A stretch of DNA of 64,000 bases from Bacteroidales bacterium (GTDB taxonomy: Bacteria; Bacteroidota; Bacteroidia; Bacteroidales; UBA932): NCBI GenBank assembly GCA_017427385.1, contig JAFRSW010000021.1, positions 62,001 to 126,000 of the forward strand. Direction: 5' to 3'. This document shows positions 1 through 64,000 of this stretch, piece after piece. A program made the translations under genes and the position numbers. The stretch's first letter is position 1. Every line of letters begins with the position of its first letter. The notes under the pieces were generated by a model. That model saw only the letters and a list, made by a program, of their open reading frames with translations. It did no database searches and was not told where the DNA came from.

Positions 1-1
1 G

Positions 2-1645
2 GACCTGGAGCGCGAGAAAGGCATCACCATCAAGAGCCACGCCATCCAGATGCAGTACAAGGGACATATCCTCAATCTCATCGACACCCCCGGCCACGTG
101 GACTTCAGCTATGAGGTCTCCCGCTCCATCGCTTCCTGCGAGGGCGCGCTGCTGGTGGTGGATGCCTCCCAGGGCGTGCAGGCGCAGACCATCGCCAACC
201 TATACCAGGCCATCGAACACGGGCTGGAGATCATCCCCATCCTGAACAAGATAGACATGGATTCCGCGCAGCCGGACGTGGTTGCCGACCAGATAGTGGA
301 CCTCATCGGCTGCGATCCGGACGAGATATTCCGCATCTCCGCCCGCACCGGCGAGGGCGTGCAGCCCATCCTGGACGCCATCATCGACCGCATCCCGGCC
401 CCGAAGGGGGATCCGGACGCGCCCCTGCAGGCCCTCATCTTCGACTCCGTCTTCAACCCCTTCCGCGGGGTGATCGCCTACTTCAAGATCAAGAACGGGA
501 TGCTGCGCAAGGGGCAGGCCATCAAGTTCTTCAACACCGGTCAGGACTATGTGGCGGAGGAGATAGGCATACTGCGGATGAAACTCGTGCCAACGGCGGA
601 GATCGGCTGCGGCGACGTGGGCTACATAATCTCCGGCATCAAGAGCGCAGCCGAGGTGAAGGTGGGCGATACCATCACCGGCAAGGAGAACCCCTGCAGC
701 GAGGCTATCGCCGGATTCGAGGAGGTGAAACCGATGGTGTTCGCGGGTATGTACCCTGTGCAGGCCGACAAGTTCGAAGAGCTGCGGGCGGTGCTGGAGA
801 AGTTCCAGCTGAACGACGCGTCCTTCGTGTACGAGCCGGAAAGCTCGCTGGCGCTGGGAAGCGGTTTCCGCTGTGGATTCCTGGGCCTGCTGCACCTGGA
901 GATAGTGCAGGAGCGGCTGTTCCGCGAGTTCGACATGGACGTAATCACCACGGTGCCGAACGTATCCTATAAGGTATATACCACGCAGGGGGAGGTGATG
1001 GATGTGCACAATCCGTCCGGCCTGCCCGCGCCTACGCTGATAGACCACATCGAGGAACCCTTCATCCGCGCTCAGATAATCTCCAAGGCCGAATTCTTCG
1101 GGCCGGTGATGAAGCTCTGCCTGGATAAGCGCGGCACCCTCGTGAGCCAGCATTATATTACTTCCGACAGGGTGGAGCTCAACTACGACATGCCGCTCTC
1201 GGAGATAGTGTTCGATTTCTACGACAAGCTGAAGAGCATCTCGAAGGGCTATGCCTCTTTCGACTATCATATTATAGGATACCGCTCCGCGCGGCTGGTC
1301 AAGCTGGATATCTTATTGAACGGCGAGCCGGCGGATGCACTTTCGACTTTGATACATGAAGACAATGCCTACGAGTTCGGGCGGAAGATGTGCGTGAAGT
1401 TGAAGGACCTGATCCCGCGCCAGCAGTTCGACATCCCCGTGCAGGCCGCCATCGGCGCCAAGATAATAGCCCGCGAGACGGTTAAGCAGGTGCGCAAGGA
1501 CGTGACTGCCAAGTGCTCCGGCGGCGACGTGACCCGTAAGCGCAAGCTGCTGGAGAAGCAGAAGGAGGGCAAGAAGCGCATGCGGCAGATAGGCAAGGTG
1601 CAGGTGCCCCAGAGCGCCTTCATGGCTGTTTTGAAACTTGATTAA
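2..1645 (+). CDS. lepA: Elongation factor 4 (LepA), 5'-truncated by window edge
   Basis: Ribosome-associated translational GTPase that back-translocates stalled ribosomes. The frame is already open at base 2 ([11 protein letters not shown], the switch I/G2 region), so the true start lies outside the window. Visible GTPase motifs are DTPGHVD (G3) and NKID (G4). These are followed by the EF-G-like domains, and the C-terminal LepA-specific domain is rich in Lys/Arg and ends [13 protein letters not shown], as is usual for the family. Length from the edge is about 547 residues, so only roughly the first 50 residues are missing. No frameshift is seen. The next gene, tatA, starts 33 bp downstream. 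Confidence 0.97.
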
Positions 1646-1678
1646 TTTTTAGAAGCCGGCCGGTCCGGCGAAACGGAT

Positions 1679-1882
1679 ATGAAGAATTTACTGTTGTTCC
1701 AGAATTTCGGTCTTTGGGAAGTACTGATCATCGCTTTCGTAGTGCTGCTTATTTTCGGTGGAAAGAAAATTCCCGAACTCATGAAGGGCCTCGGCAAGGG
1801 CGTGAAGAGTTTCAAGGACGGGATGAGCGAGGTCGAGAAAGAAATCAAGGATATCGACGACGAGGTCAAGCCCAAGGAATAA
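1679..1882 (+). CDS. tatA: Twin-arginine translocase subunit TatA
   Basis: Small 67-residue component that forms the export pore of the Tat system. One N-terminal membrane helix (about residues 11-26, [15 protein letters not shown]) is followed by the diagnostic [16 protein letters not shown] amphipathic hinge and helix, then a short acidic, Lys-rich tail. Its stop overlaps the tatC start by one base (TAATG), so the two are translationally coupled. No separate tatB is seen, as is common in Bacteroidetes, where a TatA-like protein probably serves both roles. Confidence 0.95.
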
Positions 1883-2646
1883 TGGGCGAAGAGATGTCCT
1901 TCTGGGATCATCTGGAGGCGCTCCGCTGGTGCCTTCTGCGGGTGGTCATCGCTTTCGTAATCGTGCTGGTGGGGTGCTTTATCGCCCTGCCGCATATTTT
2001 TGATGCGGTGATCCTGGGGCCCGCCCATGCGGATTTCTTCCTGTACCGCTGGCTGGGCTTCGTGTATGGCCCTGGGGAGGACGTCAACATCATCAATATC
2101 AACGTGGCGTCGCAGTTCATGACTCATATTTCCGTGAGCATGTGGATGGCGCTGCTGATCATTTTCCCCTACCTGATGTATCAGATCTGGGTGTTCGTGC
2201 GCCCGGCGCTGTACCAGCGCGAGGTGCCCGGAGTGCGCGGGGCGTTCCTCGGGGGCACTGGGCTGTTTTATATCGGCTGCCTGGTGGGATATGTGGTGGT
2301 ATTTCCCATCATCTTTAAGTTTCTGACATCCTACCGGGTGTCTTCCGATATCGTGAACCAGATATCGCTGAACAGCTACATGAGCACGCTGCTTTCGATG
2401 GTGTTCGTGATGGGGCTTGTGTTCGAGCTGCCGTCGCTGAGCTGGGTGCTGGGTAAGCTGGGAGTGGTTTCCCGGGAGATGCTGCGGGGCTGGAGGCGCT
2501 ATGCCGTGGTGGTGCTGCTGATTCTGGCGGCGCTCATCACCCCGACAGGGGATCCGTTCACGCTGTTCGTGGTGTTCCTGCCGCTGTATGGGCTGTATGA
2601 GTTGTCGATTGCGGTGGTGCCGCGCAGGGAGGTAGAGGATGAATAG
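1882..2646 (+). CDS. tatC: Twin-arginine translocase subunit TatC
   Basis: Multi-spanning inner-membrane receptor of the Tat export pathway, which recognises twin-arginine signal peptides. 254 residues with about six hydrophobic segments. The N-terminal MSFWDHLEALR matches the TatC signature (M.F..HL.ELR). The frame is open further upstream through tatA, but the ATG at 1882 is chosen because it gives the canonical N-terminus and overlaps the tatA stop by one base. The 3' end overlaps menA by 8 bp, so tatA-tatC-menA look co-transcribed. Confidence 0.95.
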   Translation: MGEEMSFWDHLEALRWCLLRVVIAFVIVLVGCFIALPHIFDAVILGPAHADFFLYRWLGFVYGPGEDVNIININVASQFMTHISVSMWMALLIIFPYLMYQIWVFVRPALYQREVPGVRGAFLGGTGLFYIGCLVGYVVVFPIIFKFLTSYRVSSDIVNQISLNSYMSTLLSMVFVMGLVFELPSLSWVLGKLGVVSREMLRGWRRYAVVVLLILAALITPTGDPFTLFVVFLPLYGLYELSIAVVPRREVEDE

Positions 2647-3526
2647 TTTTGGGGCGGCGGTGAAGTCGATGCGGCTGCGGACGTTGCCGCTGAGTCTGGC
2701 AGGGGTGCTGCTGGGATGCAAGCTGGCGCTTGCGGAGTGGCAGGTGAAGCCCCTGGTGGTGGTGCTGGTGTGCCTGACCACCGTCTGTCTGCAGATATTA
2801 TCCAATTTAAGTAACGAACTGGGCGATGTGCTCCGGGGGACTGACACCGATGAGCGCCAGGGTCCGGCCTATGGGCTGAATTCCGGTATGCTTACCGTGG
2901 AGCAGATGCGCCGGCTGATCCGGGCGTTCGTGGTGCTATGCTGCGTGTTCGGCGCTGCCATGATATGGGTCTCGTACGGCACCTTCTTCTGCTGGCCTTC
3001 TTTTGGTTTGTTGGTGCTGGGCGCCTGCGCCATCTGGGCCGCGATGCATTATACCCTGGGCCGCAATCCCTACGGTTACCGGGGGTTGGGGGATATCTTC
3101 GTATTCATCTTTTTCGGGCTGGTGAGCGTTATGGGCGCGTACTTCGTGTGTTGCCACCGGCTGGATTCCTGGGTGCTGGTGCTGCCCGCGGCGGGGATAG
3201 GGTTCTTCAGCGTTGGGGTGCTGAATATCAATAATATACGGGATATGAAGACGGATGCAGTGAACCGTGTGACGATGGCTTTGAGGATGGGGCTGCGTGG
3301 TGCGCGCATCTACCAGACCGCGCTGATTGTGTTGGGGTGGGTGGCGCTGGTTGCGTTCGCGGTGCTTGCAGTTTGCAATCGCTGGCCTGGAGGCTGGTGG
3401 TTCCTGCTGACCCTGCCCCTGTTCGTGATTCATCTTTATGGAGTCTGGACACGCACCGACCGCGATCTGGATCGGTTCTTCCCCCTGCTGGTTTTCGGAA
3501 CCTTCCTCCTGGCTATGGTTTACTAG
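2639..3526 (+). CDS. menA: 1,4-dihydroxy-2-naphthoate polyprenyltransferase MenA
   Basis: UbiA-family integral membrane prenyltransferase that attaches the polyprenyl tail to DHNA in menaquinone synthesis. 295 residues and about eight to nine membrane segments. The first Asp-rich motif region is NLSNELGDVLRGTDTDER, and a second lies at NNIRDMKTDAVN; both bind the prenyl diphosphate through Mg2+. It overlaps tatC by 8 bp. Its last 14 bases overlap the end of the convergent menG gene, so two menaquinone genes meet tail to tail here. Confidence 0.93.
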   Translation: MNSFGAAVKSMRLRTLPLSLAGVLLGCKLALAEWQVKPLVVVLVCLTTVCLQILSNLSNELGDVLRGTDTDERQGPAYGLNSGMLTVEQMRRLIRAFVVLCCVFGAAMIWVSYGTFFCWPSFGLLVLGACAIWAAMHYTLGRNPYGYRGLGDIFVFIFFGLVSVMGAYFVCCHRLDSWVLVLPAAGIGFFSVGVLNINNIRDMKTDAVNRVTMALRMGLRGARIYQTALIVLGWVALVAFAVLAVCNRWPGGWWFLLTLPLFVIHLYGVWTRTDRDLDRFFPLLVFGTFLLAMVY

Positions 3527-4199
3527 CCACATACAACCGGCAGATGCCGAAGTTGTAGGCCCGGTGCTTCACGTCCACAAACCCGCACCCCTTCAAAAAC
3601 TCGCACCACTCCTTCCGCCCCGGGAAAGCCTGCACCGAAGCCGGCAGATACCTATACGCATCAAAGTTGCCGGACATGCGCCCGCCGATCAGCGGCATCA
3701 CGCGTTTGAAATACCAATTATATAAATTGCGGACAGGCTTCCATCCCGGCACGCCCAGTTCCAGCATAACGAATTTTCCGCCCGGACGCAGCACCCGCAG
3801 GATCTCAGCCATGCAGGCGGAACGGTCCTCGAAATTCCGCACGCCGAACGCCACGGTTACATTATCGAAACTGCTTTCGCGGAAGCGAAGGGCAGCGCAG
3901 TCTCCCAGCTCGCAGGTGATGCGGCGTTCCAGCTTTTCGGCCTCCAGCTTGCGCCGCATCTCGGCCAGCATCCCCTCGGAAATATCTATCGCAACCACAC
4001 CGCAATGCCGCTTCTGGGCTATCGCGATGGCGAAATCCCCCGTGCCGCAGGCAACGTCCAGCACCTGCGGGCCGTCTATCCAGCGCAGAGCGCGGCGGCG
4101 CCACGAACGGTCTATCCCCAGGGAGGTCAAATGATTGAAATGATCGTATTCCGGAGCAATCGAATCGAACATCTCACGGATTTTTTCTTTTTCAGGCAT
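3513..4199 (-). CDS. menG: Demethylmenaquinone methyltransferase (MenG/UbiE)
   Basis: SAM-dependent C-methyltransferase for the last step of menaquinone synthesis. 228 residues from the chosen start. The class I SAM motif VLDVACGTGDF is at about residues 47-57, with UbiE signatures near the N-terminus (FDSIAPEYDHFNHL) and later VAFGVRNFED and RVLRPGGK. An upstream in-frame ATG at 4250 would add a hydrophobic 17-residue stretch that reads across the promoter element at 4219-4226, so the ATG at 4199 (MPEKEKIREMF) is preferred. It is convergent with menA and divergent from the DUF4886 gene. Confidence 0.93.
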   Translation of the reverse strand: MPEKEKIREMFDSIAPEYDHFNHLTSLGIDRSWRRRALRWIDGPQVLDVACGTGDFAIAIAQKRHCGVVAIDISEGMLAEMRRKLEAEKLERRITCELGDCAALRFRESSFDNVTVAFGVRNFEDRSACMAEILRVLRPGGKFVMLELGVPGWKPVRNLYNWYFKRVMPLIGGRMSGNFDAYRYLPASVQAFPGRKEWCEFLKGCGFVDVKHRAYNFGICRLYVASKP

Positions 4200-4218
4200 C
4201 TTTTTGCTAACTTTACCA

Positions 4219-4226
4219 CAAATATA
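4219..4226 (-). promoter_or_regulatory. -7 promoter element for menG
   Basis: On the minus strand this reads TATATTTG, a perfect Bacteroidetes TAnnTTTG element, 19 nt before the menG ATG. No clear -33 TTTG was seen. A weaker plus-strand match (TAACTTTA, 4208-4215) could serve the divergent DUF4886 gene. Confidence 0.6.
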
Positions 4227-4233
4227 GGAAAAT

Positions 4234-5127
4234 ATGAAAAGAATCCTCATTCTGCTCGCCGGGTTCGCCCTGGCTCTCGGCCTGAACGCACAGGAAAAAT
4301 ATCCTAACTATCCTCTCCCGGACCATCCGGACACCCTCCGCATCCTCGCCATCGGCAACAGCTTCTCGGACGATGCCACCCAGTACCTCCCGGACCTCCT
4401 GGAGGCCGCAGGCATCCACAACGTGATCGTCGGCCGCCTCTACATCGGCGGATGCACCCTGGAGCGCCACTGCCGCGAGTTCAAGGACAACGGCCACGAA
4501 TACGTCTACCTCAAATCCACCAACAACAAGTGGGAGACCATCAAGAAATACAAGCAGGGCTCCTTCATGGACGGTGTGGGAGATGAGCGCTGGGACATCA
4601 TCACCATGCAGCAGGGCTCGCCGAAGAGCGGCCGCTGGGACAGCTACGATCCCTGGCTGGGCACCCTCATCGATATCGTGCGCAAGAACTGCCCCAACCC
4701 CGAGGCCACCATCGTGTGGCATCAGACCTGGGCATACGCGAGCAGCTATACCAACCGCAACTTCGCCAACTACGCCTATGACCAGCAGTACATGTTCGAC
4801 AGCATCCAGATCTGCGTAGACAAGGCCCGGAAGGCATACAACATCCCCATCGTGATCCCCTCCGGCCCGGCAGTGCAGCTGATGCGCGGCACCTCGCTCA
4901 AGACCGAGAAGGAACTCACCCGCGACGGCTTCCACATGGACTATAAGTACGGCCGCTACCTGACTGCGTGCGTGTGGTTCGAGAGCCTCATCAAGCCCGT
5001 GTTCGGCGTGAGCGTGAAGGGCAACAGCTTCCGCAATGCCGGCACCGACAACGAGGTGACCGACAAGGAGGCTGCGCTGATGCAGAAGGTGGCCGTCAAG
5101 GCCGTGAAGGCGCAGGCAAAACGATAA
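4234..5127 (+). CDS. DUF4886 SGNH-hydrolase-like secreted protein
   Basis: Exported protein of 297 residues. A Sec signal peptide (about residues 1-19, MKRILILLAGFALALGLNA) precedes IGNSFSDDA near residue 45, which matches the SGNH block I GxSxS nucleophile region. A C-terminal DGFHMDYKYGRYL supplies the Asp-x-x-His pair of block V. Together these suggest an esterase or hydrolase acting on a carbohydrate or peptide ester outside the cytoplasm. Family DUF4886 is frequent in gut Bacteroidales; the substrate is unknown. The transketolase genes begin 15 bp downstream. Confidence 0.75.
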   Translation: MKRILILLAGFALALGLNAQEKYPNYPLPDHPDTLRILAIGNSFSDDATQYLPDLLEAAGIHNVIVGRLYIGGCTLERHCREFKDNGHEYVYLKSTNNKWETIKKYKQGSFMDGVGDERWDIITMQQGSPKSGRWDSYDPWLGTLIDIVRKNCPNPEATIVWHQTWAYASSYTNRNFANYAYDQQYMFDSIQICVDKARKAYNIPIVIPSGPAVQLMRGTSLKTEKELTRDGFHMDYKYGRYLTACVWFESLIKPVFGVSVKGNSFRNAGTDNEVTDKEAALMQKVAVKAVKAQAKR

Positions 5128-5142
5128 TCCACATTTATACAT

Positions 5143-5979
5143 ATGAAGACCATACAGGAATTAACCGACATCGCCTCCCAGGTCCGCCGCGACATCGTGC
5201 GGATGGTGACGGCCGCAAAATCCGGCCATCCGGGAGGATCCCTGAGCAGTACCGACATCCTTACTGCCCTTTATTTCAGTGAGATGGATCAGAATCCCGC
5301 AACCTGGACCCGCGACGCGAAGGGCCAGGATGCGTTCATCCTCTCCGCCGGGCACCTCGCCCCCGTGTACTATTCCGTCCTCGCCCGCGCAGGATACTTC
5401 GATCCTGCCAAGATGGGCACGCTCCGCAAGTTCGGCAGCGACCTTCAGGGTCACCCCAGCGTAGGGCACATCAAGGGCATCTTCCAGCCCTCCGGCTCCC
5501 TCGGACAGGGCCTCTCCGCGGCAGCGGGCATCGCCCTCGGCAAGAAGCTGAGCAAGGATGGCCACCGTGCGTTCGTGCTCTGCGGCGATGGCGAGAGCGA
5601 GGAAGGCCAGATATGGGAAGCGGCAATGTTCGCGCTGCACCACAAGCTGGACAACCTCGTGGCCATGACCGACTGGAACGGCATGCAGATTGACGGCCCC
5701 ATCGAGACCGTATCCGGCATCGAGGAACTCAACGAGAAGTGGCTCGCATTCGGCTGGGACGTGATCGTGGCCGACGGACACGACTTCGAGTCTATCCTGA
5801 ACGCATTCCAGCTTGCACGCAAGGCGAACGGCAAGCCTAAGATGATACTTTTCAAGACCGAGATGGGCCACGGAGTGGACTTCATGGCCGGCAGCCACAA
5901 GTGGCATGGCAAGGCTCCCAGCGAGGAGCAGTGCGCACAGGCCATGGCTCAGCTCAAAGAAACCTTAGGAGATTACTAG
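5143..5979 (+). CDS. Transketolase, N-terminal (TPP-binding) subunit
   Basis: The 278-residue N-terminal half of a split transketolase of the non-oxidative pentose phosphate pathway. It carries the thiamine diphosphate-binding GDGESEEGQIWEAAMF region, the conserved HLAPVYY and QGHPS segments, and SGSLGQGLS. The stop at 5977-5979 is one base before the ATG of the C-terminal subunit. Two-gene transketolases are an established architecture, so this is not read as a frameshifted single gene. The products should assemble into one active enzyme. Confidence 0.93.
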   Translation: MKTIQELTDIASQVRRDIVRMVTAAKSGHPGGSLSSTDILTALYFSEMDQNPATWTRDAKGQDAFILSAGHLAPVYYSVLARAGYFDPAKMGTLRKFGSDLQGHPSVGHIKGIFQPSGSLGQGLSAAAGIALGKKLSKDGHRAFVLCGDGESEEGQIWEAAMFALHHKLDNLVAMTDWNGMQIDGPIETVSGIEELNEKWLAFGWDVIVADGHDFESILNAFQLARKANGKPKMILFKTEMGHGVDFMAGSHKWHGKAPSEEQCAQAMAQLKETLGDY

Positions 5980-5980
5980 T

Positions 5981-6934
5981 ATGAAGAAGTATACAGATTC
6001 CGGAAAGAAAGATACCCGCAGCGGATTCGGCGTCGGCCTCGTGCTGGCCGGGCGTGAGAACCCTGATGTGGTAGCCCTCGCTGCAGACCTTAAAGGCTCC
6101 CTGAAGATGGATGCCTTCGCCGAGGAGTTCCCCGAAAGATTCATCGAGTGCGGCATCGCCGAAGCCAACATGGTGGGCGTTGCGGCAGGCCTCGCCCTCA
6201 CCGGCAAGGTGCCCTTCTGCGGCTCTTTCGCAGAGTTCGTGACGGGCCGCGTGTACGACCAGGTGCGCCAGGAGGTATCCTACGGCGGCACCAACGTCAA
6301 GCTCGCATCCTCCCACGCGGGCATCACCCTGGGAGAGGATGGCGCTACGCACCAGACCATGGAGGATCTTGCGCTGATGCGCGCCCTGCCTGGGATGACG
6401 GTGCTCGTGCCCTGCGACTACAACCAGACCGTGCAGGCCACCCTGGCCGCGGCACGTATGGTAGGCCCGGTTTACCTGCGTTTCGGACGCCCTTCCGTGC
6501 CCAACTTCACCGATCCTGACGAGCCGTTCGTGATTGGCAAGGTGTATAACCTGAATCCTGGCTCCGACGTGACCCTGGTGGCCACCGGGCATCTCGTATG
6601 GGAGGCTCTGCAGGCTGCGGAAGCCCTTGAGGCAGAGGGGATCAGCGCCGAGGTGCTGAACGTTGCTACCGTGAAGCCTCTGGATGCTGCCGCCATTCTG
6701 GAGTCGGTCGGTAAGACCGGCGCCGTGGTGGTTGCCGAGGAGCACAATGCGTTCGGCGGCCTGTCCGAGGCTGTGGCTTCTGTGGTTGCTGCCGGCAAGC
6801 CTGCGCCCATCGAGTTCATCAACGGAGGCGACAAGTTCGGCCAGAGCGGCACGCCCGCCGAGTTGATGGCGGCCTACGGCCTGGATGCGGCGCATATCGC
6901 TGCTGCGGCGAAGAAGGCTATTGCGCGTAAATAA
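5981..6934 (+). CDS. Transketolase, C-terminal subunit
   Basis: 317-residue partner of the preceding gene, containing the pyrimidine-binding domain and the C-terminal transketolase domain. ECGIAEANMVGVAAGLA holds the Glu that activates the TPP aminopyrimidine ring, and SHAGITLGEDGATHQ is a family signature. The C-terminal Rossmann-like domain runs from about residue 190 (DVTLVATGHLVWEAL). It begins 1 bp after the N-terminal subunit, so the two are translated in tandem at matched levels. Confidence 0.93.
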   Translation: MKKYTDSGKKDTRSGFGVGLVLAGRENPDVVALAADLKGSLKMDAFAEEFPERFIECGIAEANMVGVAAGLALTGKVPFCGSFAEFVTGRVYDQVRQEVSYGGTNVKLASSHAGITLGEDGATHQTMEDLALMRALPGMTVLVPCDYNQTVQATLAAARMVGPVYLRFGRPSVPNFTDPDEPFVIGKVYNLNPGSDVTLVATGHLVWEALQAAEALEAEGISAEVLNVATVKPLDAAAILESVGKTGAVVVAEEHNAFGGLSEAVASVVAAGKPAPIEFINGGDKFGQSGTPAELMAAYGLDAAHIAAAAKKAIARK

Positions 6935-6965
6935 ACCTTTGGCCGCTTCGGTCGTCTAACTTTCA

Positions 6966-7469
6966 ATGATGGGCGAAACGGAATTCAGGCAGATGGTATG
7001 CCAGTACAGTGAACCGCTGTACTGGCATATCCGCGCCTTGGTGGGTTCGCATGAGGATGCCGACGACATCCTGCAGGAAGTGTTCGTGAAGGTGTGGAAG
7101 GCGCTGCCGGGGTTCAGGGGGGAATCATCTATAAATACCTGGCTGTGGCGGATTGCTACCAACGAGGCGCTGAGCTTCCTTCGCAAGCAGAAGGTTCGGG
7201 CGGCGCTGAGCTTCTCTTCTATCGATGCGGAAGCGGAGCGGGTGCTGGATTCCGACCCCTGGTTCGACGGTGACGAAGCGCAGCGGAAGTTGGCTATTGC
7301 GGTGGCCAAGCTGCCGGACAAGCAGCGCGCCGTTTTCTGCATGCGTTATTTCGAAGAGTTGCCCTACGAGGAGATTTCCGCCATTACAGGCACTTCGGTG
7401 GGCGCTTTGAAGGCGTCTTATCATCAGGCGACGGAAAAGATTAAGGCTTCTGTCGAACTGGCGGATTAA
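6966..7469 (+). CDS. ECF-type RNA polymerase sigma factor
   Basis: 167-residue sigma-70 family protein. Region 2 contains HEDADDILQEVFVKVWK (DDxxQExF core) and STNTW-like INTWLWRIATNEAL; region 4 contains LPDKQRAVFCMRYFEELPYEEISAITG followed by an HTH. It lies just upstream of a small membrane protein and an exported Spy-like protein, a layout that suggests an envelope-stress regulon with the membrane protein as anti-sigma factor. Target promoters cannot be read from the sequence. Confidence 0.92.
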   Translation: MMGETEFRQMVCQYSEPLYWHIRALVGSHEDADDILQEVFVKVWKALPGFRGESSINTWLWRIATNEALSFLRKQKVRAALSFSSIDAEAERVLDSDPWFDGDEAQRKLAIAVAKLPDKQRAVFCMRYFEELPYEEISAITGTSVGALKASYHQATEKIKASVELAD

Positions 7470-7503
7470 ACTTTTGAGTAGGTTTTACATCTAAATAATC
7501 GGT

Positions 7504-7785
7504 ATGAGTAAGAAAATTGAATATAAGGTGCCCGACGGCTACTTCGAGGATCTCCGCACGAGACTCTCGGCAATTCCTGCGCAGGAGAAGCAGCCGACCC
7601 GCTTCCAGAAGTTCGCACCGTACCTGGCGCTTGCAGCGTGCTTCGCAGTCGCAGTGCTGGCCGGCAATCTGATTTTGAGCAGGACCGCCATGCCCGCCGC
7701 ATCGGAAGATGAGATAATTGAGTATCTAATCAATTCCGACATCACGCTCGCGCAGATAGAAGACTACTTAATATCAAATAATTAG
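7504..7785 (+). CDS. Small single-pass membrane protein, candidate anti-sigma factor
   Basis: 93 residues with no recognised domain. A basic cytoplasmic N-terminal region (KKIEYKVPDGYFEDLRTRL) is followed by one membrane helix at about residues 38-59 and a short acidic C-terminal segment. The size, topology and place directly after an ECF sigma factor fit a minimal anti-sigma factor, but this is inference from context. It ends 4 bp before the Spy-like gene, suggesting a three-gene operon. Confidence 0.6.
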   Translation: MSKKIEYKVPDGYFEDLRTRLSAIPAQEKQPTRFQKFAPYLALAACFAVAVLAGNLILSRTAMPAASEDEIIEYLINSDITLAQIEDYLISNN

Positions 7786-7789
7786 AACT

Positions 7790-8398
7790 ATGAAAAAGTT
7801 TGCACTTGCAGCCCTTGCACTTTTGGCTGCCATTACCATGAGCGCCCAGCAATCTCAGGGACGCACCGAAAAGAAGAGTTTCTCTAAGGAAGATGTAGAG
7901 AAATTCAAGCAGAATGCACAGAATCGTATCCAGAGTGAGCACATCGCCTACTTAACCTCAGAACTTGAACTCACTCCAGAAGAGGCCGAGAGATTCTGGC
8001 CCATCTACAACAAGGCCCATCAGGAGCAGATGGATAACAATCAGAATTACCGCAAGGCTCTGAAGGATTTGAAGATGGCCGTCAAGGAAGGCAAGAGCGA
8101 GACTGACATCAAGGCTGCGCTGGATGCCTACAACAAGGCAAAGAACGACCAGCGCAATGTCCTGGCAGACTACCAGAAAGACTTTATCAAGATTCTCGGC
8201 GTAGTTAAGACTGCCAAGCTGTATGTGGCAGAAGACAGCTTCCGCACCCGCCAGATCCACAATCTCACCGGCGGCGGCAAAGGCCAGCCCGGCGTGCGCC
8301 CTCAGGGCAATCGCCAGCAGAATAATGGGAAGGGAAGGCCCGGCTATGGAAAAGGCCAGCCGAAAGAAAAGCCGGTGCAGCAGCCGGAGAATATCTAG
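7790..8398 (+). CDS. Spy/CpxP-like periplasmic protein
   Basis: 202 residues: a signal peptide (cleavage expected near SAQQSQG, residues 18-20), then a helical, charged domain. The phrase LTPEEAERFWPIYNKAHQEQ resembles the helical repeats of LTxxQ/Spy-type periplasmic chaperones. The C-terminal 45 residues are low-complexity Gly/Gln/Pro/Lys and likely disordered. As third gene of the sigma/membrane-protein operon it is a plausible regulated output in envelope stress. A perfect hairpin terminator follows 2 bp after the stop. Confidence 0.65.
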   Translation: MKKFALAALALLAAITMSAQQSQGRTEKKSFSKEDVEKFKQNAQNRIQSEHIAYLTSELELTPEEAERFWPIYNKAHQEQMDNNQNYRKALKDLKMAVKEGKSETDIKAALDAYNKAKNDQRNVLADYQKDFIKILGVVKTAKLYVAEDSFRTRQIHNLTGGGKGQPGVRPQGNRQQNNGKGRPGYGKGQPKEKPVQQPENI

Positions 8399-8400
8399 CA

Positions 8401-8438
8401 AACAGAAAGGGCCTCCCGCGCGGGAGGCCCTTTCTGTT
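8401..8438. terminator. Bidirectional hairpin terminator
   Basis: A perfect inverted repeat with two 18-bp arms (AACAGAAAGGGCCTCCCG and its complement) around a 2-nt centre, sited between the convergent Spy-like and phosphopantetheinyl transferase genes. AA-rich and TT-rich flanks are modest, but the stem is very strong, and it would act for both operons. Confidence 0.85.
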
Positions 8439-8440
8439 AG

Positions 8441-9079
8441 TTACGCTATCCACACCAGTACGTGGCGGTCAAAAGTCATGTACTCCAGGTCGAACTCCTC
8501 TTCGAATCCATCCTTATTGATAAAGGTGGCTTCCAGTTCGCCCTCGCCCTTCACGCGGAAGGCATCGATCTCGATCTGCTCGGCGAAATCGACCTTGTAC
8601 TGGCTCATCTTCTTGTAGACCGCTTCCTTGGCGCACCAGTAGATGGCGAGCTGCTCGTTGCGGTGATCGTCGTCCAGATCATCGATTTCCTCTTCCGAAA
8701 GGGCCTTCTTCTCGACCGCGGAGAAATCGCGGTCCAGGCTCTCGCAGTCGATACCCACATCGTCCAGGTCGTTAAGGATCACGGCCACATACTTGTCGGT
8801 ATGGGTGATGGAGATGTTGGTTGCGTTGTTTTCGATATAAGGTTTGCCGTTATCGTGGTGGGAAAGATAGACTTTCTCCTCGAACATAGCGTCCAGGAGT
8901 GCACGTACGGCCAGTTTCTGCTTGCGCAGGGATTCGCTCTTTATGAACGAGATTTCTTCCAGTTCGTCGGAAGGAATGGAGGATAAAGCTTTAAGTTCTG
9001 CCTCGGTTTCTGTGATATGCCAAACACCGAGACGCGAGTGCGCGTCGTCGTCGAGGTCTTTTGTAAGAAATAGTGCCAT
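8441..9079 (-). CDS. 4'-phosphopantetheinyl transferase (Sfp/AcpT type)
   Basis: Transfers phosphopantetheine from CoA to the serine of acyl or peptidyl carrier proteins. 212 residues. Motifs are VGIDCES (residues 108-114, with the Mg2+-binding Asp111) and WCAKEAVYK (148-156, the WxxKEA signature), plus SITHTDKYVAV for CoA binding. The length is typical of the two-lobed Sfp subfamily. It is monocistronic, with its own promoter at 9096-9103, convergent with the Spy-like gene. Confidence 0.92.
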   Translation of the reverse strand: MALFLTKDLDDDAHSRLGVWHITETEAELKALSSIPSDELEEISFIKSESLRKQKLAVRALLDAMFEEKVYLSHHDNGKPYIENNATNISITHTDKYVAVILNDLDDVGIDCESLDRDFSAVEKKALSEEEIDDLDDDHRNEQLAIYWCAKEAVYKKMSQYKVDFAEQIEIDAFRVKGEGELEATFINKDGFEEEFDLEYMTFDRHVLVWIA

Positions 9080-9095
9080 AAATAATTACAACATG

Positions 9096-9103
9096 CAAAT
9101 ATA
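9096..9103 (-). promoter_or_regulatory. -7 promoter element for phosphopantetheinyl transferase
   Basis: Minus-strand TATATTTG, a perfect TAnnTTTG, 16 nt before the ATG. A minus-strand TTTG at 9121-9124 lies 17 bp upstream and may be a -33 element at slightly short spacing. Confidence 0.65.
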
Positions 9104-9131
9104 ATCAATTTTTAGATATCCAAAAAATATG

Positions 9132-9139
9132 TATCTTTG
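9132..9139 (+). promoter_or_regulatory. -7 promoter element for malate dehydrogenase
   Basis: TATCTTTG, a perfect TAnnTTTG, 33 nt before the mdh ATG. It is back to back with the minus-strand promoter at 9096-9103, so the 93-bp gap is a divergent promoter region. Confidence 0.7.
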
Positions 9140-9172
9140 TGCTGCTTTAAGCGACTATACTCTTAATTCATC

Positions 9173-10159
9173 ATGAAATATCTAACTAACGAGAAATTGG
9201 TCATCGTCGGAGCAGGTGGAATGATTGGCTCCAACATGGCCCAGTCCGTGCTTATGCTCGGTCTCACCCCCAATGTATGCCTCTACGATATCTACGAGCC
9301 CGGCCTTAAGGGCGTGCTCGGCGAGATCGACCACTGTGCGTTCGAAGGTGCAAACGTCACCGCAACCATCGACCCCAAAGAAGCATTCACCGATGCCAAA
9401 TACATCATCTCATCCGGCGGAGCTCCTCGCAAGGAAGGCATGACCCGTGAGGATCTGCTCAAGGGCAACTGCCAGATCGCAGCCGAGTTCGGCGACAATA
9501 TCAAGAAGTACTGCCCCGATGTGAAGCACGTGGTGGTTATCTTCAACCCGGCAGACGTCACCGCCCTCACCGCCCTCATCCACTCCGGCCTGAAGCCCGA
9601 GCAGCTCACCAGCCTCGCCGCCCTCGACAGCACCCGTCTGCAGGAGGCGCTCGCACAGGAATTCGGCGTGCAGCAGTGCAAGGTCACCGGCGCCCACACC
9701 TATGGCGGACACGGTGAGGCCATGGCGGTTTTCGCTTCCCAGGTAAAGATCGACGGCAAGCCTCTCGCAGAGATGAAGCTCAGCGAAGAGAAGTGGGCCG
9801 ATATCAAGCTCCGCACCGTGCAGGGCGGCAGCAACATCATCAAGCTCCGCGGACGCAGCTCCTTCCAGAGCCCTGCATATCAGGCAGTTAAGATGATCGA
9901 GGCCGCGATGGGCGGCGCCAAGTTCACCTGGCCTGCAGGATGCTACGTGAACAACAAGGTGTTCCAGAACGTGATGATGGCTATGCCCACCGTGATCGAC
10001 AAGACCGGCGTGCACTTCACCGCTCCCAAGGGAACCGCAGAAGAGATGGCAGCCCTCAAGGCTTCCTACGAGCACCTCTGCAAGATGCGCGACGAGATCG
10101 TCACCCTCGGCATCGTTCCTCCGGTGGCCGAATGGAAGAAGCTGAATCCAAACGTTTAG
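9173..10159 (+). CDS. mdh: Malate dehydrogenase
   Basis: NAD-dependent oxidation of malate to oxaloacetate (in fermenting Bacteroidales mainly the reverse, towards fumarate and succinate). 328 residues. The N-terminal Rossmann fold has GAGGMIGS at residues 13-20, substrate loop Arg residues lie near APRKEGMTR, and the conserved FNPADV region and catalytic-His segment AHTYGGHG follow. It belongs to the lactate/malate dehydrogenase superfamily; the malate assignment rests on overall similarity to Bacteroides enzymes. Single gene between its own promoter and a strong terminator. Confidence 0.88.
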   Translation: MKYLTNEKLVIVGAGGMIGSNMAQSVLMLGLTPNVCLYDIYEPGLKGVLGEIDHCAFEGANVTATIDPKEAFTDAKYIISSGGAPRKEGMTREDLLKGNCQIAAEFGDNIKKYCPDVKHVVVIFNPADVTALTALIHSGLKPEQLTSLAALDSTRLQEALAQEFGVQQCKVTGAHTYGGHGEAMAVFASQVKIDGKPLAEMKLSEEKWADIKLRTVQGGSNIIKLRGRSSFQSPAYQAVKMIEAAMGGAKFTWPAGCYVNNKVFQNVMMAMPTVIDKTGVHFTAPKGTAEEMAALKASYEHLCKMRDEIVTLGIVPPVAEWKKLNPNV

Positions 10160-10198
10160 AAACGTATTTACACAAACCGGCCTGAAAGCCCGATATTT

Positions 10199-10233
10199 GT
10201 AAAAAAACCTCCGTTTTTCGGAGGTTTTTTTAC
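10199..10233 (+). terminator. Intrinsic terminator after mdh
   Basis: A 15-bp perfect stem (core ACCTCCG/CGGAGGT) with a 5-nt loop of T and a seven-T run on the 3' arm, 39 bp after the mdh stop. The matching A-run on the 5' arm lets it also work for the convergent deformylase gene. Confidence 0.92.
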
Positions 10234-10280
10234 ATAAAACGCCATTCCAGCGCCAAAAGTGTAAATAGAAATCCGGACGC

Positions 10281-10958
10281 CTAGTCGCTTTCCCTCAAAG
10301 TTCCGGGAATAACCTTATCTATGTAGAGAACGCCGTCAAGGTGGTCGCATTCGTGTTGGAAGATGACGGCGGTGAAGCCTTGCACGCGCTCGGTGGTGTC
10401 GCGGGGGGCCAACGCGGCGTTGGACTGGCCGTCGGCGGAGGCACCGATCAGGGTGTAAGTAATATCAATATCGCGATACCTCATCACGTCGCCGCGGAGG
10501 CCTGGGACGGAAAGGCAGCCTTCGGGGCCGGGTTCCGTATCGCCACTAAACCCAACGATGCGTATGTTAGGATACACCTCGAACGGCTCGCCGGGCTTGT
10601 CGAAGCGCTGCACGGCAACTATCCGTCGAGAAATCCCTACCTGTGGGCCGGCTATGCCCACTCCGTCTTCGGAAGGGTCCTGGACAGTGGCCAGCATAAG
10701 TGTAGAAAGTGCCTCAAATTCAGGGGATTGCAGCATTGAAGGGGTGAATTCTTCACACGGGGTGCGCAGCACCAGCGAATCGGCTTGGTCTGCAATAGTC
10801 AGCACCCGGAGGATGCTGGTCCCCAGTGAATCGGTGCCGGGAATGACCGAAGAGATGGTGTCAAGTTCCGAGGCTGTCCAGTCGCCGCGGGAAGAGCAAC
10901 CGCCCAGCAGCGCTGTGGCCAGAGTAAAACAAGAAGCAAGAATGATTTTCCCTTTCAT
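10281..10958 (-). CDS. Peptide deformylase-like lipoprotein
   Basis: Peptide deformylase removes formyl groups from N-terminal fMet and is normally cytosolic. This 225-residue version has all three metal-site motifs: GVGIAGPQ (residues 99-106), EGCLSVP (146-152, metal ligand Cys148) and QHECDHLDG (201-209, His202, catalytic Glu203, His206). Before the domain sits a lipoprotein signal: basic N-terminus, hydrophobic core and lipobox LLGGC with Cys21. The ATG at 10958 is chosen over one at 10979 because it gives a normal signal peptide and lies 35 nt after a TATTTTTG promoter. It is therefore predicted to be lipid-anchored outside the cytoplasm, which is unusual. Confidence 0.85.
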   Translation of the reverse strand: MKGKIILASCFTLATALLGGCSSRGDWTASELDTISSVIPGTDSLGTSILRVLTIADQADSLVLRTPCEEFTPSMLQSPEFEALSTLMLATVQDPSEDGVGIAGPQVGISRRIVAVQRFDKPGEPFEVYPNIRIVGFSGDTEPGPEGCLSVPGLRGDVMRYRDIDITYTLIGASADGQSNAALAPRDTTERVQGFTAVIFQHECDHLDGVLYIDKVIPGTLRESD

Positions 10959-10963
10959 TTTCT

Positions 10964-10971
10964 TATATTTG
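10964..10971 (+). promoter_or_regulatory. -7 promoter element for GH2 gene
   Basis: TATATTTG, perfect TAnnTTTG, 40 nt before the glycosidase ATG. It overlaps the 5' leader of the divergent deformylase gene. Confidence 0.65.
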
Positions 10972-10993
10972 TAGAACACGGACTATAACCTTG

Positions 10994-11001
10994 CAAAAAT
11001 A
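10994..11001 (-). promoter_or_regulatory. -7 promoter element for deformylase lipoprotein
   Basis: Minus-strand TATTTTTG, a perfect TAnnTTTG, giving a leader of about 35 nt. The two divergent promoters face each other and their initial transcripts overlap by about 30 bp, so mutual interference is possible. Confidence 0.55.
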
Positions 11002-11011
11002 AAACAAAAAT

Positions 11012-13708
11012 ATGAAAAAGACCATCCTTCTGAGTTTGCTGCTTCTGGCCGCCACCTCCTTGAACGCGGCGCCATCCCCCAACAACGCCCGTCTCGCCAG
11101 CCATATCTACTTCGATTCCGCGGAGGGGCAGCAGTGGCGCATGTGCAACATCTCTGAGGCCGGGCAGGCCGAGAAGATCTCCCAGCCGGGCTTCGACGAC
11201 AGCGCCTGGATGCCCGCCCGCATCCCCGCCACCGTGCTCACCAACCTGGTGGAAAACGGCAAGCTCCCGGATCCGTATTTCTCTGATAATAACCGCCTTA
11301 CGAAGGGTCTCATCCCCGACATCAACGAGGTGGGCCGCGGCTACTACACCTACTGGTTCCGCACCGAGTTCGACATCCCCGCCGACTACGCCGGCAAGAA
11401 GGTCTGGCTGCATCCCGAGGGCATCAACTACCGGGCGGAGTTCTGGGTGAACGGGCATCTGTTCAGCACCCTCACCGGCATGTTCCGGGGCGACGACATC
11501 GACATCACCGAGTTTGCCAACATCGGCGGACGCAATGCGCTGGCGGTGCTGGTGTATCCGGTAGATTTCCCCGGCCGGCCCGGAAAGAAGACCTGGGGCG
11601 CTCCCGGCGAGTATAACAACGGTGGCGACGGCAACATCGGCCTGAACTCCACCATGCTCATGAGCGTGGGCTGGGACTTCACCTTCTGGGATGCCGTCCG
11701 CGACCGCAACACCGGCATCTGGCGCAGCATCTCCCTCTACTCCACCGGCGGCATGACCATCAGGAATCCGTTCGTGCGCTCTACCCTGGCGCATCCCGAC
11801 TACGACGCGGCCGACCTGACCGTGAGCGTGGAGGTGGGCAGCCGCTACGTGGACAGCCCCAAGACGCATAAGGCGCGGGTGCTGGGGGAGATAACGGAGC
11901 CCGGCGGCAATGCGATCGCCCGCTTCGAGAAGACGGTGGAACTCTACCGCGAGGAGGTGCAGGAGGTGACCTTCTCCCCGAAGGGATTCCGCAGCCTGCA
12001 CATCGACAACCCGCAGCTCTGGTGGCCCCTGGGCAAGGGCGAGCATCCTCTTTACTCCCTGAAAATCAGCGTGTTCGACGATGATATCCTGAGCGACGAG
12101 CTCAACACCACCTTCGGCATCCGCGAGGTCATCGCCACCCGCGAAACCCCGGACGAGAGCAAGCTCTTCGTGGTGAACGGCAAACCCATCTTCGTGCGCG
12201 GGTCGAACTGGATTCCGGAGGCGATGCTGAAGGATAACGACAAGCGCATGGCGGCGGTGCTGCGCCTCAGCGCGCAGTGCGGATTCAATCTCCTGCGCCT
12301 CTGGGGCGGCGGAATCGTGGAAAGCGACTACTTCCATCAGCTCTGCGACGAGTACGGATTCATGGTGTGGGAAGAGTTCTTCATGACGGGGGACACCCGC
12401 CATCCTCACGACGTGGCCACCTACTTCGCGAACGTGGAATCCAGCGTCAAGCGGGTGCGCAATCACCCCTGCGTGGTGTTCTACGTGGCCTCGAACGAGA
12501 GCACCGAGGTGAGCGGCACGCGCGAGCTGATAGAGAAACTGGACGGCACGCGGCCGTGGCAGCAGCAGAGCGAATGCGACGGCATCCACGACGGCAGCCC
12601 CTACGTTCAGGTGAACCCGATGTTACATTATCTGGATAAAGCCTCCCCCCGCGGCAGCCGCGTGAACGGGTTCAATCCGGAGTACGGATTCACCGGAATG
12701 CCGCACTGGACCTCGCTGCAAAGGTTCCTGAGGCCGGAGGAGATCTGGCCGATGAACCAGTACGTGTGGGACTACCTGGACGGCAGCGGTTTCGGAAAAG
12801 TAACCACCACCGTGAAGGCGCTGGCGGACAACTACGGGGAATCTTCGAACATTAAAGAGTTTGGATGGCGGACTCAGCTGCTGAGCGCGATGAACTCGAA
12901 GGCCATCTGGGACGTGTGGAATTACAACAAGCTGAGCTACGGCGACCGCTTCTGCTCCGGCACCCTGTTCTGGAGCCACGCCAGCCCCATCCCCATGATA
13001 AAGAATCACATGTGGGACTGGTACCTGATCCCCACCGCATCGCTCTTCCACACCATGCACGCGCTGGAGCCGGTGCACGTGATGTTCGACTACGAGAAGA
13101 ACACCGTTTCGGTGTATAACGACCGCCTGACGGCGCTTTCGAACCTGACTGTGGTAGCGAAGCTGTTCGACCTGAACAGCAAGAGCCTGGCCACCTGGAC
13201 GGTGCATGGGGTGAACGTGAAGGCGGACGGAGTGGCCTGCGATGCCATCTCGCTGCGCCTGCCGGACAAGCTGACGCCTGTGCATTTCCTGGCGCTGGAA
13301 CTGAGGGATGCGAAGGGCAAGCTGCTGAGCGAGAACTTCTACTGGAGGTCGACGGCGCGCTATCACGAAGGCACGCTTACGGGCCCTTGCGCATCCGGGT
13401 TCGAGAAACTGGCTACGATGCCTGCGGCGAAGGTTAAGAGTACGCTGAAGAAGCGTTCGGATGCTGAGAATCTGTATTTCGATGTGACGCTGAAAAACGG
13501 TTCGGGCAAGATCGCGTTCTTCAACGAGGTGCTGTTGCTGGGCGATGATGGCCTGCCGGTGCCTTATACTTTCTATTCCGATAACTACTTTACACTGCTC
13601 CCTGGTGCATCCAAGACGGTTACGCTTGAAATCGCACGCGCCGATGCTCCTGCGAAGCCGGTGGTGCACGTGGAGGGGTGGAATGTATCAGAAGTAACGC
13701 TCAAATAG
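11012..13708 (+). CDS. Glycoside hydrolase family 2, beta-mannosidase / exo-glucosaminidase type
   Basis: Secreted 898-residue glycosidase with an N-terminal signal peptide (about residues 1-19). A jelly-roll sugar-binding domain, Ig-like domain and TIM barrel follow in GH2 order. In the barrel, SNWIPEAMLKDNDKRM and NLLRLWGGGIVESDYFHQLC resemble plant-type endo-beta-mannosidase and CsxA-like enzymes. YVASNES holds the general acid/base Glu after Asn, and NPEYGFTGMP the likely nucleophile Glu. The C-terminal part is further beta-sandwich. Substrate could be beta-mannosides, N-glycan core or chitosan oligomers. It is monocistronic, and its end overlaps the convergent HD gene by 21 bp. Confidence 0.85.
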   Translation: MKKTILLSLLLLAATSLNAAPSPNNARLASHIYFDSAEGQQWRMCNISEAGQAEKISQPGFDDSAWMPARIPATVLTNLVENGKLPDPYFSDNNRLTKGLIPDINEVGRGYYTYWFRTEFDIPADYAGKKVWLHPEGINYRAEFWVNGHLFSTLTGMFRGDDIDITEFANIGGRNALAVLVYPVDFPGRPGKKTWGAPGEYNNGGDGNIGLNSTMLMSVGWDFTFWDAVRDRNTGIWRSISLYSTGGMTIRNPFVRSTLAHPDYDAADLTVSVEVGSRYVDSPKTHKARVLGEITEPGGNAIARFEKTVELYREEVQEVTFSPKGFRSLHIDNPQLWWPLGKGEHPLYSLKISVFDDDILSDELNTTFGIREVIATRETPDESKLFVVNGKPIFVRGSNWIPEAMLKDNDKRMAAVLRLSAQCGFNLLRLWGGGIVESDYFHQLCDEYGFMVWEEFFMTGDTRHPHDVATYFANVESSVKRVRNHPCVVFYVASNESTEVSGTRELIEKLDGTRPWQQQSECDGIHDGSPYVQVNPMLHYLDKASPRGSRVNGFNPEYGFTGMPHWTSLQRFLRPEEIWPMNQYVWDYLDGSGFGKVTTTVKALADNYGESSNIKEFGWRTQLLSAMNSKAIWDVWNYNKLSYGDRFCSGTLFWSHASPIPMIKNHMWDWYLIPTASLFHTMHALEPVHVMFDYEKNTVSVYNDRLTALSNLTVVAKLFDLNSKSLATWTVHGVNVKADGVACDAISLRLPDKLTPVHFLALELRDAKGKLLSENFYWRSTARYHEGTLTGPCASGFEKLATMPAAKVKSTLKKRSDAENLYFDVTLKNGSGKIAFFNEVLLLGDDGLPVPYTFYSDNYFTLLPGASKTVTLEIARADAPAKPVVHVEGWNVSEVTLK

Positions 13709-14293
13709 CTCGCGGAGCCATTCGGGTTTACGGATATTCTGGCGGAATTCTTCCAGGCGGGCAGCGTTGGGGGATTCCGGAATCCAGAGCTTCAGGTATC
13801 CTCCATAATCGTACTTCTCTTTCAGATGCGCGCACATGCGCTCCCAATGGCCTTCGCGATCCAGTTCCGGATAGTGCGAGAGGCCGAACTGTATGGTGCG
13901 GCGGACTATGGTTTCGCCGTCGATGATGCGGTCGGCTTCCGCTACGATGCGGCCGTAGATGCTGCGCGGTTCGTGGTCGGATGAGGCGCGGTGGTCTTCT
14001 GCCGCCTGCGCCATCGTTTCTATTTGCTCTTCGCTGAACCACTTGCGCAGGTTCGTGTCTTCCCGGATGATGCGCCCGGACACCAGGTGGTGCCGTTCGC
14101 GACCTTCTGTTAATCCGGTGTCGTGATAGGCTGCTGTCGTGTAGACCATGTCGTGGTCTACATCGTAGTATTCAGCTAGTTTCAGGCTCTGCTCTATCAC
14201 CGTCCGGGCATGATCTACCCGGTGCGCCTCGTCGAACGCCGCATACCGCGGAATGATTTCCGATTCTATGTAGGCCTGAAGTTCGGGATTCAT
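13688..14293 (-). CDS. HD-domain phosphohydrolase
   Basis: 201-residue metal-dependent phosphohydrolase. The HD superfamily residues are visible as an early His (EAHRVDHA, residues 23-29), the HD pair in AAYHDTGL near residue 57, and a later Asp in EADRIID. The substrate is unknown (nucleotide or phosphoester). The start overlaps the stop of the LolD-like gene by four bases (ATGA), so the two are an operon. The 3' end overlaps the glycosidase tail by 21 bp on the other strand. Confidence 0.82.
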
Positions 14294-14955
14294 ACGAACT
14301 GTCCGTCTTTCATGGTGAGGGAGCGGTCGCAGAGGGAGGCGAGGGCTGGGTCGTGGGTGACGATGACGATGGTCTGGCCGAGGCGTTTGCGCAGGGAGAA
14401 GAACAGGCGGTGGATTTCTTCCTTGGTGGCGGAGTCGAGGTTGCCGGTGGGCTCGTCGGCAAAGAGAACCGCGGGGCGGTTGATGAGGGCGCGGGCGATG
14501 GCTACGCGCTGGGCTTCGCCGCCGGAAAGCTGTGAGGGCTTGTGGCCGGCGCGGTCTGCAAGGCCCACTTCTTTAAGCAGGTCCCTGGCGGCCTCGGTGG
14601 CCTCTTTCGTGCTTCGGCCGGCAATCAGCGCCGGGATCATCACATTCTCCAGAGCGGTGAATTCCGGCAGGAGATGATGGAACTGGAACACGAAGCCTAT
14701 CTTGCGTCCGCGAAACGCGGAAAGCTCCCGGCTGCCGAGGGCAAGAGGGTCGGCGCCGTCGATTAGAAGGCTGCCGCCATCAGGGGTTGAAAGGGTGCCA
14801 AGTATCTGAAGGAGAGTGGTTTTGCCTGCGCCGGATGCGCCGGTAATGGCCACCACCTCGCCTTTCTCTGCGCTGAAGTCAACTCCGCGCAGCACCTGCA
14901 ATTCACCAAAAGATTTGGTAATGCCCTTAGCTTGTATAATTGTATTATTTGTCAT
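14290..14955 (-). CDS. ABC transporter ATP-binding protein, LolD/MacB type
   Basis: 221-residue ATPase. Walker [10 protein letters not shown] (residues 39-47), Q-loop region [18 protein letters not shown] (characteristic of LolD/MacB), signature LSGGEAQRV, Walker [10 protein letters not shown] and switch His in IVTHD. In LolCDE this subunit powers release of lipoproteins from the inner membrane. No permease gene lies beside it, so the partner is unknown, and MacB- or FtsE-like roles remain possible. Its ATG falls inside a dispersed hairpin repeat (14951-14979), which forms most of the mRNA leader. Confidence 0.85.
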
Positions 14956-14979
14956 TCTGAGCGAAGCGAAAGAATCTAC
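14951..14979 (-). repeat. Dispersed hairpin repeat, copy 1 (at lolD start)
   Basis: A 29-bp element matching 57527-57555 at 27 of 29 positions. Its stem ATTCT/AGAAT (14954-14958 with 14971-14975) encloses GAGCGAAGCGAA. The two differences from copy 2 are the two bases of one stem pair (T-A here, C-G there). The lolD start codon lies within it on the minus strand. The core GAGCGAAGCGAA is one I recognise as common in dispersed bacterial repeats. Confidence 0.8.
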
Positions 14980-14980
14980 G

Positions 14981-14988
14981 CAAATATA
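14981..14988 (-). promoter_or_regulatory. -7 promoter element for lolD-like operon
   Basis: Minus-strand TATATTTG, perfect TAnnTTTG, 25 nt before the lolD ATG. It is divergent from the tRNA-Pro promoter 11 bp away. Confidence 0.65.
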
Positions 14989-14999
14989 GCAAATTTTGC

Positions 15000-15007
15000 T
15001 ATCTTTG
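15000..15007 (+). promoter_or_regulatory. -7 promoter element for tRNA-Pro
   Basis: TATCTTTG, perfect TAnnTTTG, ending 9 bp before the first base of the tRNA. Confidence 0.7.
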
Positions 15008-15016
15008 CAGTCGACC

Positions 15017-15092
<76 letters not shown>

Positions 15093-15102
15093 AAAAATTT
15101 AT

Positions 15103-15110
15103 TATATTTG
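15103..15110 (+). promoter_or_regulatory. -7 promoter-like element abutting the OmpA-like gene
   Basis: TATATTTG, perfect TAnnTTTG, only 9 nt before the ATG at 15120, so the mRNA would be nearly leaderless. No -33 element is apparent because the upstream bases are tRNA. Read-through from tRNA-Pro is the alternative. Confidence 0.45.
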
Positions 15111-15119
15111 TAACATCCG

Positions 15120-16184
15120 ATGAAAGCGTTACGGAAAATAATGGCCGTGGCACTCCTGCTCACCGCAGGGGCGATGTCCGTGTGGGCAGCGGGGGAGAGC
15201 ACGACCGTGAGATTCCGTTTCGGGAAGGCCGAGGCAGACCTGAGCAAACTCGAGGCTCTTCTCGCCGGGGCAGACTCTTCCCGTATCGTCGGAGTGGAAG
15301 TCCGTGCGAGTTCTTCGCCGGACGGCCCGTACTGGGTGAACAAGACTCTCGCGCAGGACCGCGCTTCTTATATTATTAATAAGGTTAAGGAACTCTGCCC
15401 CTCGCTGGGCGACGATGCCATCAAGAGCACGGTCGTCGCCGAGGATTGGGCGGGAGTGGCCGGATGGCTGCGCCGGAGCGGCAAGGCTTGGAAGGATGAA
15501 GCCCTCAAGATAGTGACCGAGAGCGAGGCTTCCACCAGGGAAGAGAAACTGCAGGACCTTTATGCCGGAGAAGCTTGGGATGAGATGATGCGCAGCGCGT
15601 TCCCGGCGTTGCGGTCGGCAAAGGTGACCGTTATCCTTTCGGACGACGGGAAGAAGGCTGCAGAAGAGCCCGCACCTAAAGCAACGCTTGAGGTGAAGGT
15701 AGAGCAGGTTCAGAGCAGCGGTAGTTCGATCGATATTTTGTTCCCGGCAGGAATACGTTATGTTCGTCCGGAATACGCCGATAACAGCCTTGCAATCGAT
15801 CTTTTGAAGGCTGTCGTCAAAGACAACAAGCCTCTGACAATTCGTTCTTACTCTTCACCCGAAGGATCTCCCACAGCCAACGCCACTCTCGCGAAGAACA
15901 GGGCGGAATGCATGCGGCAGTATCTGGTCGCTGAGCTCGGAGTTCCGGCCGACAGGATAACTGTGGAAAGTTGCGGTGAAGACTGGGCCGGACTGGCCGG
16001 CGAGGTGGAGAAGAATTACAACGGCGCCAACCGCGACGAAGTTCTTGTGGTCCTTTCGGACGAGGCTCTTTCCGGGCCTCAGAAGAAGGCGGCGGTGCGC
16101 GCTCTCGATGGCGGCGCCACGTGGCAGCAGCTCATAGCCACACAGATGACTAAGCTTCGCAAGGTTGTTGTTTCTGTAGAGTAG
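15120..16184 (+). CDS. OmpA-like tandem-domain periplasmic protein (DUF3868-like)
   Basis: 354 residues with a signal peptide (about 1-24). Two tandem OmpA-C-like modules are seen: ASSSPDGPYWVNKTLAQDRA (about residues 62-81) and SYSSPEGSPTANATLAKNRA (about 241-260), each followed by a DWAGLA/DWAGVA phrase. In canonical OmpA domains this loop-helix binds peptidoglycan, but key residues differ, so binding is not assured. The SSPEG modules are shared with the large DUF3575 protein at the head of the fimbrial operon, which suggests a part in anchoring or assembling the same surface structure. Confidence 0.7.
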   Translation: MKALRKIMAVALLLTAGAMSVWAAGESTTVRFRFGKAEADLSKLEALLAGADSSRIVGVEVRASSSPDGPYWVNKTLAQDRASYIINKVKELCPSLGDDAIKSTVVAEDWAGVAGWLRRSGKAWKDEALKIVTESEASTREEKLQDLYAGEAWDEMMRSAFPALRSAKVTVILSDDGKKAAEEPAPKATLEVKVEQVQSSGSSIDILFPAGIRYVRPEYADNSLAIDLLKAVVKDNKPLTIRSYSSPEGSPTANATLAKNRAECMRQYLVAELGVPADRITVESCGEDWAGLAGEVEKNYNGANRDEVLVVLSDEALSGPQKKAAVRALDGGATWQQLIATQMTKLRKVVVSVE

Positions 16185-16199
16185 TTACAAAAACTAATG

Positions 16200-16583
16200 T
16201 TACAAAAGCTGAAGCTGGGTAGCGACGCAGTTAACCAGCTTTTCGATGATTATCGGCTTGGTAATGAAGTCGTTAGCCCCTAATTGATAGCCCTTTACGA
16301 TGTCTTCGGTAGAGTTGAGGGCAGACAGGATAACGATCCTTATACCGGCTGTTTCAGGGTTTTCACGCACCTGGCGAAGCACCTCGAAACCATCCACTTC
16401 CGGCATCATGAGATCCAGCAGAATGAGGTCCGGCCTCTCCTTAGCTATCTCCTCCAAAGCTATACGACCGTTCGCAGCCTTGCGGATGCGGAACTTGAAT
16501 TTGGAAAGCATTTTCTCTACAAGGAGAAGATTCAAGGGCACGTCGTCGACGGCAAGTACGTTATATTTGGAGAAGTCTGTCAT
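16200..16583 (-). CDS. Receiver-only response regulator (copy 1)
   Basis: 127-residue CheY-like protein with no output domain. The acidic pair is DD at residues 13-14, phospho-acceptor Asp57 lies in LLDLMMP, Ser/Thr in LSALNS, and Lys in ITKP. It overlaps the end of the membrane AraC gene by four bases (ATGA), so it is the last gene of the operon starting at 18975. It closely resembles the receiver-only protein at 41507-41926 (shared GFEVLRQ, NPETAGIRIVILSALNS), which sits beside a histidine kinase on the far side of the fimbrial operon. Confidence 0.92.
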   Translation of the reverse strand: MTDFSKYNVLAVDDVPLNLLLVEKMLSKFKFRIRKAANGRIALEEIAKERPDLILLDLMMPEVDGFEVLRQVRENPETAGIRIVILSALNSTEDIVKGYQLGANDFITKPIIIEKLVNCVATQLQLL

Positions 16584-17884
16584 TGTTCTTTACTCTGCCT
16601 GTCAATTGATGCAATCCACATTTTGGGAGTCATTCCGGTAATCTTCTTGAAGATGGTATTGAAGGAAGAAGCGCTAAGGAATCCGCACTGCTGCGCGATT
16701 TCTTCTTGCTTGGCCTCGCGATGCGAAAGAATATACTGCTCTGCGTAGTCTACACGCAGGATATTGATCAATTCCGGGAATCCAAGGTTGTAGGTGTTGT
16801 TTACCATCTTGGAAACATAGGTTTTATTGGTCCTCAGGCTTTCTGCAACGTCGTCCAGCGTCAGTTTAGGCTGCAGGAACACATGCTGGTCCATCATCAG
16901 GTGCTGGAACCTGCTGGCAAGGCTGTCTTCGTCCCACGAATTGGATACGGCGGAGAAGATCTTTTCTGCCAGCATAGGCATCTGTTCGGTTTTTTCTCCC
17001 GACTTCCATACATCTATATGCAGATTCTCGCCTATCTTCTCCTGAATACGCTTGAGAGCTTCTTCTTCTGCATCATCCAGCAGGTCGTTCATCATGCTCT
17101 CTACCGTTTCTGCCTTATTATCCTTATTGTAGTTGTATCTGAGCAGAATTTTGTAGTCTGTGATGTTGATAATGGGCTGATTGCCGAACAGGGCGTTAAA
17201 GCCAAAGAAGAAGGCCGAAATGAACAATAATGTGGCTGAAATCACTGCAATTAGCGTCTCATTGCCGTAAAGGTTTTCTCCGAACCCTATCCTGCCGGCC
17301 ATCACGAACATAGGAATAAGGCCTACAGCCAGTTGCAAGCGGGCCAGACCGATTTTCTTTTCCTTGAAAAGGAAACTGAAGATCGAGCCAGGAATAAGTC
17401 GTTTCTGCCGTAGCGTCCTAATCACGAACAGCAGCAAGTATACCAGTTCTGCCCCAAGAATGACGTTGTAGATATCCTCGGTGACCAAATGGAACATCTT
17501 ATGGACTTGGTCATCGCCATCCAGCATTTGGAATCCTACTATATATAAAAGAAGCCCACCGAAGAATAGTCCGGTAGGGAAAATGATCCAAAGGTGGCTG
17601 AGCGGATTGCTTCTGGCTGAGTGCATCAGCCTGTGCAGATATGTGATCAGCAGCGGCACGATGCTTGGCCCCGCCAGCATTCCTATCAGTGTGGTAACTA
17701 TATAGAGACTAGAGCCATGCTCGGCAAGAGCATGGCAGGCTTCAGCAAATATATATGCTCCACAGGCCAGGAACAATGGCACAAATATATGGAAAGTGTC
17801 TGTTCTGGAAGCCACCATCAGGTGAATCAATACCCAGAGCAGACATGTCGCAACCGGCAGAAACAGATATAGGGTCAGAAGCAT
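16580..17884 (-). CDS. Membrane-embedded AraC-family regulator (copy 1)
   Basis: 434 residues. The N-terminal half has about seven hydrophobic helices (starting MLLTLYLFLPVATCLLW). A charged linker follows, then a C-terminal AraC-type double HTH of about 100 residues (LTLDDVAESLRTNKTYVSKMV, then CGFLSASSFNTIFKKITGMTP). The frame is open another 81 codons upstream, but the ATG at 17884 is chosen because it begins the first membrane helix and overlaps the preceding stop (TGATG). The topology implies a membrane-tethered transcription factor that senses a ligand directly; the target is probably the neighbouring fimbrial genes. Confidence 0.85.
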   Translation of the reverse strand: MLLTLYLFLPVATCLLWVLIHLMVASRTDTFHIFVPLFLACGAYIFAEACHALAEHGSSLYIVTTLIGMLAGPSIVPLLITYLHRLMHSARSNPLSHLWIIFPTGLFFGGLLLYIVGFQMLDGDDQVHKMFHLVTEDIYNVILGAELVYLLLFVIRTLRQKRLIPGSIFSFLFKEKKIGLARLQLAVGLIPMFVMAGRIGFGENLYGNETLIAVISATLLFISAFFFGFNALFGNQPIINITDYKILLRYNYNKDNKAETVESMMNDLLDDAEEEALKRIQEKIGENLHIDVWKSGEKTEQMPMLAEKIFSAVSNSWDEDSLASRFQHLMMDQHVFLQPKLTLDDVAESLRTNKTYVSKMVNNTYNLGFPELINILRVDYAEQYILSHREAKQEEIAQQCGFLSASSFNTIFKKITGMTPKMWIASIDRQSKEQ

Positions 17885-18975
17885 CAGAAGTCGTCGTTGT
17901 TTTCGTAAATAGCTGTTTCCCAGTCGCTTACAGAAGCGGAGAAGGATATCTGTTTGTATATTTTGCTGAGGTCCAGCCCCAGATGGAAGGTGTATTGTTT
18001 GCCGTAGACAAAGATATTGTCCGGCAGGAGCCCGTACAGCATGAACTTGGCAACCTGATTCTTGAGGGCGGAATACTCGAAGCCGCCTATTTTGAAGGAA
18101 TCCACGTCGTAGATAACTTCTACGCACTGTTTGCCGATTTCTATGTCGTCGGGTATGGAATAGTAGCGGTGGCTGTCCACCATATGGTCTACCAGGGAAT
18201 CGTAACCGATGAATTTCTCATTCTCCATGCCTACACCGAGAAGTGCATCGCCCTCGAAAACCACTACAGGACGGTAGAATGCCTGCCTGTGCCAGGTTCC
18301 GGAGTTGTTGAGCACGTCGTTGATGAAAACGCCCGCCTGTGCAACGTTCGTTGCAGTAACCTTTCGTATGTGGATAAGACCCTGAAGCTGCTCGTCGGGA
18401 GTGATGTCGCAGATCTTGTATCCTATATCATTGGTTATGTGCTGGAACACCAGGGGGATCATATTCAGCTGATTTACAGCCTTTTCCACGGTTTTGGACA
18501 CCAGCGGGCCAGCCTCGGTTTCCTTAACGGAATAGGGGATGGAGTAGTTCTCCAGATTATCTGCGTAGTTGACAGACTCTACGTGAGGATAATAAGCACT
18601 GAAGGTAATCTTGTTGGATGCAGACCAGAGATAACTGTCGAACAAAGCACTGTAGCCGCTACCATCACTCTTGACCTGAGCGTTATCGAGCACAAGCTCA
18701 CCGCTTTCATAGTCGATTCCCACAAGGCCGAAAGGGATTCCGGAGTCCATGGTGGCCATTTTGTCTTCGGTTTCAACCATGGATTTGGTCATCATGCCTG
18801 TGCGGGCGCGATTGACGACCTTGCCCTCACGCGTGACCATAATGTCGAAATTCATCTTCTGCTTATTGCTATTGTTGCCGCTATCGAAGGACGGGACATC
18901 GTCGATCTTTGCGCAGGATAGCACAGAAAGAAGTACAACGACAAAATATAACGCTATGTGGCAAGCTTTGTTCAT
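17884..18975 (-). CDS. Fimbrillin-like lipoprotein in the regulatory operon
   Basis: 363 residues. The lipoprotein signal ends in LSVLSC (Cys21). The body shows fimbrillin family phrases such as ITFSAYYPH and PLVFQHITNDIGYKI, and a C-terminal ASVSDWE strand like the pilins of the main operon. The TKS at residues 63-65 matches the TKA motif seen in the other structural proteins. Its place as first gene before a membrane AraC regulator and a receiver suggests a sensing or accessory pilin role, but this is inference. A strong promoter precedes it. Confidence 0.72.
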   Translation of the reverse strand: MNKACHIALYFVVVLLSVLSCAKIDDVPSFDSGNNSNKQKMNFDIMVTREGKVVNRARTGMMTKSMVETEDKMATMDSGIPFGLVGIDYESGELVLDNAQVKSDGSGYSALFDSYLWSASNKITFSAYYPHVESVNYADNLENYSIPYSVKETEAGPLVSKTVEKAVNQLNMIPLVFQHITNDIGYKICDITPDEQLQGLIHIRKVTATNVAQAGVFINDVLNNSGTWHRQAFYRPVVVFEGDALLGVGMENEKFIGYDSLVDHMVDSHRYYSIPDDIEIGKQCVEVIYDVDSFKIGGFEYSALKNQVAKFMLYGLLPDNIFVYGKQYTFHLGLDLSKIYKQISFSASVSDWETAIYENNDDF

Positions 18976-19008
18976 ATCTCGTTAGCAATAGTAATTGTTA
19001 TCTACTTG

Positions 19009-19039
19009 CAAATATAACAACAATTTTTATAAATCCAAA
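19009..19039 (-). promoter_or_regulatory. Full -33/-7 promoter of the regulatory operon
   Basis: On the minus strand: TTTG (19036-19039), 19-bp spacer, TATATTTG (19009-19016). This is a complete match to the Bacteroidetes consensus TTTG-N19-21-TAnnTTTG. The leader to the ATG at 18975 is about 33 nt. The AT-rich gap 18976-19085 contains nothing else evident. Confidence 0.85.
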
Positions 19040-19085
19040 ATTTTCTTTTTAAAAATTGAAAAATTGTTAAAACAATTAAAAATCG

Positions 19086-20363
19086 CTATTTGGCATCCAT
19101 AGAAGCCAGCCATACTCTTGGCGTTACACCGGTAACTCTCTTGAAAATGGTGTTGAAAGCGGATGCGCTGAGGAAACCACTGTTCTTTGCGACCTCGCTT
19201 TGCTTGGCCTCACGATGCATAAGAATATACTGTTCGGCGTAATCTACTCTCAATGTGTTGATCAGCTCAGGGAAGCCCATCTTGTATGTGCTGTTCACCA
19301 TCTTGGAGACGTAGGTTTTGTTGGAATGCAACTCATCTGCCACGTCGTCCAGGGTAATCCTAGGCTGCAGGAACAGCTTTTTGTCCATCATAAGCCCCTG
19401 GAAATTGGCCAAAAGGCTTTCATCTTCCCAGGAATTGGGGATTATGTTCAATTTCTGACCTGCGAGCTGGGCTACTTCACCATCAATCTCGCCTGGCTGC
19501 CAGTCATTATTGACAAAATGATCTCTCAGTTTATCCAGAATATCCTTGAGGGTCTCTTCGTCGGCTTCATTGATCAATTCGTTCAACATTCTGTCTGCAG
19601 CCATAAATTTGCCTTCTCTGTTGTAATTAAAGCGTATCAGGTACCTGAAATCGCTCCAGGCCACTCTGGAACGCACGCCTAATAGTGCATTGATGGCAAA
19701 AAGGAAAAGAGAAGTTGTGATAACCGCAGCGGAAGCGATAGCTACTCCATGCTCGGCTGTATAAAGGTTATCGGAAAAAATGATTCGCATCACCATGACC
19801 AGGAGCGGAATGATGATAATATCCATTTGCAGACGCACCAAGCTTATTGGTTTGCCTTTCAGCACGAATGAGAACACATTTCCGGGGAGAATCTTGTTAA
19901 AACTCAACGTCCTTATAAAATATATTAATAGGATAATGAGCTCAACAGCAAGCACCCCATGGAGAGCAGGGCCTGTAATAAAGTCGAAAGCCTTGCCTAT
20001 ACGTGCTTCGAAATTAAGGATATAAAGCAGGATTCCACCTGTAAACAGCATTGTAGGCACAATAATCCACAACATGGACATCCAGCCTCTGTGCTGACGA
20101 TGCAGAAGTTTCTGCATGTACATTATAATTAAAGGTATGATGCAGGGGCCGGCAAAGAGCGAAGCAATCAGCGATCCGGTGTCCAGCAGGGAGCCTTTAG
20201 CAGAAGTGGCATGGCAGGCGTCGGAGAACAAATAAATGCCTGTAACAATACAGAGAAACAGGAATTCCGGGTATGTTTCTGTCCTGGATGCCAGCATACT
20301 GTGCACCACAACCCAGAAAAGACATGTTGCAACAGGCAGGAATATGAATAATGTATATGCCAT
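19086..20363 (-). CDS. Membrane-embedded AraC-family regulator (copy 2)
   Basis: 425-residue paralogue of the regulator at 16580-17884, with the same layout: seven hydrophobic helices in the first 230 residues (segments begin near residues 2, 34, 65, 95, 135, 180 and 207), a linker, and a C-terminal AraC HTH pair (ITLDDVADELHSNKTYVSKMV; SGFLSASAFNTIFKRVTG). It is divergent from the fimbrial operon, sharing a 428-bp intergenic region, so it is the leading candidate for its direct regulator. The DNA-binding domain must face the cytoplasm, which with seven helices puts the N-terminus outside. Confidence 0.86.
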   Translation of the reverse strand: MAYTLFIFLPVATCLFWVVVHSMLASRTETYPEFLFLCIVTGIYLFSDACHATSAKGSLLDTGSLIASLFAGPCIIPLIIMYMQKLLHRQHRGWMSMLWIIVPTMLFTGGILLYILNFEARIGKAFDFITGPALHGVLAVELIILLIYFIRTLSFNKILPGNVFSFVLKGKPISLVRLQMDIIIIPLLVMVMRIIFSDNLYTAEHGVAIASAAVITTSLFLFAINALLGVRSRVAWSDFRYLIRFNYNREGKFMAADRMLNELINEADEETLKDILDKLRDHFVNNDWQPGEIDGEVAQLAGQKLNIIPNSWEDESLLANFQGLMMDKKLFLQPRITLDDVADELHSNKTYVSKMVNSTYKMGFPELINTLRVDYAEQYILMHREAKQSEVAKNSGFLSASAFNTIFKRVTGVTPRVWLASMDAK

Positions 20364-20412
20364 AAATTTTCTTTTTCTATACCTATATATATATTATATA
20401 TGCTATTTTTTG

Positions 20413-20443
20413 CAAATGTAAACAAAATTTTCCAAAATCCAAA
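20413..20443 (-). promoter_or_regulatory. Full -33/-7 promoter of membrane AraC copy 2
   Basis: Minus strand: TTTG (20440-20443), 19-bp spacer, TACATTTG (20413-20420), a perfect consensus. The leader is about 49 nt. Confidence 0.82.
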
Positions 20444-20535
20444 TTATTTACATAAAAACTGAATAATTTTTGAAACAGCAGAAAACACCCCTACAGGGCC
20501 GTCAGAGGGGTGTTTGTCCCCCAAAATAGGGGATA

Positions 20536-20545
20536 GGGGGGGGGG
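20536..20545 (+). repeat. Homopolymeric G10 tract
   Basis: Ten consecutive G bases about 126 bp upstream of the fimbrial -33 element, preceded within 25 bp by CCCCC and GGGG runs. Tracts of this length are prone to slipped-strand length change. Confidence 0.9.
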
Positions 20546-20671
20546 TAAACCCTACGCAGACGCGCCTTAAATAAGGTTTTTTATTTTTTAGCTCTCATTC
20601 TTTAAATTCTTTAATAAGGGTGAATTTTTGTGTGAATTTGAAATTATTTTTAAAAAAAGTTGAATTTTTTG

Positions 20672-20702
20672 TTGGATAATAAAAATATTTGTTTTACCTT
20701 TG
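20672..20702 (+). promoter_or_regulatory. Promoter of the fimbrial operon
   Basis: TTG (20672-20674), 20-bp spacer, TACCTTTG (20695-20702, perfect TAnnTTTG). The resulting leader of roughly 85 nt is long for this window and leaves room for leader-based control. Confidence 0.75.
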
Positions 20703-20791
20703 CCACTGGAAACGATAAGCGAGTGATTTTTGTTTGAAAAATTTTTGATGATTTAAGCAACGAACGAATTTCACACCGCATCATTGCAATA

Positions 20792-23071
20792 ATGAAATTT
20801 TTGACGAACATTGTCGAATCGATCTCCAAGGTAGCCGTGAAGGTTGCCTTGGCGGTCGTCGTATTGTTCGCTGAGACTTTTTTTATACGCGCGCAGGAGT
20901 CCGCTGAGCGTATCTATTACCGTTTCGACAACGCCACTGTAGACGCCAACTATCTGTCTAACCCTCAGTCATTTGCAAACATCGAGGCTCTTGTTGAAAA
21001 CGGCAGTTTTGAGGCCTTCGAGATTGTCTCTTTCTCCTCTCCTGAGGGTAATTACGACTACAACTTCAACCTCTCCACCCGCCGTGCCAACGCTCTTCTC
21101 AAATACCTTGTCAGCCGCTATCCTCAGCTCAACGGTAAGATCAGCGTAAAGCCCACTGCAGAGGCCTGGGAGGCACTTCGTGCTTCGGTCGTGTCCGACA
21201 CCCGCCTCTCTGAGAGCGCCAAGACCGCAATGCTGCAGATAATCGATTCCAATGTCTCTGCAGACGCAAAGGAAAAGAAGCTCGCCGCTCTCCAGAGTTA
21301 CCGCTACCTCTACTCCAATTACTTTAAGACTCTCCGTTATGCAGAGATCCGCTTCGTAGAGGTTGCAGCAGAGGCTCCCGCAGAGAAAACCATCTCTCTC
21401 AGCAAGGACGCTATCCTCTTCGATCTCAACTCTGTGGAGGTTGACAGGAACTTCGGCACCAACGCTCAGGTTCTCGACAACCTTTTCAAGGTTCTCGATA
21501 GCTGCAGCGCCGATGAGATTGCTTCCATCGAGATCCTCACCAAGACTTCACCCGATGGCACCGTCGCAGATAACGATGTTTGCCTGAAGCAGCGCGGCCA
21601 GGCCGTCTATGATTACATCGTGGCCAGGTATCCTCAGCTCTCCGGCAAGATTTCTGTCCGTTCCGCCGGTGAGGCCTGGGATGAGCTCAGGAACGAGGTT
21701 GAGGCTGACACCACCCTGTCCGCTGAATCCAAGAGCAACATCCTTTCTATCATCGATTCTCCTGCATCCGCCGACGAGAAGGAAGCAAAGCTCCGCGCCC
21801 TTCCCGAGTGGAAGCACCTCTTCGAGGATATCTTCTCCGGTCTCCGTTACGCACGCGTGACCGTTAATACCACAAAGGGTGCAGCCACCTTCGTTCCTGT
21901 CAACAAGGAAGCCATCCTCTTCGACCTCAACTCTGTGGTTGTCGACGAGGAGTTCAGCAGCAACCCTGAGGCTCTCGACAACATCGACGCCATGCTCAGC
22001 GGCATCGACGCAGACGAGATCGAGAACGTCACCATCCTTGCCAAGACATCTCCTGACGGCCCTGTCTCCGTTAACAACCGTTGCGCAAAGCAGCGTGGAC
22101 AGGCCGCCTATGATTATATAGTAAAGAAATATCCTGAACTTTCAGGAAAGATTACAGTACATTCTGCCGGCGAGGCCTGGGAAGATCTCAGGGTCGCTGT
22201 TGAGAGCGACGCCTCTCTTTCAGAGTCTTCGCGTAGCAAAATCCTTTCTATCATCGTTTCCCCTGCTGCGGACGATCAGAAAGAGGCAAAGTTGCGTGAG
22301 CTCCCCGAATGGGATCACCTCTTTAGCGAGGTCTTCCCTGGTCTGCGCTGTGCAAAAGTCTCCGTCAAACGCAAAGAGAGACATGCAGAACCGGACGTCC
22401 CCGTTGCCAAACCGGCAGAGATTACTGTTGAAGATGAACCCCTGGAGGTCAATGACGAACTGAAGCTCGACGTGGAGAAAGTTGAAATCGCACCCGCTCC
22501 TGCAGTTCTCTATCCCAGGTTCGCCGTTTCCACCAACGTGGTCTACGACCTCGCCGGTGTAGCAGACGGTTTCCACTTCACTCCTAACGTGTCTCTGGAA
22601 TTCCCCATCAGCCACAAGTGGAGCACCTTCATCGATTACACCTTCCCTTGGTGGGTTAGCAAGGGCAACGACCGTGCATGGCAGATCCTCAAATGGGATA
22701 TCGGCTCACGCTACTGGATCAACTGCCGTACCCCCAAGAATCCTATGAATATCCTTTACGGCCAGTTTGTCGGTATCGACTTCGGCGCCGGATACTACGA
22801 TATTGAGCCTCAGCACAAGGGCTGGCAGGGCGAATTCCAGACCGTTGGCCTCGAATACGGCTACGCCTGGAAGCTCGGCCGTGCCTGGAGGCTGGACGCC
22901 TATGTGGGCGCAGGTTGGATGGGCACTCACTACCGCTACTACGCGGGCGACTCTCAGGATGTGCACCTCCTCTACCAGCACCACGGTAAGATGCAGTGGT
23001 TCGGTCCCACCAAGGCCGGCATCAGCGTCAAGTACATTTTCCACACTAACGACAGGAGGAACGGGCGATGA
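20792..23071 (+). CDS. DUF3575 outer-membrane protein with three OmpA-like modules
   Basis: 759 residues. A signal-anchor-like N-terminus (about 1-35, ending IRAQ) is followed by three tandem modules of about 165 residues. They begin YYRFDNATVDANYL, ILFDLNSVEVDRNF and ILFDLNSVVVDEEF; each has an SSPEG/TSPDG loop, an AEAW/GEAW phrase and a closing GLRYA-type strand. The C-terminal 180 residues (from FAVSTNVVYDLAGVAD) are the DUF3575 beta-barrel domain, known from Bacteroidales fimbrial loci. First gene of the pilus operon, it probably anchors the pilus or links it to peptidoglycan and outer membrane. Its stop overlaps the next start by four bases. Confidence 0.85.
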   Translation: MKFLTNIVESISKVAVKVALAVVVLFAETFFIRAQESAERIYYRFDNATVDANYLSNPQSFANIEALVENGSFEAFEIVSFSSPEGNYDYNFNLSTRRANALLKYLVSRYPQLNGKISVKPTAEAWEALRASVVSDTRLSESAKTAMLQIIDSNVSADAKEKKLAALQSYRYLYSNYFKTLRYAEIRFVEVAAEAPAEKTISLSKDAILFDLNSVEVDRNFGTNAQVLDNLFKVLDSCSADEIASIEILTKTSPDGTVADNDVCLKQRGQAVYDYIVARYPQLSGKISVRSAGEAWDELRNEVEADTTLSAESKSNILSIIDSPASADEKEAKLRALPEWKHLFEDIFSGLRYARVTVNTTKGAATFVPVNKEAILFDLNSVVVDEEFSSNPEALDNIDAMLSGIDADEIENVTILAKTSPDGPVSVNNRCAKQRGQAAYDYIVKKYPELSGKITVHSAGEAWEDLRVAVESDASLSESSRSKILSIIVSPAADDQKEAKLRELPEWDHLFSEVFPGLRCAKVSVKRKERHAEPDVPVAKPAEITVEDEPLEVNDELKLDVEKVEIAPAPAVLYPRFAVSTNVVYDLAGVADGFHFTPNVSLEFPISHKWSTFIDYTFPWWVSKGNDRAWQILKWDIGSRYWINCRTPKNPMNILYGQFVGIDFGAGYYDIEPQHKGWQGEFQTVGLEYGYAWKLGRAWRLDAYVGAGWMGTHYRYYAGDSQDVHLLYQHHGKMQWFGPTKAGISVKYIFHTNDRRNGR

Positions 23072-24183
23072 AGAAGAGACTGTGGATAATCGTTCTTGCC
23101 GCCATTGCGATGCTCGCCGGATGCCAGCGCCGTCCGCTCGAGAACATCTACAGCACCACCGTCCGTGTGATAGTGAAGTGCCTGTGGACCGTGGAGGCCT
23201 ACCCCGAGGGCATCAAGCCCAGCGGCGTCACCATGTACTTCTTCCGCGATGGCGAGTACTACACCACCATCACCACCGCTAACGTAGACTCCTGCACAGT
23301 GAATCTGCCCGAGGGCCACTACAAGATGTACATGATCACCCAGAGCCCTGAGGAATACTGGAAGATGCAGTTCGATCACATGAACGACTTCCACAACGCA
23401 TCCACCACACTCCGCCCGACAGTTGCCACCTGGGCAACCCGCGGCACCACCGAGGAAGTGGTTGAGAACCCCGAACTCATCTGCGCCGGCGTGTCCGACG
23501 AGTTCGAGATCACTACCCAGATGGCAGAGGACTACCAGTACTACTATTCTTACCTTAAGAAGATGATGGCCGCCTCCGGCAAGACCAAGACCAAGGCCGT
23601 GGTTTCCGAAGAAGAGATCACCTACTACGAGGAGAGGGTTGAATACTACACCATCCGCATCCCTGTGTATCCGAAGAACATCGTGAGCCAGATGTGGGTG
23701 AGCATCTACGCCAAGAACGCCGACGTGCTCAAGAGCGTACGCGCATCCAACTCCGGTATGGCCCGCACCTTCGAGCTCACCCAGGATGTCACCGGCAGCG
23801 AAGAGGCCATCCAGATCATCGACAAGTGGAACCTCATCATGGACGACGAGGCCAACCGCATCGGCCACGTTGACGGACTCATCACCACCTTCGGTCTGCC
23901 GAACGGTGAAACTCCGAGCGCCAAGCGCGACTCCACCCTCAACGTGAGCGCCCTGCTGATAGACAATGCAACAGTTGCCGACTATGTGTTCAACACCGGC
24001 AACAAGATCAAACTCGTTGAACCCAACCCCGGATACCGCGGCATGTACAGGCTGATAATCGGCAGTGCAGAAAACCCTGCGATGGATTTGCCGGATGTGA
24101 AACCGCCGGGAGGAAAGACAAGTGGCATGGACGCCACAGTGGCTGATTGGGAAGAAGGAGAGACGGTAGAGATTCCAATGTAA
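23068..24183 (+). CDS. DUF5119-type fimbrial accessory lipoprotein
   Basis: 371 residues with lipobox AMLAGC (Cys19). The phrases VRVIVKCLWTVEA and GVTMYFFRDGEYY resemble the DUF5119 proteins that follow DUF3575 genes in Bacteroidales pilus loci, which are likely beta-sandwich anchor subunits. The C-terminus DWEEGETVEIPM resembles the last strand of the neighbouring fimbrillins. Unlike the nine pilin-type lipoproteins in this window it has no TKA motif after the first strand, so it may not be proteolytically matured. It is translationally coupled to the upstream gene. Confidence 0.78.
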   Translation: MKKRLWIIVLAAIAMLAGCQRRPLENIYSTTVRVIVKCLWTVEAYPEGIKPSGVTMYFFRDGEYYTTITTANVDSCTVNLPEGHYKMYMITQSPEEYWKMQFDHMNDFHNASTTLRPTVATWATRGTTEEVVENPELICAGVSDEFEITTQMAEDYQYYYSYLKKMMAASGKTKTKAVVSEEEITYYEERVEYYTIRIPVYPKNIVSQMWVSIYAKNADVLKSVRASNSGMARTFELTQDVTGSEEAIQIIDKWNLIMDDEANRIGHVDGLITTFGLPNGETPSAKRDSTLNVSALLIDNATVADYVFNTGNKIKLVEPNPGYRGMYRLIIGSAENPAMDLPDVKPPGGKTSGMDATVADWEEGETVEIPM

Positions 24184-24225
24184 CAAAATTGAATGTAACA
24201 AAAATTAATAAAACAAAAAAGCATT

Positions 24226-25473
24226 ATGAAAAAGATTATGATCCTCGCTGCCGTTGCAGCACTCGCGCTGACCGCATGCGCAAAGTTCGAAACTGAAAAG
24301 CCCGTCGTCGATGAGCCCATCGCATTCGGTGCTTACGCAGGAAACGCTCTTACCAAGGCTGGTGCCTATGGTGAGGAAACCACTACCACCCTCCAGACCA
24401 ATGGTTTCGGTGTGTTCGCATACCAGACCACCGGTGATTACTCCTCCAGCGCTACTCCTAACTTTATGTACAACACCAAGGTTAGCACCTCTTCCTGGAC
24501 TTACAGCCCAATCAAATACTGGCCCAACCAGATTCAGGCAGGTGATACCGACAGCCAGCCCGCTACCGCTTATCAGGCAGATAAGGTTTCCTTCTTTGCC
24601 TATGCTCCTCATGTGGCAGCCACCGCTTCCACTGGTGCAGTTACCGGTGGTACTACCGAAGGCATCACCGCCCTCACCTCCAACGCAACTGCCGGTGATC
24701 CTAAGGTTACCTATAAAGTCAGCAACGATCTTGACAAGCAGGTAGACCTCCTCTGGGCCGTATCCAAGGGCGCAACCTGGACCAACGTTGCAGGTACCAC
24801 CAACACTCCTACCAGCGGCAAGCCTTATCTGAACCTTCAGAAGCCTGCCATCGGCACTGCTATCCACTTCTACTTCAAGCACGCTCTTGCCCAGATCAAC
24901 CTCAAGGCAGTTGCTGCTTACAACCAGGTTGCTGCGGGCGGCACCGCAAAGAATGGTGTGAAGATCACCATCAGCGAAGTTGTCCTTACCGTTCCCGGTA
25001 TGACCCAGACCGCAACCCTCAACCTCAACAACACTACCGCGGATACCGCACTCTGGGAGAATGCTTCCGGTTCTACCAATCTTACCCTCACCGTCAGCGG
25101 CACCAACATCAATGCCGCCCTCAAGGATGGTGGCGCTGTAACCGCCGCAACACAGCCTGCTGGCGTTACTGCTTCTGAACAGGATGTCATTGTTGACGGT
25201 AAGTACTACACCCTTATCCCTAAGGCTGGCTCCACCACCGTCAACGTGAAGGTTACCTATTATGTAACTACCGATGACGCTGACCTCGTGGGTGGTTTCA
25301 GCCGCGTAGAGAATGTTATCAGCAAGGACGTTGTCTTCTCCAGCGGTTTCGCAGCCGGCACCAAGAACACCATCAAGATGACCCTTGGCATCTCCGAGGT
25401 CAAGTTCGAGGCCGAAGTTGAGGATTGGGCGGATGGTACAACCCAGACCGTTGATCTTCCTATCAACAGCTAA
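24226..25473 (+). CDS. Fimbrillin family lipoprotein 1 (major pilin candidate)
   Basis: 415 residues. Lipobox ALTAC (Cys18); first strand AFGAYAGN; TKA at 43-45; family phrases GFGVFAY, WTYSPIKYWPN, KVSFFAYAPH and FYFKHALAQINLK; last strand VEDWADGTTQTVDLP. Type V pilins are exported as lipoproteins, cut after the first strand by a trypsin-like or gingipain-like protease and polymerised by strand exchange. The ATG sits in the shared context AGCATTATGAAAAA, also found at the next two pilins. Being first of six and followed by a hairpin fits a highly expressed shaft subunit. Confidence 0.82.
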   Translation: MKKIMILAAVAALALTACAKFETEKPVVDEPIAFGAYAGNALTKAGAYGEETTTTLQTNGFGVFAYQTTGDYSSSATPNFMYNTKVSTSSWTYSPIKYWPNQIQAGDTDSQPATAYQADKVSFFAYAPHVAATASTGAVTGGTTEGITALTSNATAGDPKVTYKVSNDLDKQVDLLWAVSKGATWTNVAGTTNTPTSGKPYLNLQKPAIGTAIHFYFKHALAQINLKAVAAYNQVAAGGTAKNGVKITISEVVLTVPGMTQTATLNLNNTTADTALWENASGSTNLTLTVSGTNINAALKDGGAVTAATQPAGVTASEQDVIVDGKYYTLIPKAGSTTVNVKVTYYVTTDDADLVGGFSRVENVISKDVVFSSGFAAGTKNTIKMTLGISEVKFEAEVEDWADGTTQTVDLPINS

Positions 25474-25483
25474 TATAACCTTG

Positions 25484-25511
25484 CCTGTCCGCCCCTGACC
25501 GGACGGACGGG
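25484..25511 (+). other. Intercistronic stem-loop 1
   Basis: 8-bp stem CCTGTCCG/CGGACGGG (one G-T pair), 12-nt loop, then TCCCAAAA without a T-run. It lies 10 bp after the stop of fimbrillin 1 and is similar in place and design to the hairpins after fimbrillins 2 and 3. Confidence 0.75.
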
Positions 25512-25556
25512 TCCCAAAATGTTAAAACGAGTAAAACAATTAAAAATTAAAGCATT

Positions 25557-26831
25557 ATGAAAAAATCAATGATTCTCGCAGCTGCTGCTGCCCTCGTTCT
25601 CTGCGCTTGCGCAAAGGTTGAGACCGTTAAGAACGAAGCCCCTGAGGCCGTCGGCTTCAGCGTGTACACTGGCAAAGCCACCAAGGCTGTTTCCGGTACC
25701 GATTTCGGAACTATTACCAACTCGGAACTCCAGGCCAGCACCAAAGGCTTCGGTGTGTTCGCTTACTACACTGATGCTGCTGACTATACTAGCAGCACCA
25801 AGGCTAACTTCATGTACAACCAGCAGGTTAAGTACAGCGCTGGTGCCTGGACTTACAGCCCTGTCAAGTACTGGCCCAACGAGCATGGCGCCTCTGCTAC
25901 CAGCACGGATACCGACAAACTCACTTTCCTTGCTTATGCTCCTTTCGTTGCCAACAAGGCTATTGCAACCGATAAGGGTGTTTCCATTACCGACAAAGAT
26001 GGTTCTGCTGCGGCAGACGAGGGTATCATCGCAATGACCGCCAACAACGTTGCCGGTGATGCAACCCTTACCTTCAAGGTTCCCGCCTCCGCAGAAGAGC
26101 AGATTGACCTTCTCTATGGTGTTCTGGGTGCCACCTACGTTGATGTTGAAGGTAATACCATCGGCACCGCTGGTGAACCTATGAAGAACCTGACCAAGCA
26201 GAAGACCGACGGCAATGTCAGCATTCTCTTCAAGCACGCCTTGGCAAAGTTTGTTATCGATATCAAGGATGTTGTTGATGCAGAAGATCCCGACACCAAC
26301 GAAGACCCGGCATCTGATAACACAAAGGTTGTCGTGAAGAGTGTTAAACTTAAGGGAGCTAATATCGGTACACAGGGCGACCTGAACCTTTACACCGGTG
26401 GATGGAATCTTACCACTTCTTCAGCTGAATATTCCGTTCCGCTTCCCTCCAACATTTCTGTTGCTGATGCGCCTACTACCTATCCTACCATAGCTGGCGT
26501 TATTGAGACTGGTCTTGCCAACAAAATCAACCTCATGCTGATACCTGCTACCGCAACCACTACTACTGTTACCAGTGTTGAAATCATCTACTATGTTTGC
26601 ACTCAGGACTCTCAACTGGACGGCCAAGTCTCCGTTGTTGAAAACAAGATTTCCAAGACCTTTGATATTGATCCTAGTACTGATGGCAATCAGCCACTCG
26701 AAATTGTTATGGGCAAGCAGTACAACCTGAATCTCCTCCTTGGTCTCACCTCCATCGAGCTTGATGCATCTGTTGAACCTTGGACTGTTGATAGCACGAA
26801 CAATGTCGATCTTCCTAAGAACGTTGACTAA
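25557..26831 (+). CDS. Fimbrillin family lipoprotein 2
   Basis: 424 residues. Lipobox VLCAC (Cys18); TKA at 42-44; family phrases GFGVFAYY, WTYSPVKYWPN, KLTFLAYAPF, ILFKHALAKFVIDI; closing VEPWTVDSTNNVDLP. It is clearly paralogous to fimbrillin 1 by sequence and by the shared AGCATTATGAAAAA start region, indicating tandem duplication. Probably a shaft or alternative shaft pilin. Its stop is followed by stem-loop 2. Confidence 0.82.
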   Translation: MKKSMILAAAAALVLCACAKVETVKNEAPEAVGFSVYTGKATKAVSGTDFGTITNSELQASTKGFGVFAYYTDAADYTSSTKANFMYNQQVKYSAGAWTYSPVKYWPNEHGASATSTDTDKLTFLAYAPFVANKAIATDKGVSITDKDGSAAADEGIIAMTANNVAGDATLTFKVPASAEEQIDLLYGVLGATYVDVEGNTIGTAGEPMKNLTKQKTDGNVSILFKHALAKFVIDIKDVVDAEDPDTNEDPASDNTKVVVKSVKLKGANIGTQGDLNLYTGGWNLTTSSAEYSVPLPSNISVADAPTTYPTIAGVIETGLANKINLMLIPATATTTTVTSVEIIYYVCTQDSQLDGQVSVVENKISKTFDIDPSTDGNQPLEIVMGKQYNLNLLLGLTSIELDASVEPWTVDSTNNVDLPKNVD

Positions 26832-26847
26832 TTGAATAACCCTTATC

Positions 26848-26867
26848 CGGGCGGGTTTGACCGCCCG
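26848..26867 (+). other. Intercistronic stem-loop 2
   Basis: Perfect 7-bp stem CGGGCGG/CCGCCCG with loop GTTTGA, followed by TCCGGGTGCC. There is no T-run, so full termination is not expected; an attenuator or RNA-decay barrier is more likely. Confidence 0.78.
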
Positions 26868-26920
26868 TCCGGGTGCCAGACAAACGAAACAAAAACAAAC
26901 AAATTAATTATTTAAGCATT

Positions 26921-28396
26921 ATGAAAAAATTAGTTCTCTTCGCTGCCGTTGCAGCTCTCGTCCTTGCCTCTTGCGCAAAGACTGAAACCTATGTTAAGGC
27001 TACCTTTGATGATGCCGTTACCTTCGGCGCCTACAGTGGCCGTACTATCACCAAGGGCGGTGCTACCGTCGACATGAATCTTGACAGCCTCAAGATGCAT
27101 GGCTTCGGCGTGTTCGCAACCTATACCGAACTCAAAAACTTTGAGGATCTCGATCAGGACAAAGGAGCAGACAACAACTTCATGTCCAACCAGAAGGTTG
27201 CTTGGGATTTTACAACCAACGAGTGGACCTACAGCCCTATAAAGTACTGGCCTAACCCTACCAATGGCCAGAAGGCAGACGATCAGAAGGTCAGCTTCTT
27301 CGCCTATGCCCCTTATACGGATTCTACCAGTGTTGATACTTCTTATGGTATCACTGGATTCAGCACCGCAGTTGCAGTGGATGATTCTACCGCTACTCCT
27401 CTTGTTAAGCACGTCCACAACTTTGTCCATTACACATTTGCTGCTAACAAGCCCAACGTGGATCTTATGTGGGGTTACAAGGCAAAGAGTACTACGACTA
27501 ATCCTGCCACCTATACCATCAACAACAACCTCACTCGTGAGACCGACGTTATCCACTTCACCTTCCAGCACCTCCTTTCCAAACTTGGTGGTTCCCAGGA
27601 TGGCGATGTAACAAATCCTGATTCTACCGGTTATGTTGCAAACGGCCTCATCATCAAGGCTGCCCCTGTTTCTTCGGATCCTACCGCGGCATATGGCAAC
27701 GTAACTACCGGAGATTTCGGTGGTGCAACTGGTACCAAGATCACTGTCTCCAAGATTGTTGTAGCAAGCGCTCCTGAAAGGGATGCTCTTAAAGACACTG
27801 TCGTTACCGATTCCAAAGGAAATCCTATTGTGTATGCAACTGGCAACCAGACTGGTAAGCTCGACCTTTACACTGGCGAGTTTAAGCTTGATGCAGATGC
27901 AGAGCCTGTTCAGTTCATTCAGACTCTTTCCGCTTCCGACGACTCCATAGCCGCCGGTAAGGCAGACAGCCGTCTCGCCGACAGAATTGCCGAGCCTGCA
28001 AGCTTCACAGCATTCGGAGATCTGCCCGTTGGTGTAACCAAGACTGCTGTGAACGTCTACAAATCCGAGAGCAGCCCTGTCATCCTCGTTCCTGGTACCT
28101 GCCCTGTGGTTGATGTCACCATCACCTACATTGTGCGCACTTACGATGAGAAACTCCCCGACAGCTACACCGATGTCCCTCAGACCGTATTTGGCCGTGT
28201 CAAGTTCCCTGAAATCGAAAAGAACAAGAAGTACAATCTTCTCATGATCCTTGGCCTGAACAATGTCAAGCTCGAGGCTACCGTTGAAGAATGGAGCAAG
28301 GGAACCACATGGAACGACGCCAATAATAACGGTAAGGTCGATGCTGGTGAGCTTAACGGAAATGACCAGGAAGTATATCTTCCGGAAAATGTCTAG
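26921..28396 (+). CDS. Fimbrillin family lipoprotein 3
   Basis: 491 residues from the ATG at 26921, chosen over an in-frame ATG at 26873 because it lies in the AGCATTATGAAAAA context of its paralogues and starts the signal peptide directly. Lipobox VLASC (Cys18); TKG at 44-46; GFGVFATY, WTYSPIKYWPN, VSFFAYAPY, FTFQHLLSKLGG; closing VEEWSKGTTWNDANNNGK, which includes a DxNxNGK-like insertion resembling a calcium loop. Followed by stem-loop 3. Confidence 0.8.
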   Translation: MKKLVLFAAVAALVLASCAKTETYVKATFDDAVTFGAYSGRTITKGGATVDMNLDSLKMHGFGVFATYTELKNFEDLDQDKGADNNFMSNQKVAWDFTTNEWTYSPIKYWPNPTNGQKADDQKVSFFAYAPYTDSTSVDTSYGITGFSTAVAVDDSTATPLVKHVHNFVHYTFAANKPNVDLMWGYKAKSTTTNPATYTINNNLTRETDVIHFTFQHLLSKLGGSQDGDVTNPDSTGYVANGLIIKAAPVSSDPTAAYGNVTTGDFGGATGTKITVSKIVVASAPERDALKDTVVTDSKGNPIVYATGNQTGKLDLYTGEFKLDADAEPVQFIQTLSASDDSIAAGKADSRLADRIAEPASFTAFGDLPVGVTKTAVNVYKSESSPVILVPGTCPVVDVTITYIVRTYDEKLPDSYTDVPQTVFGRVKFPEIEKNKKYNLLMILGLNNVKLEATVEEWSKGTTWNDANNNGKVDAGELNGNDQEVYLPENV

Positions 28397-28430
28397 AATA
28401 ATCTTTAATTTTCAATAATGCTTTTGCCTT

Positions 28431-28450
28431 CCCGGGCCTGATCGCCCGGG
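28431..28450 (+). other. Intercistronic stem-loop 3
   Basis: Perfect 7-bp stem CCCGGGC/GCCCGGG with loop CTGATC, followed by four further G and TCCCAAAA. It is the last such hairpin; downstream pilin genes are nearly abutting. Confidence 0.78.
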
Positions 28451-28472
28451 GGGGTCCCAAAAACAAACGACC

Positions 28473-29645
28473 ATGTTTAAAACGGCGAAATACTTTCTGG
28501 GCATCCTCACTCTATGTGGGGCTGTGGCGAGCTGCGTCAAGGTAAACACGGAGGAACCTGAGCGTGAGCCGGTTCCGGTAACGTTCTCTACCTACGGGCA
28601 GCGGGCTGTCGGCACAAAGGCTGACGCCTCCTTCGTCGCACCAGGAGCCGATTTCGCCACGGGCGCTGTCATTGGAGTTTATGGCTTCTACCACGAGGAT
28701 TGCACATGGGCGGCAGATTCCACTGCCGGTGCAAACATCCCGGACTTCATGTATCACACCGCCGTCACCAAGCAGAGCGACGGCAGCTGGACATACAGCC
28801 CTGTGAAATACTGGCCTAACGAGTTCGGCGCCGGGGCGACCAGCGATGATGTTGACAGGCTTTCCTTCTGGGGATACTATCCTCGCAACGCCGCCGGCCT
28901 GAACCTCTACAAACCCGGCACAACCACAGCCTACGACAACAATACTTCCGGCCTGCCTAAGGCCCACTTCGTGGTGAACAGCAACATCGCGAACCAGGTA
29001 GACCTGATGTTTACCGAACCCCTGCGGGATCTCTACAAGACACAGGAGCACACCGTGGGCACGGAAACGCACAGGTACGGCACAGCTACCAACGGCGAGG
29101 TCACTCTCGTGTTCCGTCACGCCCTCAGCCTGGTGCAGTTCAATATCCGCAGCTCCGGTGCATCCCTCCCTGCAGGCGCAGAGATCGTTATCAAGAGCCT
29201 GACGCTCACGAACATCAAGACCACCGGAACCTGCGAAAAACCCTATGCATCCTTCGCTACCGAGGCTCAAGCCCAGACCTACTGGACTACGTCGGCAACC
29301 CCGACTGTCACCATGACCGTTCCCACGGGCACCGCCGGCGCCGCCGGATCCATGCTGGTGCTGATGCCCCAGACTCTGGAAGAGGAAGGAAGTACCCATC
29401 ATTCGGTGGTAAAGCTGGATATGGTTTACGATATCCGCTTCCCCGCCGCTCACGATCCAACCACTTTTATCTCGTATGCCGACAACACGGCCGAGAAGTA
29501 TCTCTGGTCGGACACCGGAACCGTGTATGGTGTAAAGCGCTGGCTGCCGGGACGCAAATATGTGTATAACATCGATGCCGGACTGGAAAAGATTGAGTTC
29601 AGCGAGGTGACCGAGGCATCCTGGACAACAGAATGGACTGAATAA
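28473..29645 (+). CDS. Fimbrillin family lipoprotein 4
   Basis: 390 residues. Lipobox AVASC (Cys21); TKA at 48-50; WTYSPVKYWPN, LSFWGYYPR, LVFRHALSLVQFNI. It ends EASWTTEWTE without the hydrophobic closing strand seen in fimbrillins 1-3, so it could be a minor or capping subunit. It starts 23 bp after stem-loop 3 and is followed after 9 bp by fimbrillin 5. Confidence 0.78.
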   Translation: MFKTAKYFLGILTLCGAVASCVKVNTEEPEREPVPVTFSTYGQRAVGTKADASFVAPGADFATGAVIGVYGFYHEDCTWAADSTAGANIPDFMYHTAVTKQSDGSWTYSPVKYWPNEFGAGATSDDVDRLSFWGYYPRNAAGLNLYKPGTTTAYDNNTSGLPKAHFVVNSNIANQVDLMFTEPLRDLYKTQEHTVGTETHRYGTATNGEVTLVFRHALSLVQFNIRSSGASLPAGAEIVIKSLTLTNIKTTGTCEKPYASFATEAQAQTYWTTSATPTVTMTVPTGTAGAAGSMLVLMPQTLEEEGSTHHSVVKLDMVYDIRFPAAHDPTTFISYADNTAEKYLWSDTGTVYGVKRWLPGRKYVYNIDAGLEKIEFSEVTEASWTTEWTE

Positions 29646-29654
29646 GAAGAAGTT

Positions 29655-30890
29655 ATGAAGAAGATACCATACATAATTGCGATTGCCATTGCACTCGTAT
29701 CCTGCTCGAAGAACGTAATCCTCGAGGGGCCCGCCGAGCGCATAGGCTTCGACACCTATGCCATGCGTACTGCGGGTACCAAGGCTGGTGACAGCTACGT
29801 TGGAGGCAATGGGAATGCTGCCACCAACATCCCCGTGGGCGGCAAGTTTGGTGTCTTCGCATACTTCCATCCCGGAGACGCGAATTCGAATGTGACGGGC
29901 AAGTGGAACAACAGCAACGTGAACAGCAACTATTCCAACATGCTGTTGAACGAGCCTGTGACGCGTGTAGAACCCAGCACGGGAACATATGCATATACAT
30001 ATTCTTCCACTCGTTACTGGCCGAGGAATGCCACAGACCGCATCTCCTTCTTTGCATACTATCCTTATGCGGCGAATGCCTTTATAGTGGATGAGAATGC
30101 GGCAAGCGACGGCACCGGCATCACCCTGCAGGATCCGGAAGACAATACCTTAGGTTACTCCAATAATCCGGTAGGATTCCCCAAGTTCAGGTTCGTGGTG
30201 AATCCGGATGCCTCCAAGCAGGTGGACTTCATGATCTCGGATATGTGCATGAACCAGAGTAAGAAGGCAAATGTGACCACAGGCCCCGACGACGACGTGC
30301 AGTTCACCTTCCACCACATGCTCAGCCAGATCCGCATCAAGGCCGTTAACTTCTCGGTGGAAAACAGTGACGTGACCATATCCGATGTCGATTTCCGCTT
30401 CATTGGCGTGCCAGTCAGCGGAATTGTCACCACTTCCATAGAGCCTTCAGCACTGAATGCCAACGGCGAGCCTCTGGATGCCAACGGCAAGGCGGCCATG
30501 CGCTTCAGCTGGGGTAGTTTCAACACCAGCAATTCCAGCTTCTCTACGACTGTGTATAAAGATGATGGCACCCCTGCGGAAAAGCAGGCCGCAATCATGC
30601 TGATGATTCCGCATACCTTCTCCGAAGACCCTGGCAAGGATATTGCAGAGGTTACTTTCAAAGTGACCCGGGCAGCTAATGCTGCCGGGGAGCATTATGA
30701 GTACACCGGGCACCTGTCCACTTCGCTCGCTATCGGCGGGCTGACCGGATGGGAGCGGAATAAGATATATAACTATTCCATCACTGTCACGTTGAACTCC
30801 ATCGAGTTCGATGCAGAAGTGGAAGACTGGCCGGAGGCAAGTACCGACGTTACTACCATCAAGGTTAACCTTGAAAACGATAATGATTAA
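29655..30890 (+). CDS. Fimbrillin family lipoprotein 5
   Basis: 411 residues. Lipobox ALVSC (Cys17); TKA at 42-44; FGVFAYF, STRYWPRNATDRISFFAYYPY, FTFHHMLSQIRIK, closing VEDWPEASTDV. It departs from the WTYSP.KYWPN consensus, so it is more distant than fimbrillins 1-4. Its last 8 bases overlap the next gene, showing translational coupling. Confidence 0.78.
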   Translation: MKKIPYIIAIAIALVSCSKNVILEGPAERIGFDTYAMRTAGTKAGDSYVGGNGNAATNIPVGGKFGVFAYFHPGDANSNVTGKWNNSNVNSNYSNMLLNEPVTRVEPSTGTYAYTYSSTRYWPRNATDRISFFAYYPYAANAFIVDENAASDGTGITLQDPEDNTLGYSNNPVGFPKFRFVVNPDASKQVDFMISDMCMNQSKKANVTTGPDDDVQFTFHHMLSQIRIKAVNFSVENSDVTISDVDFRFIGVPVSGIVTTSIEPSALNANGEPLDANGKAAMRFSWGSFNTSNSSFSTTVYKDDGTPAEKQAAIMLMIPHTFSEDPGKDIAEVTFKVTRAANAAGEHYEYTGHLSTSLAIGGLTGWERNKIYNYSITVTLNSIEFDAEVEDWPEASTDVTTIKVNLENDND

Positions 30891-32895
30891 AAAGACTAAC
30901 ATCCTGGTTGTTCTCTCGCTGTTCGTGGCCTTTGCGGGTTGCACGAAACCGGAGAGATTCCCCCAGACCTACGAAGGTTCGGGCAACCAGCAGATACGGT
31001 TCAGCGCCGAGGCGCATTGGACAAAGGCCGATGTAACCCTTAACGATCTCAAGGCTGACGACAATGGCTGGGGCGTGTTTGCATACTACACCGGCACAGA
31101 TGACTATTCCAAGCCGGAAGATGCGCAGGGCGTCATTTTCAACAAGCGCCGAGTTAAGTGGGCCACATCCGGCGAGAATATGAACAGCTGGGACTACTCC
31201 ATCGACGCCGCTCATAAGAAGGAGTACTGGCCTATGGATCCCGCCGAGAAGGTTACTTTCTTCGCCTTTGCTCCCTGGAAGGAGTTTAATAGCGCCGTCA
31301 GTGTTGATAACGAGGGGCCTTATGTGACATACACAGCTTCTACGAACCTTGCCCAGCAGAAAGATCTGCTCTGGGGTACCAATACTTCAGGTCTGCCGCA
31401 CCGCAATGTGAACATGGCCACGTATCCGGATTCCATAGTGGATATGCACTTCCGCCATGCGCCTGCTAAGATTCATTTTACGATTAACGGAGCATCACTT
31501 GATGATGAAACCGCGGCTCCTACTCCTCAAGGGAATGCTACAACTAACACTACTTATAGCAGCAATAACGACATCAATAAAACTCAGGAAGCTACAGGAA
31601 GTACTTATAACTATTATACATTATATTGGGCATACAGAGTCAAAACTGTGACAACGACTCAAACATACAGACAACTGATTTCCGGATTCAAAATACTGAT
31701 CAACAGTGTCGAGATGAAGAATTTTATCAAGGATGGTGTCCTTCATCTGAATAATCCGGATTCCTACGTTCCTTATTGGACGAATGAGGCCAGTCAGGCG
31801 GAAGATTTCCTCACATATAACTTTACTGCTTCGGATATTGTTACTGCCGTTGCCAATCCAGGCAACCAAACAACGCTTTCCAATGGTTGGGGAACAACAT
31901 ATTTAGGGGTGAATTCCGATCCCAAGGAGCTTTTACCAGCCCCTAATAACTATATTTACATGATTCCCAAAGAGGCGGATGACCTTGTCGGGGATGAATC
32001 GAATAATATTAAGATTTCCGTGCGATACCACGTGATTGGTCTTACCAAAACAGTACAGTTTACCAGAACGACAACAACGGTTTCGTACCAAAGGGTTCCT
32101 TATTATAGGAGTGGTAATAGCTATTACTATAAAAGGACTAATGGTAATTATACCACCGATCTAACTCGCACTCTTGATTGGGCAGATGTGAACAACAATG
32201 CCAATTATCCTGTCAATACATCCTATACCGATGGCACTTCAACCAATGTCGGCAATCCGGAATGGAACTACTCGCAGGATAATGACGGAGACGGATTCCT
32301 GGCCGTAGGCCCCATCGCTTCCGACATCCTTGGTGGCCGCGATTACACCATCAACCTCTATCTGGACGGACGCGAACTCAAACTTCAGGTTATCCCTCAG
32401 CCCTGGGATCTGCAGGAAACCACTTACGACTACAACTCGTTCATCAATCCCGTGCAGCAGTCGCTTACATACGATTCCGACTTCGTGTACGAAGTGATTG
32501 GAAGCAACGTTTACATCAACAACCGCATGGGCAAGTTCTACTTCAAGCTTGGCAGCGGAATGTATCTCTATTGGCAGGCGTCCCTCATCGGCGATGACGC
32601 CTTTGCCTTCACCGACGAAAACGGCGAATACCTGCTGGACGACAACGGCGATTATCGGACCACCGTTCGTGGCGACATAGGAGAAAACATGAACTATATC
32701 TATGTCAAAGCTATCAACACTTCATCCCATGTAACAAGCAAAGCCAAACTTCGTATCTATCTGTTCAATTCCGAGAACCGGGCCACAGTGGCTTTGCCGC
32801 AGGATAACTGGCCATTCGTGAGTTCTAGCTACATCAACGGGCAGGGGCAGCAAGTGCGGGTGATGGAGTGGAATGTGGTGCAAACAGCAAACTAG
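30883..32895 (+). CDS. Large fimbrillin-like lipoprotein 6
   Basis: 670 residues, about 1.6 times the other pilins. Lipobox VAFAGC (Cys20); TKA at 47-49; GWGVFAYY, KEYWPM, VTFFAFAPW, MHFRHAPAKIHFTI. The fimbrillin body is interrupted by a Tyr/Thr/Asn-rich, AT-rich stretch (about residues 207-456) and followed by a beta-rich C-terminal domain from about 500. The extra domain suggests an accessory or near-tip subunit. The ATG at 30883 overlaps the fimbrillin 5 stop; an in-frame ATG at 30811 inside that gene is rejected. Confidence 0.75.
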   Translation: MIKKTNILVVLSLFVAFAGCTKPERFPQTYEGSGNQQIRFSAEAHWTKADVTLNDLKADDNGWGVFAYYTGTDDYSKPEDAQGVIFNKRRVKWATSGENMNSWDYSIDAAHKKEYWPMDPAEKVTFFAFAPWKEFNSAVSVDNEGPYVTYTASTNLAQQKDLLWGTNTSGLPHRNVNMATYPDSIVDMHFRHAPAKIHFTINGASLDDETAAPTPQGNATTNTTYSSNNDINKTQEATGSTYNYYTLYWAYRVKTVTTTQTYRQLISGFKILINSVEMKNFIKDGVLHLNNPDSYVPYWTNEASQAEDFLTYNFTASDIVTAVANPGNQTTLSNGWGTTYLGVNSDPKELLPAPNNYIYMIPKEADDLVGDESNNIKISVRYHVIGLTKTVQFTRTTTTVSYQRVPYYRSGNSYYYKRTNGNYTTDLTRTLDWADVNNNANYPVNTSYTDGTSTNVGNPEWNYSQDNDGDGFLAVGPIASDILGGRDYTINLYLDGRELKLQVIPQPWDLQETTYDYNSFINPVQQSLTYDSDFVYEVIGSNVYINNRMGKFYFKLGSGMYLYWQASLIGDDAFAFTDENGEYLLDDNGDYRTTVRGDIGENMNYIYVKAINTSSHVTSKAKLRIYLFNSENRATVALPQDNWPFVSSSYINGQGQQVRVMEWNVVQTAN

Positions 32896-32896
32896 T

Positions 32897-35479
32897 ATGG
32901 AAATGAGAAAGTTACACAACATAGTATTGCTTCTTGCAACGACGCTTATCCTGTTCGCAATTTCGTGCGAACGCGAGGATCTGCGTCCCCGCATACAAAC
33001 TTCGATACCGGGCTTCGAGAATGTTGAGGCAGAAGATAATTGTATAATACTCAGGCTCGATCCCTCCTTTGTGAGGCCCAAGACCAAGGCCAGTGCCACT
33101 GAGCGTGGCCTGGACTCGTTGAACGAGAATCGCATCAATTCTATAGACTGCTTCTTCTACAGGACCGGAGAGACCGATTCCGCGCCTATCTTCAAGGCAA
33201 TAGGCCGTACAGTTGAAGACGAAGCCGCTATCGACTCTACTGAATGCTACGTCAAGGTATACTATAACGATGAGATCGCGGAAGTGCTGTTTGGAAGCAC
33301 GAGCAGTGGAACCTGTGAAGCGTTCGTTATCGCCAATGCTGCTATCAATTACGATCCGAACCATTGCACCGTGAATGACCTTCGTCAATCGGTGCTGGAA
33401 TACGACTTCTCCCAGCAGGAAATCCAGCCGTATTTTACCATGTGTTCGCAGGAAACCGCCCAGGTGACGCTGTACAGTGTAATGGGAAATGTGAACGGGC
33501 AGCAGAAACTGATCTCCACGGCGGCAGGCCGTGTGCCACTCTATCGCTGTGCGTCCAAGATTCAGCTCTATCTTAAGTTGCCAGAAACTTTTTGCGATGG
33601 CATAGATCCTTGTGTATATGCCCCCTGTCCGGAACAATTGGGTGGAATTAAGGTACAATTGAAGAGTGGAAGCAAAAAAACCTACGCGGATGCAGAGTAC
33701 TCACTTGCTGACGCAGACTATATAACCTACTCCGACCGTACGATGTATAAAGTAAGAGATATAGCGCTGGTGGCAGGCAAGGAGGAGTATAATTATGGTC
33801 ACAGACCTTTCTATTCCTATCCTATGAAATGGACGGATCTGGACGATCATGCGGCCAACTTCATTTTCTCCATTCCATGGAAAATGGTGAAAGATGCCAA
33901 TGGAGACGACGTTGTGGACGGCCCTGCCGAAAGGCGCTACTATAAACTCAGTTCAAACGTGATTGGCCGTAAGTTCGAGGCCAACGGCTTTTACCGTACC
34001 TTTGTATATATACAGAGCCGTGGTGATGAAGAGCTCGATAAAGCCGAAGAAATCGACCAGTGCAACTACATAATCACCGATTGGGTGCACGAAGGTATTG
34101 CTACCGGTTCGGGTTCCGAATCCATCTCCGGAAACTTCATCCGCTACAACTTCCTGGTTGTGGAACCGGATGAGGTGACGCTGAACAACCAGGCGACATA
34201 TACTTTCAAGTTCAAGTCTAGCTCGGATTTTGAAGATTATAAGGTAATTATCGACAGTGTATGTTTTTATAAATACACCACAGGTGTCGGAGTGCGTCAG
34301 CAGCGTACTGTAAATGATTCCCAGACAACGGTAGCACAGCGGACCAGCGGAAATGCAGCCTTCATCGACAAGAATGAGTATTCAGTTACCTACAATTACA
34401 GTAAGGGCGAGATTTATTTTACCCATGAGTTGGATGAGGTTTATGAGCAGAGGGATATCTATCTCACTGTGACTAACGAAGACGAAATTAGCCAAAGGGT
34501 TAAAATACATCAAAAGCCGGCAATTATGCTGGAGTTGCACTCTGCTGGAGACGTGTTTGTGAACGGGTATTTTGGTAGGGTAAAGAATGCTGGATTCAGT
34601 AGTCAGTATGCATATGTTGCCCATACCTCAACAAACTGGATGGGGCAAACAACAACAACTTATCAAAATGAGAGAACGGACTATTGGCACTGTTCAACAA
34701 ATTATACAGGCAGGCAGCAGGTTCAAAGTGGTTGGCAGACATATTACAATTATAATGTTCTTGATTCAGGATATGGTTCAGTATTGGTTACTACCGATAA
34801 CATGAACACTTCAATATCTACAAATTTCTTTACTACGGAAATTAATCTTTCAGCATTCAATTCTAGTAATCATACTTATTTGAGTAATGGCCAGAGTGTT
34901 GAGTATAGAATCGGAGATCCTCGTGTAAAAGCCAGTGCTAATACTACTGATGGAGGTTATGGCAGTGGCTGGTCTTTGAACGGCTATCTTTATTGGAATG
35001 GTTCACAGGAAAGGACGCAAGCGTGGACTAATCCTGGCGATATTCTTATTTGCAGTATGCGAGAGAAAGACCGCAGTCTCATTTCTCCGCGATTCCTCAT
35101 TTCGTCAGCATTGAATGCAAATACAGGTCTTACCTGGGAACAAGTAGTGAAACGTGGTGCCACTTATCAAGAGGCTGGTTATCCCGCAGGAAGATGGAGA
35201 CTGCCTTCAGAGGCGGAGATTGCCTTCATTGTGGCGAGGCAGCGTGATGGTGTAATCCCAAATCTTTATGCTACCAATACATTCTATTGGGCAGGGAGTG
35301 GAAGATTGGTTTACGTTCCTGCAGATGCAAATGCCTCCATTTCGTTCTATACTACGACAGAAGCTGCATCTCAAACTTCAGACACAACTTTTTCCTGCCG
35401 TTTCGTCTACGACCTCTGGTACTGGGGAGACACGCCATCTACTTCTAACGAGTATCACGCAAACGGGCATATTAATTAA
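32897..35479 (+). CDS. DUF4906-type lipoprotein, candidate tip adhesin
   Basis: 860 residues. Lipobox ILFAISC (Cys24); TKA at 63-65. The N-terminal half resembles DUF4906 anchor/tip proteins (VPLYRCASKIQLYLKL). The C-terminal 150 residues contain WRLPSEAEIAFIVARQ, TFYWAGSG and CRFVYDLWYWGD, a pattern typical of C-type-lectin-like or FGE-like modules that end many Bacteroidales surface proteins. Bases 34200-35460 are noticeably more AT-rich than the first half. The ATG at 32897 is one base after the upstream stop. A ligand-binding tip role is inferred. Confidence 0.75.
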   Translation: MEMRKLHNIVLLLATTLILFAISCEREDLRPRIQTSIPGFENVEAEDNCIILRLDPSFVRPKTKASATERGLDSLNENRINSIDCFFYRTGETDSAPIFKAIGRTVEDEAAIDSTECYVKVYYNDEIAEVLFGSTSSGTCEAFVIANAAINYDPNHCTVNDLRQSVLEYDFSQQEIQPYFTMCSQETAQVTLYSVMGNVNGQQKLISTAAGRVPLYRCASKIQLYLKLPETFCDGIDPCVYAPCPEQLGGIKVQLKSGSKKTYADAEYSLADADYITYSDRTMYKVRDIALVAGKEEYNYGHRPFYSYPMKWTDLDDHAANFIFSIPWKMVKDANGDDVVDGPAERRYYKLSSNVIGRKFEANGFYRTFVYIQSRGDEELDKAEEIDQCNYIITDWVHEGIATGSGSESISGNFIRYNFLVVEPDEVTLNNQATYTFKFKSSSDFEDYKVIIDSVCFYKYTTGVGVRQQRTVNDSQTTVAQRTSGNAAFIDKNEYSVTYNYSKGEIYFTHELDEVYEQRDIYLTVTNEDEISQRVKIHQKPAIMLELHSAGDVFVNGYFGRVKNAGFSSQYAYVAHTSTNWMGQTTTTYQNERTDYWHCSTNYTGRQQVQSGWQTYYNYNVLDSGYGSVLVTTDNMNTSISTNFFTTEINLSAFNSSNHTYLSNGQSVEYRIGDPRVKASANTTDGGYGSGWSLNGYLYWNGSQERTQAWTNPGDILICSMREKDRSLISPRFLISSALNANTGLTWEQVVKRGATYQEAGYPAGRWRLPSEAEIAFIVARQRDGVIPNLYATNTFYWAGSGRLVYVPADANASISFYTTTEAASQTSDTTFSCRFVYDLWYWGDTPSTSNEYHANGHIN

Positions 35480-38400
35480 TTGAACATGAGATATTTGCGA
35501 CATATACTACTGATCTTCTCCACGCTCGTAGCGGTGATGCTCTCATCCTGCGTGCGGGAGGATCTCCGTGCCCTGGATCCGGCCGATGACGTGGAGAGCG
35601 ACGGCGATTATGTTACACTCAACCTGAGTGTAGACATGATGGAAGATGCCGGCCAGGAAGTTTGGACCAAGGCCCTCGGGGAAGTCCCTGCGGTTAAGGA
35701 CCTGTATGTCGCAGTGTTCGATGGTGGAGACATCCTCACCGAGATCGTCAAGGCGGAAGCCGGAACCGTGGACGATCCCCGAGATGAATATGAGCCCAGT
35801 TTAAGAGAGGGCGACCATTATCTCACCCGCTTCCACGTAACCCTAAAGAAAACCTCCGAACCGCGCGAAGTGCAGTTCATCGCCATAGGAAAGAAAGACT
35901 TCATCGATGTGGAATCTTTCGACATGATAGACGAGGCATCCTTCATCAAGAAGTTCATCGTCTCCGACAACGTGGATGCCTATTGGTGCCGCAAGCATTT
36001 CGAGGGTATCAGCGATAACGAAGAAACACATCGTAAGATGCAGGGCCTGAAGATGATACGCAACTTCCTCAAGGTAACCGTATCTTCGGAGGCGAGTAAT
36101 TTCACCCTCAAAGGTTTTAAGGTTTTCAACAAGCCGCGTTATGGCACTCTGGCACCATACAACCCCAATACGGAAGAGTATAATGAAGATCAGACTGATG
36201 GCACGGTTTCGGTTAATTTCGACCGTTTCGCTGATTACTCTGCAATCGAGGCGGCAGGAAGCGAGGATACCGACAACTGGGCCTACAAGGAACTGGTAGA
36301 GCACCAGAAGTATTACGGCTATATGCCCAGCACGGTCGAGTATATAAGCATGCGCGAGGAGGCCGGCAGTGCCGCAAACCTGGATACCTGGTTCGATGAG
36401 AATAAAATCGCCGGAGGCGAATACGACTACCTCTACGAATGCACATATACCCAGGCAGCCAATCCTTTTATCATTTTCAAAGGCCGCTACACCGGTGAAG
36501 GTGCTAAGGGAGCCGATACCTATTACAAGGCCGACTTCGTGTATCACAAGGATGTGGAATCAGATAAGGTTTATTTCCACCTTCTTCGTAACTTCTTCTA
36601 TGAGTTGAAGATAGCGAGCGTTGCGAATGATGGAGCCGCATCCCTTGAGTCGGCGGTCAACAGCCCTTCGATGAACAACTTCGACGGCTCTGCCGAGTCG
36701 CAGACCTACACTGTTATCTCCAAGACAGGTGCCCGTATGTACATCAGTTCTACGGATATCCTGGTCACTGAGGGAATACAGACAAAGGTTTACCTCAAGA
36801 ATCTCGAGGGAGAGAATTTCGATCAGTTGAGAAATAATAAGCTTTCTATCTCCAAGATAACCAAGTGCATCAACGTCAAGGACGTGAACAAAGCCGAAAG
36901 GCTTACGCCGCTGATTGAGTATAATCCCGGGAATGCAGCATACCAGGCTGCGCTGGAAGCAGGCACAATCGTTGACACTTCCCGCACGTTTGTCAATGCA
37001 TTTAACATCGAAGTTACCAACACCAATGCCACCTTCAACGGCAGCAGCGGATGGTACGAATATACCATTCACCTCGCGAAGAATCCGAACACCTTGGGTG
37101 ACAATGAGATGTGGCAGCAGGAGATCACCTTCTCTGATGGAGACGGGGGCCTCACCCGTACCCTGGTACTTTCTGCGCGCAAGCCATACGACTTCGATAT
37201 CGACGTGCAGGACTATGTGCCGGGTAATGAAGGAGAGCAGCTTACGGTAGATATCGTGATACCTTCCGGTATTTCCGAGGCACGTTTCCCCCTTAACTTC
37301 TTCATAGAATCTGACGACCATACCATTTATCCGGATGCTACTTCAGCGGCTTACCCCACCCTTCCGGTGTCTTCCGGCACTAGTAAGATTCCGGGTAAGA
37401 GCGAGCGTTCGTATTGGTTCACACGTACCATTACCTACGATGAGTACAAGGCCGCCCACGAAGATATACAGTCCAACAAGACATTCACTAGTTATTTCAA
37501 GACGCTCGTTCCCGCAAGCGCCACAACCATTTATGTGCAGTGCGATCCAGAGACATCCAACTACTTCTCGGGTGTCATGAACGATGACTTTGTGAATGAA
37601 CGCTTTACCGGTGAAATCAGGTTCGAGAAGAATCCTCTGTATGTTGCAGTCGGCTCAAAGGCTATCAACCCTGTGTATGTGAACTCCGGAGCACCTGTTA
37701 CGTACAGCATCCAGAATGTGGCGGTCGCCACCATCAATTCTACAACAGGTGAAGTTATCGGCGTAAGCACGGGTGAAAATGGTGCGACGGTCGAAACCAT
37801 AGTTACCGCCACCATTCCTCAATACAAGGCGTACACTGGTGCATCAACCACGTTCAGGGTAATCGTTGCCGAGCTGCTGCCGGATTGGAACTTCGAATGG
37901 GATGGCCTGCTTACTCCTGTCGTGAATGTTGGAGATGTTGTCACAAGGAATACGGCGACTGCTACTGTGAGCACGGGTACTTCTACATATAATCCTCCTG
38001 TGACATACACATCCAGCGATCCTACCATTGCAACCGTTGATGCCAACGGCCATGTAACCGGTGTCAACCCTGGTGTTGTAACCATCACCGCTCACTCCGA
38101 AATCGATGAATATGAGGAGAATGGCCATACCTACTCTGCAATGTTCGAGAACATCAGCTACACCATCGAGGTGGTTGCAGTAGGCGTGAGCGCTCCGGCA
38201 AACGGAACAGAGTATGTGAGGGTGCCGTTCTACGATGGCAAGATGATGTGGTTCACCAAGACAAATGAAGGTTTTGATGCCTGGAACTTCCGTACGGACG
38301 ATGTGCGTTATGGTATGCAGGCATCGGCATGGGATTATTCGGCAAACTGCAGCCGCAACACTGTCAGTAAGTTGGTTTCTCCTGTTCTGGATCTTCGTGC

Positions 38401-38821
38401 TGCAGTGAATCCTGTGCTGGAATTCAACCATACCGGAAACTGGTGGACGGATGGTTATAAGGTTGGTGAAACTGTCTACGTGGAGGCTGTCAGCGAAGCG
38501 AATGGCAACCTGGATCAGGCAAAGGTGCGTATGATGCAGGATGCCCTGGTGCAGATCAGCTTCGACGGTGGTTCCACCTGGGCCGATGTCGGACTTACGG
38601 CGGCTGAATACCCTTCGGGTTACAACTTTGTGTCCGTGAATGTGTCCCACAGCTTGAAGGGCCTGTTGGAAGGAAAGAATCCCACGGAGCTCAGCAATGT
38701 ACGTATACAATTCGTCTATTCTGCATCTCCCGAAACCTTCCCCGACGACCTTACTCAGTACCGGCCTTGGGGCGGCACATGGCAGATCAAGAGCTTCAGA
38801 GTAGTTGAAGTTGCAGAATAA
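35480..38821 (+). CDS. DUF4906-type giant lipoprotein with Big_2-like repeats
   Basis: 1113 residues, last gene of the operon. Lipobox VMLSSC (Cys24) and TKA at 63-65. The DUF4906-like N-terminal region is followed by two Ig-like (Big_2) modules, with signatures VAVATINSTTGEVIGVS and DPTIATVDANGHVTGVNPG (about residues 735-900). A C-terminal jelly-roll-like domain (LVSPVLDLRAAVNPVLEFNH) resembles choice-of-anchor modules. Stalk plus terminal sugar- or protein-binding domain fits a second tip or surface adhesin. Its ATG abuts the preceding stop. Confidence 0.75.
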   Translation: MNMRYLRHILLIFSTLVAVMLSSCVREDLRALDPADDVESDGDYVTLNLSVDMMEDAGQEVWTKALGEVPAVKDLYVAVFDGGDILTEIVKAEAGTVDDPRDEYEPSLREGDHYLTRFHVTLKKTSEPREVQFIAIGKKDFIDVESFDMIDEASFIKKFIVSDNVDAYWCRKHFEGISDNEETHRKMQGLKMIRNFLKVTVSSEASNFTLKGFKVFNKPRYGTLAPYNPNTEEYNEDQTDGTVSVNFDRFADYSAIEAAGSEDTDNWAYKELVEHQKYYGYMPSTVEYISMREEAGSAANLDTWFDENKIAGGEYDYLYECTYTQAANPFIIFKGRYTGEGAKGADTYYKADFVYHKDVESDKVYFHLLRNFFYELKIASVANDGAASLESAVNSPSMNNFDGSAESQTYTVISKTGARMYISSTDILVTEGIQTKVYLKNLEGENFDQLRNNKLSISKITKCINVKDVNKAERLTPLIEYNPGNAAYQAALEAGTIVDTSRTFVNAFNIEVTNTNATFNGSSGWYEYTIHLAKNPNTLGDNEMWQQEITFSDGDGGLTRTLVLSARKPYDFDIDVQDYVPGNEGEQLTVDIVIPSGISEARFPLNFFIESDDHTIYPDATSAAYPTLPVSSGTSKIPGKSERSYWFTRTITYDEYKAAHEDIQSNKTFTSYFKTLVPASATTIYVQCDPETSNYFSGVMNDDFVNERFTGEIRFEKNPLYVAVGSKAINPVYVNSGAPVTYSIQNVAVATINSTTGEVIGVSTGENGATVETIVTATIPQYKAYTGASTTFRVIVAELLPDWNFEWDGLLTPVVNVGDVVTRNTATATVSTGTSTYNPPVTYTSSDPTIATVDANGHVTGVNPGVVTITAHSEIDEYEENGHTYSAMFENISYTIEVVAVGVSAPANGTEYVRVPFYDGKMMWFTKTNEGFDAWNFRTDDVRYGMQASAWDYSANCSRNTVSKLVSPVLDLRAAVNPVLEFNHTGNWWTDGYKVGETVYVEAVSEANGNLDQAKVRMMQDALVQISFDGGSTWADVGLTAAEYPSGYNFVSVNVSHSLKGLLEGKNPTELSNVRIQFVYSASPETFPDDLTQYRPWGGTWQIKSFRVVEVAE

Positions 38822-38822
38822 C

Positions 38823-38862
38823 AACAAATCAGGGCAGCGCCACCGCGCTGCCCTGATTTGTT
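38823..38862. terminator. Bidirectional terminator between fimbrial and kinase-lgt operons
   Basis: Perfect 17-bp stem (AACAAATCAGGGCAGCG and its complement) with a 6-nt loop CCACCG, directly after the last fimbrial stop and 15 bp from the end of the opposing operon. Confidence 0.88.
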
Positions 38863-38877
38863 AATCCAATTAAGCCA

Positions 38878-39300
38878 CTAAATGTGCCCTCCGCCCTGGG
38901 CCTTGAGCTCTTCGTCTACCTTATCCTTCTCGGCCATAAGAAGGTCGAGCAACCAGTCTTTCTGCTCGTCCACGAGGCCGAGGTCCCGGCAGGCGCTCTC
39001 GTAGCGGCCCAGGACAGCCTCCTGGTAACGGTGGTAGACCATAGACTTGCGGATCTCGTCTTCGATGGTCTCGTGCTCGATCTCGTAACTGTCTTTGTAG
39101 TAATCCTTATACACCTTCTCCGAGGTATACTGGATGCAGAAGAAGAACAGGCCGGAGGCCAGGATCACTATGCCGAGGATCCCCACGATGAGCGGCACTC
39201 TCTGTATGAGGCCCAGCATGCCAAGCGTGGCTCCGATAAGGAATATTGCAAGCGCAATCAGTTCGTTGCGGTGGTTCTTATAAATTGAGGATATCTTCAT
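38878..39300 (-). CDS. Small membrane protein, function unknown
   Basis: 140 residues: basic N-terminus, two membrane helices (about 14-33 and 36-57) with a short loop, then a cytoplasmic helical, highly charged tail with probable coiled coil (YEIEHETIEDEIRKSMVYHRY) and a final HI. No family recognised. It overlaps the end of the TPR protein gene by 23 bp, so it is the last gene of the kinase-RR-lgt operon. Confidence 0.7.
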   Translation of the reverse strand: MKISSIYKNHRNELIALAIFLIGATLGMLGLIQRVPLIVGILGIVILASGLFFFCIQYTSEKVYKDYYKDSYEIEHETIEDEIRKSMVYHRYQEAVLGRYESACRDLGLVDEQKDWLLDLLMAEKDKVDEELKAQGGGHI

Positions 39301-40618
39301 AGCCGGTCAGTTTGTTGGTGGTTCGGTTCTGCAGTATCTTGATCTTGTAGTTGTTTTCGGATTCCTTGGCCTCCATGGCCTTCTGAAAGGCCCGGCGTGC
39401 AGCCAGGGCCTGGCTGTTCTTGGCGCGCATCTCATCGAGGTTCTGCCTCAGCTGCCACTGGCTCAGCAGGATGGCGAAGAACGCGATGGCGAACATCACC
39501 AGGAAGCCTATCAGTATGGTCATCTGGTTCTGCGCCTTGAGCCTCGCGGCCTCTGCACGGAGCCTGGCGTTGTTCATCTCGGCGTCCAGGATGGCCATGT
39601 CTTCGTTCTGTACCTTTATATATATAGAGTCTTTTTCGCTCATCAGCGAGGCGAGCTCGCCGTAGGCGGGAGCGAAGGAGCCCATGTCGGCGTAGATACC
39701 GTGCTTGTAGGCGTGGCGGTCGCGTGCTGTGCCCAGCGAATCGGCCCTGGCGAGAGCTTCGGTGAAGAGGCCCTTGGATCGGAGGTACACCACATCCATC
39801 TCGCAGCGCTGGTCGCCTTCTGTCTGCACCTCGTAGAGAGGATCCTCCATCAGGGCATCGTAGCAGGCCCAGAAGTTCTGCCAGTCTCCTTTAGCATTAT
39901 ATAGGTACGCGCGCGTCATGCGCGTCTTGATGCGCAGCGAAGGGAAGAATTCCTGGTAGGCCTCCGCCTTCACGCAGTTGGCCTCGGCCTCGGCGAAATC
40001 GCCTGTCTTGATCTGTTCCTGCGCGATGAGTATCAGCAGGTTGGGCAGTTCCTGCTCCGCACGAGCCTCCTTGCAGTATCCGGCAGCGGTCTCGAAGTTG
40101 CGTATGGCCAGGTACGAGTTGGTGCGGTAGCTCTGGATGAGCCCGATGATGCGGTGGGAGTACATCGCCCCGAGGGGCATCTTGAGCTTGTCTGCGCGGC
40201 GCCCCATGTCCCGGGCTTCGAGCATGGCGTCGGACGCCCGGCCTATGTGGATGAGGTACTGGCAGTATTCGTGGATGACGGAGAAGTAGAAGGGGCGCGC
40301 ATCCGCATGCCCGCGTACCAGTTCCTTGATTTCCGCCACGGTCTCGTCCATGCGCTCATAGTCGCCCTGGGCGAAGCGCACGGGCATCTCCAGCGAAAGG
40401 CCGAGGCACTTGTAGCGGAAGCTCTCACGCTGCACGCCGGCCTGGTAGATGGAGTCCGCCAGCTCGAGGTTCGCGGGGTTGTACATCTGCATGCGGCCGT
40501 AGGCATAACGCTGAAACACTGCATCGTCCACCTTCAGGCGGTTGACTATCTGCGCCCCGGCGAGAAGCGGGACCAGCAGGAAGGCGGCCAGCAGGATGTA
40601 TTTCCGGGACTGCGTCAT
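39278..40618 (-). CDS. TPR-repeat membrane protein resembling a kinase sensor without kinase
   Basis: 446 residues. Signal peptide (about 1-22), then a helical TPR-like periplasmic region (about 30-340), one membrane helix (about 370-390, MTILIGFLVMFAIAFFAILL) and a coiled-coil cytoplasmic tail ending KLTGYEDILNL. The plan matches the sensor half of the histidine kinase encoded three genes upstream, but the HisKA and ATPase domains are absent. It could act as a partner or decoy sensor. It starts 4 bp after lgt. Confidence 0.7.
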   Translation of the reverse strand: MTQSRKYILLAAFLLVPLLAGAQIVNRLKVDDAVFQRYAYGRMQMYNPANLELADSIYQAGVQRESFRYKCLGLSLEMPVRFAQGDYERMDETVAEIKELVRGHADARPFYFSVIHEYCQYLIHIGRASDAMLEARDMGRRADKLKMPLGAMYSHRIIGLIQSYRTNSYLAIRNFETAAGYCKEARAEQELPNLLILIAQEQIKTGDFAEAEANCVKAEAYQEFFPSLRIKTRMTRAYLYNAKGDWQNFWACYDALMEDPLYEVQTEGDQRCEMDVVYLRSKGLFTEALARADSLGTARDRHAYKHGIYADMGSFAPAYGELASLMSEKDSIYIKVQNEDMAILDAEMNNARLRAEAARLKAQNQMTILIGFLVMFAIAFFAILLSQWQLRQNLDEMRAKNSQALAARRAFQKAMEAKESENNYKIKILQNRTTNKLTGYEDILNL

Positions 40619-40622
40619 GATC

Positions 40623-41510
40623 TTACTCGGAGATGGAATGTGCCACGGGCTTGCTGTCCTTCGGCTTCTTTGCCGGGGGAGCGGGCGGCGTGGCGGCAGC
40701 CGGCATCTTCTTCATATACGCATATACGAGGATGGCGATACCCGCCAGCACGAACGGTATGCTGAGCCACTGGCCCATATCCAGTGCCATGTTGTTCTCG
40801 AACTCCACCTGAGGTTCCTTGATGAACTCGATGATGAAGCGCATGCCGAAGCAGCCCACGAGGAAGGCTCCGAAGAAGAAGCCTCGGTAGCTGCGGTCCA
40901 GTTTCTTCCAGTAGTGCCAGATGAGATACAGCCCCAGAATAAGGTACGACAGCGCCTCGTAGAGCTGCGTAGGATGTTTTGGCTCAGTCTCCCCGTTTCT
41001 TTCGAAAATGATACCCCAGGGTAGGGATGTTACATTTCCGTAAATCTCAGAATTGAACAGGTTGCCCAGGCGGATGAAGCATCCGGCGAATGCCACGGTA
41101 ATGCAGAGACGGTCCATGATCCACAGGAAATCAAAACCGTGGGCTTTCCCGTATTTGTTTGAGAACCACCACATTCCGAGCAGCAGGGCGATAGCTCCTC
41201 CGTGGCTGGCGAGGCCGCCTTTCCAGGGCATGAAGATCTCCCAGAATCCGTGCCATGAGCCGAAGTAGTAGTCCGGCTGATAGAAAATGCAGTGGCCGAG
41301 GCGGGCGCCCACTATTGTGCAGATGAGCAGGGTGTAGAGCAGGGGATCGAGGATCTCTTCCTTAACGCCCTCCCTGCGGCAGTACCAGCGGAATATATAC
41401 CATCCGAGGATGAACCCGGATATGAACAGCAGGCCGTACCAGCGCACCTGGAGACCCAGGAGATGGAATATCACCGGGTCTACGTTCCAATGAATGGCAA
41501 GTTGTATCAT
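40623..41510 (-). CDS. lgt: Prolipoprotein diacylglyceryl transferase
   Basis: Inner-membrane enzyme that adds diacylglycerol to the lipobox cysteine of prolipoproteins. 295 residues, about seven helices. Signatures are GGLASHGGAI with the essential His and RLGNLFNSEIYG; RWYGLLFISG near the N-terminus is also typical. A Pro/Ala/Lys tail (about 270-295) is extra. The start overlaps the response regulator gene by four bases, so lgt is translated within a two-component operon beside a locus encoding ten lipoproteins. Confidence 0.95.
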   Translation of the reverse strand: MIQLAIHWNVDPVIFHLLGLQVRWYGLLFISGFILGWYIFRWYCRREGVKEEILDPLLYTLLICTIVGARLGHCIFYQPDYYFGSWHGFWEIFMPWKGGLASHGGAIALLLGMWWFSNKYGKAHGFDFLWIMDRLCITVAFAGCFIRLGNLFNSEIYGNVTSLPWGIIFERNGETEPKHPTQLYEALSYLILGLYLIWHYWKKLDRSYRGFFFGAFLVGCFGMRFIIEFIKEPQVEFENNMALDMGQWLSIPFVLAGIAILVYAYMKKMPAAATPPAPPAKKPKDSKPVAHSISE

Positions 41511-41926
41511 TTCTCAGCGTTTGCTACCAGTTGAATCTGTGTGATGACGCATGTGAGAAGTTTTTCCATGATTATCGGCTTCATAATGAAGTCGTTGGCT
41601 CCGGCATTGAATCCTTTCACGATATCTTCGTTGGAGTTGAGGGCCGAGAGTATCACAATGCGTATGCCGGCGGTTTCGGGATTGGCACGGAGCTGCCTCA
41701 GCACTTCGAATCCGTCAACTCCGGGCATCATCAGGTCCAGTAGTATCAGATCGGGTTTTTCGGCCGCCACTGCATCCAGGGCCTGCTGGCCTCCGCTTGC
41801 AGTGCGCATTCGGAAATTGAAACGGGACAGCATCTTCTGTACGAGCAGGAGGTTCAGGGGGATGTCGTCCACCGCGAGAACGTTGTACTTGGAATAATCG
41901 TGGTCTTGAGCGTAAAGGGGAGTCAT
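41507..41926 (-). CDS. Receiver-only response regulator (copy 2)
   Basis: 139 residues, CheY-like, no output domain. Acidic pair DD at 20-21, phospho-acceptor Asp64 in LLDLMMP, LSALNS and MKP with the conserved Lys. It starts 3 bp after the histidine kinase gene, so it is the likely phosphate acceptor of that kinase. It is near-identical in layout to the receiver at 16200-16583; a shared kinase for both is plausible. Confidence 0.92.
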   Translation of the reverse strand: MTPLYAQDHDYSKYNVLAVDDIPLNLLLVQKMLSRFNFRMRTASGGQQALDAVAAEKPDLILLDLMMPGVDGFEVLRQLRANPETAGIRIVILSALNSNEDIVKGFNAGANDFIMKPIIMEKLLTCVITQIQLVANAEK

Positions 41927-41929
41927 ATC

Positions 41930-43879
41930 TTAAATGTTTTGTTGCGGTAAAGTATCGGGCAGCACGAGCACGAAGCGGGCTCCGCCGGTGTAGGAAGTAT
42001 CCAGATAAACACGGCCGTTCATCTTGCTGGCGATGTCCCGGCAGATGCTGAGGCCCAGGCCGGTGCCCTGCACGAAATCGTTCAGCTTGGTGAAGCGGTT
42101 GAAGATGGCCTCCGCCTGGTCCGGAGGTATTCCGGGGCCGGTATCCGTTACCCAGAAGGTCACCTCGCCAGGATTCTCTTTCAGTGAGCATCCGAGCTTG
42201 ATTTCGCCCTTGGTGGTGTGCTTGCAGGAGTTCGTGAGCAGGTTGATGAGGATCTGCTGCACGCGGCGCGGATCGGTGCGGAACAGGTGCTGGCCCTCGA
42301 ACTGGGGCACATAGGTCATGGTAACGCCCGGCTGCAGGCGGTGTTCCGCGCTTCTGATGGCGGACTGGCAGATGAATCCGGCTTCGCCATCCTCGAAGGT
42401 GATGCGGTAGTTGCCGCTGTCCATGGCGGTGGTGTTGAGGATGTCGTCCAGAAGCATCGTCAGCATCTTGGTGTTGTTGATGATATGGTTGGAGAATTCA
42501 TCCTTTTCTTCCGGGCTGAAGCTGCCGTCCGGCAGGCTCAGCAGCTGGCTGAATCCCACGATGGCGTTCAGCGGAGTGCGGACCTCGTGGCTCATGTTCT
42601 GCACGAAGCGGGTCTTGGCCGCGTTCGCGAGCTCGGCTTTTTCGTTGGCTTCCCGCAGAGTCTTGTTTTTCTTTCGGAGCGTGCGCAGGTGGATGGTGAG
42701 GAAGGTGATGATGGCCATGAGGAGGATGGTGAGGAGTATCATCACCATGCGCGTTACATTCAGTACCTCTTCCGACTTGGTGGCGAGTTCTTTCTGTAGT
42801 TCGTTATTGCCCAGGCGGGCGTCCAGCTCCGTGATCTTGGAGAGGTTGATCTGAGCGAGCTGATTCTCGAACTTCTGCACCAGCAGTCGCTCGATCTCGA
42901 AGCCCTGCTCCTTGTATCCATATACTTCAGCTACGTTGGCGATGTATTTTATTTCCCTCACGCGCGCTATGGAGAGGCTGCTGATGGTCTTGGAATCGAA
43001 GCGGCCTTCCATGATTGCATCTAGGGTTTCAAACACCAGGGGTGCGGTGGGACTGATGGTGGCGATCTGCGGATCGGAAATACAGTAGTTCTTGTAGTGC
43101 CCGAAGCTCTTATGGTCTTTTTCGTAAGCTGCGATTTTGGCCAGGTGGTAGGCGCAGCGCAGGGTGTCCAGGTGCAGGGATGCCGCCTTCATGGCCTTCT
43201 GGATATTAATTTTAACGGAGTCCGCACCGATTACATAGGTGTCGGCCAGATCGCAGTAGAGGCGGGTGATGCTCTGCCGCCTGACGACAGGGTCCTTGGA
43301 TTCTTCGTATATCTTGATGGCCTTGAGGATGTAGCCCTTCGCGTTGATGTAGTCGCTCTGTGCGACGTATAGCGACACCATGTAGCGCTGGCTCATCCAC
43401 AGGCCGTAAGCGTCGTTGCGCTGGGTGGCGATCTGCTGGAGTTCCTGCACCAGCTCCATGGTGCGGATAATCTTGTCGTGGTTGTAGAAGAAGTTCTGCG
43501 CTATTTCGTAGGCGTAGTAGAAGTATTGCGGATATCCGAACTTGTCCGCCACCTCCTTGAGGTCTTCCATGTACTGCAGGATCTCCCTGTCCTGCTGCTC
43601 AGTGGTGTATGTATGGTTGGGAATGAGCCTGGTGGCATTCTTGAGGCGCACCACATAGTAAAGCGTCTGGGCTTTCTTGTCGTCTTTGGTGATGGCCGTG
43701 CGAAGTAGCGCGTTGTTCACCTCTTCGAACCCTTCCTTGCCCACAAGCAGCTCCGCCTGCTGGAAATATTTGTAACACTCGTCGTCGATAGCGTAGGGGT
43801 TGTTCTGGGCAGCGAGAGGCGCAACGCTGCCTGCAAGGCAGCACAGGGCAATAAGGATAATGGTTACAGTTTTACGCAT
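41930..43879 (-). CDS. TPR-sensor histidine kinase
   Basis: 649 residues. Signal peptide, periplasmic TPR-like helical region (about 30-380), membrane helix near 395-415 (MVMILLTILLMAIITFLTIHL-type core), HisKA with NMSHEVRTPLN (phospho-His431), then HATPase boxes LINLLTNSCKH (N), DTGPGIPP (G1) and GTGLGLSI (G2). The frame is open to 44278, but that would read through tRNA-Val and a repeat array, so the ATG at 43879 with a normal signal peptide is chosen. It heads the five-gene operon; a TATATTTG element ends 6 nt before the start codon. Confidence 0.92.
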   Translation of the reverse strand: MRKTVTIILIALCCLAGSVAPLAAQNNPYAIDDECYKYFQQAELLVGKEGFEEVNNALLRTAITKDDKKAQTLYYVVRLKNATRLIPNHTYTTEQQDREILQYMEDLKEVADKFGYPQYFYYAYEIAQNFFYNHDKIIRTMELVQELQQIATQRNDAYGLWMSQRYMVSLYVAQSDYINAKGYILKAIKIYEESKDPVVRRQSITRLYCDLADTYVIGADSVKINIQKAMKAASLHLDTLRCAYHLAKIAAYEKDHKSFGHYKNYCISDPQIATISPTAPLVFETLDAIMEGRFDSKTISSLSIARVREIKYIANVAEVYGYKEQGFEIERLLVQKFENQLAQINLSKITELDARLGNNELQKELATKSEEVLNVTRMVMILLTILLMAIITFLTIHLRTLRKKNKTLREANEKAELANAAKTRFVQNMSHEVRTPLNAIVGFSQLLSLPDGSFSPEEKDEFSNHIINNTKMLTMLLDDILNTTAMDSGNYRITFEDGEAGFICQSAIRSAEHRLQPGVTMTYVPQFEGQHLFRTDPRRVQQILINLLTNSCKHTTKGEIKLGCSLKENPGEVTFWVTDTGPGIPPDQAEAIFNRFTKLNDFVQGTGLGLSICRDIASKMNGRVYLDTSYTGGARFVLVLPDTLPQQNI

Positions 43880-43885
43880 AACCTT

Positions 43886-43893
43886 CAAATATA
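43886..43893 (-). promoter_or_regulatory. -7 promoter element for kinase-lgt operon
   Basis: Minus-strand TATATTTG, perfect TAnnTTTG, 6 nt before the ATG, implying an almost leaderless mRNA. No -33 TTTG is clear. Confidence 0.55.
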
Positions 43894-43926
43894 CGCAAAA
43901 AAATTTTTTAGTGTAAAAAAAATGTG

Positions 43927-43934
43927 TACCTTTG
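43927..43934 (+). promoter_or_regulatory. -7 promoter element for tRNA-Val
   Basis: TACCTTTG, perfect TAnnTTTG, ending 10 bp before the tRNA. Confidence 0.7.
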
Positions 43935-43944
43935 CAGTCCTTTC

Positions 43945-44019
43945 GAGGGTTTAGCTCAGTTGGTTTAGAGCGCTTGCTTGACAGGCAAGAGGTCACTGGT
44001 TCAAATCCAGTAATCCTCA
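43945..44019 (+). tRNA. tRNA-Val (anticodon GAC)
   Basis: Acceptor GAGGGTT/AATCCTC with one G-T pair; anticodon stem CTTGC/GCAAG, loop TTGACAG, anticodon GAC at 43980-43982; T-arm with GGTTCAAATCC; discriminator A at 44019. The 3' CCA is not encoded (CAA follows), in contrast to the tRNA-Pro gene. Confidence 0.96.
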
Positions 44020-44026
44020 CAACACG

Positions 44027-44051
44027 GCAGCCGCATCCGGCTGCTTTTTTT
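44027..44051 (+). terminator. Intrinsic terminator after tRNA-Val
   Basis: 7-bp perfect stem GCAGCCG/CGGCTGC, loop CATC, then seven T. It begins 7 bp after the tRNA. Confidence 0.9.
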
Positions 44052-44153
44052 GTACCGCCTTCCGGCCTTCCCTTTCTTCCCCCGGCCTTTCTTCCCCTTC
44101 CCCCTTGCCAGGCCCCTTCCTCTGTCGCCCGCCGGGCCCCTTCCCCTGTCGCG

Positions 44154-44291
44154 ACCTTCCCCATTTCCGGCCATTTTTGGGGAAGGTACCACCCTTTCTC
44201 CATCCACCTTCCCCAATAAAGCCGTATATTGGGGAAGGTTACGGATTTTTGCCCTGCACCTTCCCCAAATGTTGGCAAAAACGGGGAAGGT
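44154..44291. repeat. 52-bp-phased palindrome array A (three elements)
   Basis: Three 34-bp elements, each ACCTTCCCC, 16-nt loop, GGGGAAGGT. Left arms start at 44154, 44206 and 44258 (steps of exactly 52), right arms at 44179, 44231 and 44283. The second element has a longer 13-bp stem. Between elements are 18-nt spacers that differ. The array sits just past the stop codon of the RAYT gene. A C/T-rich low-complexity stretch (44053-44150) precedes it. Confidence 0.93.
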
Positions 44292-44304
44292 CACGCCTCA
44301 ATTC

Positions 44305-45177
44305 CTAGATAATAAGTTTCAATTCATCTGGATTCAGGTGCAGAATACGGGCGAGTTGCTTGGATCGGCAATCAAATTGCTTCGAGAGACGTTTTGCAAT
44401 TGCGACCCTCTCCAACGCACTGCATTCTTCGATGCTCCTTTTGGCAAAAAACTCTTCCGCAAAGGCAACCGCCTTGCTCTTAATCTCCCCATCAGCTATC
44501 GAAGGCGCCCCTTCCATCATCTCCTGTTCCGTCTCTTTATCGACATTGCTATTATTCAGTGAATACATGTACTTCCCAACAGAGTTGAATATTTGTTCTG
44601 CAGCCTTAAAGGCCGTATAGTGTCCCGGCCAGATCAGATTGTCCGGACCTACCATCCAATTATCGGGAAGCAACTGACGCGTATATGCTATCCTTCTTTT
44701 ATGTTTCATTGCCAGATTTTCCGTGTCACGCTCCCCAAAAATGCTTTTTTTATTTCCTGCAAACATGATTGAAGTTGAAGACCATCTGTATGCTGCCGGG
44801 TGTAATCCCATGCCGGCGGCAACGGGATTGCGAAGAACATAGGCAATCTTGTCTGCCAGTTTTTCGACAGGAATAAACCAATGGCCGATAATGGGGGTTT
44901 CGATAAGGGGGGTGCCGCGATGCTCGGTAACCCACATCGCCGTTAACTTTTTGTACCTGAAAACGAATCGATAACAATCTTCAAGTCGTCCGTACAGGAT
45001 AAAATGCCAGTGATTGTCCATAAGGCAAAACGCAAGAATAATCACGGGTCTGTTTTCTCGCTTACATAATAGCCAGCAGACTGCAATCCGGTTCATCCCG
45101 GCAATGAATTCTTCTTCGCTGGCAAACATGATTTCGCTCTCGAAACCTTTGCTGCAAAAGTGATAATGTTTTTTCAT
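44305..45177 (-). CDS. REP-associated tyrosine transposase (RAYT, Y1_Tnp family)
   Basis: 290 residues. HUH single-strand endonuclease fold: FCLMDNHWHFIL carries the metal-binding HxH (His56, His58), and KIAYVLRNPVAAGM carries the catalytic Tyr113 with the NPV.AG signature of RAYTs; AYRWSS follows. The C-terminal part (about 230-290) is an extra helical region, possibly a DNA-binding HTH. The ATG at 45177 is preferred to one at 45225, which overlaps the promoter element. Palindrome arrays lie on both sides, as expected for a RAYT and its REP-like substrates. No IS ends are seen, so it is probably not self-mobile. Confidence 0.88.
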   Translation of the reverse strand: MKKHYHFCSKGFESEIMFASEEEFIAGMNRIAVCWLLCKRENRPVIILAFCLMDNHWHFILYGRLEDCYRFVFRYKKLTAMWVTEHRGTPLIETPIIGHWFIPVEKLADKIAYVLRNPVAAGMGLHPAAYRWSSTSIMFAGNKKSIFGERDTENLAMKHKRRIAYTRQLLPDNWMVGPDNLIWPGHYTAFKAAEQIFNSVGKYMYSLNNSNVDKETEQEMMEGAPSIADGEIKSKAVAFAEEFFAKRSIEECSALERVAIAKRLSKQFDCRSKQLARILHLNPDELKLII

Positions 45178-45222
45178 TCCGGCAAAATTGTATGAAGGAT
45201 TGAAAAATCCAAATAATCGTGG

Positions 45223-45230
45223 CAAACATA
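45223..45230 (-). promoter_or_regulatory. -7 promoter element for RAYT gene
   Basis: Minus-strand TATGTTTG, perfect TAnnTTTG, giving a leader of about 45 nt to the ATG at 45177. It decides against the upstream start. Confidence 0.6.
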
Positions 45231-45283
45231 TACGAAAATTTATGTTTGCGGGGGTTCCAGGAGTTTTTACCTACTATTGTTAC

Positions 45284-45476
45284 CTACAACCTTCCCCGTT
45301 ATCAAAAAACGGGGAAGGTTGTAGCGGCAAAATGCAGGACCTTCCCCGAAATCATGAAGAATTGGGGAAGGTGTCGGGGTAAAACCACCGACCTTCCCCG
45401 AAATCATGAAGAATTGGGGAAGGTGTCGGGGTAAAACCACCGACCTTCCCCAAAAAAGGCTAATAACAGGGAAGGT
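45284..45476. repeat. 52-bp-phased palindrome array B (four elements)
   Basis: Left arms at 45289, 45339, 45391 and 45443; right arms at 45311, 45364, 45416 and 45468. The first element has a perfect 17-bp stem (45284-45300 with 45308-45324) and a shorter loop. Elements two and three are identical 52-bp tandem units including the spacer GTCGGGGTAAAACCACCG. The fourth right arm has one mismatch (AGGGAAGGT). The gap 45178-45520 between genes holds this array, the RAYT promoter and nothing else apparent. Confidence 0.93.
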
Positions 45477-45520
45477 CGCAGAAAGTATTAGTAAGACGTC
45501 GGAAGGTCGCAGGAAGGAAA

Positions 45521-46663
45521 CTAATAGTAGTTTCGGGAACCAGAATAAATATCAATTCCCAAACCGAAGTTTACGGAAACAATCATACCCAGATCGCTGT
45601 GATTCTCGCCGCAAACGAAGATCTTACCATAAAGGCCAAGATCCGAATATTCTGTATAGTTTTTGTTGTAATATTTCAGGAACCTTAAGTATTTGAGTCT
45701 GAAATCGGTCCCGACGCTGATAGAAAAGCCCTTGTCTGCTTTTGGCCGATCATCTCCGCTCACGACATCACTGTTAATAAGATTCAAGTTGCTGCCCCCT
45801 AAAATAAAGTACGGCTGGATGTCCCACCATGCGGTTTCTTTAATCTTTCGCGCCAGACCTATGCCCCAGCTTGTCATTTCCGTGTGGGTTCCGGAAGGCC
45901 AATTGTAGGATAAATAGTTGACCGGAGAAGTTGTTTTTCCGAAACGGCAGGATAAATCGAACAATAAGACGTTTTTCTTAACGGGAAAAGCCAACCCGAA
46001 ATTGAAAGCGGTTGGGGTGGAAAAAGCAAACGGTGAGGTGTCGGTAAGGAAGACCGATTGCAACACACTCATGTACAAACCTATTCCCCCTTCATATTCG
46101 CCAATAACGGGAACGTGTTCAGTAGTTGTTGTCTGATCAAGCAGTTCCTTTACCTTCAGTTCGTAGGGAACCAGGAAATCCAGTCTGTTGCCACAGTCGC
46201 TTTCTGCCCGGATTTCATCTATCATGGCATTCCTACTTCGCTTGTAAAAGTCAATAGAATCAGAAACTGCGTCGCGAGGGGCAGTGTTTATCGCGTTCTG
46301 GATTCTGCGCGAATAAAGCTCCATCACATCAAAAATTACCTGGGTATATCTTAGATTGTCATCTGTAAAATATTCTGGGACCATCCAGGAACTGGATCTT
46401 GAGAAAATGGTTTTGATATCAATAGTGGAATATCTAAGATTGCCCGATTTCTTTTTGGTGTAATCAGATTCCGCTCCCATATAAAAATCGAAATACTCAC
46501 CGTTCTTGTCGGGATTCTTTCTGGTACGGAAGTCCTCCCGGTTCAAAGGCCGTTCACCCCAGTGCAGGAACTCTTTATCAGCAGGAACGCCCATTAAATC
46601 CACTTGTGCAAAAGCATTGGCAGAAATGATCAGAAAGAGGAAAAGGCAGCGTATCGATTTCAT
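45521..46663 (-). CDS. Secreted protein of unknown function within the repeat island
   Basis: 380 residues with a clear signal peptide (about 1-20, MKSIRCLFLFLIISANAFAQ). The N-terminal half is charged and partly helical; the C-terminal 180 residues alternate hydrophobic and polar residues (for example FNFGLAFPVKKNVLLFDL, WGIGLARKIKETAWWDI), as in a small outer-membrane beta-barrel, and end NYY. No family recognised. It lies between arrays B and C, in the same orientation as the RAYT, with its own promoter. Confidence 0.7.
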   Translation of the reverse strand: MKSIRCLFLFLIISANAFAQVDLMGVPADKEFLHWGERPLNREDFRTRKNPDKNGEYFDFYMGAESDYTKKKSGNLRYSTIDIKTIFSRSSSWMVPEYFTDDNLRYTQVIFDVMELYSRRIQNAINTAPRDAVSDSIDFYKRSRNAMIDEIRAESDCGNRLDFLVPYELKVKELLDQTTTTEHVPVIGEYEGGIGLYMSVLQSVFLTDTSPFAFSTPTAFNFGLAFPVKKNVLLFDLSCRFGKTTSPVNYLSYNWPSGTHTEMTSWGIGLARKIKETAWWDIQPYFILGGSNLNLINSDVVSGDDRPKADKGFSISVGTDFRLKYLRFLKYYNKNYTEYSDLGLYGKIFVCGENHSDLGMIVSVNFGLGIDIYSGSRNYY

Positions 46664-46679
46664 GGATTAAGCATTTTTA

Positions 46680-46687
46680 CAAATATA
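46680..46687 (-). promoter_or_regulatory. -7 promoter element for the 380-residue protein
   Basis: Minus-strand TATATTTG, perfect TAnnTTTG, 16 nt before the ATG. The sequence upstream of it is array C. Confidence 0.6.
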
Positions 46688-46706
46688 GGAAAAAACTCGT
46701 ATTGTG

Positions 46707-46792
46707 ACCTTCCCCGAAAAACGGCGAAATCGGGGAAGGTCCTACCTTGAAACCCGGCACCTTCCCCAATACAGGGCGAAAACGGGGAAGGT
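46707..46792. repeat. 52-bp-phased palindrome array C (two elements)
   Basis: Two 34-bp elements with arms ACCTTCCCC/GGGGAAGGT, left arms at 46707 and 46759 (exactly 52 apart), right arms at 46732 and 46784, both with 16-nt loops and an 18-nt spacer. The array sits upstream of the unknown secreted-protein gene and of the divergent efflux operon. Confidence 0.93.
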
Positions 46793-46835
46793 CACCGAAG
46801 AAAAGGAATAAAACGCCGGGGAAGGCATTGTATAT

Positions 46836-46862
46836 GGCGTGAATTTTGCATAAATTCGCGCC
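46836..46862. promoter_or_regulatory. Palindromic operator candidate upstream of efflux operon
   Basis: 11-bp arms GGCGTGAATTT/AAATTCGCGCC (one G-T mismatch) around TGCAT, ending 14 bp before the tolC-like ATG. The size and place suit a dimeric repressor site, but no regulator gene is adjacent. Confidence 0.45.
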
Positions 46863-46876
46863 GTAATTTTTTATAT

Positions 46877-48349
46877 ATGGTTAGTTTATTATTGTTCGGT
46901 ATACTGTCTATCGCAGCCCCGGCAGACACCATCGCGCAGCAGCAGGCCCCGGCGGCCATCACGCTCGACGAGGCCATACGGATAGCCCTGGACAAAAGCC
47001 CTACGGTCAAGATAGCAGACATGGAAGTGCAGCGCGCGGAGTTCGCAAAGAAGGGCAGCTACGCGATGCTATATCCCCAGATCAGCGCATCGGCATCCTA
47101 CCAGCGCACCATCAAGAAGCAGGTGATGTACATGGGTGGGGGAGACGATGACGATGAAGGCGGCGGCGGGATGTCTTCCATGATGTCCGGCGTGCTGGAC
47201 CCCATTATGTACTATATCAACGAGCTCTATAAAGGCACCGGCGTGCCCTACGTGCCCTACGTCGCTCCGGCAACCACCACCGACGACTCCTCCGACGGTG
47301 GCATAGCCGTAGGCCGCTGGAACACCTTCAACGCCGGCATCATGGCCAACATGCCTCTCATCAACGCCCAGCTCTGGAAGAGCCTGGAGATCTCCGGCGA
47401 GAGCGTGGACCTGGCGGTCGAGAAGGCCCGCACCTCCCGCCTCGAAACCGTGAACCAGGTCAAGCAGGCCTACTTCGCGGTGCTCCTCGCCAAGGAGGCG
47501 AAGAATGTCTACAAGAGCGTCTACGACAACGCTGTGCAGAATCTGGAGCTCACCCAGAAGAAATACAACGCCTCCAAGGCTTCCGAGCTCGACCTCGCCC
47601 GCGCCAAGACTACGGTCGCCAACGCGGTGCCGGACATGTTCAACTCCGAGAACGCCATCTACCTGAGTCTCTGGCAGTTGAAGGCGGTCATGGGCATAGA
47701 CCTCGAGGCCGAGATCGACGTGCAGGACTCCCTGCTGGTCTATTCGGACAGCATGTCCAGGATAATAAACGACAACGACCTCACTCTCACGAACAACAGC
47801 ACCCTGCGCCAGCTCGAGATCCAGGCCGACCAGCTCGCCAACACCATCAAGATGCAGCGCTACGGCTATCTGCCCACCCTGTCGCTGGCCTTCTCCTACA
47901 GCCTGAACGCCATGACCAACGACTTCAAGTTCGAGGAGTACCACTGGACCCCTTATTCCTATGTCGGGCTCAGCCTGAACATACCAATTTTCTCCGGCGG
48001 GCAAAAACTCAACGACCTCCGCCAGAGCCAGGTCCAGCATAACCAGCTGGCCATCCAGCGCGAGAACACCGAGCGTCAGCTCCGCATCTCCATACGCCAG
48101 AGCCTGAGCACTATGGAAACCGCCGTCAAGAGCCACGAATCGGCCCTCGACGCCCTTGAATCAGCGCAGAAGGCCTACGACATCGCGGCCAAGTCCTACG
48201 AGATCGGCCGAAGCACCCTTACGGAGCTCGACGCAGCGCAGCTGGCCCTCACCCAGGCGCAGCTCGCGGCCAGCACGGCGATATACAACTACCTGGTGGC
48301 CAAGGCCGCCCTCGAAAGCACAATCGGAGCAGATTACATAGCAGAATAA
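46877..48349 (+). CDS. TolC-family outer-membrane efflux protein
   Basis: 490 residues. Signal peptide (about 1-20) followed by ITLDEAIRIALDKSPTVKIADM, the standard TolC-family opening, and two long helical-hairpin repeats; FNAGIMANMPLINAQLW and VGLSLNIPIFSGGQKLNDL are the paired strand motifs. An unusual acidic and Gly/Met-rich insert (about residues 85-100, GGGDDDDEGGGGMSSMM) lies in the first domain. It forms the outer-membrane duct of the RND pump encoded next; its stop overlaps the adaptor start by one base. Confidence 0.92.
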   Translation: MVSLLLFGILSIAAPADTIAQQQAPAAITLDEAIRIALDKSPTVKIADMEVQRAEFAKKGSYAMLYPQISASASYQRTIKKQVMYMGGGDDDDEGGGGMSSMMSGVLDPIMYYINELYKGTGVPYVPYVAPATTTDDSSDGGIAVGRWNTFNAGIMANMPLINAQLWKSLEISGESVDLAVEKARTSRLETVNQVKQAYFAVLLAKEAKNVYKSVYDNAVQNLELTQKKYNASKASELDLARAKTTVANAVPDMFNSENAIYLSLWQLKAVMGIDLEAEIDVQDSLLVYSDSMSRIINDNDLTLTNNSTLRQLEIQADQLANTIKMQRYGYLPTLSLAFSYSLNAMTNDFKFEEYHWTPYSYVGLSLNIPIFSGGQKLNDLRQSQVQHNQLAIQRENTERQLRISIRQSLSTMETAVKSHESALDALESAQKAYDIAAKSYEIGRSTLTELDAAQLALTQAQLAASTAIYNYLVAKAALESTIGADYIAE

Positions 48350-49374
48350 TGAAAAAGACAGTCATCATAACCCTCGCAGTCCTCGCCATAGCAGGCTGCA
48401 CCCAGAAGAAAACATCCCAGGAAGCACAGGCCGCGGCGGCCCAGGCACAGGCCAAGGCCCAGACAGTAAAAGTGATGCCCGCCGCCAAGCAGGACGTGAA
48501 GCAGAACGGCACCTACTCCGCCACCGTGCAGGCATTTGCAGTGAACAACATCGCCCCGCAGAGCGGCAGCCGCATCCAGAAAATCAACGTGGAGGTAGGG
48601 GACTTCGTCGGCAAGGGCCAGATCCTCGCGGAGATGGACCGTGTGCAGCTGGACCAGGCTAAGCTCCGTCTAACCAATGCCGAGACCGAGCTCGCCCGCC
48701 TGAAGCAGCTCTACGAGCAGGGCGGCGTGGCCCAGAGTGACTACGAGGCCGCGGAACTCAACTGCAAGGTGAGCAAATCCACCTACGACAACCTCCTCGA
48801 AAACACCATCCTGCGCAGCCCCATCAGCGGCGTCGTCTCCGCCCGCAACTATGACCGCGGGGACATGTACGCCATGGCGGCCCCCATCTTCACGGTGCAG
48901 CAGATCGTGCCTGTCAAGCTCCTCGTGGGCATCTCCGAGGCCGATTACACCAAGGTGCGCAAGGGAGATGTGGTCACCCTTACGGTGGATGCCCTCCCGG
49001 GCAAGAGTTTCTCCGGCACTATCAAGAGGCTCTATCCTACCATCGACCCTGCCACCCACACGGTGAACATAGAGGTGCAGGTGCCCAACCAGAGCCGCGA
49101 ACTCCGCCCGGGCATGTATGCCAAGGTTGAGGTGAACTTCGGCCACAGCACCAACATAGTGGTGCCCGATGCCGCCGTAGTGCGTCTCCAGGGCTCCGGC
49201 CAGCGCAATGTGTTCGTGGTGGAAGACGGAGTCGCTGTCCAGCGCGAAGTCACCCTCGGCCGCCACTTCGAAGGCCAGTACGAAATACTCTCCGGCCTCT
49301 CCGAAGGCGAGCTGGTGGTGGTGAAGGGAGGCAACTCCCTGCGTAACGGCGCACAGGTGGAGATCCTAGACTAA
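48349..49374 (+). CDS. RND efflux periplasmic adaptor (MFP)
   Basis: 341 residues. Lipoprotein signal with AIAGC (Cys16), then the standard adaptor order: barrel-sandwich/lipoyl halves around an alpha-hairpin (SGSRIQKINVEVGDFVGKGQ; LRSPISGVVSARNYDRGD), beta-barrel (IVPVKLLVGISEADY) and membrane-proximal domain. It links the inner-membrane pump to the TolC-like duct. It is translationally coupled to both neighbours, with the pump gene 6 bp downstream. Confidence 0.93.
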   Translation: MKKTVIITLAVLAIAGCTQKKTSQEAQAAAAQAQAKAQTVKVMPAAKQDVKQNGTYSATVQAFAVNNIAPQSGSRIQKINVEVGDFVGKGQILAEMDRVQLDQAKLRLTNAETELARLKQLYEQGGVAQSDYEAAELNCKVSKSTYDNLLENTILRSPISGVVSARNYDRGDMYAMAAPIFTVQQIVPVKLLVGISEADYTKVRKGDVVTLTVDALPGKSFSGTIKRLYPTIDPATHTVNIEVQVPNQSRELRPGMYAKVEVNFGHSTNIVVPDAAVVRLQGSGQRNVFVVEDGVAVQREVTLGRHFEGQYEILSGLSEGELVVVKGGNSLRNGAQVEILD

Positions 49375-49380
49375 CGAGCC

Positions 49381-52300
49381 ATGAGCATAATAAAAACCGC
49401 AGTCAAGAATCCGGTGACGACGGCCCTCGTGTTCGTGGCCTTCGTCATCTTCGGCGTCTACTCGCTGATCAACACCTCCATCGCGCTCTTCCCGGAGTTC
49501 GACTCCAACACCATCATGGTGATGAGTTCCTACCAGGGAGCCAACGCATCGGATATCGAGACCAACCTCACCAAGTTGCTCGAGAACACCCTGAACAGCG
49601 TAGAGAACCTCAAGAAACTCAGCTCGCAGAGCAAGGAGAACGTCAGCCTCCTCACCCTCGAGTTCGAATACGGCACCGACATCGAAGAGGCCACCAACAA
49701 CGTGCGTGACAAGCTCGACATGGTGAATTCCGTCTTGCCCGACGGGGCCACCACGCCGGTGATCTTCAAGTTCAGCGCCGAGGACATGCCCATCATGATG
49801 CTCACGGCATCCGCCACCGAGTCCGTGTCCGGCCTCGACAAGATACTGGACGACCAGGTGGCCACTCCTCTGGCCCGAATCAAGGGCGTGGGAACAGTGA
49901 GTATCGACGGCGCCCCCACCCGCGAGATCCAGGTCTACTGCGATCCCAGCAAGCTCGAGGCCTACCATCTGAGCGTGTCGGCCATAGCCCAGATAATCGC
50001 ATCCGAGAACCGCAACCTGCCCTCCGGCAACATCGACATCGGTTCCAACACCTACACCCTCCGCGTGCAGAAGGAGTTCGAGGATCCCTCCGAACTGCTG
50101 GACATCGTAGTGGGCTACAACGGCAGCCAGACCGTGCTCCTGAGGGATGTGGCCGTCATCCGCGACGGCACCGAGGAGCGTGAGCAGGAGTCCTACACCG
50201 ACGGCGTCCGCGCAGCGCGAATCGTCATCCAGAAGCAGGCCGGCGCCAACACGGTGAACGTGAGCCGCGGTGTGCACAAGCAGATGGAGCAGATCAAGAA
50301 GACCCTGCCCTCCGACATCAAGATCAACCAGATATTCGACTCTTCCGAGGAGATCGTGGACACCATCCACTCCCTCATCGAGACCATACTCATCACCTTC
50401 GCGGTGGTCATGCTGGTGGTATTCATCTTCCTCGGACGCTGGAAGACCACCTTCATCATCATCCTTTCCATCCCTATCGCCCTCATCGCTTCGCTGATGT
50501 ATCTCTTCGCCAGCGGCGGCACCCTGAACATAATCTCGATGGCCTCGCTGTCGCTCGCGATAGGTATGGTGGTGGACGATGCCATCGTGGTGCTGGAGAA
50601 CGTGACCACGCACCTGGAGCGCGGCGAGAAGCCTACCGAGGCGGCCATACACGGCACCTCCGAGGTGGGTATCTCGGTCATCGCCTCCACCCTCACCATG
50701 CTTTGCGTGTTCCTGCCCCTAACCTTCATCAAGGGCATGACCGGCATGATGTTCCAGCAGCTCGGCTGGATCGTGACCATCATCATGGTGGTATCCACGA
50801 CGGCCGCCCTCACGCTGGTGCCCATGCTCTGCTCGCAGTTCCTGGGCGGCAAGAAGAGCGAGAGCAGGCTCTACAAGCTCTTCTTCACCCCCATCGACAA
50901 GGCCCTGAACGGCATTTCGTCCGGATACGCCCGCGTCATCGCCTGGGCCACCACCCATCGCAAGACCGTCATCTTCGGATCCTTCGGCATCCTGGCGGCC
51001 GTGGTAGTCTTCCTCGCCCCCCGCATCAAGACCGAGTACTTCCCCAAGACCGATGCCGACCGCATCACCATCAGCGTCACCCTGCCTGTCGGAACGGCCC
51101 AGAGGGTGACCGCGGAGCTGGCGGACAACATCTACGCCGACCTCGTGGCAGAAGTGCCCGAGATCACCGTCTGCAACGTTACCTACGGCCAGGCCGACTC
51201 CGACAACATACTTGGATCGATGCGCAGCAGCGGTACCCACGTCATCTCCATCAACATGCACATAGGCACCAAGAGCGAGCGCGAGCGTTCTTCCAGCGAC
51301 ATCGCCGACAACGTGCGCGCCATCCTGCGCCGCTACCCGGAAATCCGCAAGGCCACCGTCACGGAAGGCGGCGGAATGATGGGAGGTGCCTCCAGCGTTT
51401 CGCTCGAGATCTATGGCTACGATTTTGCCGAGACGGATGCCGCCGCGCGGGCCATCCAGGAGAAGCTCCTGAAGCATCCCGAGTTCGCCCAGGTCATCCT
51501 CTCCCGCGACGAGTATACCCCTGAGTATCAAGTAGATTTCGACCGCGAGAAGCTCGCCCTGAACGGGCTGAATTCCTCCACCGCCGGTGCCGCTTTCAGC
51601 GCGGCCATGAGCGGCAGCATCGCCTCCCTCTACCGCGAAGACGGAGAGGAATACAACATCCGCGTGCGCTATGCGCCGCAGTTCCGCACCAGCATCGAGG
51701 ACATGGAGAACATCATAGTTTACACCCCGGCTGGCAAGGGCATACGCCTGAAGGAACTCGGCACGATTGTGGAGACCGAGGTGCCTCCCACCATCGAGCG
51801 CCGCAACCGCCAGCGTTACATCACCGTCACCGCCCTGGTGGCGCAGAAGGTGGCCCTGTCGGATGCCGTGGCGGTGACCAACCAGGTGCTGGACGAGACC
51901 CCTCTCCCGTCGAACCTCTACTCCGTTATCTCCGGTGACTATGAAGACCAGCAGAAGATGTTCTCGGACATGGGCATCCTGATGGTGCTGATGATACTGC
52001 TGGTGTACATAGTGATGGCAGCCCAGTTCGAGAGTTTCATGAACCCCTTCGTCATCATGTTCAGCCTGCCCTTCGCAGCGGTCGGCGTGATCCTCGGCCT
52101 CTGGGCCACAGGCACCGCCCTGAGCGTGATGGGAATGGTGGGTATCCTGATCCTCGTGGGTATAGTGGTGAAGAACGGTATCGTGCTGATAGACTACACG
52201 ATACTCTGCCGCGAACGCGGCATGAGCGTGCTGGATGCCTCCGTCACTGCCGCCCGCAGCCGTCTGCGTCCTATCCTCATGACCACCCTCACCACCGTGC

Positions 52301-52485
52301 TCGGCATGCTGCCGATGGCACTCGGCAGGGGAGACGGCGCCGAACTCTGGAACGGCCTCGGAATGGTGGTCTGCTGGGGTCTGACTGTTTCTACCCTCGT
52401 GACCCTGGTTTTGATCCCCGCAGTTTACTGCGTATTTGCAACGCGGCAGGAAAAACGTGCATCTAAAAAGTACGAGATCATATGA
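49381..52485 (+). CDS. RND efflux transporter, AcrB-like (HAE1 type)
   Basis: 1034 residues, the normal length for the family, with twelve expected helices and two large periplasmic loops. VDDAIVVLENV in helix 4 carries the paired proton-relay Asp region, and GIVVKNGIVLIDY lies in the symmetrical half. It lacks the Met clusters of heavy-metal (CusA) pumps, so a drug, bile-salt or lipid-like substrate is more likely. Its stop overlaps the PII-like gene by four bases. Confidence 0.94.
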   Translation: MSIIKTAVKNPVTTALVFVAFVIFGVYSLINTSIALFPEFDSNTIMVMSSYQGANASDIETNLTKLLENTLNSVENLKKLSSQSKENVSLLTLEFEYGTDIEEATNNVRDKLDMVNSVLPDGATTPVIFKFSAEDMPIMMLTASATESVSGLDKILDDQVATPLARIKGVGTVSIDGAPTREIQVYCDPSKLEAYHLSVSAIAQIIASENRNLPSGNIDIGSNTYTLRVQKEFEDPSELLDIVVGYNGSQTVLLRDVAVIRDGTEEREQESYTDGVRAARIVIQKQAGANTVNVSRGVHKQMEQIKKTLPSDIKINQIFDSSEEIVDTIHSLIETILITFAVVMLVVFIFLGRWKTTFIIILSIPIALIASLMYLFASGGTLNIISMASLSLAIGMVVDDAIVVLENVTTHLERGEKPTEAAIHGTSEVGISVIASTLTMLCVFLPLTFIKGMTGMMFQQLGWIVTIIMVVSTTAALTLVPMLCSQFLGGKKSESRLYKLFFTPIDKALNGISSGYARVIAWATTHRKTVIFGSFGILAAVVVFLAPRIKTEYFPKTDADRITISVTLPVGTAQRVTAELADNIYADLVAEVPEITVCNVTYGQADSDNILGSMRSSGTHVISINMHIGTKSERERSSSDIADNVRAILRRYPEIRKATVTEGGGMMGGASSVSLEIYGYDFAETDAAARAIQEKLLKHPEFAQVILSRDEYTPEYQVDFDREKLALNGLNSSTAGAAFSAAMSGSIASLYREDGEEYNIRVRYAPQFRTSIEDMENIIVYTPAGKGIRLKELGTIVETEVPPTIERRNRQRYITVTALVAQKVALSDAVAVTNQVLDETPLPSNLYSVISGDYEDQQKMFSDMGILMVLMILLVYIVMAAQFESFMNPFVIMFSLPFAAVGVILGLWATGTALSVMGMVGILILVGIVVKNGIVLIDYTILCRERGMSVLDASVTAARSRLRPILMTTLTTVLGMLPMALGRGDGAELWNGLGMVVCWGLTVSTLVTLVLIPAVYCVFATRQEKRASKKYEII

Positions 52486-52775
52486 AAGCGGTGTTCATAG
52501 TTTACAATCAGGCATACGGCGATGAGATAGTCGCCGTGGTGGAAAGCCTGGGCCAGCGCGGTTTTACACGCTTCGACGGCGTGGGCGGGCGCGGCTCCGT
52601 GGACGGAATCCCGCATCTCGACAGCCATGCATGGCCCGAGTACAACGACGCGCTCATGCTCATGGTGGAGGATGCCAAAGTGGCTCCTCTGATGGATGCC
52701 CTCCGGGCCAAAGATGCTGAAACTCCGGATCTTGGCCTCCGTGCATTCAGCTGGAATTTGGAACATATTCTATAA
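52482..52775 (+). CDS. PII-like small protein coupled to RND pump
   Basis: 97 residues. The pattern beta (MKAVFIVYN), alpha (GDEIVAVVESLGQRG), beta (FTRFDGVGGRG) and a second beta-alpha-beta (ALMLMVEDAKVAPLMDALRAKD) is that of the ferredoxin-like PII fold. The classical uridylylation Tyr of GlnB is not evident in the T-loop region. PII-like proteins encoded next to transporters generally bind a small ligand and regulate the partner. Start codon overlap (ATGA) with the pump gene supports a direct link. The family assignment is by pattern, not search. Confidence 0.6.
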   Translation: MKAVFIVYNQAYGDEIVAVVESLGQRGFTRFDGVGGRGSVDGIPHLDSHAWPEYNDALMLMVEDAKVAPLMDALRAKDAETPDLGLRAFSWNLEHIL

Positions 52776-52782
52776 TTTTTTA

Positions 52783-52790
52783 TATCTTTG
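52783..52790 (+). promoter_or_regulatory. -7 promoter element for thioredoxin
   Basis: TATCTTTG, perfect TAnnTTTG, only 5 nt before the ATG at 52796. A TTTG at 52757-52760 lies 22 bp upstream. The mRNA would be essentially leaderless. Confidence 0.65.
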
Positions 52791-52795
52791 TGATT

Positions 52796-53107
52796 ATGAT
52801 CGTTTTAGACGAAAACAACTTCGAGACCGTCATCGGTGCCAAGTCCGTTGCAATGATAGACCTTTGGGCAGCCTGGTGCGGCCCCTGCCGCATGCTTTCT
52901 CCCACCGTAGACGACATCGCAGCCGAGTATGAAGGCCGCGTGGAGGTCGCCAAGTGCAATGTGGACGACAATGAAGGCATTGCTGAGAAGTTCGGCGTGC
53001 GCAGTATCCCCACCCTCCTTTTCTTCAAGGACGGGCAGCTTGCCGAGAAGACCGTCGGTCTCGTGTCCAAACAGGAAATCGAAACAATACTTAATAATTT
53101 ACTCTAG
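52796..53107 (+). CDS. trxA: Thioredoxin
   Basis: 103-residue cytosolic disulfide reductase with active site WCGPC (residues 27-31), the cis-Pro segment RSIPTLLFF and Trp24. It is a standard Trx fold at full length. An in-frame GTG six bases upstream overlaps the promoter element, so ATG 52796 is used. One base separates its stop from the next gene. Confidence 0.95.
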   Translation: MIVLDENNFETVIGAKSVAMIDLWAAWCGPCRMLSPTVDDIAAEYEGRVEVAKCNVDDNEGIAEKFGVRSIPTLLFFKDGQLAEKTVGLVSKQEIETILNNLL

Positions 53108-53108
53108 T

Positions 53109-53783
53109 ATGAAAAAATTAATCATTGCGATCGCCGCCGCTTTCGTAGCAGTCAGCGCATCCGCACAGGTCGGTATCATCGCCGGTATCACCTCATCTCA
53201 GAGCAACTACAAAGAAGCTTGGGCACACCTTAACGAAGTGACTCAGTATCACGTCGGTGCAACCTTGAAGCTCCCTCTCCCTCTCGGCCTGGCAATCCAG
53301 CCCTCCATTATTTATGATATGAAAGGCACTTCTCTCGAGACCGCAAAGACTGCCGGAGTCGAGGATGCACTTGCAACCGTCGACACCAAGACCGGTTTCC
53401 TCGAGCTCCCCGTTCAGGTTCAGTGGGGCATCGGCATCGCCGGCGTCGTCCGTCCTTATGTTTTTGCAGAGCCTTTCGTGGGCATAGCAATCAACGGTGA
53501 GGAGAAGACCAATATCGCCGGTCTCGTCAACACCGAAGACAAGCAGGAATGGGAGAATGTTAAAGACCGCCTCACCTATGGCTTCGGCGTTGGTGCAGGT
53601 GTCGAGATTCTCAAGCACCTCCAGGTTTCCGTGCGTTACTATTGGACCCTCGGCGGCCTCTATAGCAACAGCGAAGATGGCGGCAAGACTGTTTCCGCCA
53701 GCACCAATCCTGCAGATTACGTAGAGATCGCCCAGAACCAGAAGGTCGACGGCGTGATGGCATCCATCGCATTCTTGTTCTAA
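53109..53783 (+). CDS. Porin-family outer-membrane beta-barrel protein
   Basis: 224 residues. Signal peptide ending ASAQ (about residue 19), then alternating-strand sequence typical of PorT/OMP_b-brl small barrels (VGIIAGITSSQSNY, FLELPVQVQWGIGIAG, YGFGVGAGVEILKHLQVSVRYYW) and a C-terminal aromatic residue (SIAFLF) expected for BAM recognition. Function unknown. The ATG at 53109 is chosen because it starts the signal peptide. Confidence 0.82.
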   Translation: MKKLIIAIAAAFVAVSASAQVGIIAGITSSQSNYKEAWAHLNEVTQYHVGATLKLPLPLGLAIQPSIIYDMKGTSLETAKTAGVEDALATVDTKTGFLELPVQVQWGIGIAGVVRPYVFAEPFVGIAINGEEKTNIAGLVNTEDKQEWENVKDRLTYGFGVGAGVEILKHLQVSVRYYWTLGGLYSNSEDGGKTVSASTNPADYVEIAQNQKVDGVMASIAFLF

Positions 53784-53791
53784 AAGAGTCT

Positions 53792-54322
53792 ATGTCGGAG
53801 AAAAAGGCGGTGTTTTTTTGCTCCGCCAGCAAAGACATAAATCCTAAATACAATCAGGCCGCGCGGGAATGTGTCCGTGCGGCTTGTTTGGCTGGATATG
53901 GTATAGTGTCCGGCGGGTCCTTCCGCGGAACCATGGGCTCCGTGTGCGACACTGCCAGGGAATTGGGCGCCCCGAACTACGGGGTGATGCCCGAGTTTAT
54001 GAAAGGCCTTGAATACGAAGGGCTTACAGAGCTCCGCTGGGCTCCGACCATGAGTATCCGCAAAGAAATGATGCGCGAAGGCGTGTGCTTTGCGGTGGCC
54101 CTCCCCGGAGGCATAGGCACTATGGACGAGTTTTTCGAAACCCTGGTGCTCGCAAAGCTCGGCAAGTTCCATGGACGCATCGCCGTGCTCAACCTTGACG
54201 GCTTCTACGAACCGCTCAGGGCTCTGTTGAATCATTTCGTAGAAACCGGGATGCTGGAGCCGAAGGATGCCGCGCTGGTCTCCTTCGCCGACACTCCCGA
54301 AGAACTTGCAAAACTATTCTGA
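53792..54322 (+). CDS. LOG-family nucleotide phosphoribohydrolase
   Basis: 176 residues. LOG (lonely guy) proteins cleave the N-glycosidic bond of nucleoside 5'-monophosphates to release the base. PGGIGT at residues 105-110 and Glu113 form the family PGGxGTxxE motif; GGSFRGTMG provides the phosphate-binding loop. Its stop overlaps the next gene by one base. The physiological substrate in Bacteroidales is not established. Confidence 0.88.
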   Translation: MSEKKAVFFCSASKDINPKYNQAARECVRAACLAGYGIVSGGSFRGTMGSVCDTARELGAPNYGVMPEFMKGLEYEGLTELRWAPTMSIRKEMMREGVCFAVALPGGIGTMDEFFETLVLAKLGKFHGRIAVLNLDGFYEPLRALLNHFVETGMLEPKDAALVSFADTPEELAKLF

Positions 54323-55296
54323 TGGACAGGAATTCTGTCATAGCCTTTCTGGGAAAGGATTGGGATGTGATGCAGGAGCTGATATCCAAGGCTCTCGGGT
54401 CCGACGTGCCCATGCTGAACGAAATCAACCTGAGGTTGCTGGATAATGCCGGCAAGATGCTTCGTCCCAGGCTCACCATGCTCTTTGCACGCATCTGCAG
54501 TGGGTCTGAACTTACAGAAGAAAGCATACGATACGCTGCTGCGGTGGAGGTGCTTCACAATGCAACGCTCATCCATGACGATGTGGCCGACGAGGCTATG
54601 ATGCGTCGCGGCAAGCCTACCTTGATGTCGTATCTTGGCGCCGTTCCAGCCGTGCTCGTCGGCGATTTCTGGCTTGCCAGGGCAGTGGGGCTGCTCTCGG
54701 ACTGCTCCGACATGAAGTGGACCCTGGATGCCTTCACCCGCACCCTTACGGATCTTTCGGAAGGGGAGATGCTCCAGCAGCAGAAAGCATTCACCTCCGA
54801 CACTACGATGGAAGACTATCTTCGCATCATCTATTGCAAGACCGGCAGCCTGTTCGTGACGGCCTGCAAGAGCGGTGCGAAGTCGGTGCAGGCGTCTGAA
54901 GAGATGATCCGGGCAGCCGGCCGTTACGGCAAGGCGCTTGGCCTGGCTTTCCAGATCCGGGACGATATCCTCGACTATGCCGGCGACGAGAAGACGGGAA
55001 AGCCCGTGGGCATCGACCTGCTTGAGCAGAAAATTACCCTGCCCCTCCTGGGGGCTCTTTCCAACTCGCCAGACGAGCAGAAGTGGAGGCAGATGATCCA
55101 TGAGATCCCCATGCATCCCGGGAATTGCGATGCCATCCGCGATTTCGTGCTCTCGAACGGCGGTGTCGAATTTGCAGAAAAGAAACTTGAAGACTATGTA
55201 AGCGAGGCGGAGCACGCCCTGGACATCTTCCCGGACTGCACCGAAAAGGAAATCCTTGCCAGTGTCGCCCACTTAAACTCGGTCCGCACCAAATGA
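54322..55296 (+). CDS. Polyprenyl diphosphate synthase
   Basis: 324 residues, all-trans polyprenyl synthetase fold. The two Asp-rich Mg2+ sites are DDVAD (86-90, with Arg pair MMRRGKPT after it) and DDILD (214-218). It makes the long isoprenoid chain that MenA would attach to the menaquinone head group. Chain length cannot be judged confidently. It overlaps holB by four bases. Confidence 0.92.
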   Translation: MDRNSVIAFLGKDWDVMQELISKALGSDVPMLNEINLRLLDNAGKMLRPRLTMLFARICSGSELTEESIRYAAAVEVLHNATLIHDDVADEAMMRRGKPTLMSYLGAVPAVLVGDFWLARAVGLLSDCSDMKWTLDAFTRTLTDLSEGEMLQQQKAFTSDTTMEDYLRIIYCKTGSLFVTACKSGAKSVQASEEMIRAAGRYGKALGLAFQIRDDILDYAGDEKTGKPVGIDLLEQKITLPLLGALSNSPDEQKWRQMIHEIPMHPGNCDAIRDFVLSNGGVEFAEKKLEDYVSEAEHALDIFPDCTEKEILASVAHLNSVRTK

Positions 55297-56222
55297 GTGA
55301 GCTTCTGAATACCCTCTGCGGGATGGCTGATACCGGCCGCGTTCCCCATGCCATCCTCCTTCACGAAGAGGACGGCGGCGGAGGCGTAGCTCTGGGGATG
55401 AAGTTCCTGGAGCATCTCTACGGAGGCAATCCCCGCGTGGCCAAGATGATACATCCCGATATCCACTTCGTGTTCCCGTTGATTCTTTCCGGGGATGCGG
55501 TGTCGGAGCAGTATGCCAAGGAGTGGCGCGCGCTGGTGCAGGAGAATCCCGGCTTCAGCGAGGGCGACCTCTACGATGCGCTGGGCTTCGAGGGCAAGAA
55601 TACGGTGATCTCCGTAAAGGAGGCGAACTTCCTGCTGGGGGTTCTTAGCCGCTATTCGCTGGAAGGGGGTTACACCACCGTGGTCATCTATCTCCCCGAA
55701 AAGATGAACTCCGTGGCGGCCAACAAGCTGCTGAAGATACTGGAGGAGCCGCCGCAGCAGACGCTGTTCCTGATGGTGACGCATGCGCCCGAGCGGCTTC
55801 TGCCCACGATTTTGTCCCGCTGCCAGCTGTTCCGGCTGGAGTCTTCCGGCGGTGCCGAGGTTACGCTTCGCTACGACGATGGCGGCCTCTTGGCTTCGCT
55901 GATGGATGCTGTGATCGCGCGGGATCTTTCCGCCGCGCTGGAGGTAGGGGAGCAGCTTGCCGCCCTGCCATCGCGGGATTCGATGCGGGCTTTCTGCCGC
56001 TATGCGGCCGAGAAGATGCGCCGCGTTTTCCTGGTGCAGCAGGGGTTGTCTTCTTTAGCTGGAGACGATGCCGAAGCTGCCACCTGGGCCGCTGCCTGCA
56101 AGAAGACCTTCCCGCGCAAGGCGCTGGAGGCTCTCGACAAGGCATCCGCCCTTATTGGAAGGAATGTGAATCAGAAGATCCTCTTCACCGACTTGGTGGA
56201 CAGGTTCTATGTTAATATATAG
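55293..56222 (+). CDS. holB: DNA polymerase III subunit delta' (HolB)
   Basis: 309-residue clamp-loader subunit. KLLKILEEPPQQTLFLMVTH and LLPTILSRCQLFRL are the typical delta' sensor 1/SRC region. The N-terminal Walker A is degenerate (HEEDGGGGVA), as is normal for delta', which does not hydrolyse ATP. The order holB-ricT-gldH is conserved in Bacteroidales. Confidence 0.9.
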   Translation: MSELLNTLCGMADTGRVPHAILLHEEDGGGGVALGMKFLEHLYGGNPRVAKMIHPDIHFVFPLILSGDAVSEQYAKEWRALVQENPGFSEGDLYDALGFEGKNTVISVKEANFLLGVLSRYSLEGGYTTVVIYLPEKMNSVAANKLLKILEEPPQQTLFLMVTHAPERLLPTILSRCQLFRLESSGGAEVTLRYDDGGLLASLMDAVIARDLSAALEVGEQLAALPSRDSMRAFCRYAAEKMRRVFLVQQGLSSLAGDDAEAATWAAACKKTFPRKALEALDKASALIGRNVNQKILFTDLVDRFYVNI

Positions 56223-56225
56223 TAT

Positions 56226-57353
56226 ATGGATAAGGAATCTATACATATGGACTGCAACCGGGGCTGCGTGGTTTCGACCGACCTGGCCACCGGGGAGGAA
56301 CATTTTACATACCGCGAGGGCTGCTGCAAGCTGCGCGACCATAACTACCTGGCCGGCATCCCGGACCAGAGTTTCAAGGATATCTTCGAGGTGCGCTTCA
56401 AGAACACCCGCAAGGCTTTTTACCGGAACGCTTCCGGGCAGAATGTGAAGCTTGGCGATATGGTGATAGTTGAGGCTACTACCGGTTGCGACCTTGGAAT
56501 TGTTACGCTCGAGGGCCCTCTGGTGGGCCGTCAGCTCAAGTGCAAGGGCGTCGATCCTTCTGCTGTAGAGTTGAAAAAAATCTACCGCAAGGCCAAGCAG
56601 TCCGATATCGAAAAATGGCAGGAAGCCATCGCCCGCGAGCAGGATACCATGATCCAGGCGCGCCGTATTGCTGCGGAGATGGGGCTGGATATGAAGATAG
56701 GCGACGTGGAGTTCCAGGGTGATGGCAGCAAGGCGATTTTCTACTATATCGCCGACGGCCGAGTGGACTTCCGCCAGCTGATCAAGGTCTTTGCCGAAGA
56801 GTTCCGCATCCGCATCGAGATGAAGCAGATCGGCGCTCGCCAGGAGGCGGGTCTGATCGGCGGTATCGGCGTGTGCGGACGCGAGCTTTGCTGCGCTCGG
56901 TATATAACTAATTTCAAGAGTATTTCCACCTCCGCCGCCCGTGTGCAGGACCTGTCGCTGAACCCGCAGAAACTGGCGGGGCAGTGTGGCAAGCTGAAGT
57001 GCTGCCTGAACTACGAAGTGGCTGTGTATCAGGATGCTCAGTCGCGCATCCCGCGCGTTCAGGAGCCTCTGGAGTTCGAGGATGGTTTTGCATATCTGCG
57101 CAAGACGGATATCCTTCGCGAGGTGATGTATTTCTCGTACGACAAGCATTCGGATGCGGATCTTTATGCGCTGGATGCGGCCGATGTTATGGAGATTATC
57201 CGCATGAACCGCAACGGGGTGAAGCCCGAGTCGCTTAAGGCCGAGCCCGAGCCCGCTTCGCCGGAGTTCGTGACCGCCGTCGGCGATGATGCCATCAATC
57301 GCTTCGATTCCCCCAAGCGCAAGAAGAAGCGCAACAAGAACCGCCGGAAATAG
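56226..57353 (+). CDS. ricT: PSP1-domain protein RicT-like
   Basis: 375 residues. The central PSP1 domain has the Cys-rich cluster GVCGRELCCARY and GQCGKLKCCLNYE, which in Bacillus YaaT/RicT takes part in an Fe-S cluster of the RicAFT complex that stimulates RNase Y and influences phosphorelay. ARRIAAEMGLDMKIGD lies just before the domain. The tail is Lys/Arg-rich (KRKKKRNKNRRK). RicA and RicF partners are not encoded nearby. Confidence 0.85.
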   Translation: MDKESIHMDCNRGCVVSTDLATGEEHFTYREGCCKLRDHNYLAGIPDQSFKDIFEVRFKNTRKAFYRNASGQNVKLGDMVIVEATTGCDLGIVTLEGPLVGRQLKCKGVDPSAVELKKIYRKAKQSDIEKWQEAIAREQDTMIQARRIAAEMGLDMKIGDVEFQGDGSKAIFYYIADGRVDFRQLIKVFAEEFRIRIEMKQIGARQEAGLIGGIGVCGRELCCARYITNFKSISTSAARVQDLSLNPQKLAGQCGKLKCCLNYEVAVYQDAQSRIPRVQEPLEFEDGFAYLRKTDILREVMYFSYDKHSDADLYALDAADVMEIIRMNRNGVKPESLKAEPEPASPEFVTAVGDDAINRFDSPKRKKKRNKNRRK

Positions 57354-57355
57354 AA

Positions 57356-57943
57356 ATGTTCAACAGAGCAGGAGTATCCCCAATTGCCTCTGCTGCACGC
57401 TGCCTTGTTTCGGCAATTCTGCTGGTTATGGCCGTGGCGTGCAGCCGGCCGGGGTCGTGGGAGCAGTTCGTGCGGGTCGAGGATGCGCCTGGCGGGGTGT
57501 ATGAATTTGTCATTCCGTCTTCATCTGTCATTCCGAGCGAAGCGAAGGAATCTACTTTCAACCTGACATTCTACACCTCCCCCCTTGACGAACCCCTGCA
57601 GCTGGAAGTCACCTGGCTTTATTCTCCCGGCGACATCCTTCTGACTGAAACCGTCTGGTTCCCCGCCGGGGATCACCGCGCCCTCTACCGCAGCGGCATA
57701 CGCTTTTCGGCTGACCTGTCGGGAAATACCCCAAAATCTCTACAGGTACCCCCTAAAAACCCCCTACCTGTAGAGAATATTGCGGAAATCTCTACAGGTA
57801 CCCCCAAAAACACCCCTACCTGTATAGAAAATGGGGAAAAACTCTACAGGTCCGCTGTAACAATCCAAGTTACCCCAATCAACCCGCCGGAGGATTTCAG
57901 GGGGCTGGGAATAATCTGCAAGACAAACGATGGGACACGGTAA
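57356..57943 (+). CDS. gldH: GldH-like lipoprotein carrying repeat insertions
   Basis: 195 residues. Lipobox AVAC (Cys29) in a signal peptide with a long N-terminal extension, then a GldH-like beta domain (LTFYTSPLDEPLQLEVTWLYSPGD, quoted in part; SGIRFSADLSG). GldH is needed for gliding or type IX secretion in motile relatives, and here the assignment rests on the holB-ricT-gldH order plus weak similarity. Two kinds of repeat DNA lie inside the frame: a hairpin repeat at 57527-57555 and a palindrome array at 57737-57851. The frame stays open through both, making the protein longer than usual (about 150-160). Confidence 0.68.
   Translation: MFNRAGVSPIASAARCLVSAILLVMAVACSRPGSWEQFVRVEDAPGGVYEFVIPSSSVIPSEAKESTFNLTFYTSPLDEPLQLEVTWLYSPGDILLTETVWFPAGDHRALYRSGIRFSADLSGNTPKSLQVPPKNPLPVENIAEISTGTPKNTPTCIENGEKLYRSAVTIQVTPINPPEDFRGLGIICKTNDGTR
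57527..57555 (+). repeat. Dispersed hairpin repeat, copy 2 (inside gldH)
   Basis: 29-bp match to 14951-14979 with the stem pair changed from T-A to C-G (ATTCC/GGAAT, 57530-57534 with 57547-57551). It is translated here as roughly VIPSEAKEST within gldH. Confidence 0.8.
57737..57851. repeat. Second 52-bp-phased palindrome array, inside gldH
   Basis: Element one: TCTCTACAGGTA (57737-57748), 16-nt C-rich loop, TACCTGTAGAGA (57765-57776). Element two: same left arm at 57789-57800, 16-nt loop, right arm TACCTGTATAGA at 57817-57828 (one mismatch). A third left half-arm CTCTACAGGT occurs at 57842-57851, again 52 bp on. Because 52 is not a multiple of 3, successive units are read in different frames, yet no stop arises. 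Confidence 0.92.
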
Positions 57944-58730
57944 ACTACGTAAATTCGCTGAGAACGAGACGTTCAGCTGCCTTCTGCAACCCAGTGCCGA
58001 AGATGTGCTGGCCGATGGCTACTTTAATCTGGCCGACCATCCGGTGAAGGGCCGCTGGATAGAGCAGATGTTTGGTGGGCATGAGGGCCCCATCGTGTTG
58101 GAACTTGGCTGTGGCAAGGGGGAATATACCCTCGAGCTGGCCCGGCGCAATCCGGACAAGAACTATATTGGCGTCGATATCAAGGGCGCGCGTCTCTGGC
58201 GCGGAGCCAAGACTGCTACGGAAGAGGGGCTGCGCAATGTGGCCTTCCTCCGCACGCGAATCGAGTTCATCACGGCATTCTTCGGCCCGGAAGAAGTCTC
58301 TGAAATCTGGCTCACATTCTCGGATCCGCAGCTCCGCGCCAGCGAGAACAAGCGTCTTTCTTCGGCCATGTTCCTGGAGCGTTACCGCACTTTCCTCAAG
58401 CCCGGTGGCCGCATCCATCTCAAGACCGACAGCCGCTTCCTCTTCGAATATACCCGTGCCGTCGCTACGGTCAATGGCCTTCCCATCCTCGCGGAGACTA
58501 CTGATTTGTACTCTGACGGTCAGGGGCATGGTGCTGCCTTGCCGGTGGAGGTCCGGGAAGTCCAAACATTTTACGAAACCATGTTCCTGGAGATGGGCCT
58601 TCCCATAACCTACCTGGAATTCTGCCCGGACCATGACGGCCCCTATCTGAACCCCCGGGACCCTGAAGATTTCGACTCTGCCTACTGGCGCACCGCCGAG
58701 GGCCCCCGCCGCTCCTTCAATCATCAATAA
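57930..58730 (+). CDS. trmB: tRNA (guanine-46-N7)-methyltransferase
   Basis: 266 residues; methylates G46 in the tRNA variable loop using SAM. SAM motif ELGCGKGEYTLELA (about 58-71), GVDIKGARLWRGAKTA, and the TrmB signature LTFSDPQ (the common form is FPDPW). It overlaps gldH by 14 bp. The ATG at 57930 is chosen because it gives the usual MGHGKLRKF-type basic N-terminus. Confidence 0.9.
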   Translation: MGHGKLRKFAENETFSCLLQPSAEDVLADGYFNLADHPVKGRWIEQMFGGHEGPIVLELGCGKGEYTLELARRNPDKNYIGVDIKGARLWRGAKTATEEGLRNVAFLRTRIEFITAFFGPEEVSEIWLTFSDPQLRASENKRLSSAMFLERYRTFLKPGGRIHLKTDSRFLFEYTRAVATVNGLPILAETTDLYSDGQGHGAALPVEVREVQTFYETMFLEMGLPITYLEFCPDHDGPYLNPRDPEDFDSAYWRTAEGPRRSFNHQ

Positions 58731-58736
58731 TTATGG

Positions 58737-58767
58737 TTGTAAAAAAGGATTAGTTTAATTACCTTTG
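58737..58767 (+). promoter_or_regulatory. Full -33/-7 promoter of recJ
   Basis: TTG (58737-58739), 20-bp spacer, TACCTTTG (58760-58767, perfect TAnnTTTG). Only 6 nt separate it from the recJ ATG, the clearest leaderless-type arrangement in the window. Confidence 0.82.
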
Positions 58768-58773
58768 TAAACT

Positions 58774-60507
58774 ATGATGAAAGAATGCAAGTGGAATATC
58801 GGAGAACCTGCTCCGGCCGAGAAGGTAAACAGCCTTGCGGCGGAGGTGGGTATCGACCGCGTTCTGGCAGAATTGCTGGTCAAGCGTGGGGTCGAGACCT
58901 TCGAGCAGGCCCGTGCATTCTTCCGTCCCAGCCTGGAAAATCTCCACGACCCGTTCCTCATGAAAGATATGGACAAGGCCGTGGAGCGTCTTCATCAGGC
59001 CATAGCCGGCAACGAAAAAATCCTCGTTTACGGAGACTACGACGTAGACGGAACCACTGCCGTGGCGCTGGTCTACTCCTTCATCAAGCGCTATACCGAC
59101 CTTGTAGACTTCTACATCCCCGACCGTTACGACGAAGGCTACGGCGTGTCCGGCAAGGGCATCAAATGGGCGGCGGAGAACGGCTTCGGCCTCATCATCA
59201 CCCTGGACTGCGGCATCAAGGCCATCGAGAAGGTGGACCTCGCCAAGAGCCTCGGGGTGGATGTTATCATCTGCGACCATCATCTCCCCGAACTTGAACT
59301 CCCGAAGGCCATCGCCGTGCTGGACCCCAAGCGCGAAGACGACTCCTATCCCTTCGACGACCTCTGCGGCTGCGGAGTGGGATTCAAGCTGGTGCAGGCG
59401 TACGCGCAGAGGTTCGAGATCCCGTTCGAGACCCTCATCCCCCTCCTGGACCTGCTGGTAGTCAGCATCGCGTCCGACCTGGTGACGGTGGTGGGGGAGA
59501 ACCGCATCCTCGCATACTACGGCCTCAAGCAGCTGAACGAGAGCCCCAGGAAGGGCCTGCTCGCCATGATCAATCTCTCCAAGCTCGAGCCTGGGCACAT
59601 TACGGTAGATGACATAGTCTTCAAGATCGGTCCCCGCATCAACGCGGCAGGGCGCATGGAGACCGGCCGCCTGGCCGTCGAGCTGCTCACCGCCACCGAA
59701 ACCGGCAAGGCGATGATCGTGGGCGAGAAGATCAACAATAACAACAACGAGCGCAAGAACGTAGACCGCGAGATCACGGCCGAGGCCCTGGAGATGGTGG
59801 AGTCCGGCAAGTGCCTGGCGCGCGAGAACGTCACTATCGTCTACAACCCCAAGTGGAACAAGGGCGTGGTTGGCATCGTGGCATCCCGCCTGGTCGAGGC
59901 CTACTTTAAGCCCACCGTGGTGCTCACCAGCAGCAACGGATTCGTCACCGGATCGGCCCGCAGCGCCGGTAAGTTCGATCTCTACGCCGCCATCGAGAGC
60001 TGCGCGGACCTGATGGAGAATTTCGGCGGCCACACCTACGCCGCCGGACTCACCCTCACCGAGGACAAGCTCCCGGAATTCGCCGCCCGCATGGACAAGT
60101 TCGTGGGCGAGCACATAACCTCCGACATGCTCACGCCTGTGGTGGACATAGATTCCGAACTCAATTTCTCACAGATTACCCCCAAGTTCTTCCGCATACT
60201 CAAGCAGTTCCAGCCCTTCGGCCCCGGCAACCACAACCCCATCTTCATGACCCGCAACGTCTATGATGCCGGCGACGGCCGCAAGGTGGGCGCAGGCGGT
60301 GCGCACATGAAGCTGGACCTCATTCAGGAAGACCAGCCCTACCACAAGGTGCCGGCCATAGCATTCAACCTGGCTGACTACTACGAGTACGTGAAGGAGG
60401 GCAATCCTGTGGATGTCTGCTACGCCATCGTTGAGAACTACTTCGCAGGCAATACCTTCACCCAGCTCCGCATCCGCGATATGCGCAAGGGGGAGGATAT
60501 TATCTGA
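58774..60507 (+). CDS. recJ: Single-stranded-DNA-specific exonuclease RecJ
   Basis: 577 residues, 5'-3' exonuclease for mismatch and recombination repair. DHH-family motifs: DYDVDGTT (88-95), LDCG, CDHH (167-170) and the DHHA1 motif region GGHTYAAGL near residue 415. This is the usual full length. A tandem ATGATG leaves the exact start ambiguous by one codon. The following ECF sigma gene starts 8 bp after the stop. Confidence 0.93.
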   Translation: MMKECKWNIGEPAPAEKVNSLAAEVGIDRVLAELLVKRGVETFEQARAFFRPSLENLHDPFLMKDMDKAVERLHQAIAGNEKILVYGDYDVDGTTAVALVYSFIKRYTDLVDFYIPDRYDEGYGVSGKGIKWAAENGFGLIITLDCGIKAIEKVDLAKSLGVDVIICDHHLPELELPKAIAVLDPKREDDSYPFDDLCGCGVGFKLVQAYAQRFEIPFETLIPLLDLLVVSIASDLVTVVGENRILAYYGLKQLNESPRKGLLAMINLSKLEPGHITVDDIVFKIGPRINAAGRMETGRLAVELLTATETGKAMIVGEKINNNNNERKNVDREITAEALEMVESGKCLARENVTIVYNPKWNKGVVGIVASRLVEAYFKPTVVLTSSNGFVTGSARSAGKFDLYAAIESCADLMENFGGHTYAAGLTLTEDKLPEFAARMDKFVGEHITSDMLTPVVDIDSELNFSQITPKFFRILKQFQPFGPGNHNPIFMTRNVYDAGDGRKVGAGGAHMKLDLIQEDQPYHKVPAIAFNLADYYEYVKEGNPVDVCYAIVENYFAGNTFTQLRIRDMRKGEDII

Positions 60508-60515
60508 AAAGCGGA

Positions 60516-61061
60516 ATGACCAGGGAAGACGAAAAGTATTGCCTGGAAGAAATGGCAAAGGGCAACCGGCAGGCATTTGAATGGCTGTTCCTGACATGGT
60601 ACCCCAAACTTTTGGATTTCTTTGTCCGTTTCCTGGGAAACTGGGGGGGGCAGGATTTGGCTTATGACCTGGCACAGGATGTTTTCATGGATGTATGGAC
60701 ATCCAGGAAAAAGTTCTCACGGGTCAATTCATTTTCTGCGTACATTTTTCAGATGGCCCGGTTCAAGTTGTACAATCATTTCGATAAGTCGGCCGTAAAG
60801 TCCCGGTTCCGGGAGGAATTGCTTGCGAAAGGAGCATTCGCCGCTCCTTCCGTGGAGCCGATCATGTATGCAATGGAAACCGAAAAATTGATTTGGGACG
60901 AAGTGAAAACAATGCCTCCAAAACGGCGCAGGGTTTTCATTATGAGCCGATTTCTTGGATATTCCAACGAGCAGATAGCCGAGGAAATGGATATAGATAA
61001 AAGAACGGTTGAAAATCATCTCACCACTGCCTTGTCCGCATTGAGAAAAGTGGTAAAGTAA
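60516..61061 (+). CDS. ECF sigma factor, FecI-like
   Basis: 181 residues. Region 2 LAYDLAQDVFMDVWTSRKKF and AYIFQMARFKLYNHF; region 4 LPPKRR-like MPPKRRRVFIMSRFLGYSNEQIAEEM with HTH. It heads the sigma/FecR/SusC trio, so it should transcribe the receptor operon on signal from outside. The coding sequence contains a G8 tract (60643-60650). It may be partly co-transcribed with recJ, since no terminator or clear promoter separates them. Confidence 0.9.
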   Translation: MTREDEKYCLEEMAKGNRQAFEWLFLTWYPKLLDFFVRFLGNWGGQDLAYDLAQDVFMDVWTSRKKFSRVNSFSAYIFQMARFKLYNHFDKSAVKSRFREELLAKGAFAAPSVEPIMYAMETEKLIWDEVKTMPPKRRRVFIMSRFLGYSNEQIAEEMDIDKRTVENHLTTALSALRKVVK

Positions 61062-61109
61062 GATTCTTTTTTTGTGTGTAAACCCCGGGAAAGTTTACAT
61101 ACATATAAC

Positions 61110-62015
61110 ATGAATAACGAAACTGATATTAAACTTGGGGGACAACTGTCCCTCGAGGAGTTGTGGATGGAAAGTTCCGGAGACGTGAATTCTTCAACCT
61201 TCCGTGACCTGGCATCCCTCGCAAAGAAGATAGATTCTTCCGAAAGGAAAAAGAGGACGTTGTGGGTAATCGTGTCTGTGCTTTTTGCCGCCGCACTGAT
61301 GGCGGGAATGGCTCAATTCACCTTCTCCCTTATTCGAAACAGATACACCGTTTCACCCCTGGAGGACACCCGGAGCCTGGTTGCCAATTACGGCGAGACT
61401 TCTTTTATCACATTGGAAGACGGTACCGTGGTGCACCTTAATTCCGGTTCCTGCCTGCTGTATCCCAAGGCGTTCGACAAAAACAACCGAATCGTTTTTC
61501 TTACCGGAGAAGGGAATTTCTCTGTAGCCAAGGACCCTTCGAGGCCATTTATCGTCAAGACTGCACACATGGACGTAGAGGCTCTGGGAACCACTTTCTG
61601 CGTGCAGGCTTACCCGGAAGAACGCGCAGTGCGTACTACGCTCGAAGAAGGTAAGGTGCAGGTGGATATCCCCTCCGCCGGGGAAAAGTCTTATCTGCTT
61701 GATCCCGGCCAGCAGCTTGTCTATTATCCTTTGGAGCAAAGGGTGTCTGTCGACAGGGTTGATGCCCGAAAGGTGATGGGATGGGAAGACGGATATCTTT
61801 CTTTCGTAGACGCATCATTCCCCGAGATAGCATCCGTGCTCGAAAGACGCTTCGATGTTTCCGTCAATTTCAATACGGAAAACATGAAGCAGAATGCAAT
61901 AAATGTGCGGTTCGTCCCCGGTGAAACTCTGGAAGACATGCTCGATGTATTGAAACTGCTCATCCCCGGTTCCCGTTACACTCGCAATGGCGAGAGAATA
62001 TACTGGTATTTTTGA
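61110..62015 (+). CDS. FecR-family anti-sigma factor
   Basis: 301 residues from ATG 61110, chosen over an upstream in-frame ATG at 61074 as it gives the normal short N-terminus. Cytoplasmic N-terminal segment binds the sigma factor; membrane helix about residues 49-69; periplasmic FecR domain (EDGTVVHLNSGSCLLYP, GEGNFSVAKDPSRPFIV, VEALGTTFCVQAY) and a C-terminal STN-like domain (VLERRFDVSVNF). It relays the ligand-bound state of the outer-membrane receptor to the sigma factor. Confidence 0.92.
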   Translation: MNNETDIKLGGQLSLEELWMESSGDVNSSTFRDLASLAKKIDSSERKKRTLWVIVSVLFAAALMAGMAQFTFSLIRNRYTVSPLEDTRSLVANYGETSFITLEDGTVVHLNSGSCLLYPKAFDKNNRIVFLTGEGNFSVAKDPSRPFIVKTAHMDVEALGTTFCVQAYPEERAVRTTLEEGKVQVDIPSAGEKSYLLDPGQQLVYYPLEQRVSVDRVDARKVMGWEDGYLSFVDASFPEIASVLERRFDVSVNFNTENMKQNAINVRFVPGETLEDMLDVLKLLIPGSRYTRNGERIYWYF

Positions 62016-62047
62016 AGATAGCACTAACAATTAATAATCACAAAACC

Positions 62048-64000
62048 ATGAAAAAAACCATTTTGGCACTTTTTCTCTGCTGCATTCTAAGCCTTCCGGC
62101 ATTCGCACAGAACCAGCGGATAAGAATGTCCGGAGGAAGCGTGACAGTCCAGAAACTGTTCAGCGAAATCGAATCCCAGACGGGCCTGTCCGTGGATTAT
62201 GATGCCTCAAAGGTAGATTTGGGCAAGTCTGTCCGGACAGACCCCGGCAACACGACCGTCAAGGAACTTCTGGACTCCACCTTGGATGGCGCAGGTTATT
62301 CCTATACCATCAGGGGTTCGCACATAATCGTCAAGGAAAAACCTGCCGCACAGGAATCCGGTCTTGGCGGACAGGTTGTGGATGTCCACGGTGAGCCCGT
62401 TATCGGCGCCGGTATCCAGGTGAAGGGCACTACTCTGGGAGCCGTTACCGGTGTCGATGGCAGATTCTCGCTCAAAGCTTCTTCCGATGCTACACTGATT
62501 GTATCATCCATAGGTTATAAATCCGTTGAAATACAGGCAGGCGGTCGCAACTACATAAAAGTAGTTCTGGAAGATGACCTGCTGCTACTCGAGAACGCAG
62601 TCGTCGTCGGTTATGGCACAATTAAAAAAGAGAACCTCACCGGAGCAGTATCCGTAGTGAGTTCGAGTTCTATCGAAAATCGTTCACGTTCCAACCTCGG
62701 ACAGATACTTCAGGGTACCGTCCCGGGCATGACTGTCACTTCATCCTCCGGCCGTCCCGGCCAGGGTGTTAATCTGAACATCCGCGGATGGAACTCCATC
62801 AATTCGGGTTCTCCCCTGGTGCTGGTGGACGGCGTTGTAGGTTCCCTCGACAGGGTCAACCCAAACGATGTGGAGAGCGTTTCCGTGCTTAAGGATGCCT
62901 CTTCTGCAGCAGTTTACGGAGCCCAGGCAGCTTTCGGTGTGGTGCTGGTTACCACCAAGGCTGGATCCGACAGCGAAGGCCGCGCCCATGTGCGTTACAG
63001 CAGCCGGTTCGGATTCACCGCTCCCACCACTTCCACGGACTGGGAAACCAGAGGATACTATTCAGTATATATCCCCAACTTGTTCATGAGGGCATACAGT
63101 GGCAAACCTCATGTTGAATACACCGAGGATGATATGGCTCAGCTGTGGGCCCGCAGGGATGATGTGGTGGAGAATCCGGCCAGGCCGTGGATAATAATAG
63201 ACCAGAGCATGGGCCGCAATACCTATAAATATTATGGAAACACTGACTGGTGGCACTATTTCTTCAATGATATCAAGCCCACCCAGAATCACGATATTTC
63301 GTTCCGCGGAGGCACCAAGACCATAAAATACTTCCTTTCTGCCAATTACAACAGGGAGCAGGGTATGTTCCGGGCCATTCCGGATATATACAATAAATAT
63401 AATCTCCGCGCCCGTTTCAGTTTCGATGTGAGGCCCTGGATGAATTTAAGCAACAATACCTCTTACTATGCTGCTGACTATAGTTATCCGGGAGCGGCCG
63501 ACCAGAGTACAACTTTTTATAACCTCACTGCCGGCAACTTCTCCTACCTCTCGCCCATAAATCCGGATGGAACGATTGTGCACACTACCGACTATGGTTC
63601 AGTCAACATCTATTCAGGTATTATCCTGGACGAGAATTACAAGAACCGCAATCGCAACGGCAACTTTACGAATACCACCGAACTGACTCTCAAGCCTTTC
63701 AAGCAACTGGAAGTAAAAGGGAATTACACTTTCTCCAACAATAACTACCAGAGCATGAACCGCACCGTCAACGTAACTTACGCATCAAAGATTCCAATGC
63801 AGACGGAAACGCTTACCACCGGTGACAATGAAGACAAGCTTTCCGAGCAGGTCCAGATCGTGGACAGGCATTCGGCCAATGTATATTCGACCTACACCGA
63901 CACCTTTGGGGATGCGCATAATCTGAAAATAATGCTGGGAAGCCAGTATGAGACGTATTTTCATAAAAAACTTACCGCAACGGGCTATTATCTGCTTTCG
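62048..64000 (+). CDS. SusC/RagA-type TonB-linked receptor, truncated by window end
   Basis: 651 codons to the edge with no stop, so the 3' third is missing. Signal peptide (about 1-20); an STN domain (about 28-95, VTVQKLFSEIESQTG) marks it as a transducer that contacts FecR; carboxypeptidase-D-like repeat (LGGQVVDVHGEPVIGAGIQVKG, in part); TonB-box/plug start VVVGYGT; and plug signatures NIRGWNSIN and LKDASSAAVYG. With a SusD partner (expected downstream) such receptors import glycans or peptides across the outer membrane. The substrate is unknown. Confidence 0.94.
   Translation, partial: MKKTILALFLCCILSLPAFAQNQRIRMSGGSVTVQKLFSEIESQTGLSVDYDASKVDLGKSVRTDPGNTTVKELLDSTLDGAGYSYTIRGSHIIVKEKPAAQESGLGGQVVDVHGEPVIGAGIQVKGTTLGAVTGVDGRFSLKASSDATLIVSSIGYKSVEIQAGGRNYIKVVLEDDLLLLENAVVVGYGTIKKENLTGAVSVVSSSSIENRSRSNLGQILQGTVPGMTVTSSSGRPGQGVNLNIRGWNSINSGSPLVLVDGVVGSLDRVNPNDVESVSVLKDASSAAVYGAQAAFGVVLVTTKAGSDSEGRAHVRYSSRFGFTAPTTSTDWETRGYYSVYIPNLFMRAYSGKPHVEYTEDDMAQLWARRDDVVENPARPWIIIDQSMGRNTYKYYGNTDWWHYFFNDIKPTQNHDISFRGGTKTIKYFLSANYNREQGMFRAIPDIYNKYNLRARFSFDVRPWMNLSNNTSYYAADYSYPGAADQSTTFYNLTAGNFSYLSPINPDGTIVHTTDYGSVNIYSGIILDENYKNRNRNGNFTNTTELTLKPFKQLEVKGNYTFSNNNYQSMNRTVNVTYASKIPMQTETLTTGDNEDKLSEQVQIVDRHSANVYSTYTDTFGDAHNLKIMLGSQYETYFHKKLTATGYYLLS

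What the first reader, a model, noticed from the sequence alone, without database searches (positions are those of the whole stretch)
44154..46792. Palindrome arrays with a strict 52-bp period around a RAYT transposase gene
Nine palindromes (arms ACCTTCCCC/GGGGAAGGT) form three arrays bracketing a Y1/RAYT gene and one unknown gene. Eight of nine span exactly 34 bp with a 16-nt loop, and five of the six within-array steps are exactly 52 bp (the sixth is 50), about five helical turns. Loops and spacers differ in sequence, so geometry rather than sequence is conserved. RAYTs with REP/BIME elements are known mainly from Gammaproteobacteria; I know of no Bacteroidales system with this fixed phasing. 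Two units in array B are identical over 52 bp, which indicates recent copying.
Basis: partly seen in the sequence, partly recalled or inferred. Interest (0 to 1): 0.82.

Follow-up and report, generated by a model that had tools for sequence, protein, structure and literature searches.

The report
Helically phased palindrome pairs with RAYT
A gut Bacteroidales genome carries small repeated DNA palindromes, partnered with a domesticated transposase, whose neighbours sit at a few fixed distances about whole DNA turns apart, which suggests that the enzyme may read them on double-stranded DNA.

Summary
In detail: nine palindromes in three arrays (44154-46792), steps 52, 52 | 50, 52, 52 | 52. They belong to a RAYT/REPIN-like system. 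In the host family and near relatives (Candidatus Cryptobacteroides-like gut MAGs), 125 of 217 non-redundant RAYT genes have their own palindrome family nearby (1 of 217 shuffles, 8 of 158 far-flank controls). Arms differ between RAYTs, yet the 86 families with close neighbours step by 50-54 (67), 61 (1), 72-75 (13) or 83-87 bp (5) after four corrections by eye: roughly 5, 6, 7, 8 helical turns. Of another arm family, 18 of 18 complete dispersed copies are pairs at 51-52 bp. Pair centres often carry GGC/GCC between A/T tracts. The RAYT gene is syntenic in a relative with the same arms. Known relatives: REPIN/BIME, REPtrons, TIRtrons, Bacteroidetes RAYT subclass 2.6. No passage I read names helical phasing of such pairs (searches). 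Duplex synapsis is inferred: lineage-level p is 0.0014, and 0.02 without the 52-bp lineages. Most likely a new variant of a known kind.

The parts
44154..44291 (.). Array A: three 34-bp palindromes (44154-44187, 44206-44239, 44258-44291), steps 52, 52; ends 13 bp before the RAYT stop codon
44305..45177 (-). RAYT-like Y1 (HUH) transposase gene, 290 aa: N-H-W-H motif, Y113 and N117 of Y---NP, and about 155 aa beyond the REP_Tyr_transpos match, the last 70 with weak HTH-like matches
   Evidence: NF047646 E 4.9e-6 but 26.5 bits against a cut-off of 80; Pfam Y1_Tnp E 0.028 for this member
45289..45476 (.). Array B: four palindromes (31, 34, 34, 34 bp), steps 50, 52, 52; the 52-bp units at 45339 and 45391 are identical
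45521..46663 (-). Possible passenger gene, 380 aa, no Pfam or NCBIfam match; lies between arrays B and C; no such gene at the syntenic locus L158
46707..46792 (.). Array C: two 34-bp palindromes, step 52
57738..57851 (.). A second 52-bp array with unrelated arms (CTCTACAGGT/ACCTGTAGAG; five arms), the element of another RAYT paralogue of the same genome (contig C3)

Best explanation
The arrays are REPIN-like non-autonomous elements of the RAYT gene they flank. Each RAYT group has its own arm sequence. The working unit is a pair of inverted-repeat (hairpin-forming) sites around a central A-tract/GGC(C)/A-tract linker, with the two site centres a fixed number of helical turns apart (five here; about six, seven or eight in other lineages). 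Proposed mechanism: a RAYT dimer, helped by its long C-terminal tail, binds the two sites on the same face of duplex (or cruciform) DNA, the bendable centre lets them meet, and the HUH/Tyr domain then nicks and joins strands at the hairpin feet, copying the pair elsewhere; arrays lengthen by duplication of whole units. Shown here by computation: cognate arms, fixed spacing, dispersal as pairs (one arm family), copy-number difference between species, synteny of the RAYT gene. Inferred: dimer, duplex synapsis, nicking, and the role of the tail and of the centre.
For: Own palindrome family near 125 of 217 RAYT genes, 1 of 217 shuffles. The 86 families with neighbours within 130 bp fall at 50-54, 61, 72-75 and 83-87 after four corrections made by reading the sequence. 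In the 63 uncorrected class-5 families palindrome span is 17-44 bp while the step has sd 0.70; permuted gaps give at least 6.25. Fewest class changes on the tree after correction: 8 (12 before). Phase test on 11 lineage values picked by hand from that tree, at 10.45 bp: Rayleigh p 0.0014, V test for integer turns 1.4e-4. Dispersed copies of one arm family: 18 of 18 complete ones are pairs, 15 at 51 and 3 at 52 bp. Two further RAYT paralogues in the own genome have other arms with 52 and 51 bp. Same arms and 52-bp steps at a syntenic RAYT (63% identity) in another species, with other copy numbers.
Against: No binding or nicking data. Published TnpAREP work uses single-stranded substrates (passages of PMC8266576). 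The class means fit 11.05 bp per class with an offset of -3.9, not exact multiples of 10.45. Without the 52-bp lineages the phase test rests on 8 values (p 0.02), and the tree is a quick one. 92 of 217 RAYTs show no family and 39 of 125 families have no two copies within 130 bp. Odd steps exist: 96 in L131, 158 in L037, 156 and 165 in L075. In E. coli K-12, one orientation of REP neighbours gives 57-59 and 66 bp, not one phase. Of 30 canonical Bacteroidota RAYT loci, 13 have palindromes and one (L340, a 203-aa frame without the long tail) has a 51-bp array, which speaks against the tail as the cause. The HTH nature of the tail rests on weak matches and no structure could be predicted.
Confidence: 0.5

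Rival explanations
1. The spacing is inherited, not selected: one ancestral pair with about 52 bp, copied as a unit and tandemly duplicated; arms drift with the RAYT while length is kept by copying as a block.
For: Identical 52-bp units and similar 53- or 74-bp units in L130 and L131 show unit duplication; left and right pairs around a RAYT are often copies of each other; 67 of 86 families share one class.
Against: Palindrome span differs between families (17-44 bp) while the step keeps sd 0.70; 1-2 bp variation occurs (50, 51, 53) but no half-turn values among the 86; neighbouring classes differ by about one turn, for example L037 (61-62) beside L074 and L077 (72-73).
Confidence: 0.25
2. The constraint is on a single-stranded DNA or RNA fold: two hairpins and a fixed linker recognised as in E. 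coli TnpAREP, or a long REPIN hairpin.
For: Three array stretches fold well as single-stranded DNA (z -6.45, -9.11, -3.38); TnpAREP is assayed on single strands (passages).
Against: A single-strand fold needs a fixed linker, but not a fixed centre-to-centre distance that counts loops which differ in length between families; nor does it predict classes near 52, 62, 73 and 84 bp.
Confidence: 0.15
3. The arrays are regulatory or architectural sites (operators, nucleoid-protein or gyrase sites, terminators) and the RAYT neighbourhood is secondary.
For: A/T-rich flanks of the pair centre; host-factor roles of BIMEs are named in the literature (passages). Position relative to genes was not tested in bulk.
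Against: Arms go with the RAYT group: the six genomes chosen for the arms have 2-15 copies, 1 of 38 others has one; pairs lie at unrelated loci.
Confidence: 0.08
4. Chance or assembly artefact.
For: MAG, 78% complete, 22 contigs.
Against: 0 matches for the reversed pattern in the own genome; 1 of 217 shuffles; same arms and steps in another MAG (L158).
Confidence: 0.01

Closest known systems
REPINs / BIMEs (Bertels and Rainey 2011, PMC3116915, passages read; E. coli BIME)
   Same: Pairs of inverted repeat sites around a spacer, dispersed as pairs, cognate RAYT, preferred spacings (71 and 110 bp in P. fluorescens SBW25)
   Different: GTAG/GTGG foot in only 3 of 86 families; spacing confined to a few values about a helical turn apart across many arm families; low copy numbers (2-15 exact-arm copies in the six genomes); A-tract/GGC(C) centre
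RAYT subclass 2.6 = Bertels group 5, mostly Bacteroidetes (Quentin 2018, PMC6006769, passages and section 17 read)
   Same: Phylum, atypical palindromes beside the gene, copies elsewhere in the genome
   Different: Median 179 aa there, 290 aa here; YIH[QN]NP there, YVLRNP here; no spacing rule in the passages read
RAYT subclass 2.1 = group 1 / TIRYT and TIRtrons (Di Nocera 2013, PMC3733652, section 16 and passages read; Quentin 2018, passages)
   Same: Long class-2 protein with C-terminal extension; gene flanked by repeats, some self-complementary, in dimers or clusters
   Different: Quentin found no REP-like sequences for 2.1; the GGGGWSAS motif of TIRs is not matched by GGGGAAGGT; no spacing rule in the passages read
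IS200/IS605
   Same: HUH Y1 core, end hairpins
   Different: No sign that the gene moves as an IS: few divergent paralogues, same neighbours in another species

Membership tests
RAYT / TnpAREP (class 2 Y1) | HUH motif and Y---NP catalytic tyrosine motif | tested here: met
   H56, H58 and Y113 invariant in both alignments, N117 invariant in 28 and nearly invariant in 33 sequences
RAYT / TnpAREP (class 2 Y1) | NCBIfam NF047646 above curated cut-off | tested here: not met
   26.5 bits against 80 for the window protein; 26 of 28 relatives match at E up to 0.1, best 7.5e-11
RAYT / TnpAREP (class 2 Y1) | Gene flanked by cognate palindromes (REPtron), copies elsewhere | tested here: met
Canonical REP | GT[AG]G foot beside the hairpin | tested here: not met
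   3 of 86 families in at least half of copies; control rate 0.054 per copy; 2 of the 9 window palindromes have such a word within 8 nt
REPIN | Dispersed unit is a pair of inverted sites | tested here: met
   18 of 18 complete dispersed copies of one arm family are pairs; for the window's own arms two away-from-gene arrays of 3 and 2; not tested for the other families
RAYT subclass 2.1 / TIRYT | C-terminal HTH / Bac_DnaA_C-like domain | tested here: inconclusive
   Tail present; HTH_23, Sigma70_r4_2, HTH_29 matches in 2 of 26 members each, best E 0.0033; structure prediction failed or was off
RAYT subclass 2.6 / group 5 | Placement in the published tree | not testable with these tools
   Subclass profiles not held
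IS200/IS605 | Autonomous movement of gene with its ends, high-identity copies | tested here: not met
   Own genome: five matches including the gene itself, best paralogue 45% identical

The most novel reading that the evidence does not exclude
A large clade of HUH/Y1 enzymes recognises its mobile elements as paired sites on duplex DNA: the two sites must lie on one face of the helix, a whole number of turns apart, with a bendable A-tract centre. The arms can be replaced entirely so long as the helical phase is kept. Such pairs can also bracket passenger genes and shift them (a two-gene ABC cassette, the window's 380-aa gene). This would make Y1 RAYT transposition, held to be a single-strand process, depend on a duplex synapse.
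Probability: 0.3. Interest if true: 0.82.

Novelty: new variant of a known kind. Interest (0 to 1): 0.66.

Why it matters
How RAYTs recognise and spread REPINs is an open question. A natural series of element families with unrelated arms but a few allowed spacings is a ready-made experiment: changing spacing by half a turn against a whole turn would tell whether a HUH enzyme works on duplex pairs. It also gives a sequence-independent signature by which such elements can be found where no arm sequence is known.

Tried and rejected
Rejected: chance; IS behaviour; canonical GTAG REP; a claim that the spacing rule is general for RAYTs (E. coli, and canonical Bacteroidota, do not show it). A reading of '42', '102' and '104' bp steps as separate classes was dropped after looking at the sequences: L302 is 52 (read), L045 and L324 are 52, L106 is 51 with a degenerate middle copy; these four were moved to class 5 before the counts. 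Before that, one search used 12 values including 42 and gave p 4e-4; the later figure with 11 values is the one reported. That RNA helix geometry can be excluded by the period: not claimed, since a fit of about 11 bp would suit it too. A clean empty site for one pair: one search shows a pair present in G241 and G170 and absent in G347 and G152, but the filler differs, so no exact target site could be read; the pair on the other side is in all four. The passenger-gene idea is suggestive only. Of 25 ABC-gene loci 6 have a palindrome family, 4 of them phased pairs (L398, L399, L400 at 51, L406 at 73), the other two not (L404, L419); of 14 homologues of the 380-aa gene 3 have a family (L386 with 72-bp pairs on both sides, L392 with one 72-bp pair, L391 unphased); L392 and L393 have a RAYT match nearby. 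Against it: a profile of the 380-aa gene found no other copy in the fetched RAYT and array loci (L024-L327, L337-L382) than the window's own. L401 and L402 have one pair on one side when two mismatches per arm are allowed.

Searches for print: (PubMed Central open library only). Of the papers found, passages or single sections of five were seen: PMC6006769, PMC3733652, PMC3116915, PMC8266576, and PMC3686654, of which only one passage from its reference list. The others were seen as listings. Bertels 2017 was not read.
Full report
OBSERVATION. Nine palindromes lie at 44154-46792 with steps 52, 52 | 50, 52, 52 | 52; eight of nine are 34 bp, one 31 bp. The stretch holds a RAYT-like gene (44305-45177, minus strand) between arrays A and B and a 380-aa gene between B and C. 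The window lies on contig C20 of a 1.93-Mb MAG, 78% complete. The pattern with 8-bp arms occurs 13 times in the genome, 0 times reversed: the nine here, two at C4:38631/38683 (a degenerate third follows at 52 bp) and two at C20:61383/61434 (51 bp). In 119 relatives it occurs in 6 genomes (reversed control: 2 genomes); G045 has two pairs at 51 bp, G040 two longer palindromes, and G057, G063, G084 and G106 one match each.

THE GENE. It matches REP_Tyr_transpos (NF047646) at E 4.9e-6 but far under the curated cut-off (26.5 of 80 bits); of 28 relatives, itself included, 26 match that family and 26 match Pfam Y1_Tnp at E up to 0.1. The HUH motif and Y---N are conserved. About 155 aa follow the match; the last 70 have weak helix-turn-helix matches only (PDB profile searches give nothing firm). 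The own genome has five matches counting the gene itself, one broken by stops. The nearest named relatives are Bacteroidales gut MAGs; 4 of the 80 loci are called Candidatus Cryptobacteroides.

SURVEY. With the profile, RAYT relatives occur in 278 of 398 genomes of the host family, 14 of 25 genera; with the single protein, in 61 of 120 relatives. I took 122 loci first, then 258 loci with a RAYT frame, from which 217 genes under 90% identity were kept. De novo search for a repeated palindrome within 900 bp found one for 125 of 217, against 1 of 217 shuffles and 8 of 158 regions further out. Of those 8 controls 6 have only steps of 51, 52, 83 or 84 bp, one has 391, one 162 and 87, so some controls probably hold dispersed elements. 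86 families have neighbours within 130 bp; 39 have none; 92 genes have no family. As printed: 50 (1), 51 (27), 52 (30), 53 (4), 54 (1), 61 (1), 72 (7), 73 (4), 74 (1), 75 (1), 83 (1), 84 (1), 85 (2), 87 (1), and 42 (1), 102 (1), 104 (2). The last four were read in the sequence and are 51-52 bp arrays. Corrected: 67 at 50-54, 1 at 61, 13 at 72-75, 5 at 83-87; as these are one commonest step per family, single odd steps remain in some arrays (96 in L131, 158 in L037; L075, at 156 and 165, is not among the 86). The arms are unrelated between most families and the palindrome span varies.

IS IT PHASE? Within the 63 uncorrected class-5 families the step has sd 0.70, permuted gaps at least 6.25. On a quick tree the fewest class changes are 8 after correction, 12 before; for example L037 (61-62) stands beside L074 and L077 (72-73), and L139 (83) beside L121 (75). 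One value per lineage, chosen by hand from that tree (n 11), at 10.45 bp gives Rayleigh R 0.73, p 0.0014, V test 1.4e-4; the eight lineages outside the 52 class alone give p 0.02; the free fit is 11.05 bp per class with offset -3.9. I read this as good evidence for a strictly kept distance and moderate evidence that the allowed values are whole helical turns.

ANATOMY. In the 63 class-5 families the point 24-26 bp from a palindrome centre carries GGC or GCC within 4 bp in 34 to 41 families, against 4 to 18 at the other even offsets listed; GGCC sits exactly at the midpoint in 22 of 63. A/T content peaks about 5 bp to either side of the midpoint. In the window family the corresponding place is the '16-nt loop': 6 of 9 centres here and 15 of 23 with relatives have GGC or GCC; those at 45289, 45339 and 45391 do not. 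So the hairpin of other families may correspond to GGGGAAGGT-N18-ACCTTCCCC here; a 52-nt stretch with it folds at -13.7 kcal/mol, the 34-nt palindrome at -9.5, with similar z-scores (-4.46 and -4.34). Array ends then fall in half hairpins. GTAG or GTGG feet are absent in all but 3 of 86 families.

DISPERSAL AND SPECIFICITY. For arms CCCAATGG/CCATTGGG I searched 45 genomes: 7 were chosen because their RAYT belongs to that group; 6 of these have the arms beside the RAYT by choice and have 15, 11, 7, 5, 2 and 2 exact-arm palindromes, those beside the RAYT included; the seventh, G231, has variant arms and none; 1 of the 38 others has one copy. In 16 fetched regions other than the pairs directly beside the RAYT, with one mismatch per arm allowed, 18 of 18 complete copies are pairs, 15 at 51 and 3 at 52 bp; a nineteenth is cut by a contig end. 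Some of these are the same site in two related species. Their loops differ in sequence but are 13 or 14 nt long. In the window's own genome another RAYT (contig C3, 45% identical) has arms CTCTACAGGT/ACCTGTAGAG; copies lie at C1, C7, C17 (52 bp) and C20 (52 bp), the last inside this window at 57738-57851.

HISTORY OF THE LOCUS. In L158, a buffalo MAG with a RAYT 63% identical and the same arms, the gene sits between the same neighbours by eye (lgt on one side, tolC and an RND adaptor on the other; window genes named) with arrays of 3 and 2 palindromes. The window has 3, 4 and 2 and the extra 380-aa gene between B and C. So the RAYT gene appears inherited in place, while arrays and passenger differ. 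The 380-aa gene has matches in 13 of 249 genomes including its own. Among 14 homologous loci one (L386) is enclosed by 72-bp pairs on both sides and has no RAYT hit, one (L392) has a 72-bp pair and a weak RAYT hit, one (L393) has a RAYT hit next to it; no other fetched RAYT or array locus holds the gene. A two-gene ABC cassette lies between pairs next to the RAYT in G286, but between pairs at another site in G241 and G170, whose RAYT loci are otherwise collinear with that of G286 and lack it; whether G286 is empty at the other site was not tested. These are signs that pairs bracket and shift genes; ordinary recombination between repeats could do the same.

COMPARATORS. E. coli K-12, seven 50-kb stretches: 53 REP half-sites (consensus recalled), 25 neighbour distances: 29 (1), 32 (4), 33 (2), 53 (1), 54 (5) in one orientation and 57 (1), 59 (7), 66 (4) in the other. 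Thirty canonical Bacteroidota RAYT loci, the best matches: 13 with palindromes (1 of 30 shuffles), most with one on each side; L340 has a 51-bp array although its frame of 203 aa lacks the long tail; others show 108, 132-133, 155 and 169 bp. The rule is thus typical of the long-tailed clade studied here, not of RAYTs in general.

LITERATURE. RAYTs with atypical secondary structures in Bacteroidetes (subclass 2.6) and long, HTH-tailed RAYTs without known REPs (subclass 2.1) are described by Quentin 2018 (passages and section 17). TIRtrons, with repeats in dimers or clusters, by Di Nocera 2013 (passages and section 16). REPIN spacings of 71 and 110 bp by Bertels and Rainey 2011 (passages). None of the passages read names helical phasing, and searches for it found nothing relevant. 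That in vivo operator-spacing periods near 11 bp are known is recalled, from no call.

VERDICT. A real feature of many related loci: a variant of the REPIN/RAYT kind with a strict, probably helical, spacing rule. The mechanism is inferred.

Noticed in passing
window 57738-57851: Second 52-bp palindrome array with unrelated arms (CTCTACAGGT/ACCTGTAGAG), matching the RAYT paralogue on contig C3 rather than the one in the window.
   Followed up: yes
G000 C20:54098-54490 and C20:61383-61467 (just left of the window): A RAYT relic broken by three stops, and about 7 kb on a pair of the window's arm family at 51 bp.
   Followed up: partly
L131 (2317-4766) and L130: Long arrays: 18 palindromes mostly at 74 bp (two steps of 96) and 14 at 53 bp, on both sides of the RAYT gene.
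   Followed up: partly
L270 3883-5164; L376 908-2077; L379: A two-gene ABC transporter cassette enclosed by phased pairs at two different genomic sites in related species.
   Followed up: partly
L386 1333-3929: A 774-aa frame whose C-terminal part resembles the window's 380-aa gene, enclosed on both sides by 72-bp pairs, without a RAYT hit.
   Followed up: partly
L075 4247-4766: Palindromes with steps of 165, 156, 165 bp beside a RAYT; fits no simple class.
   Followed up: no
window 44091-44152: GC-rich imperfect 24-bp tandem repeat directly before array A, after tRNA-Val (43945-44020).
   Followed up: no
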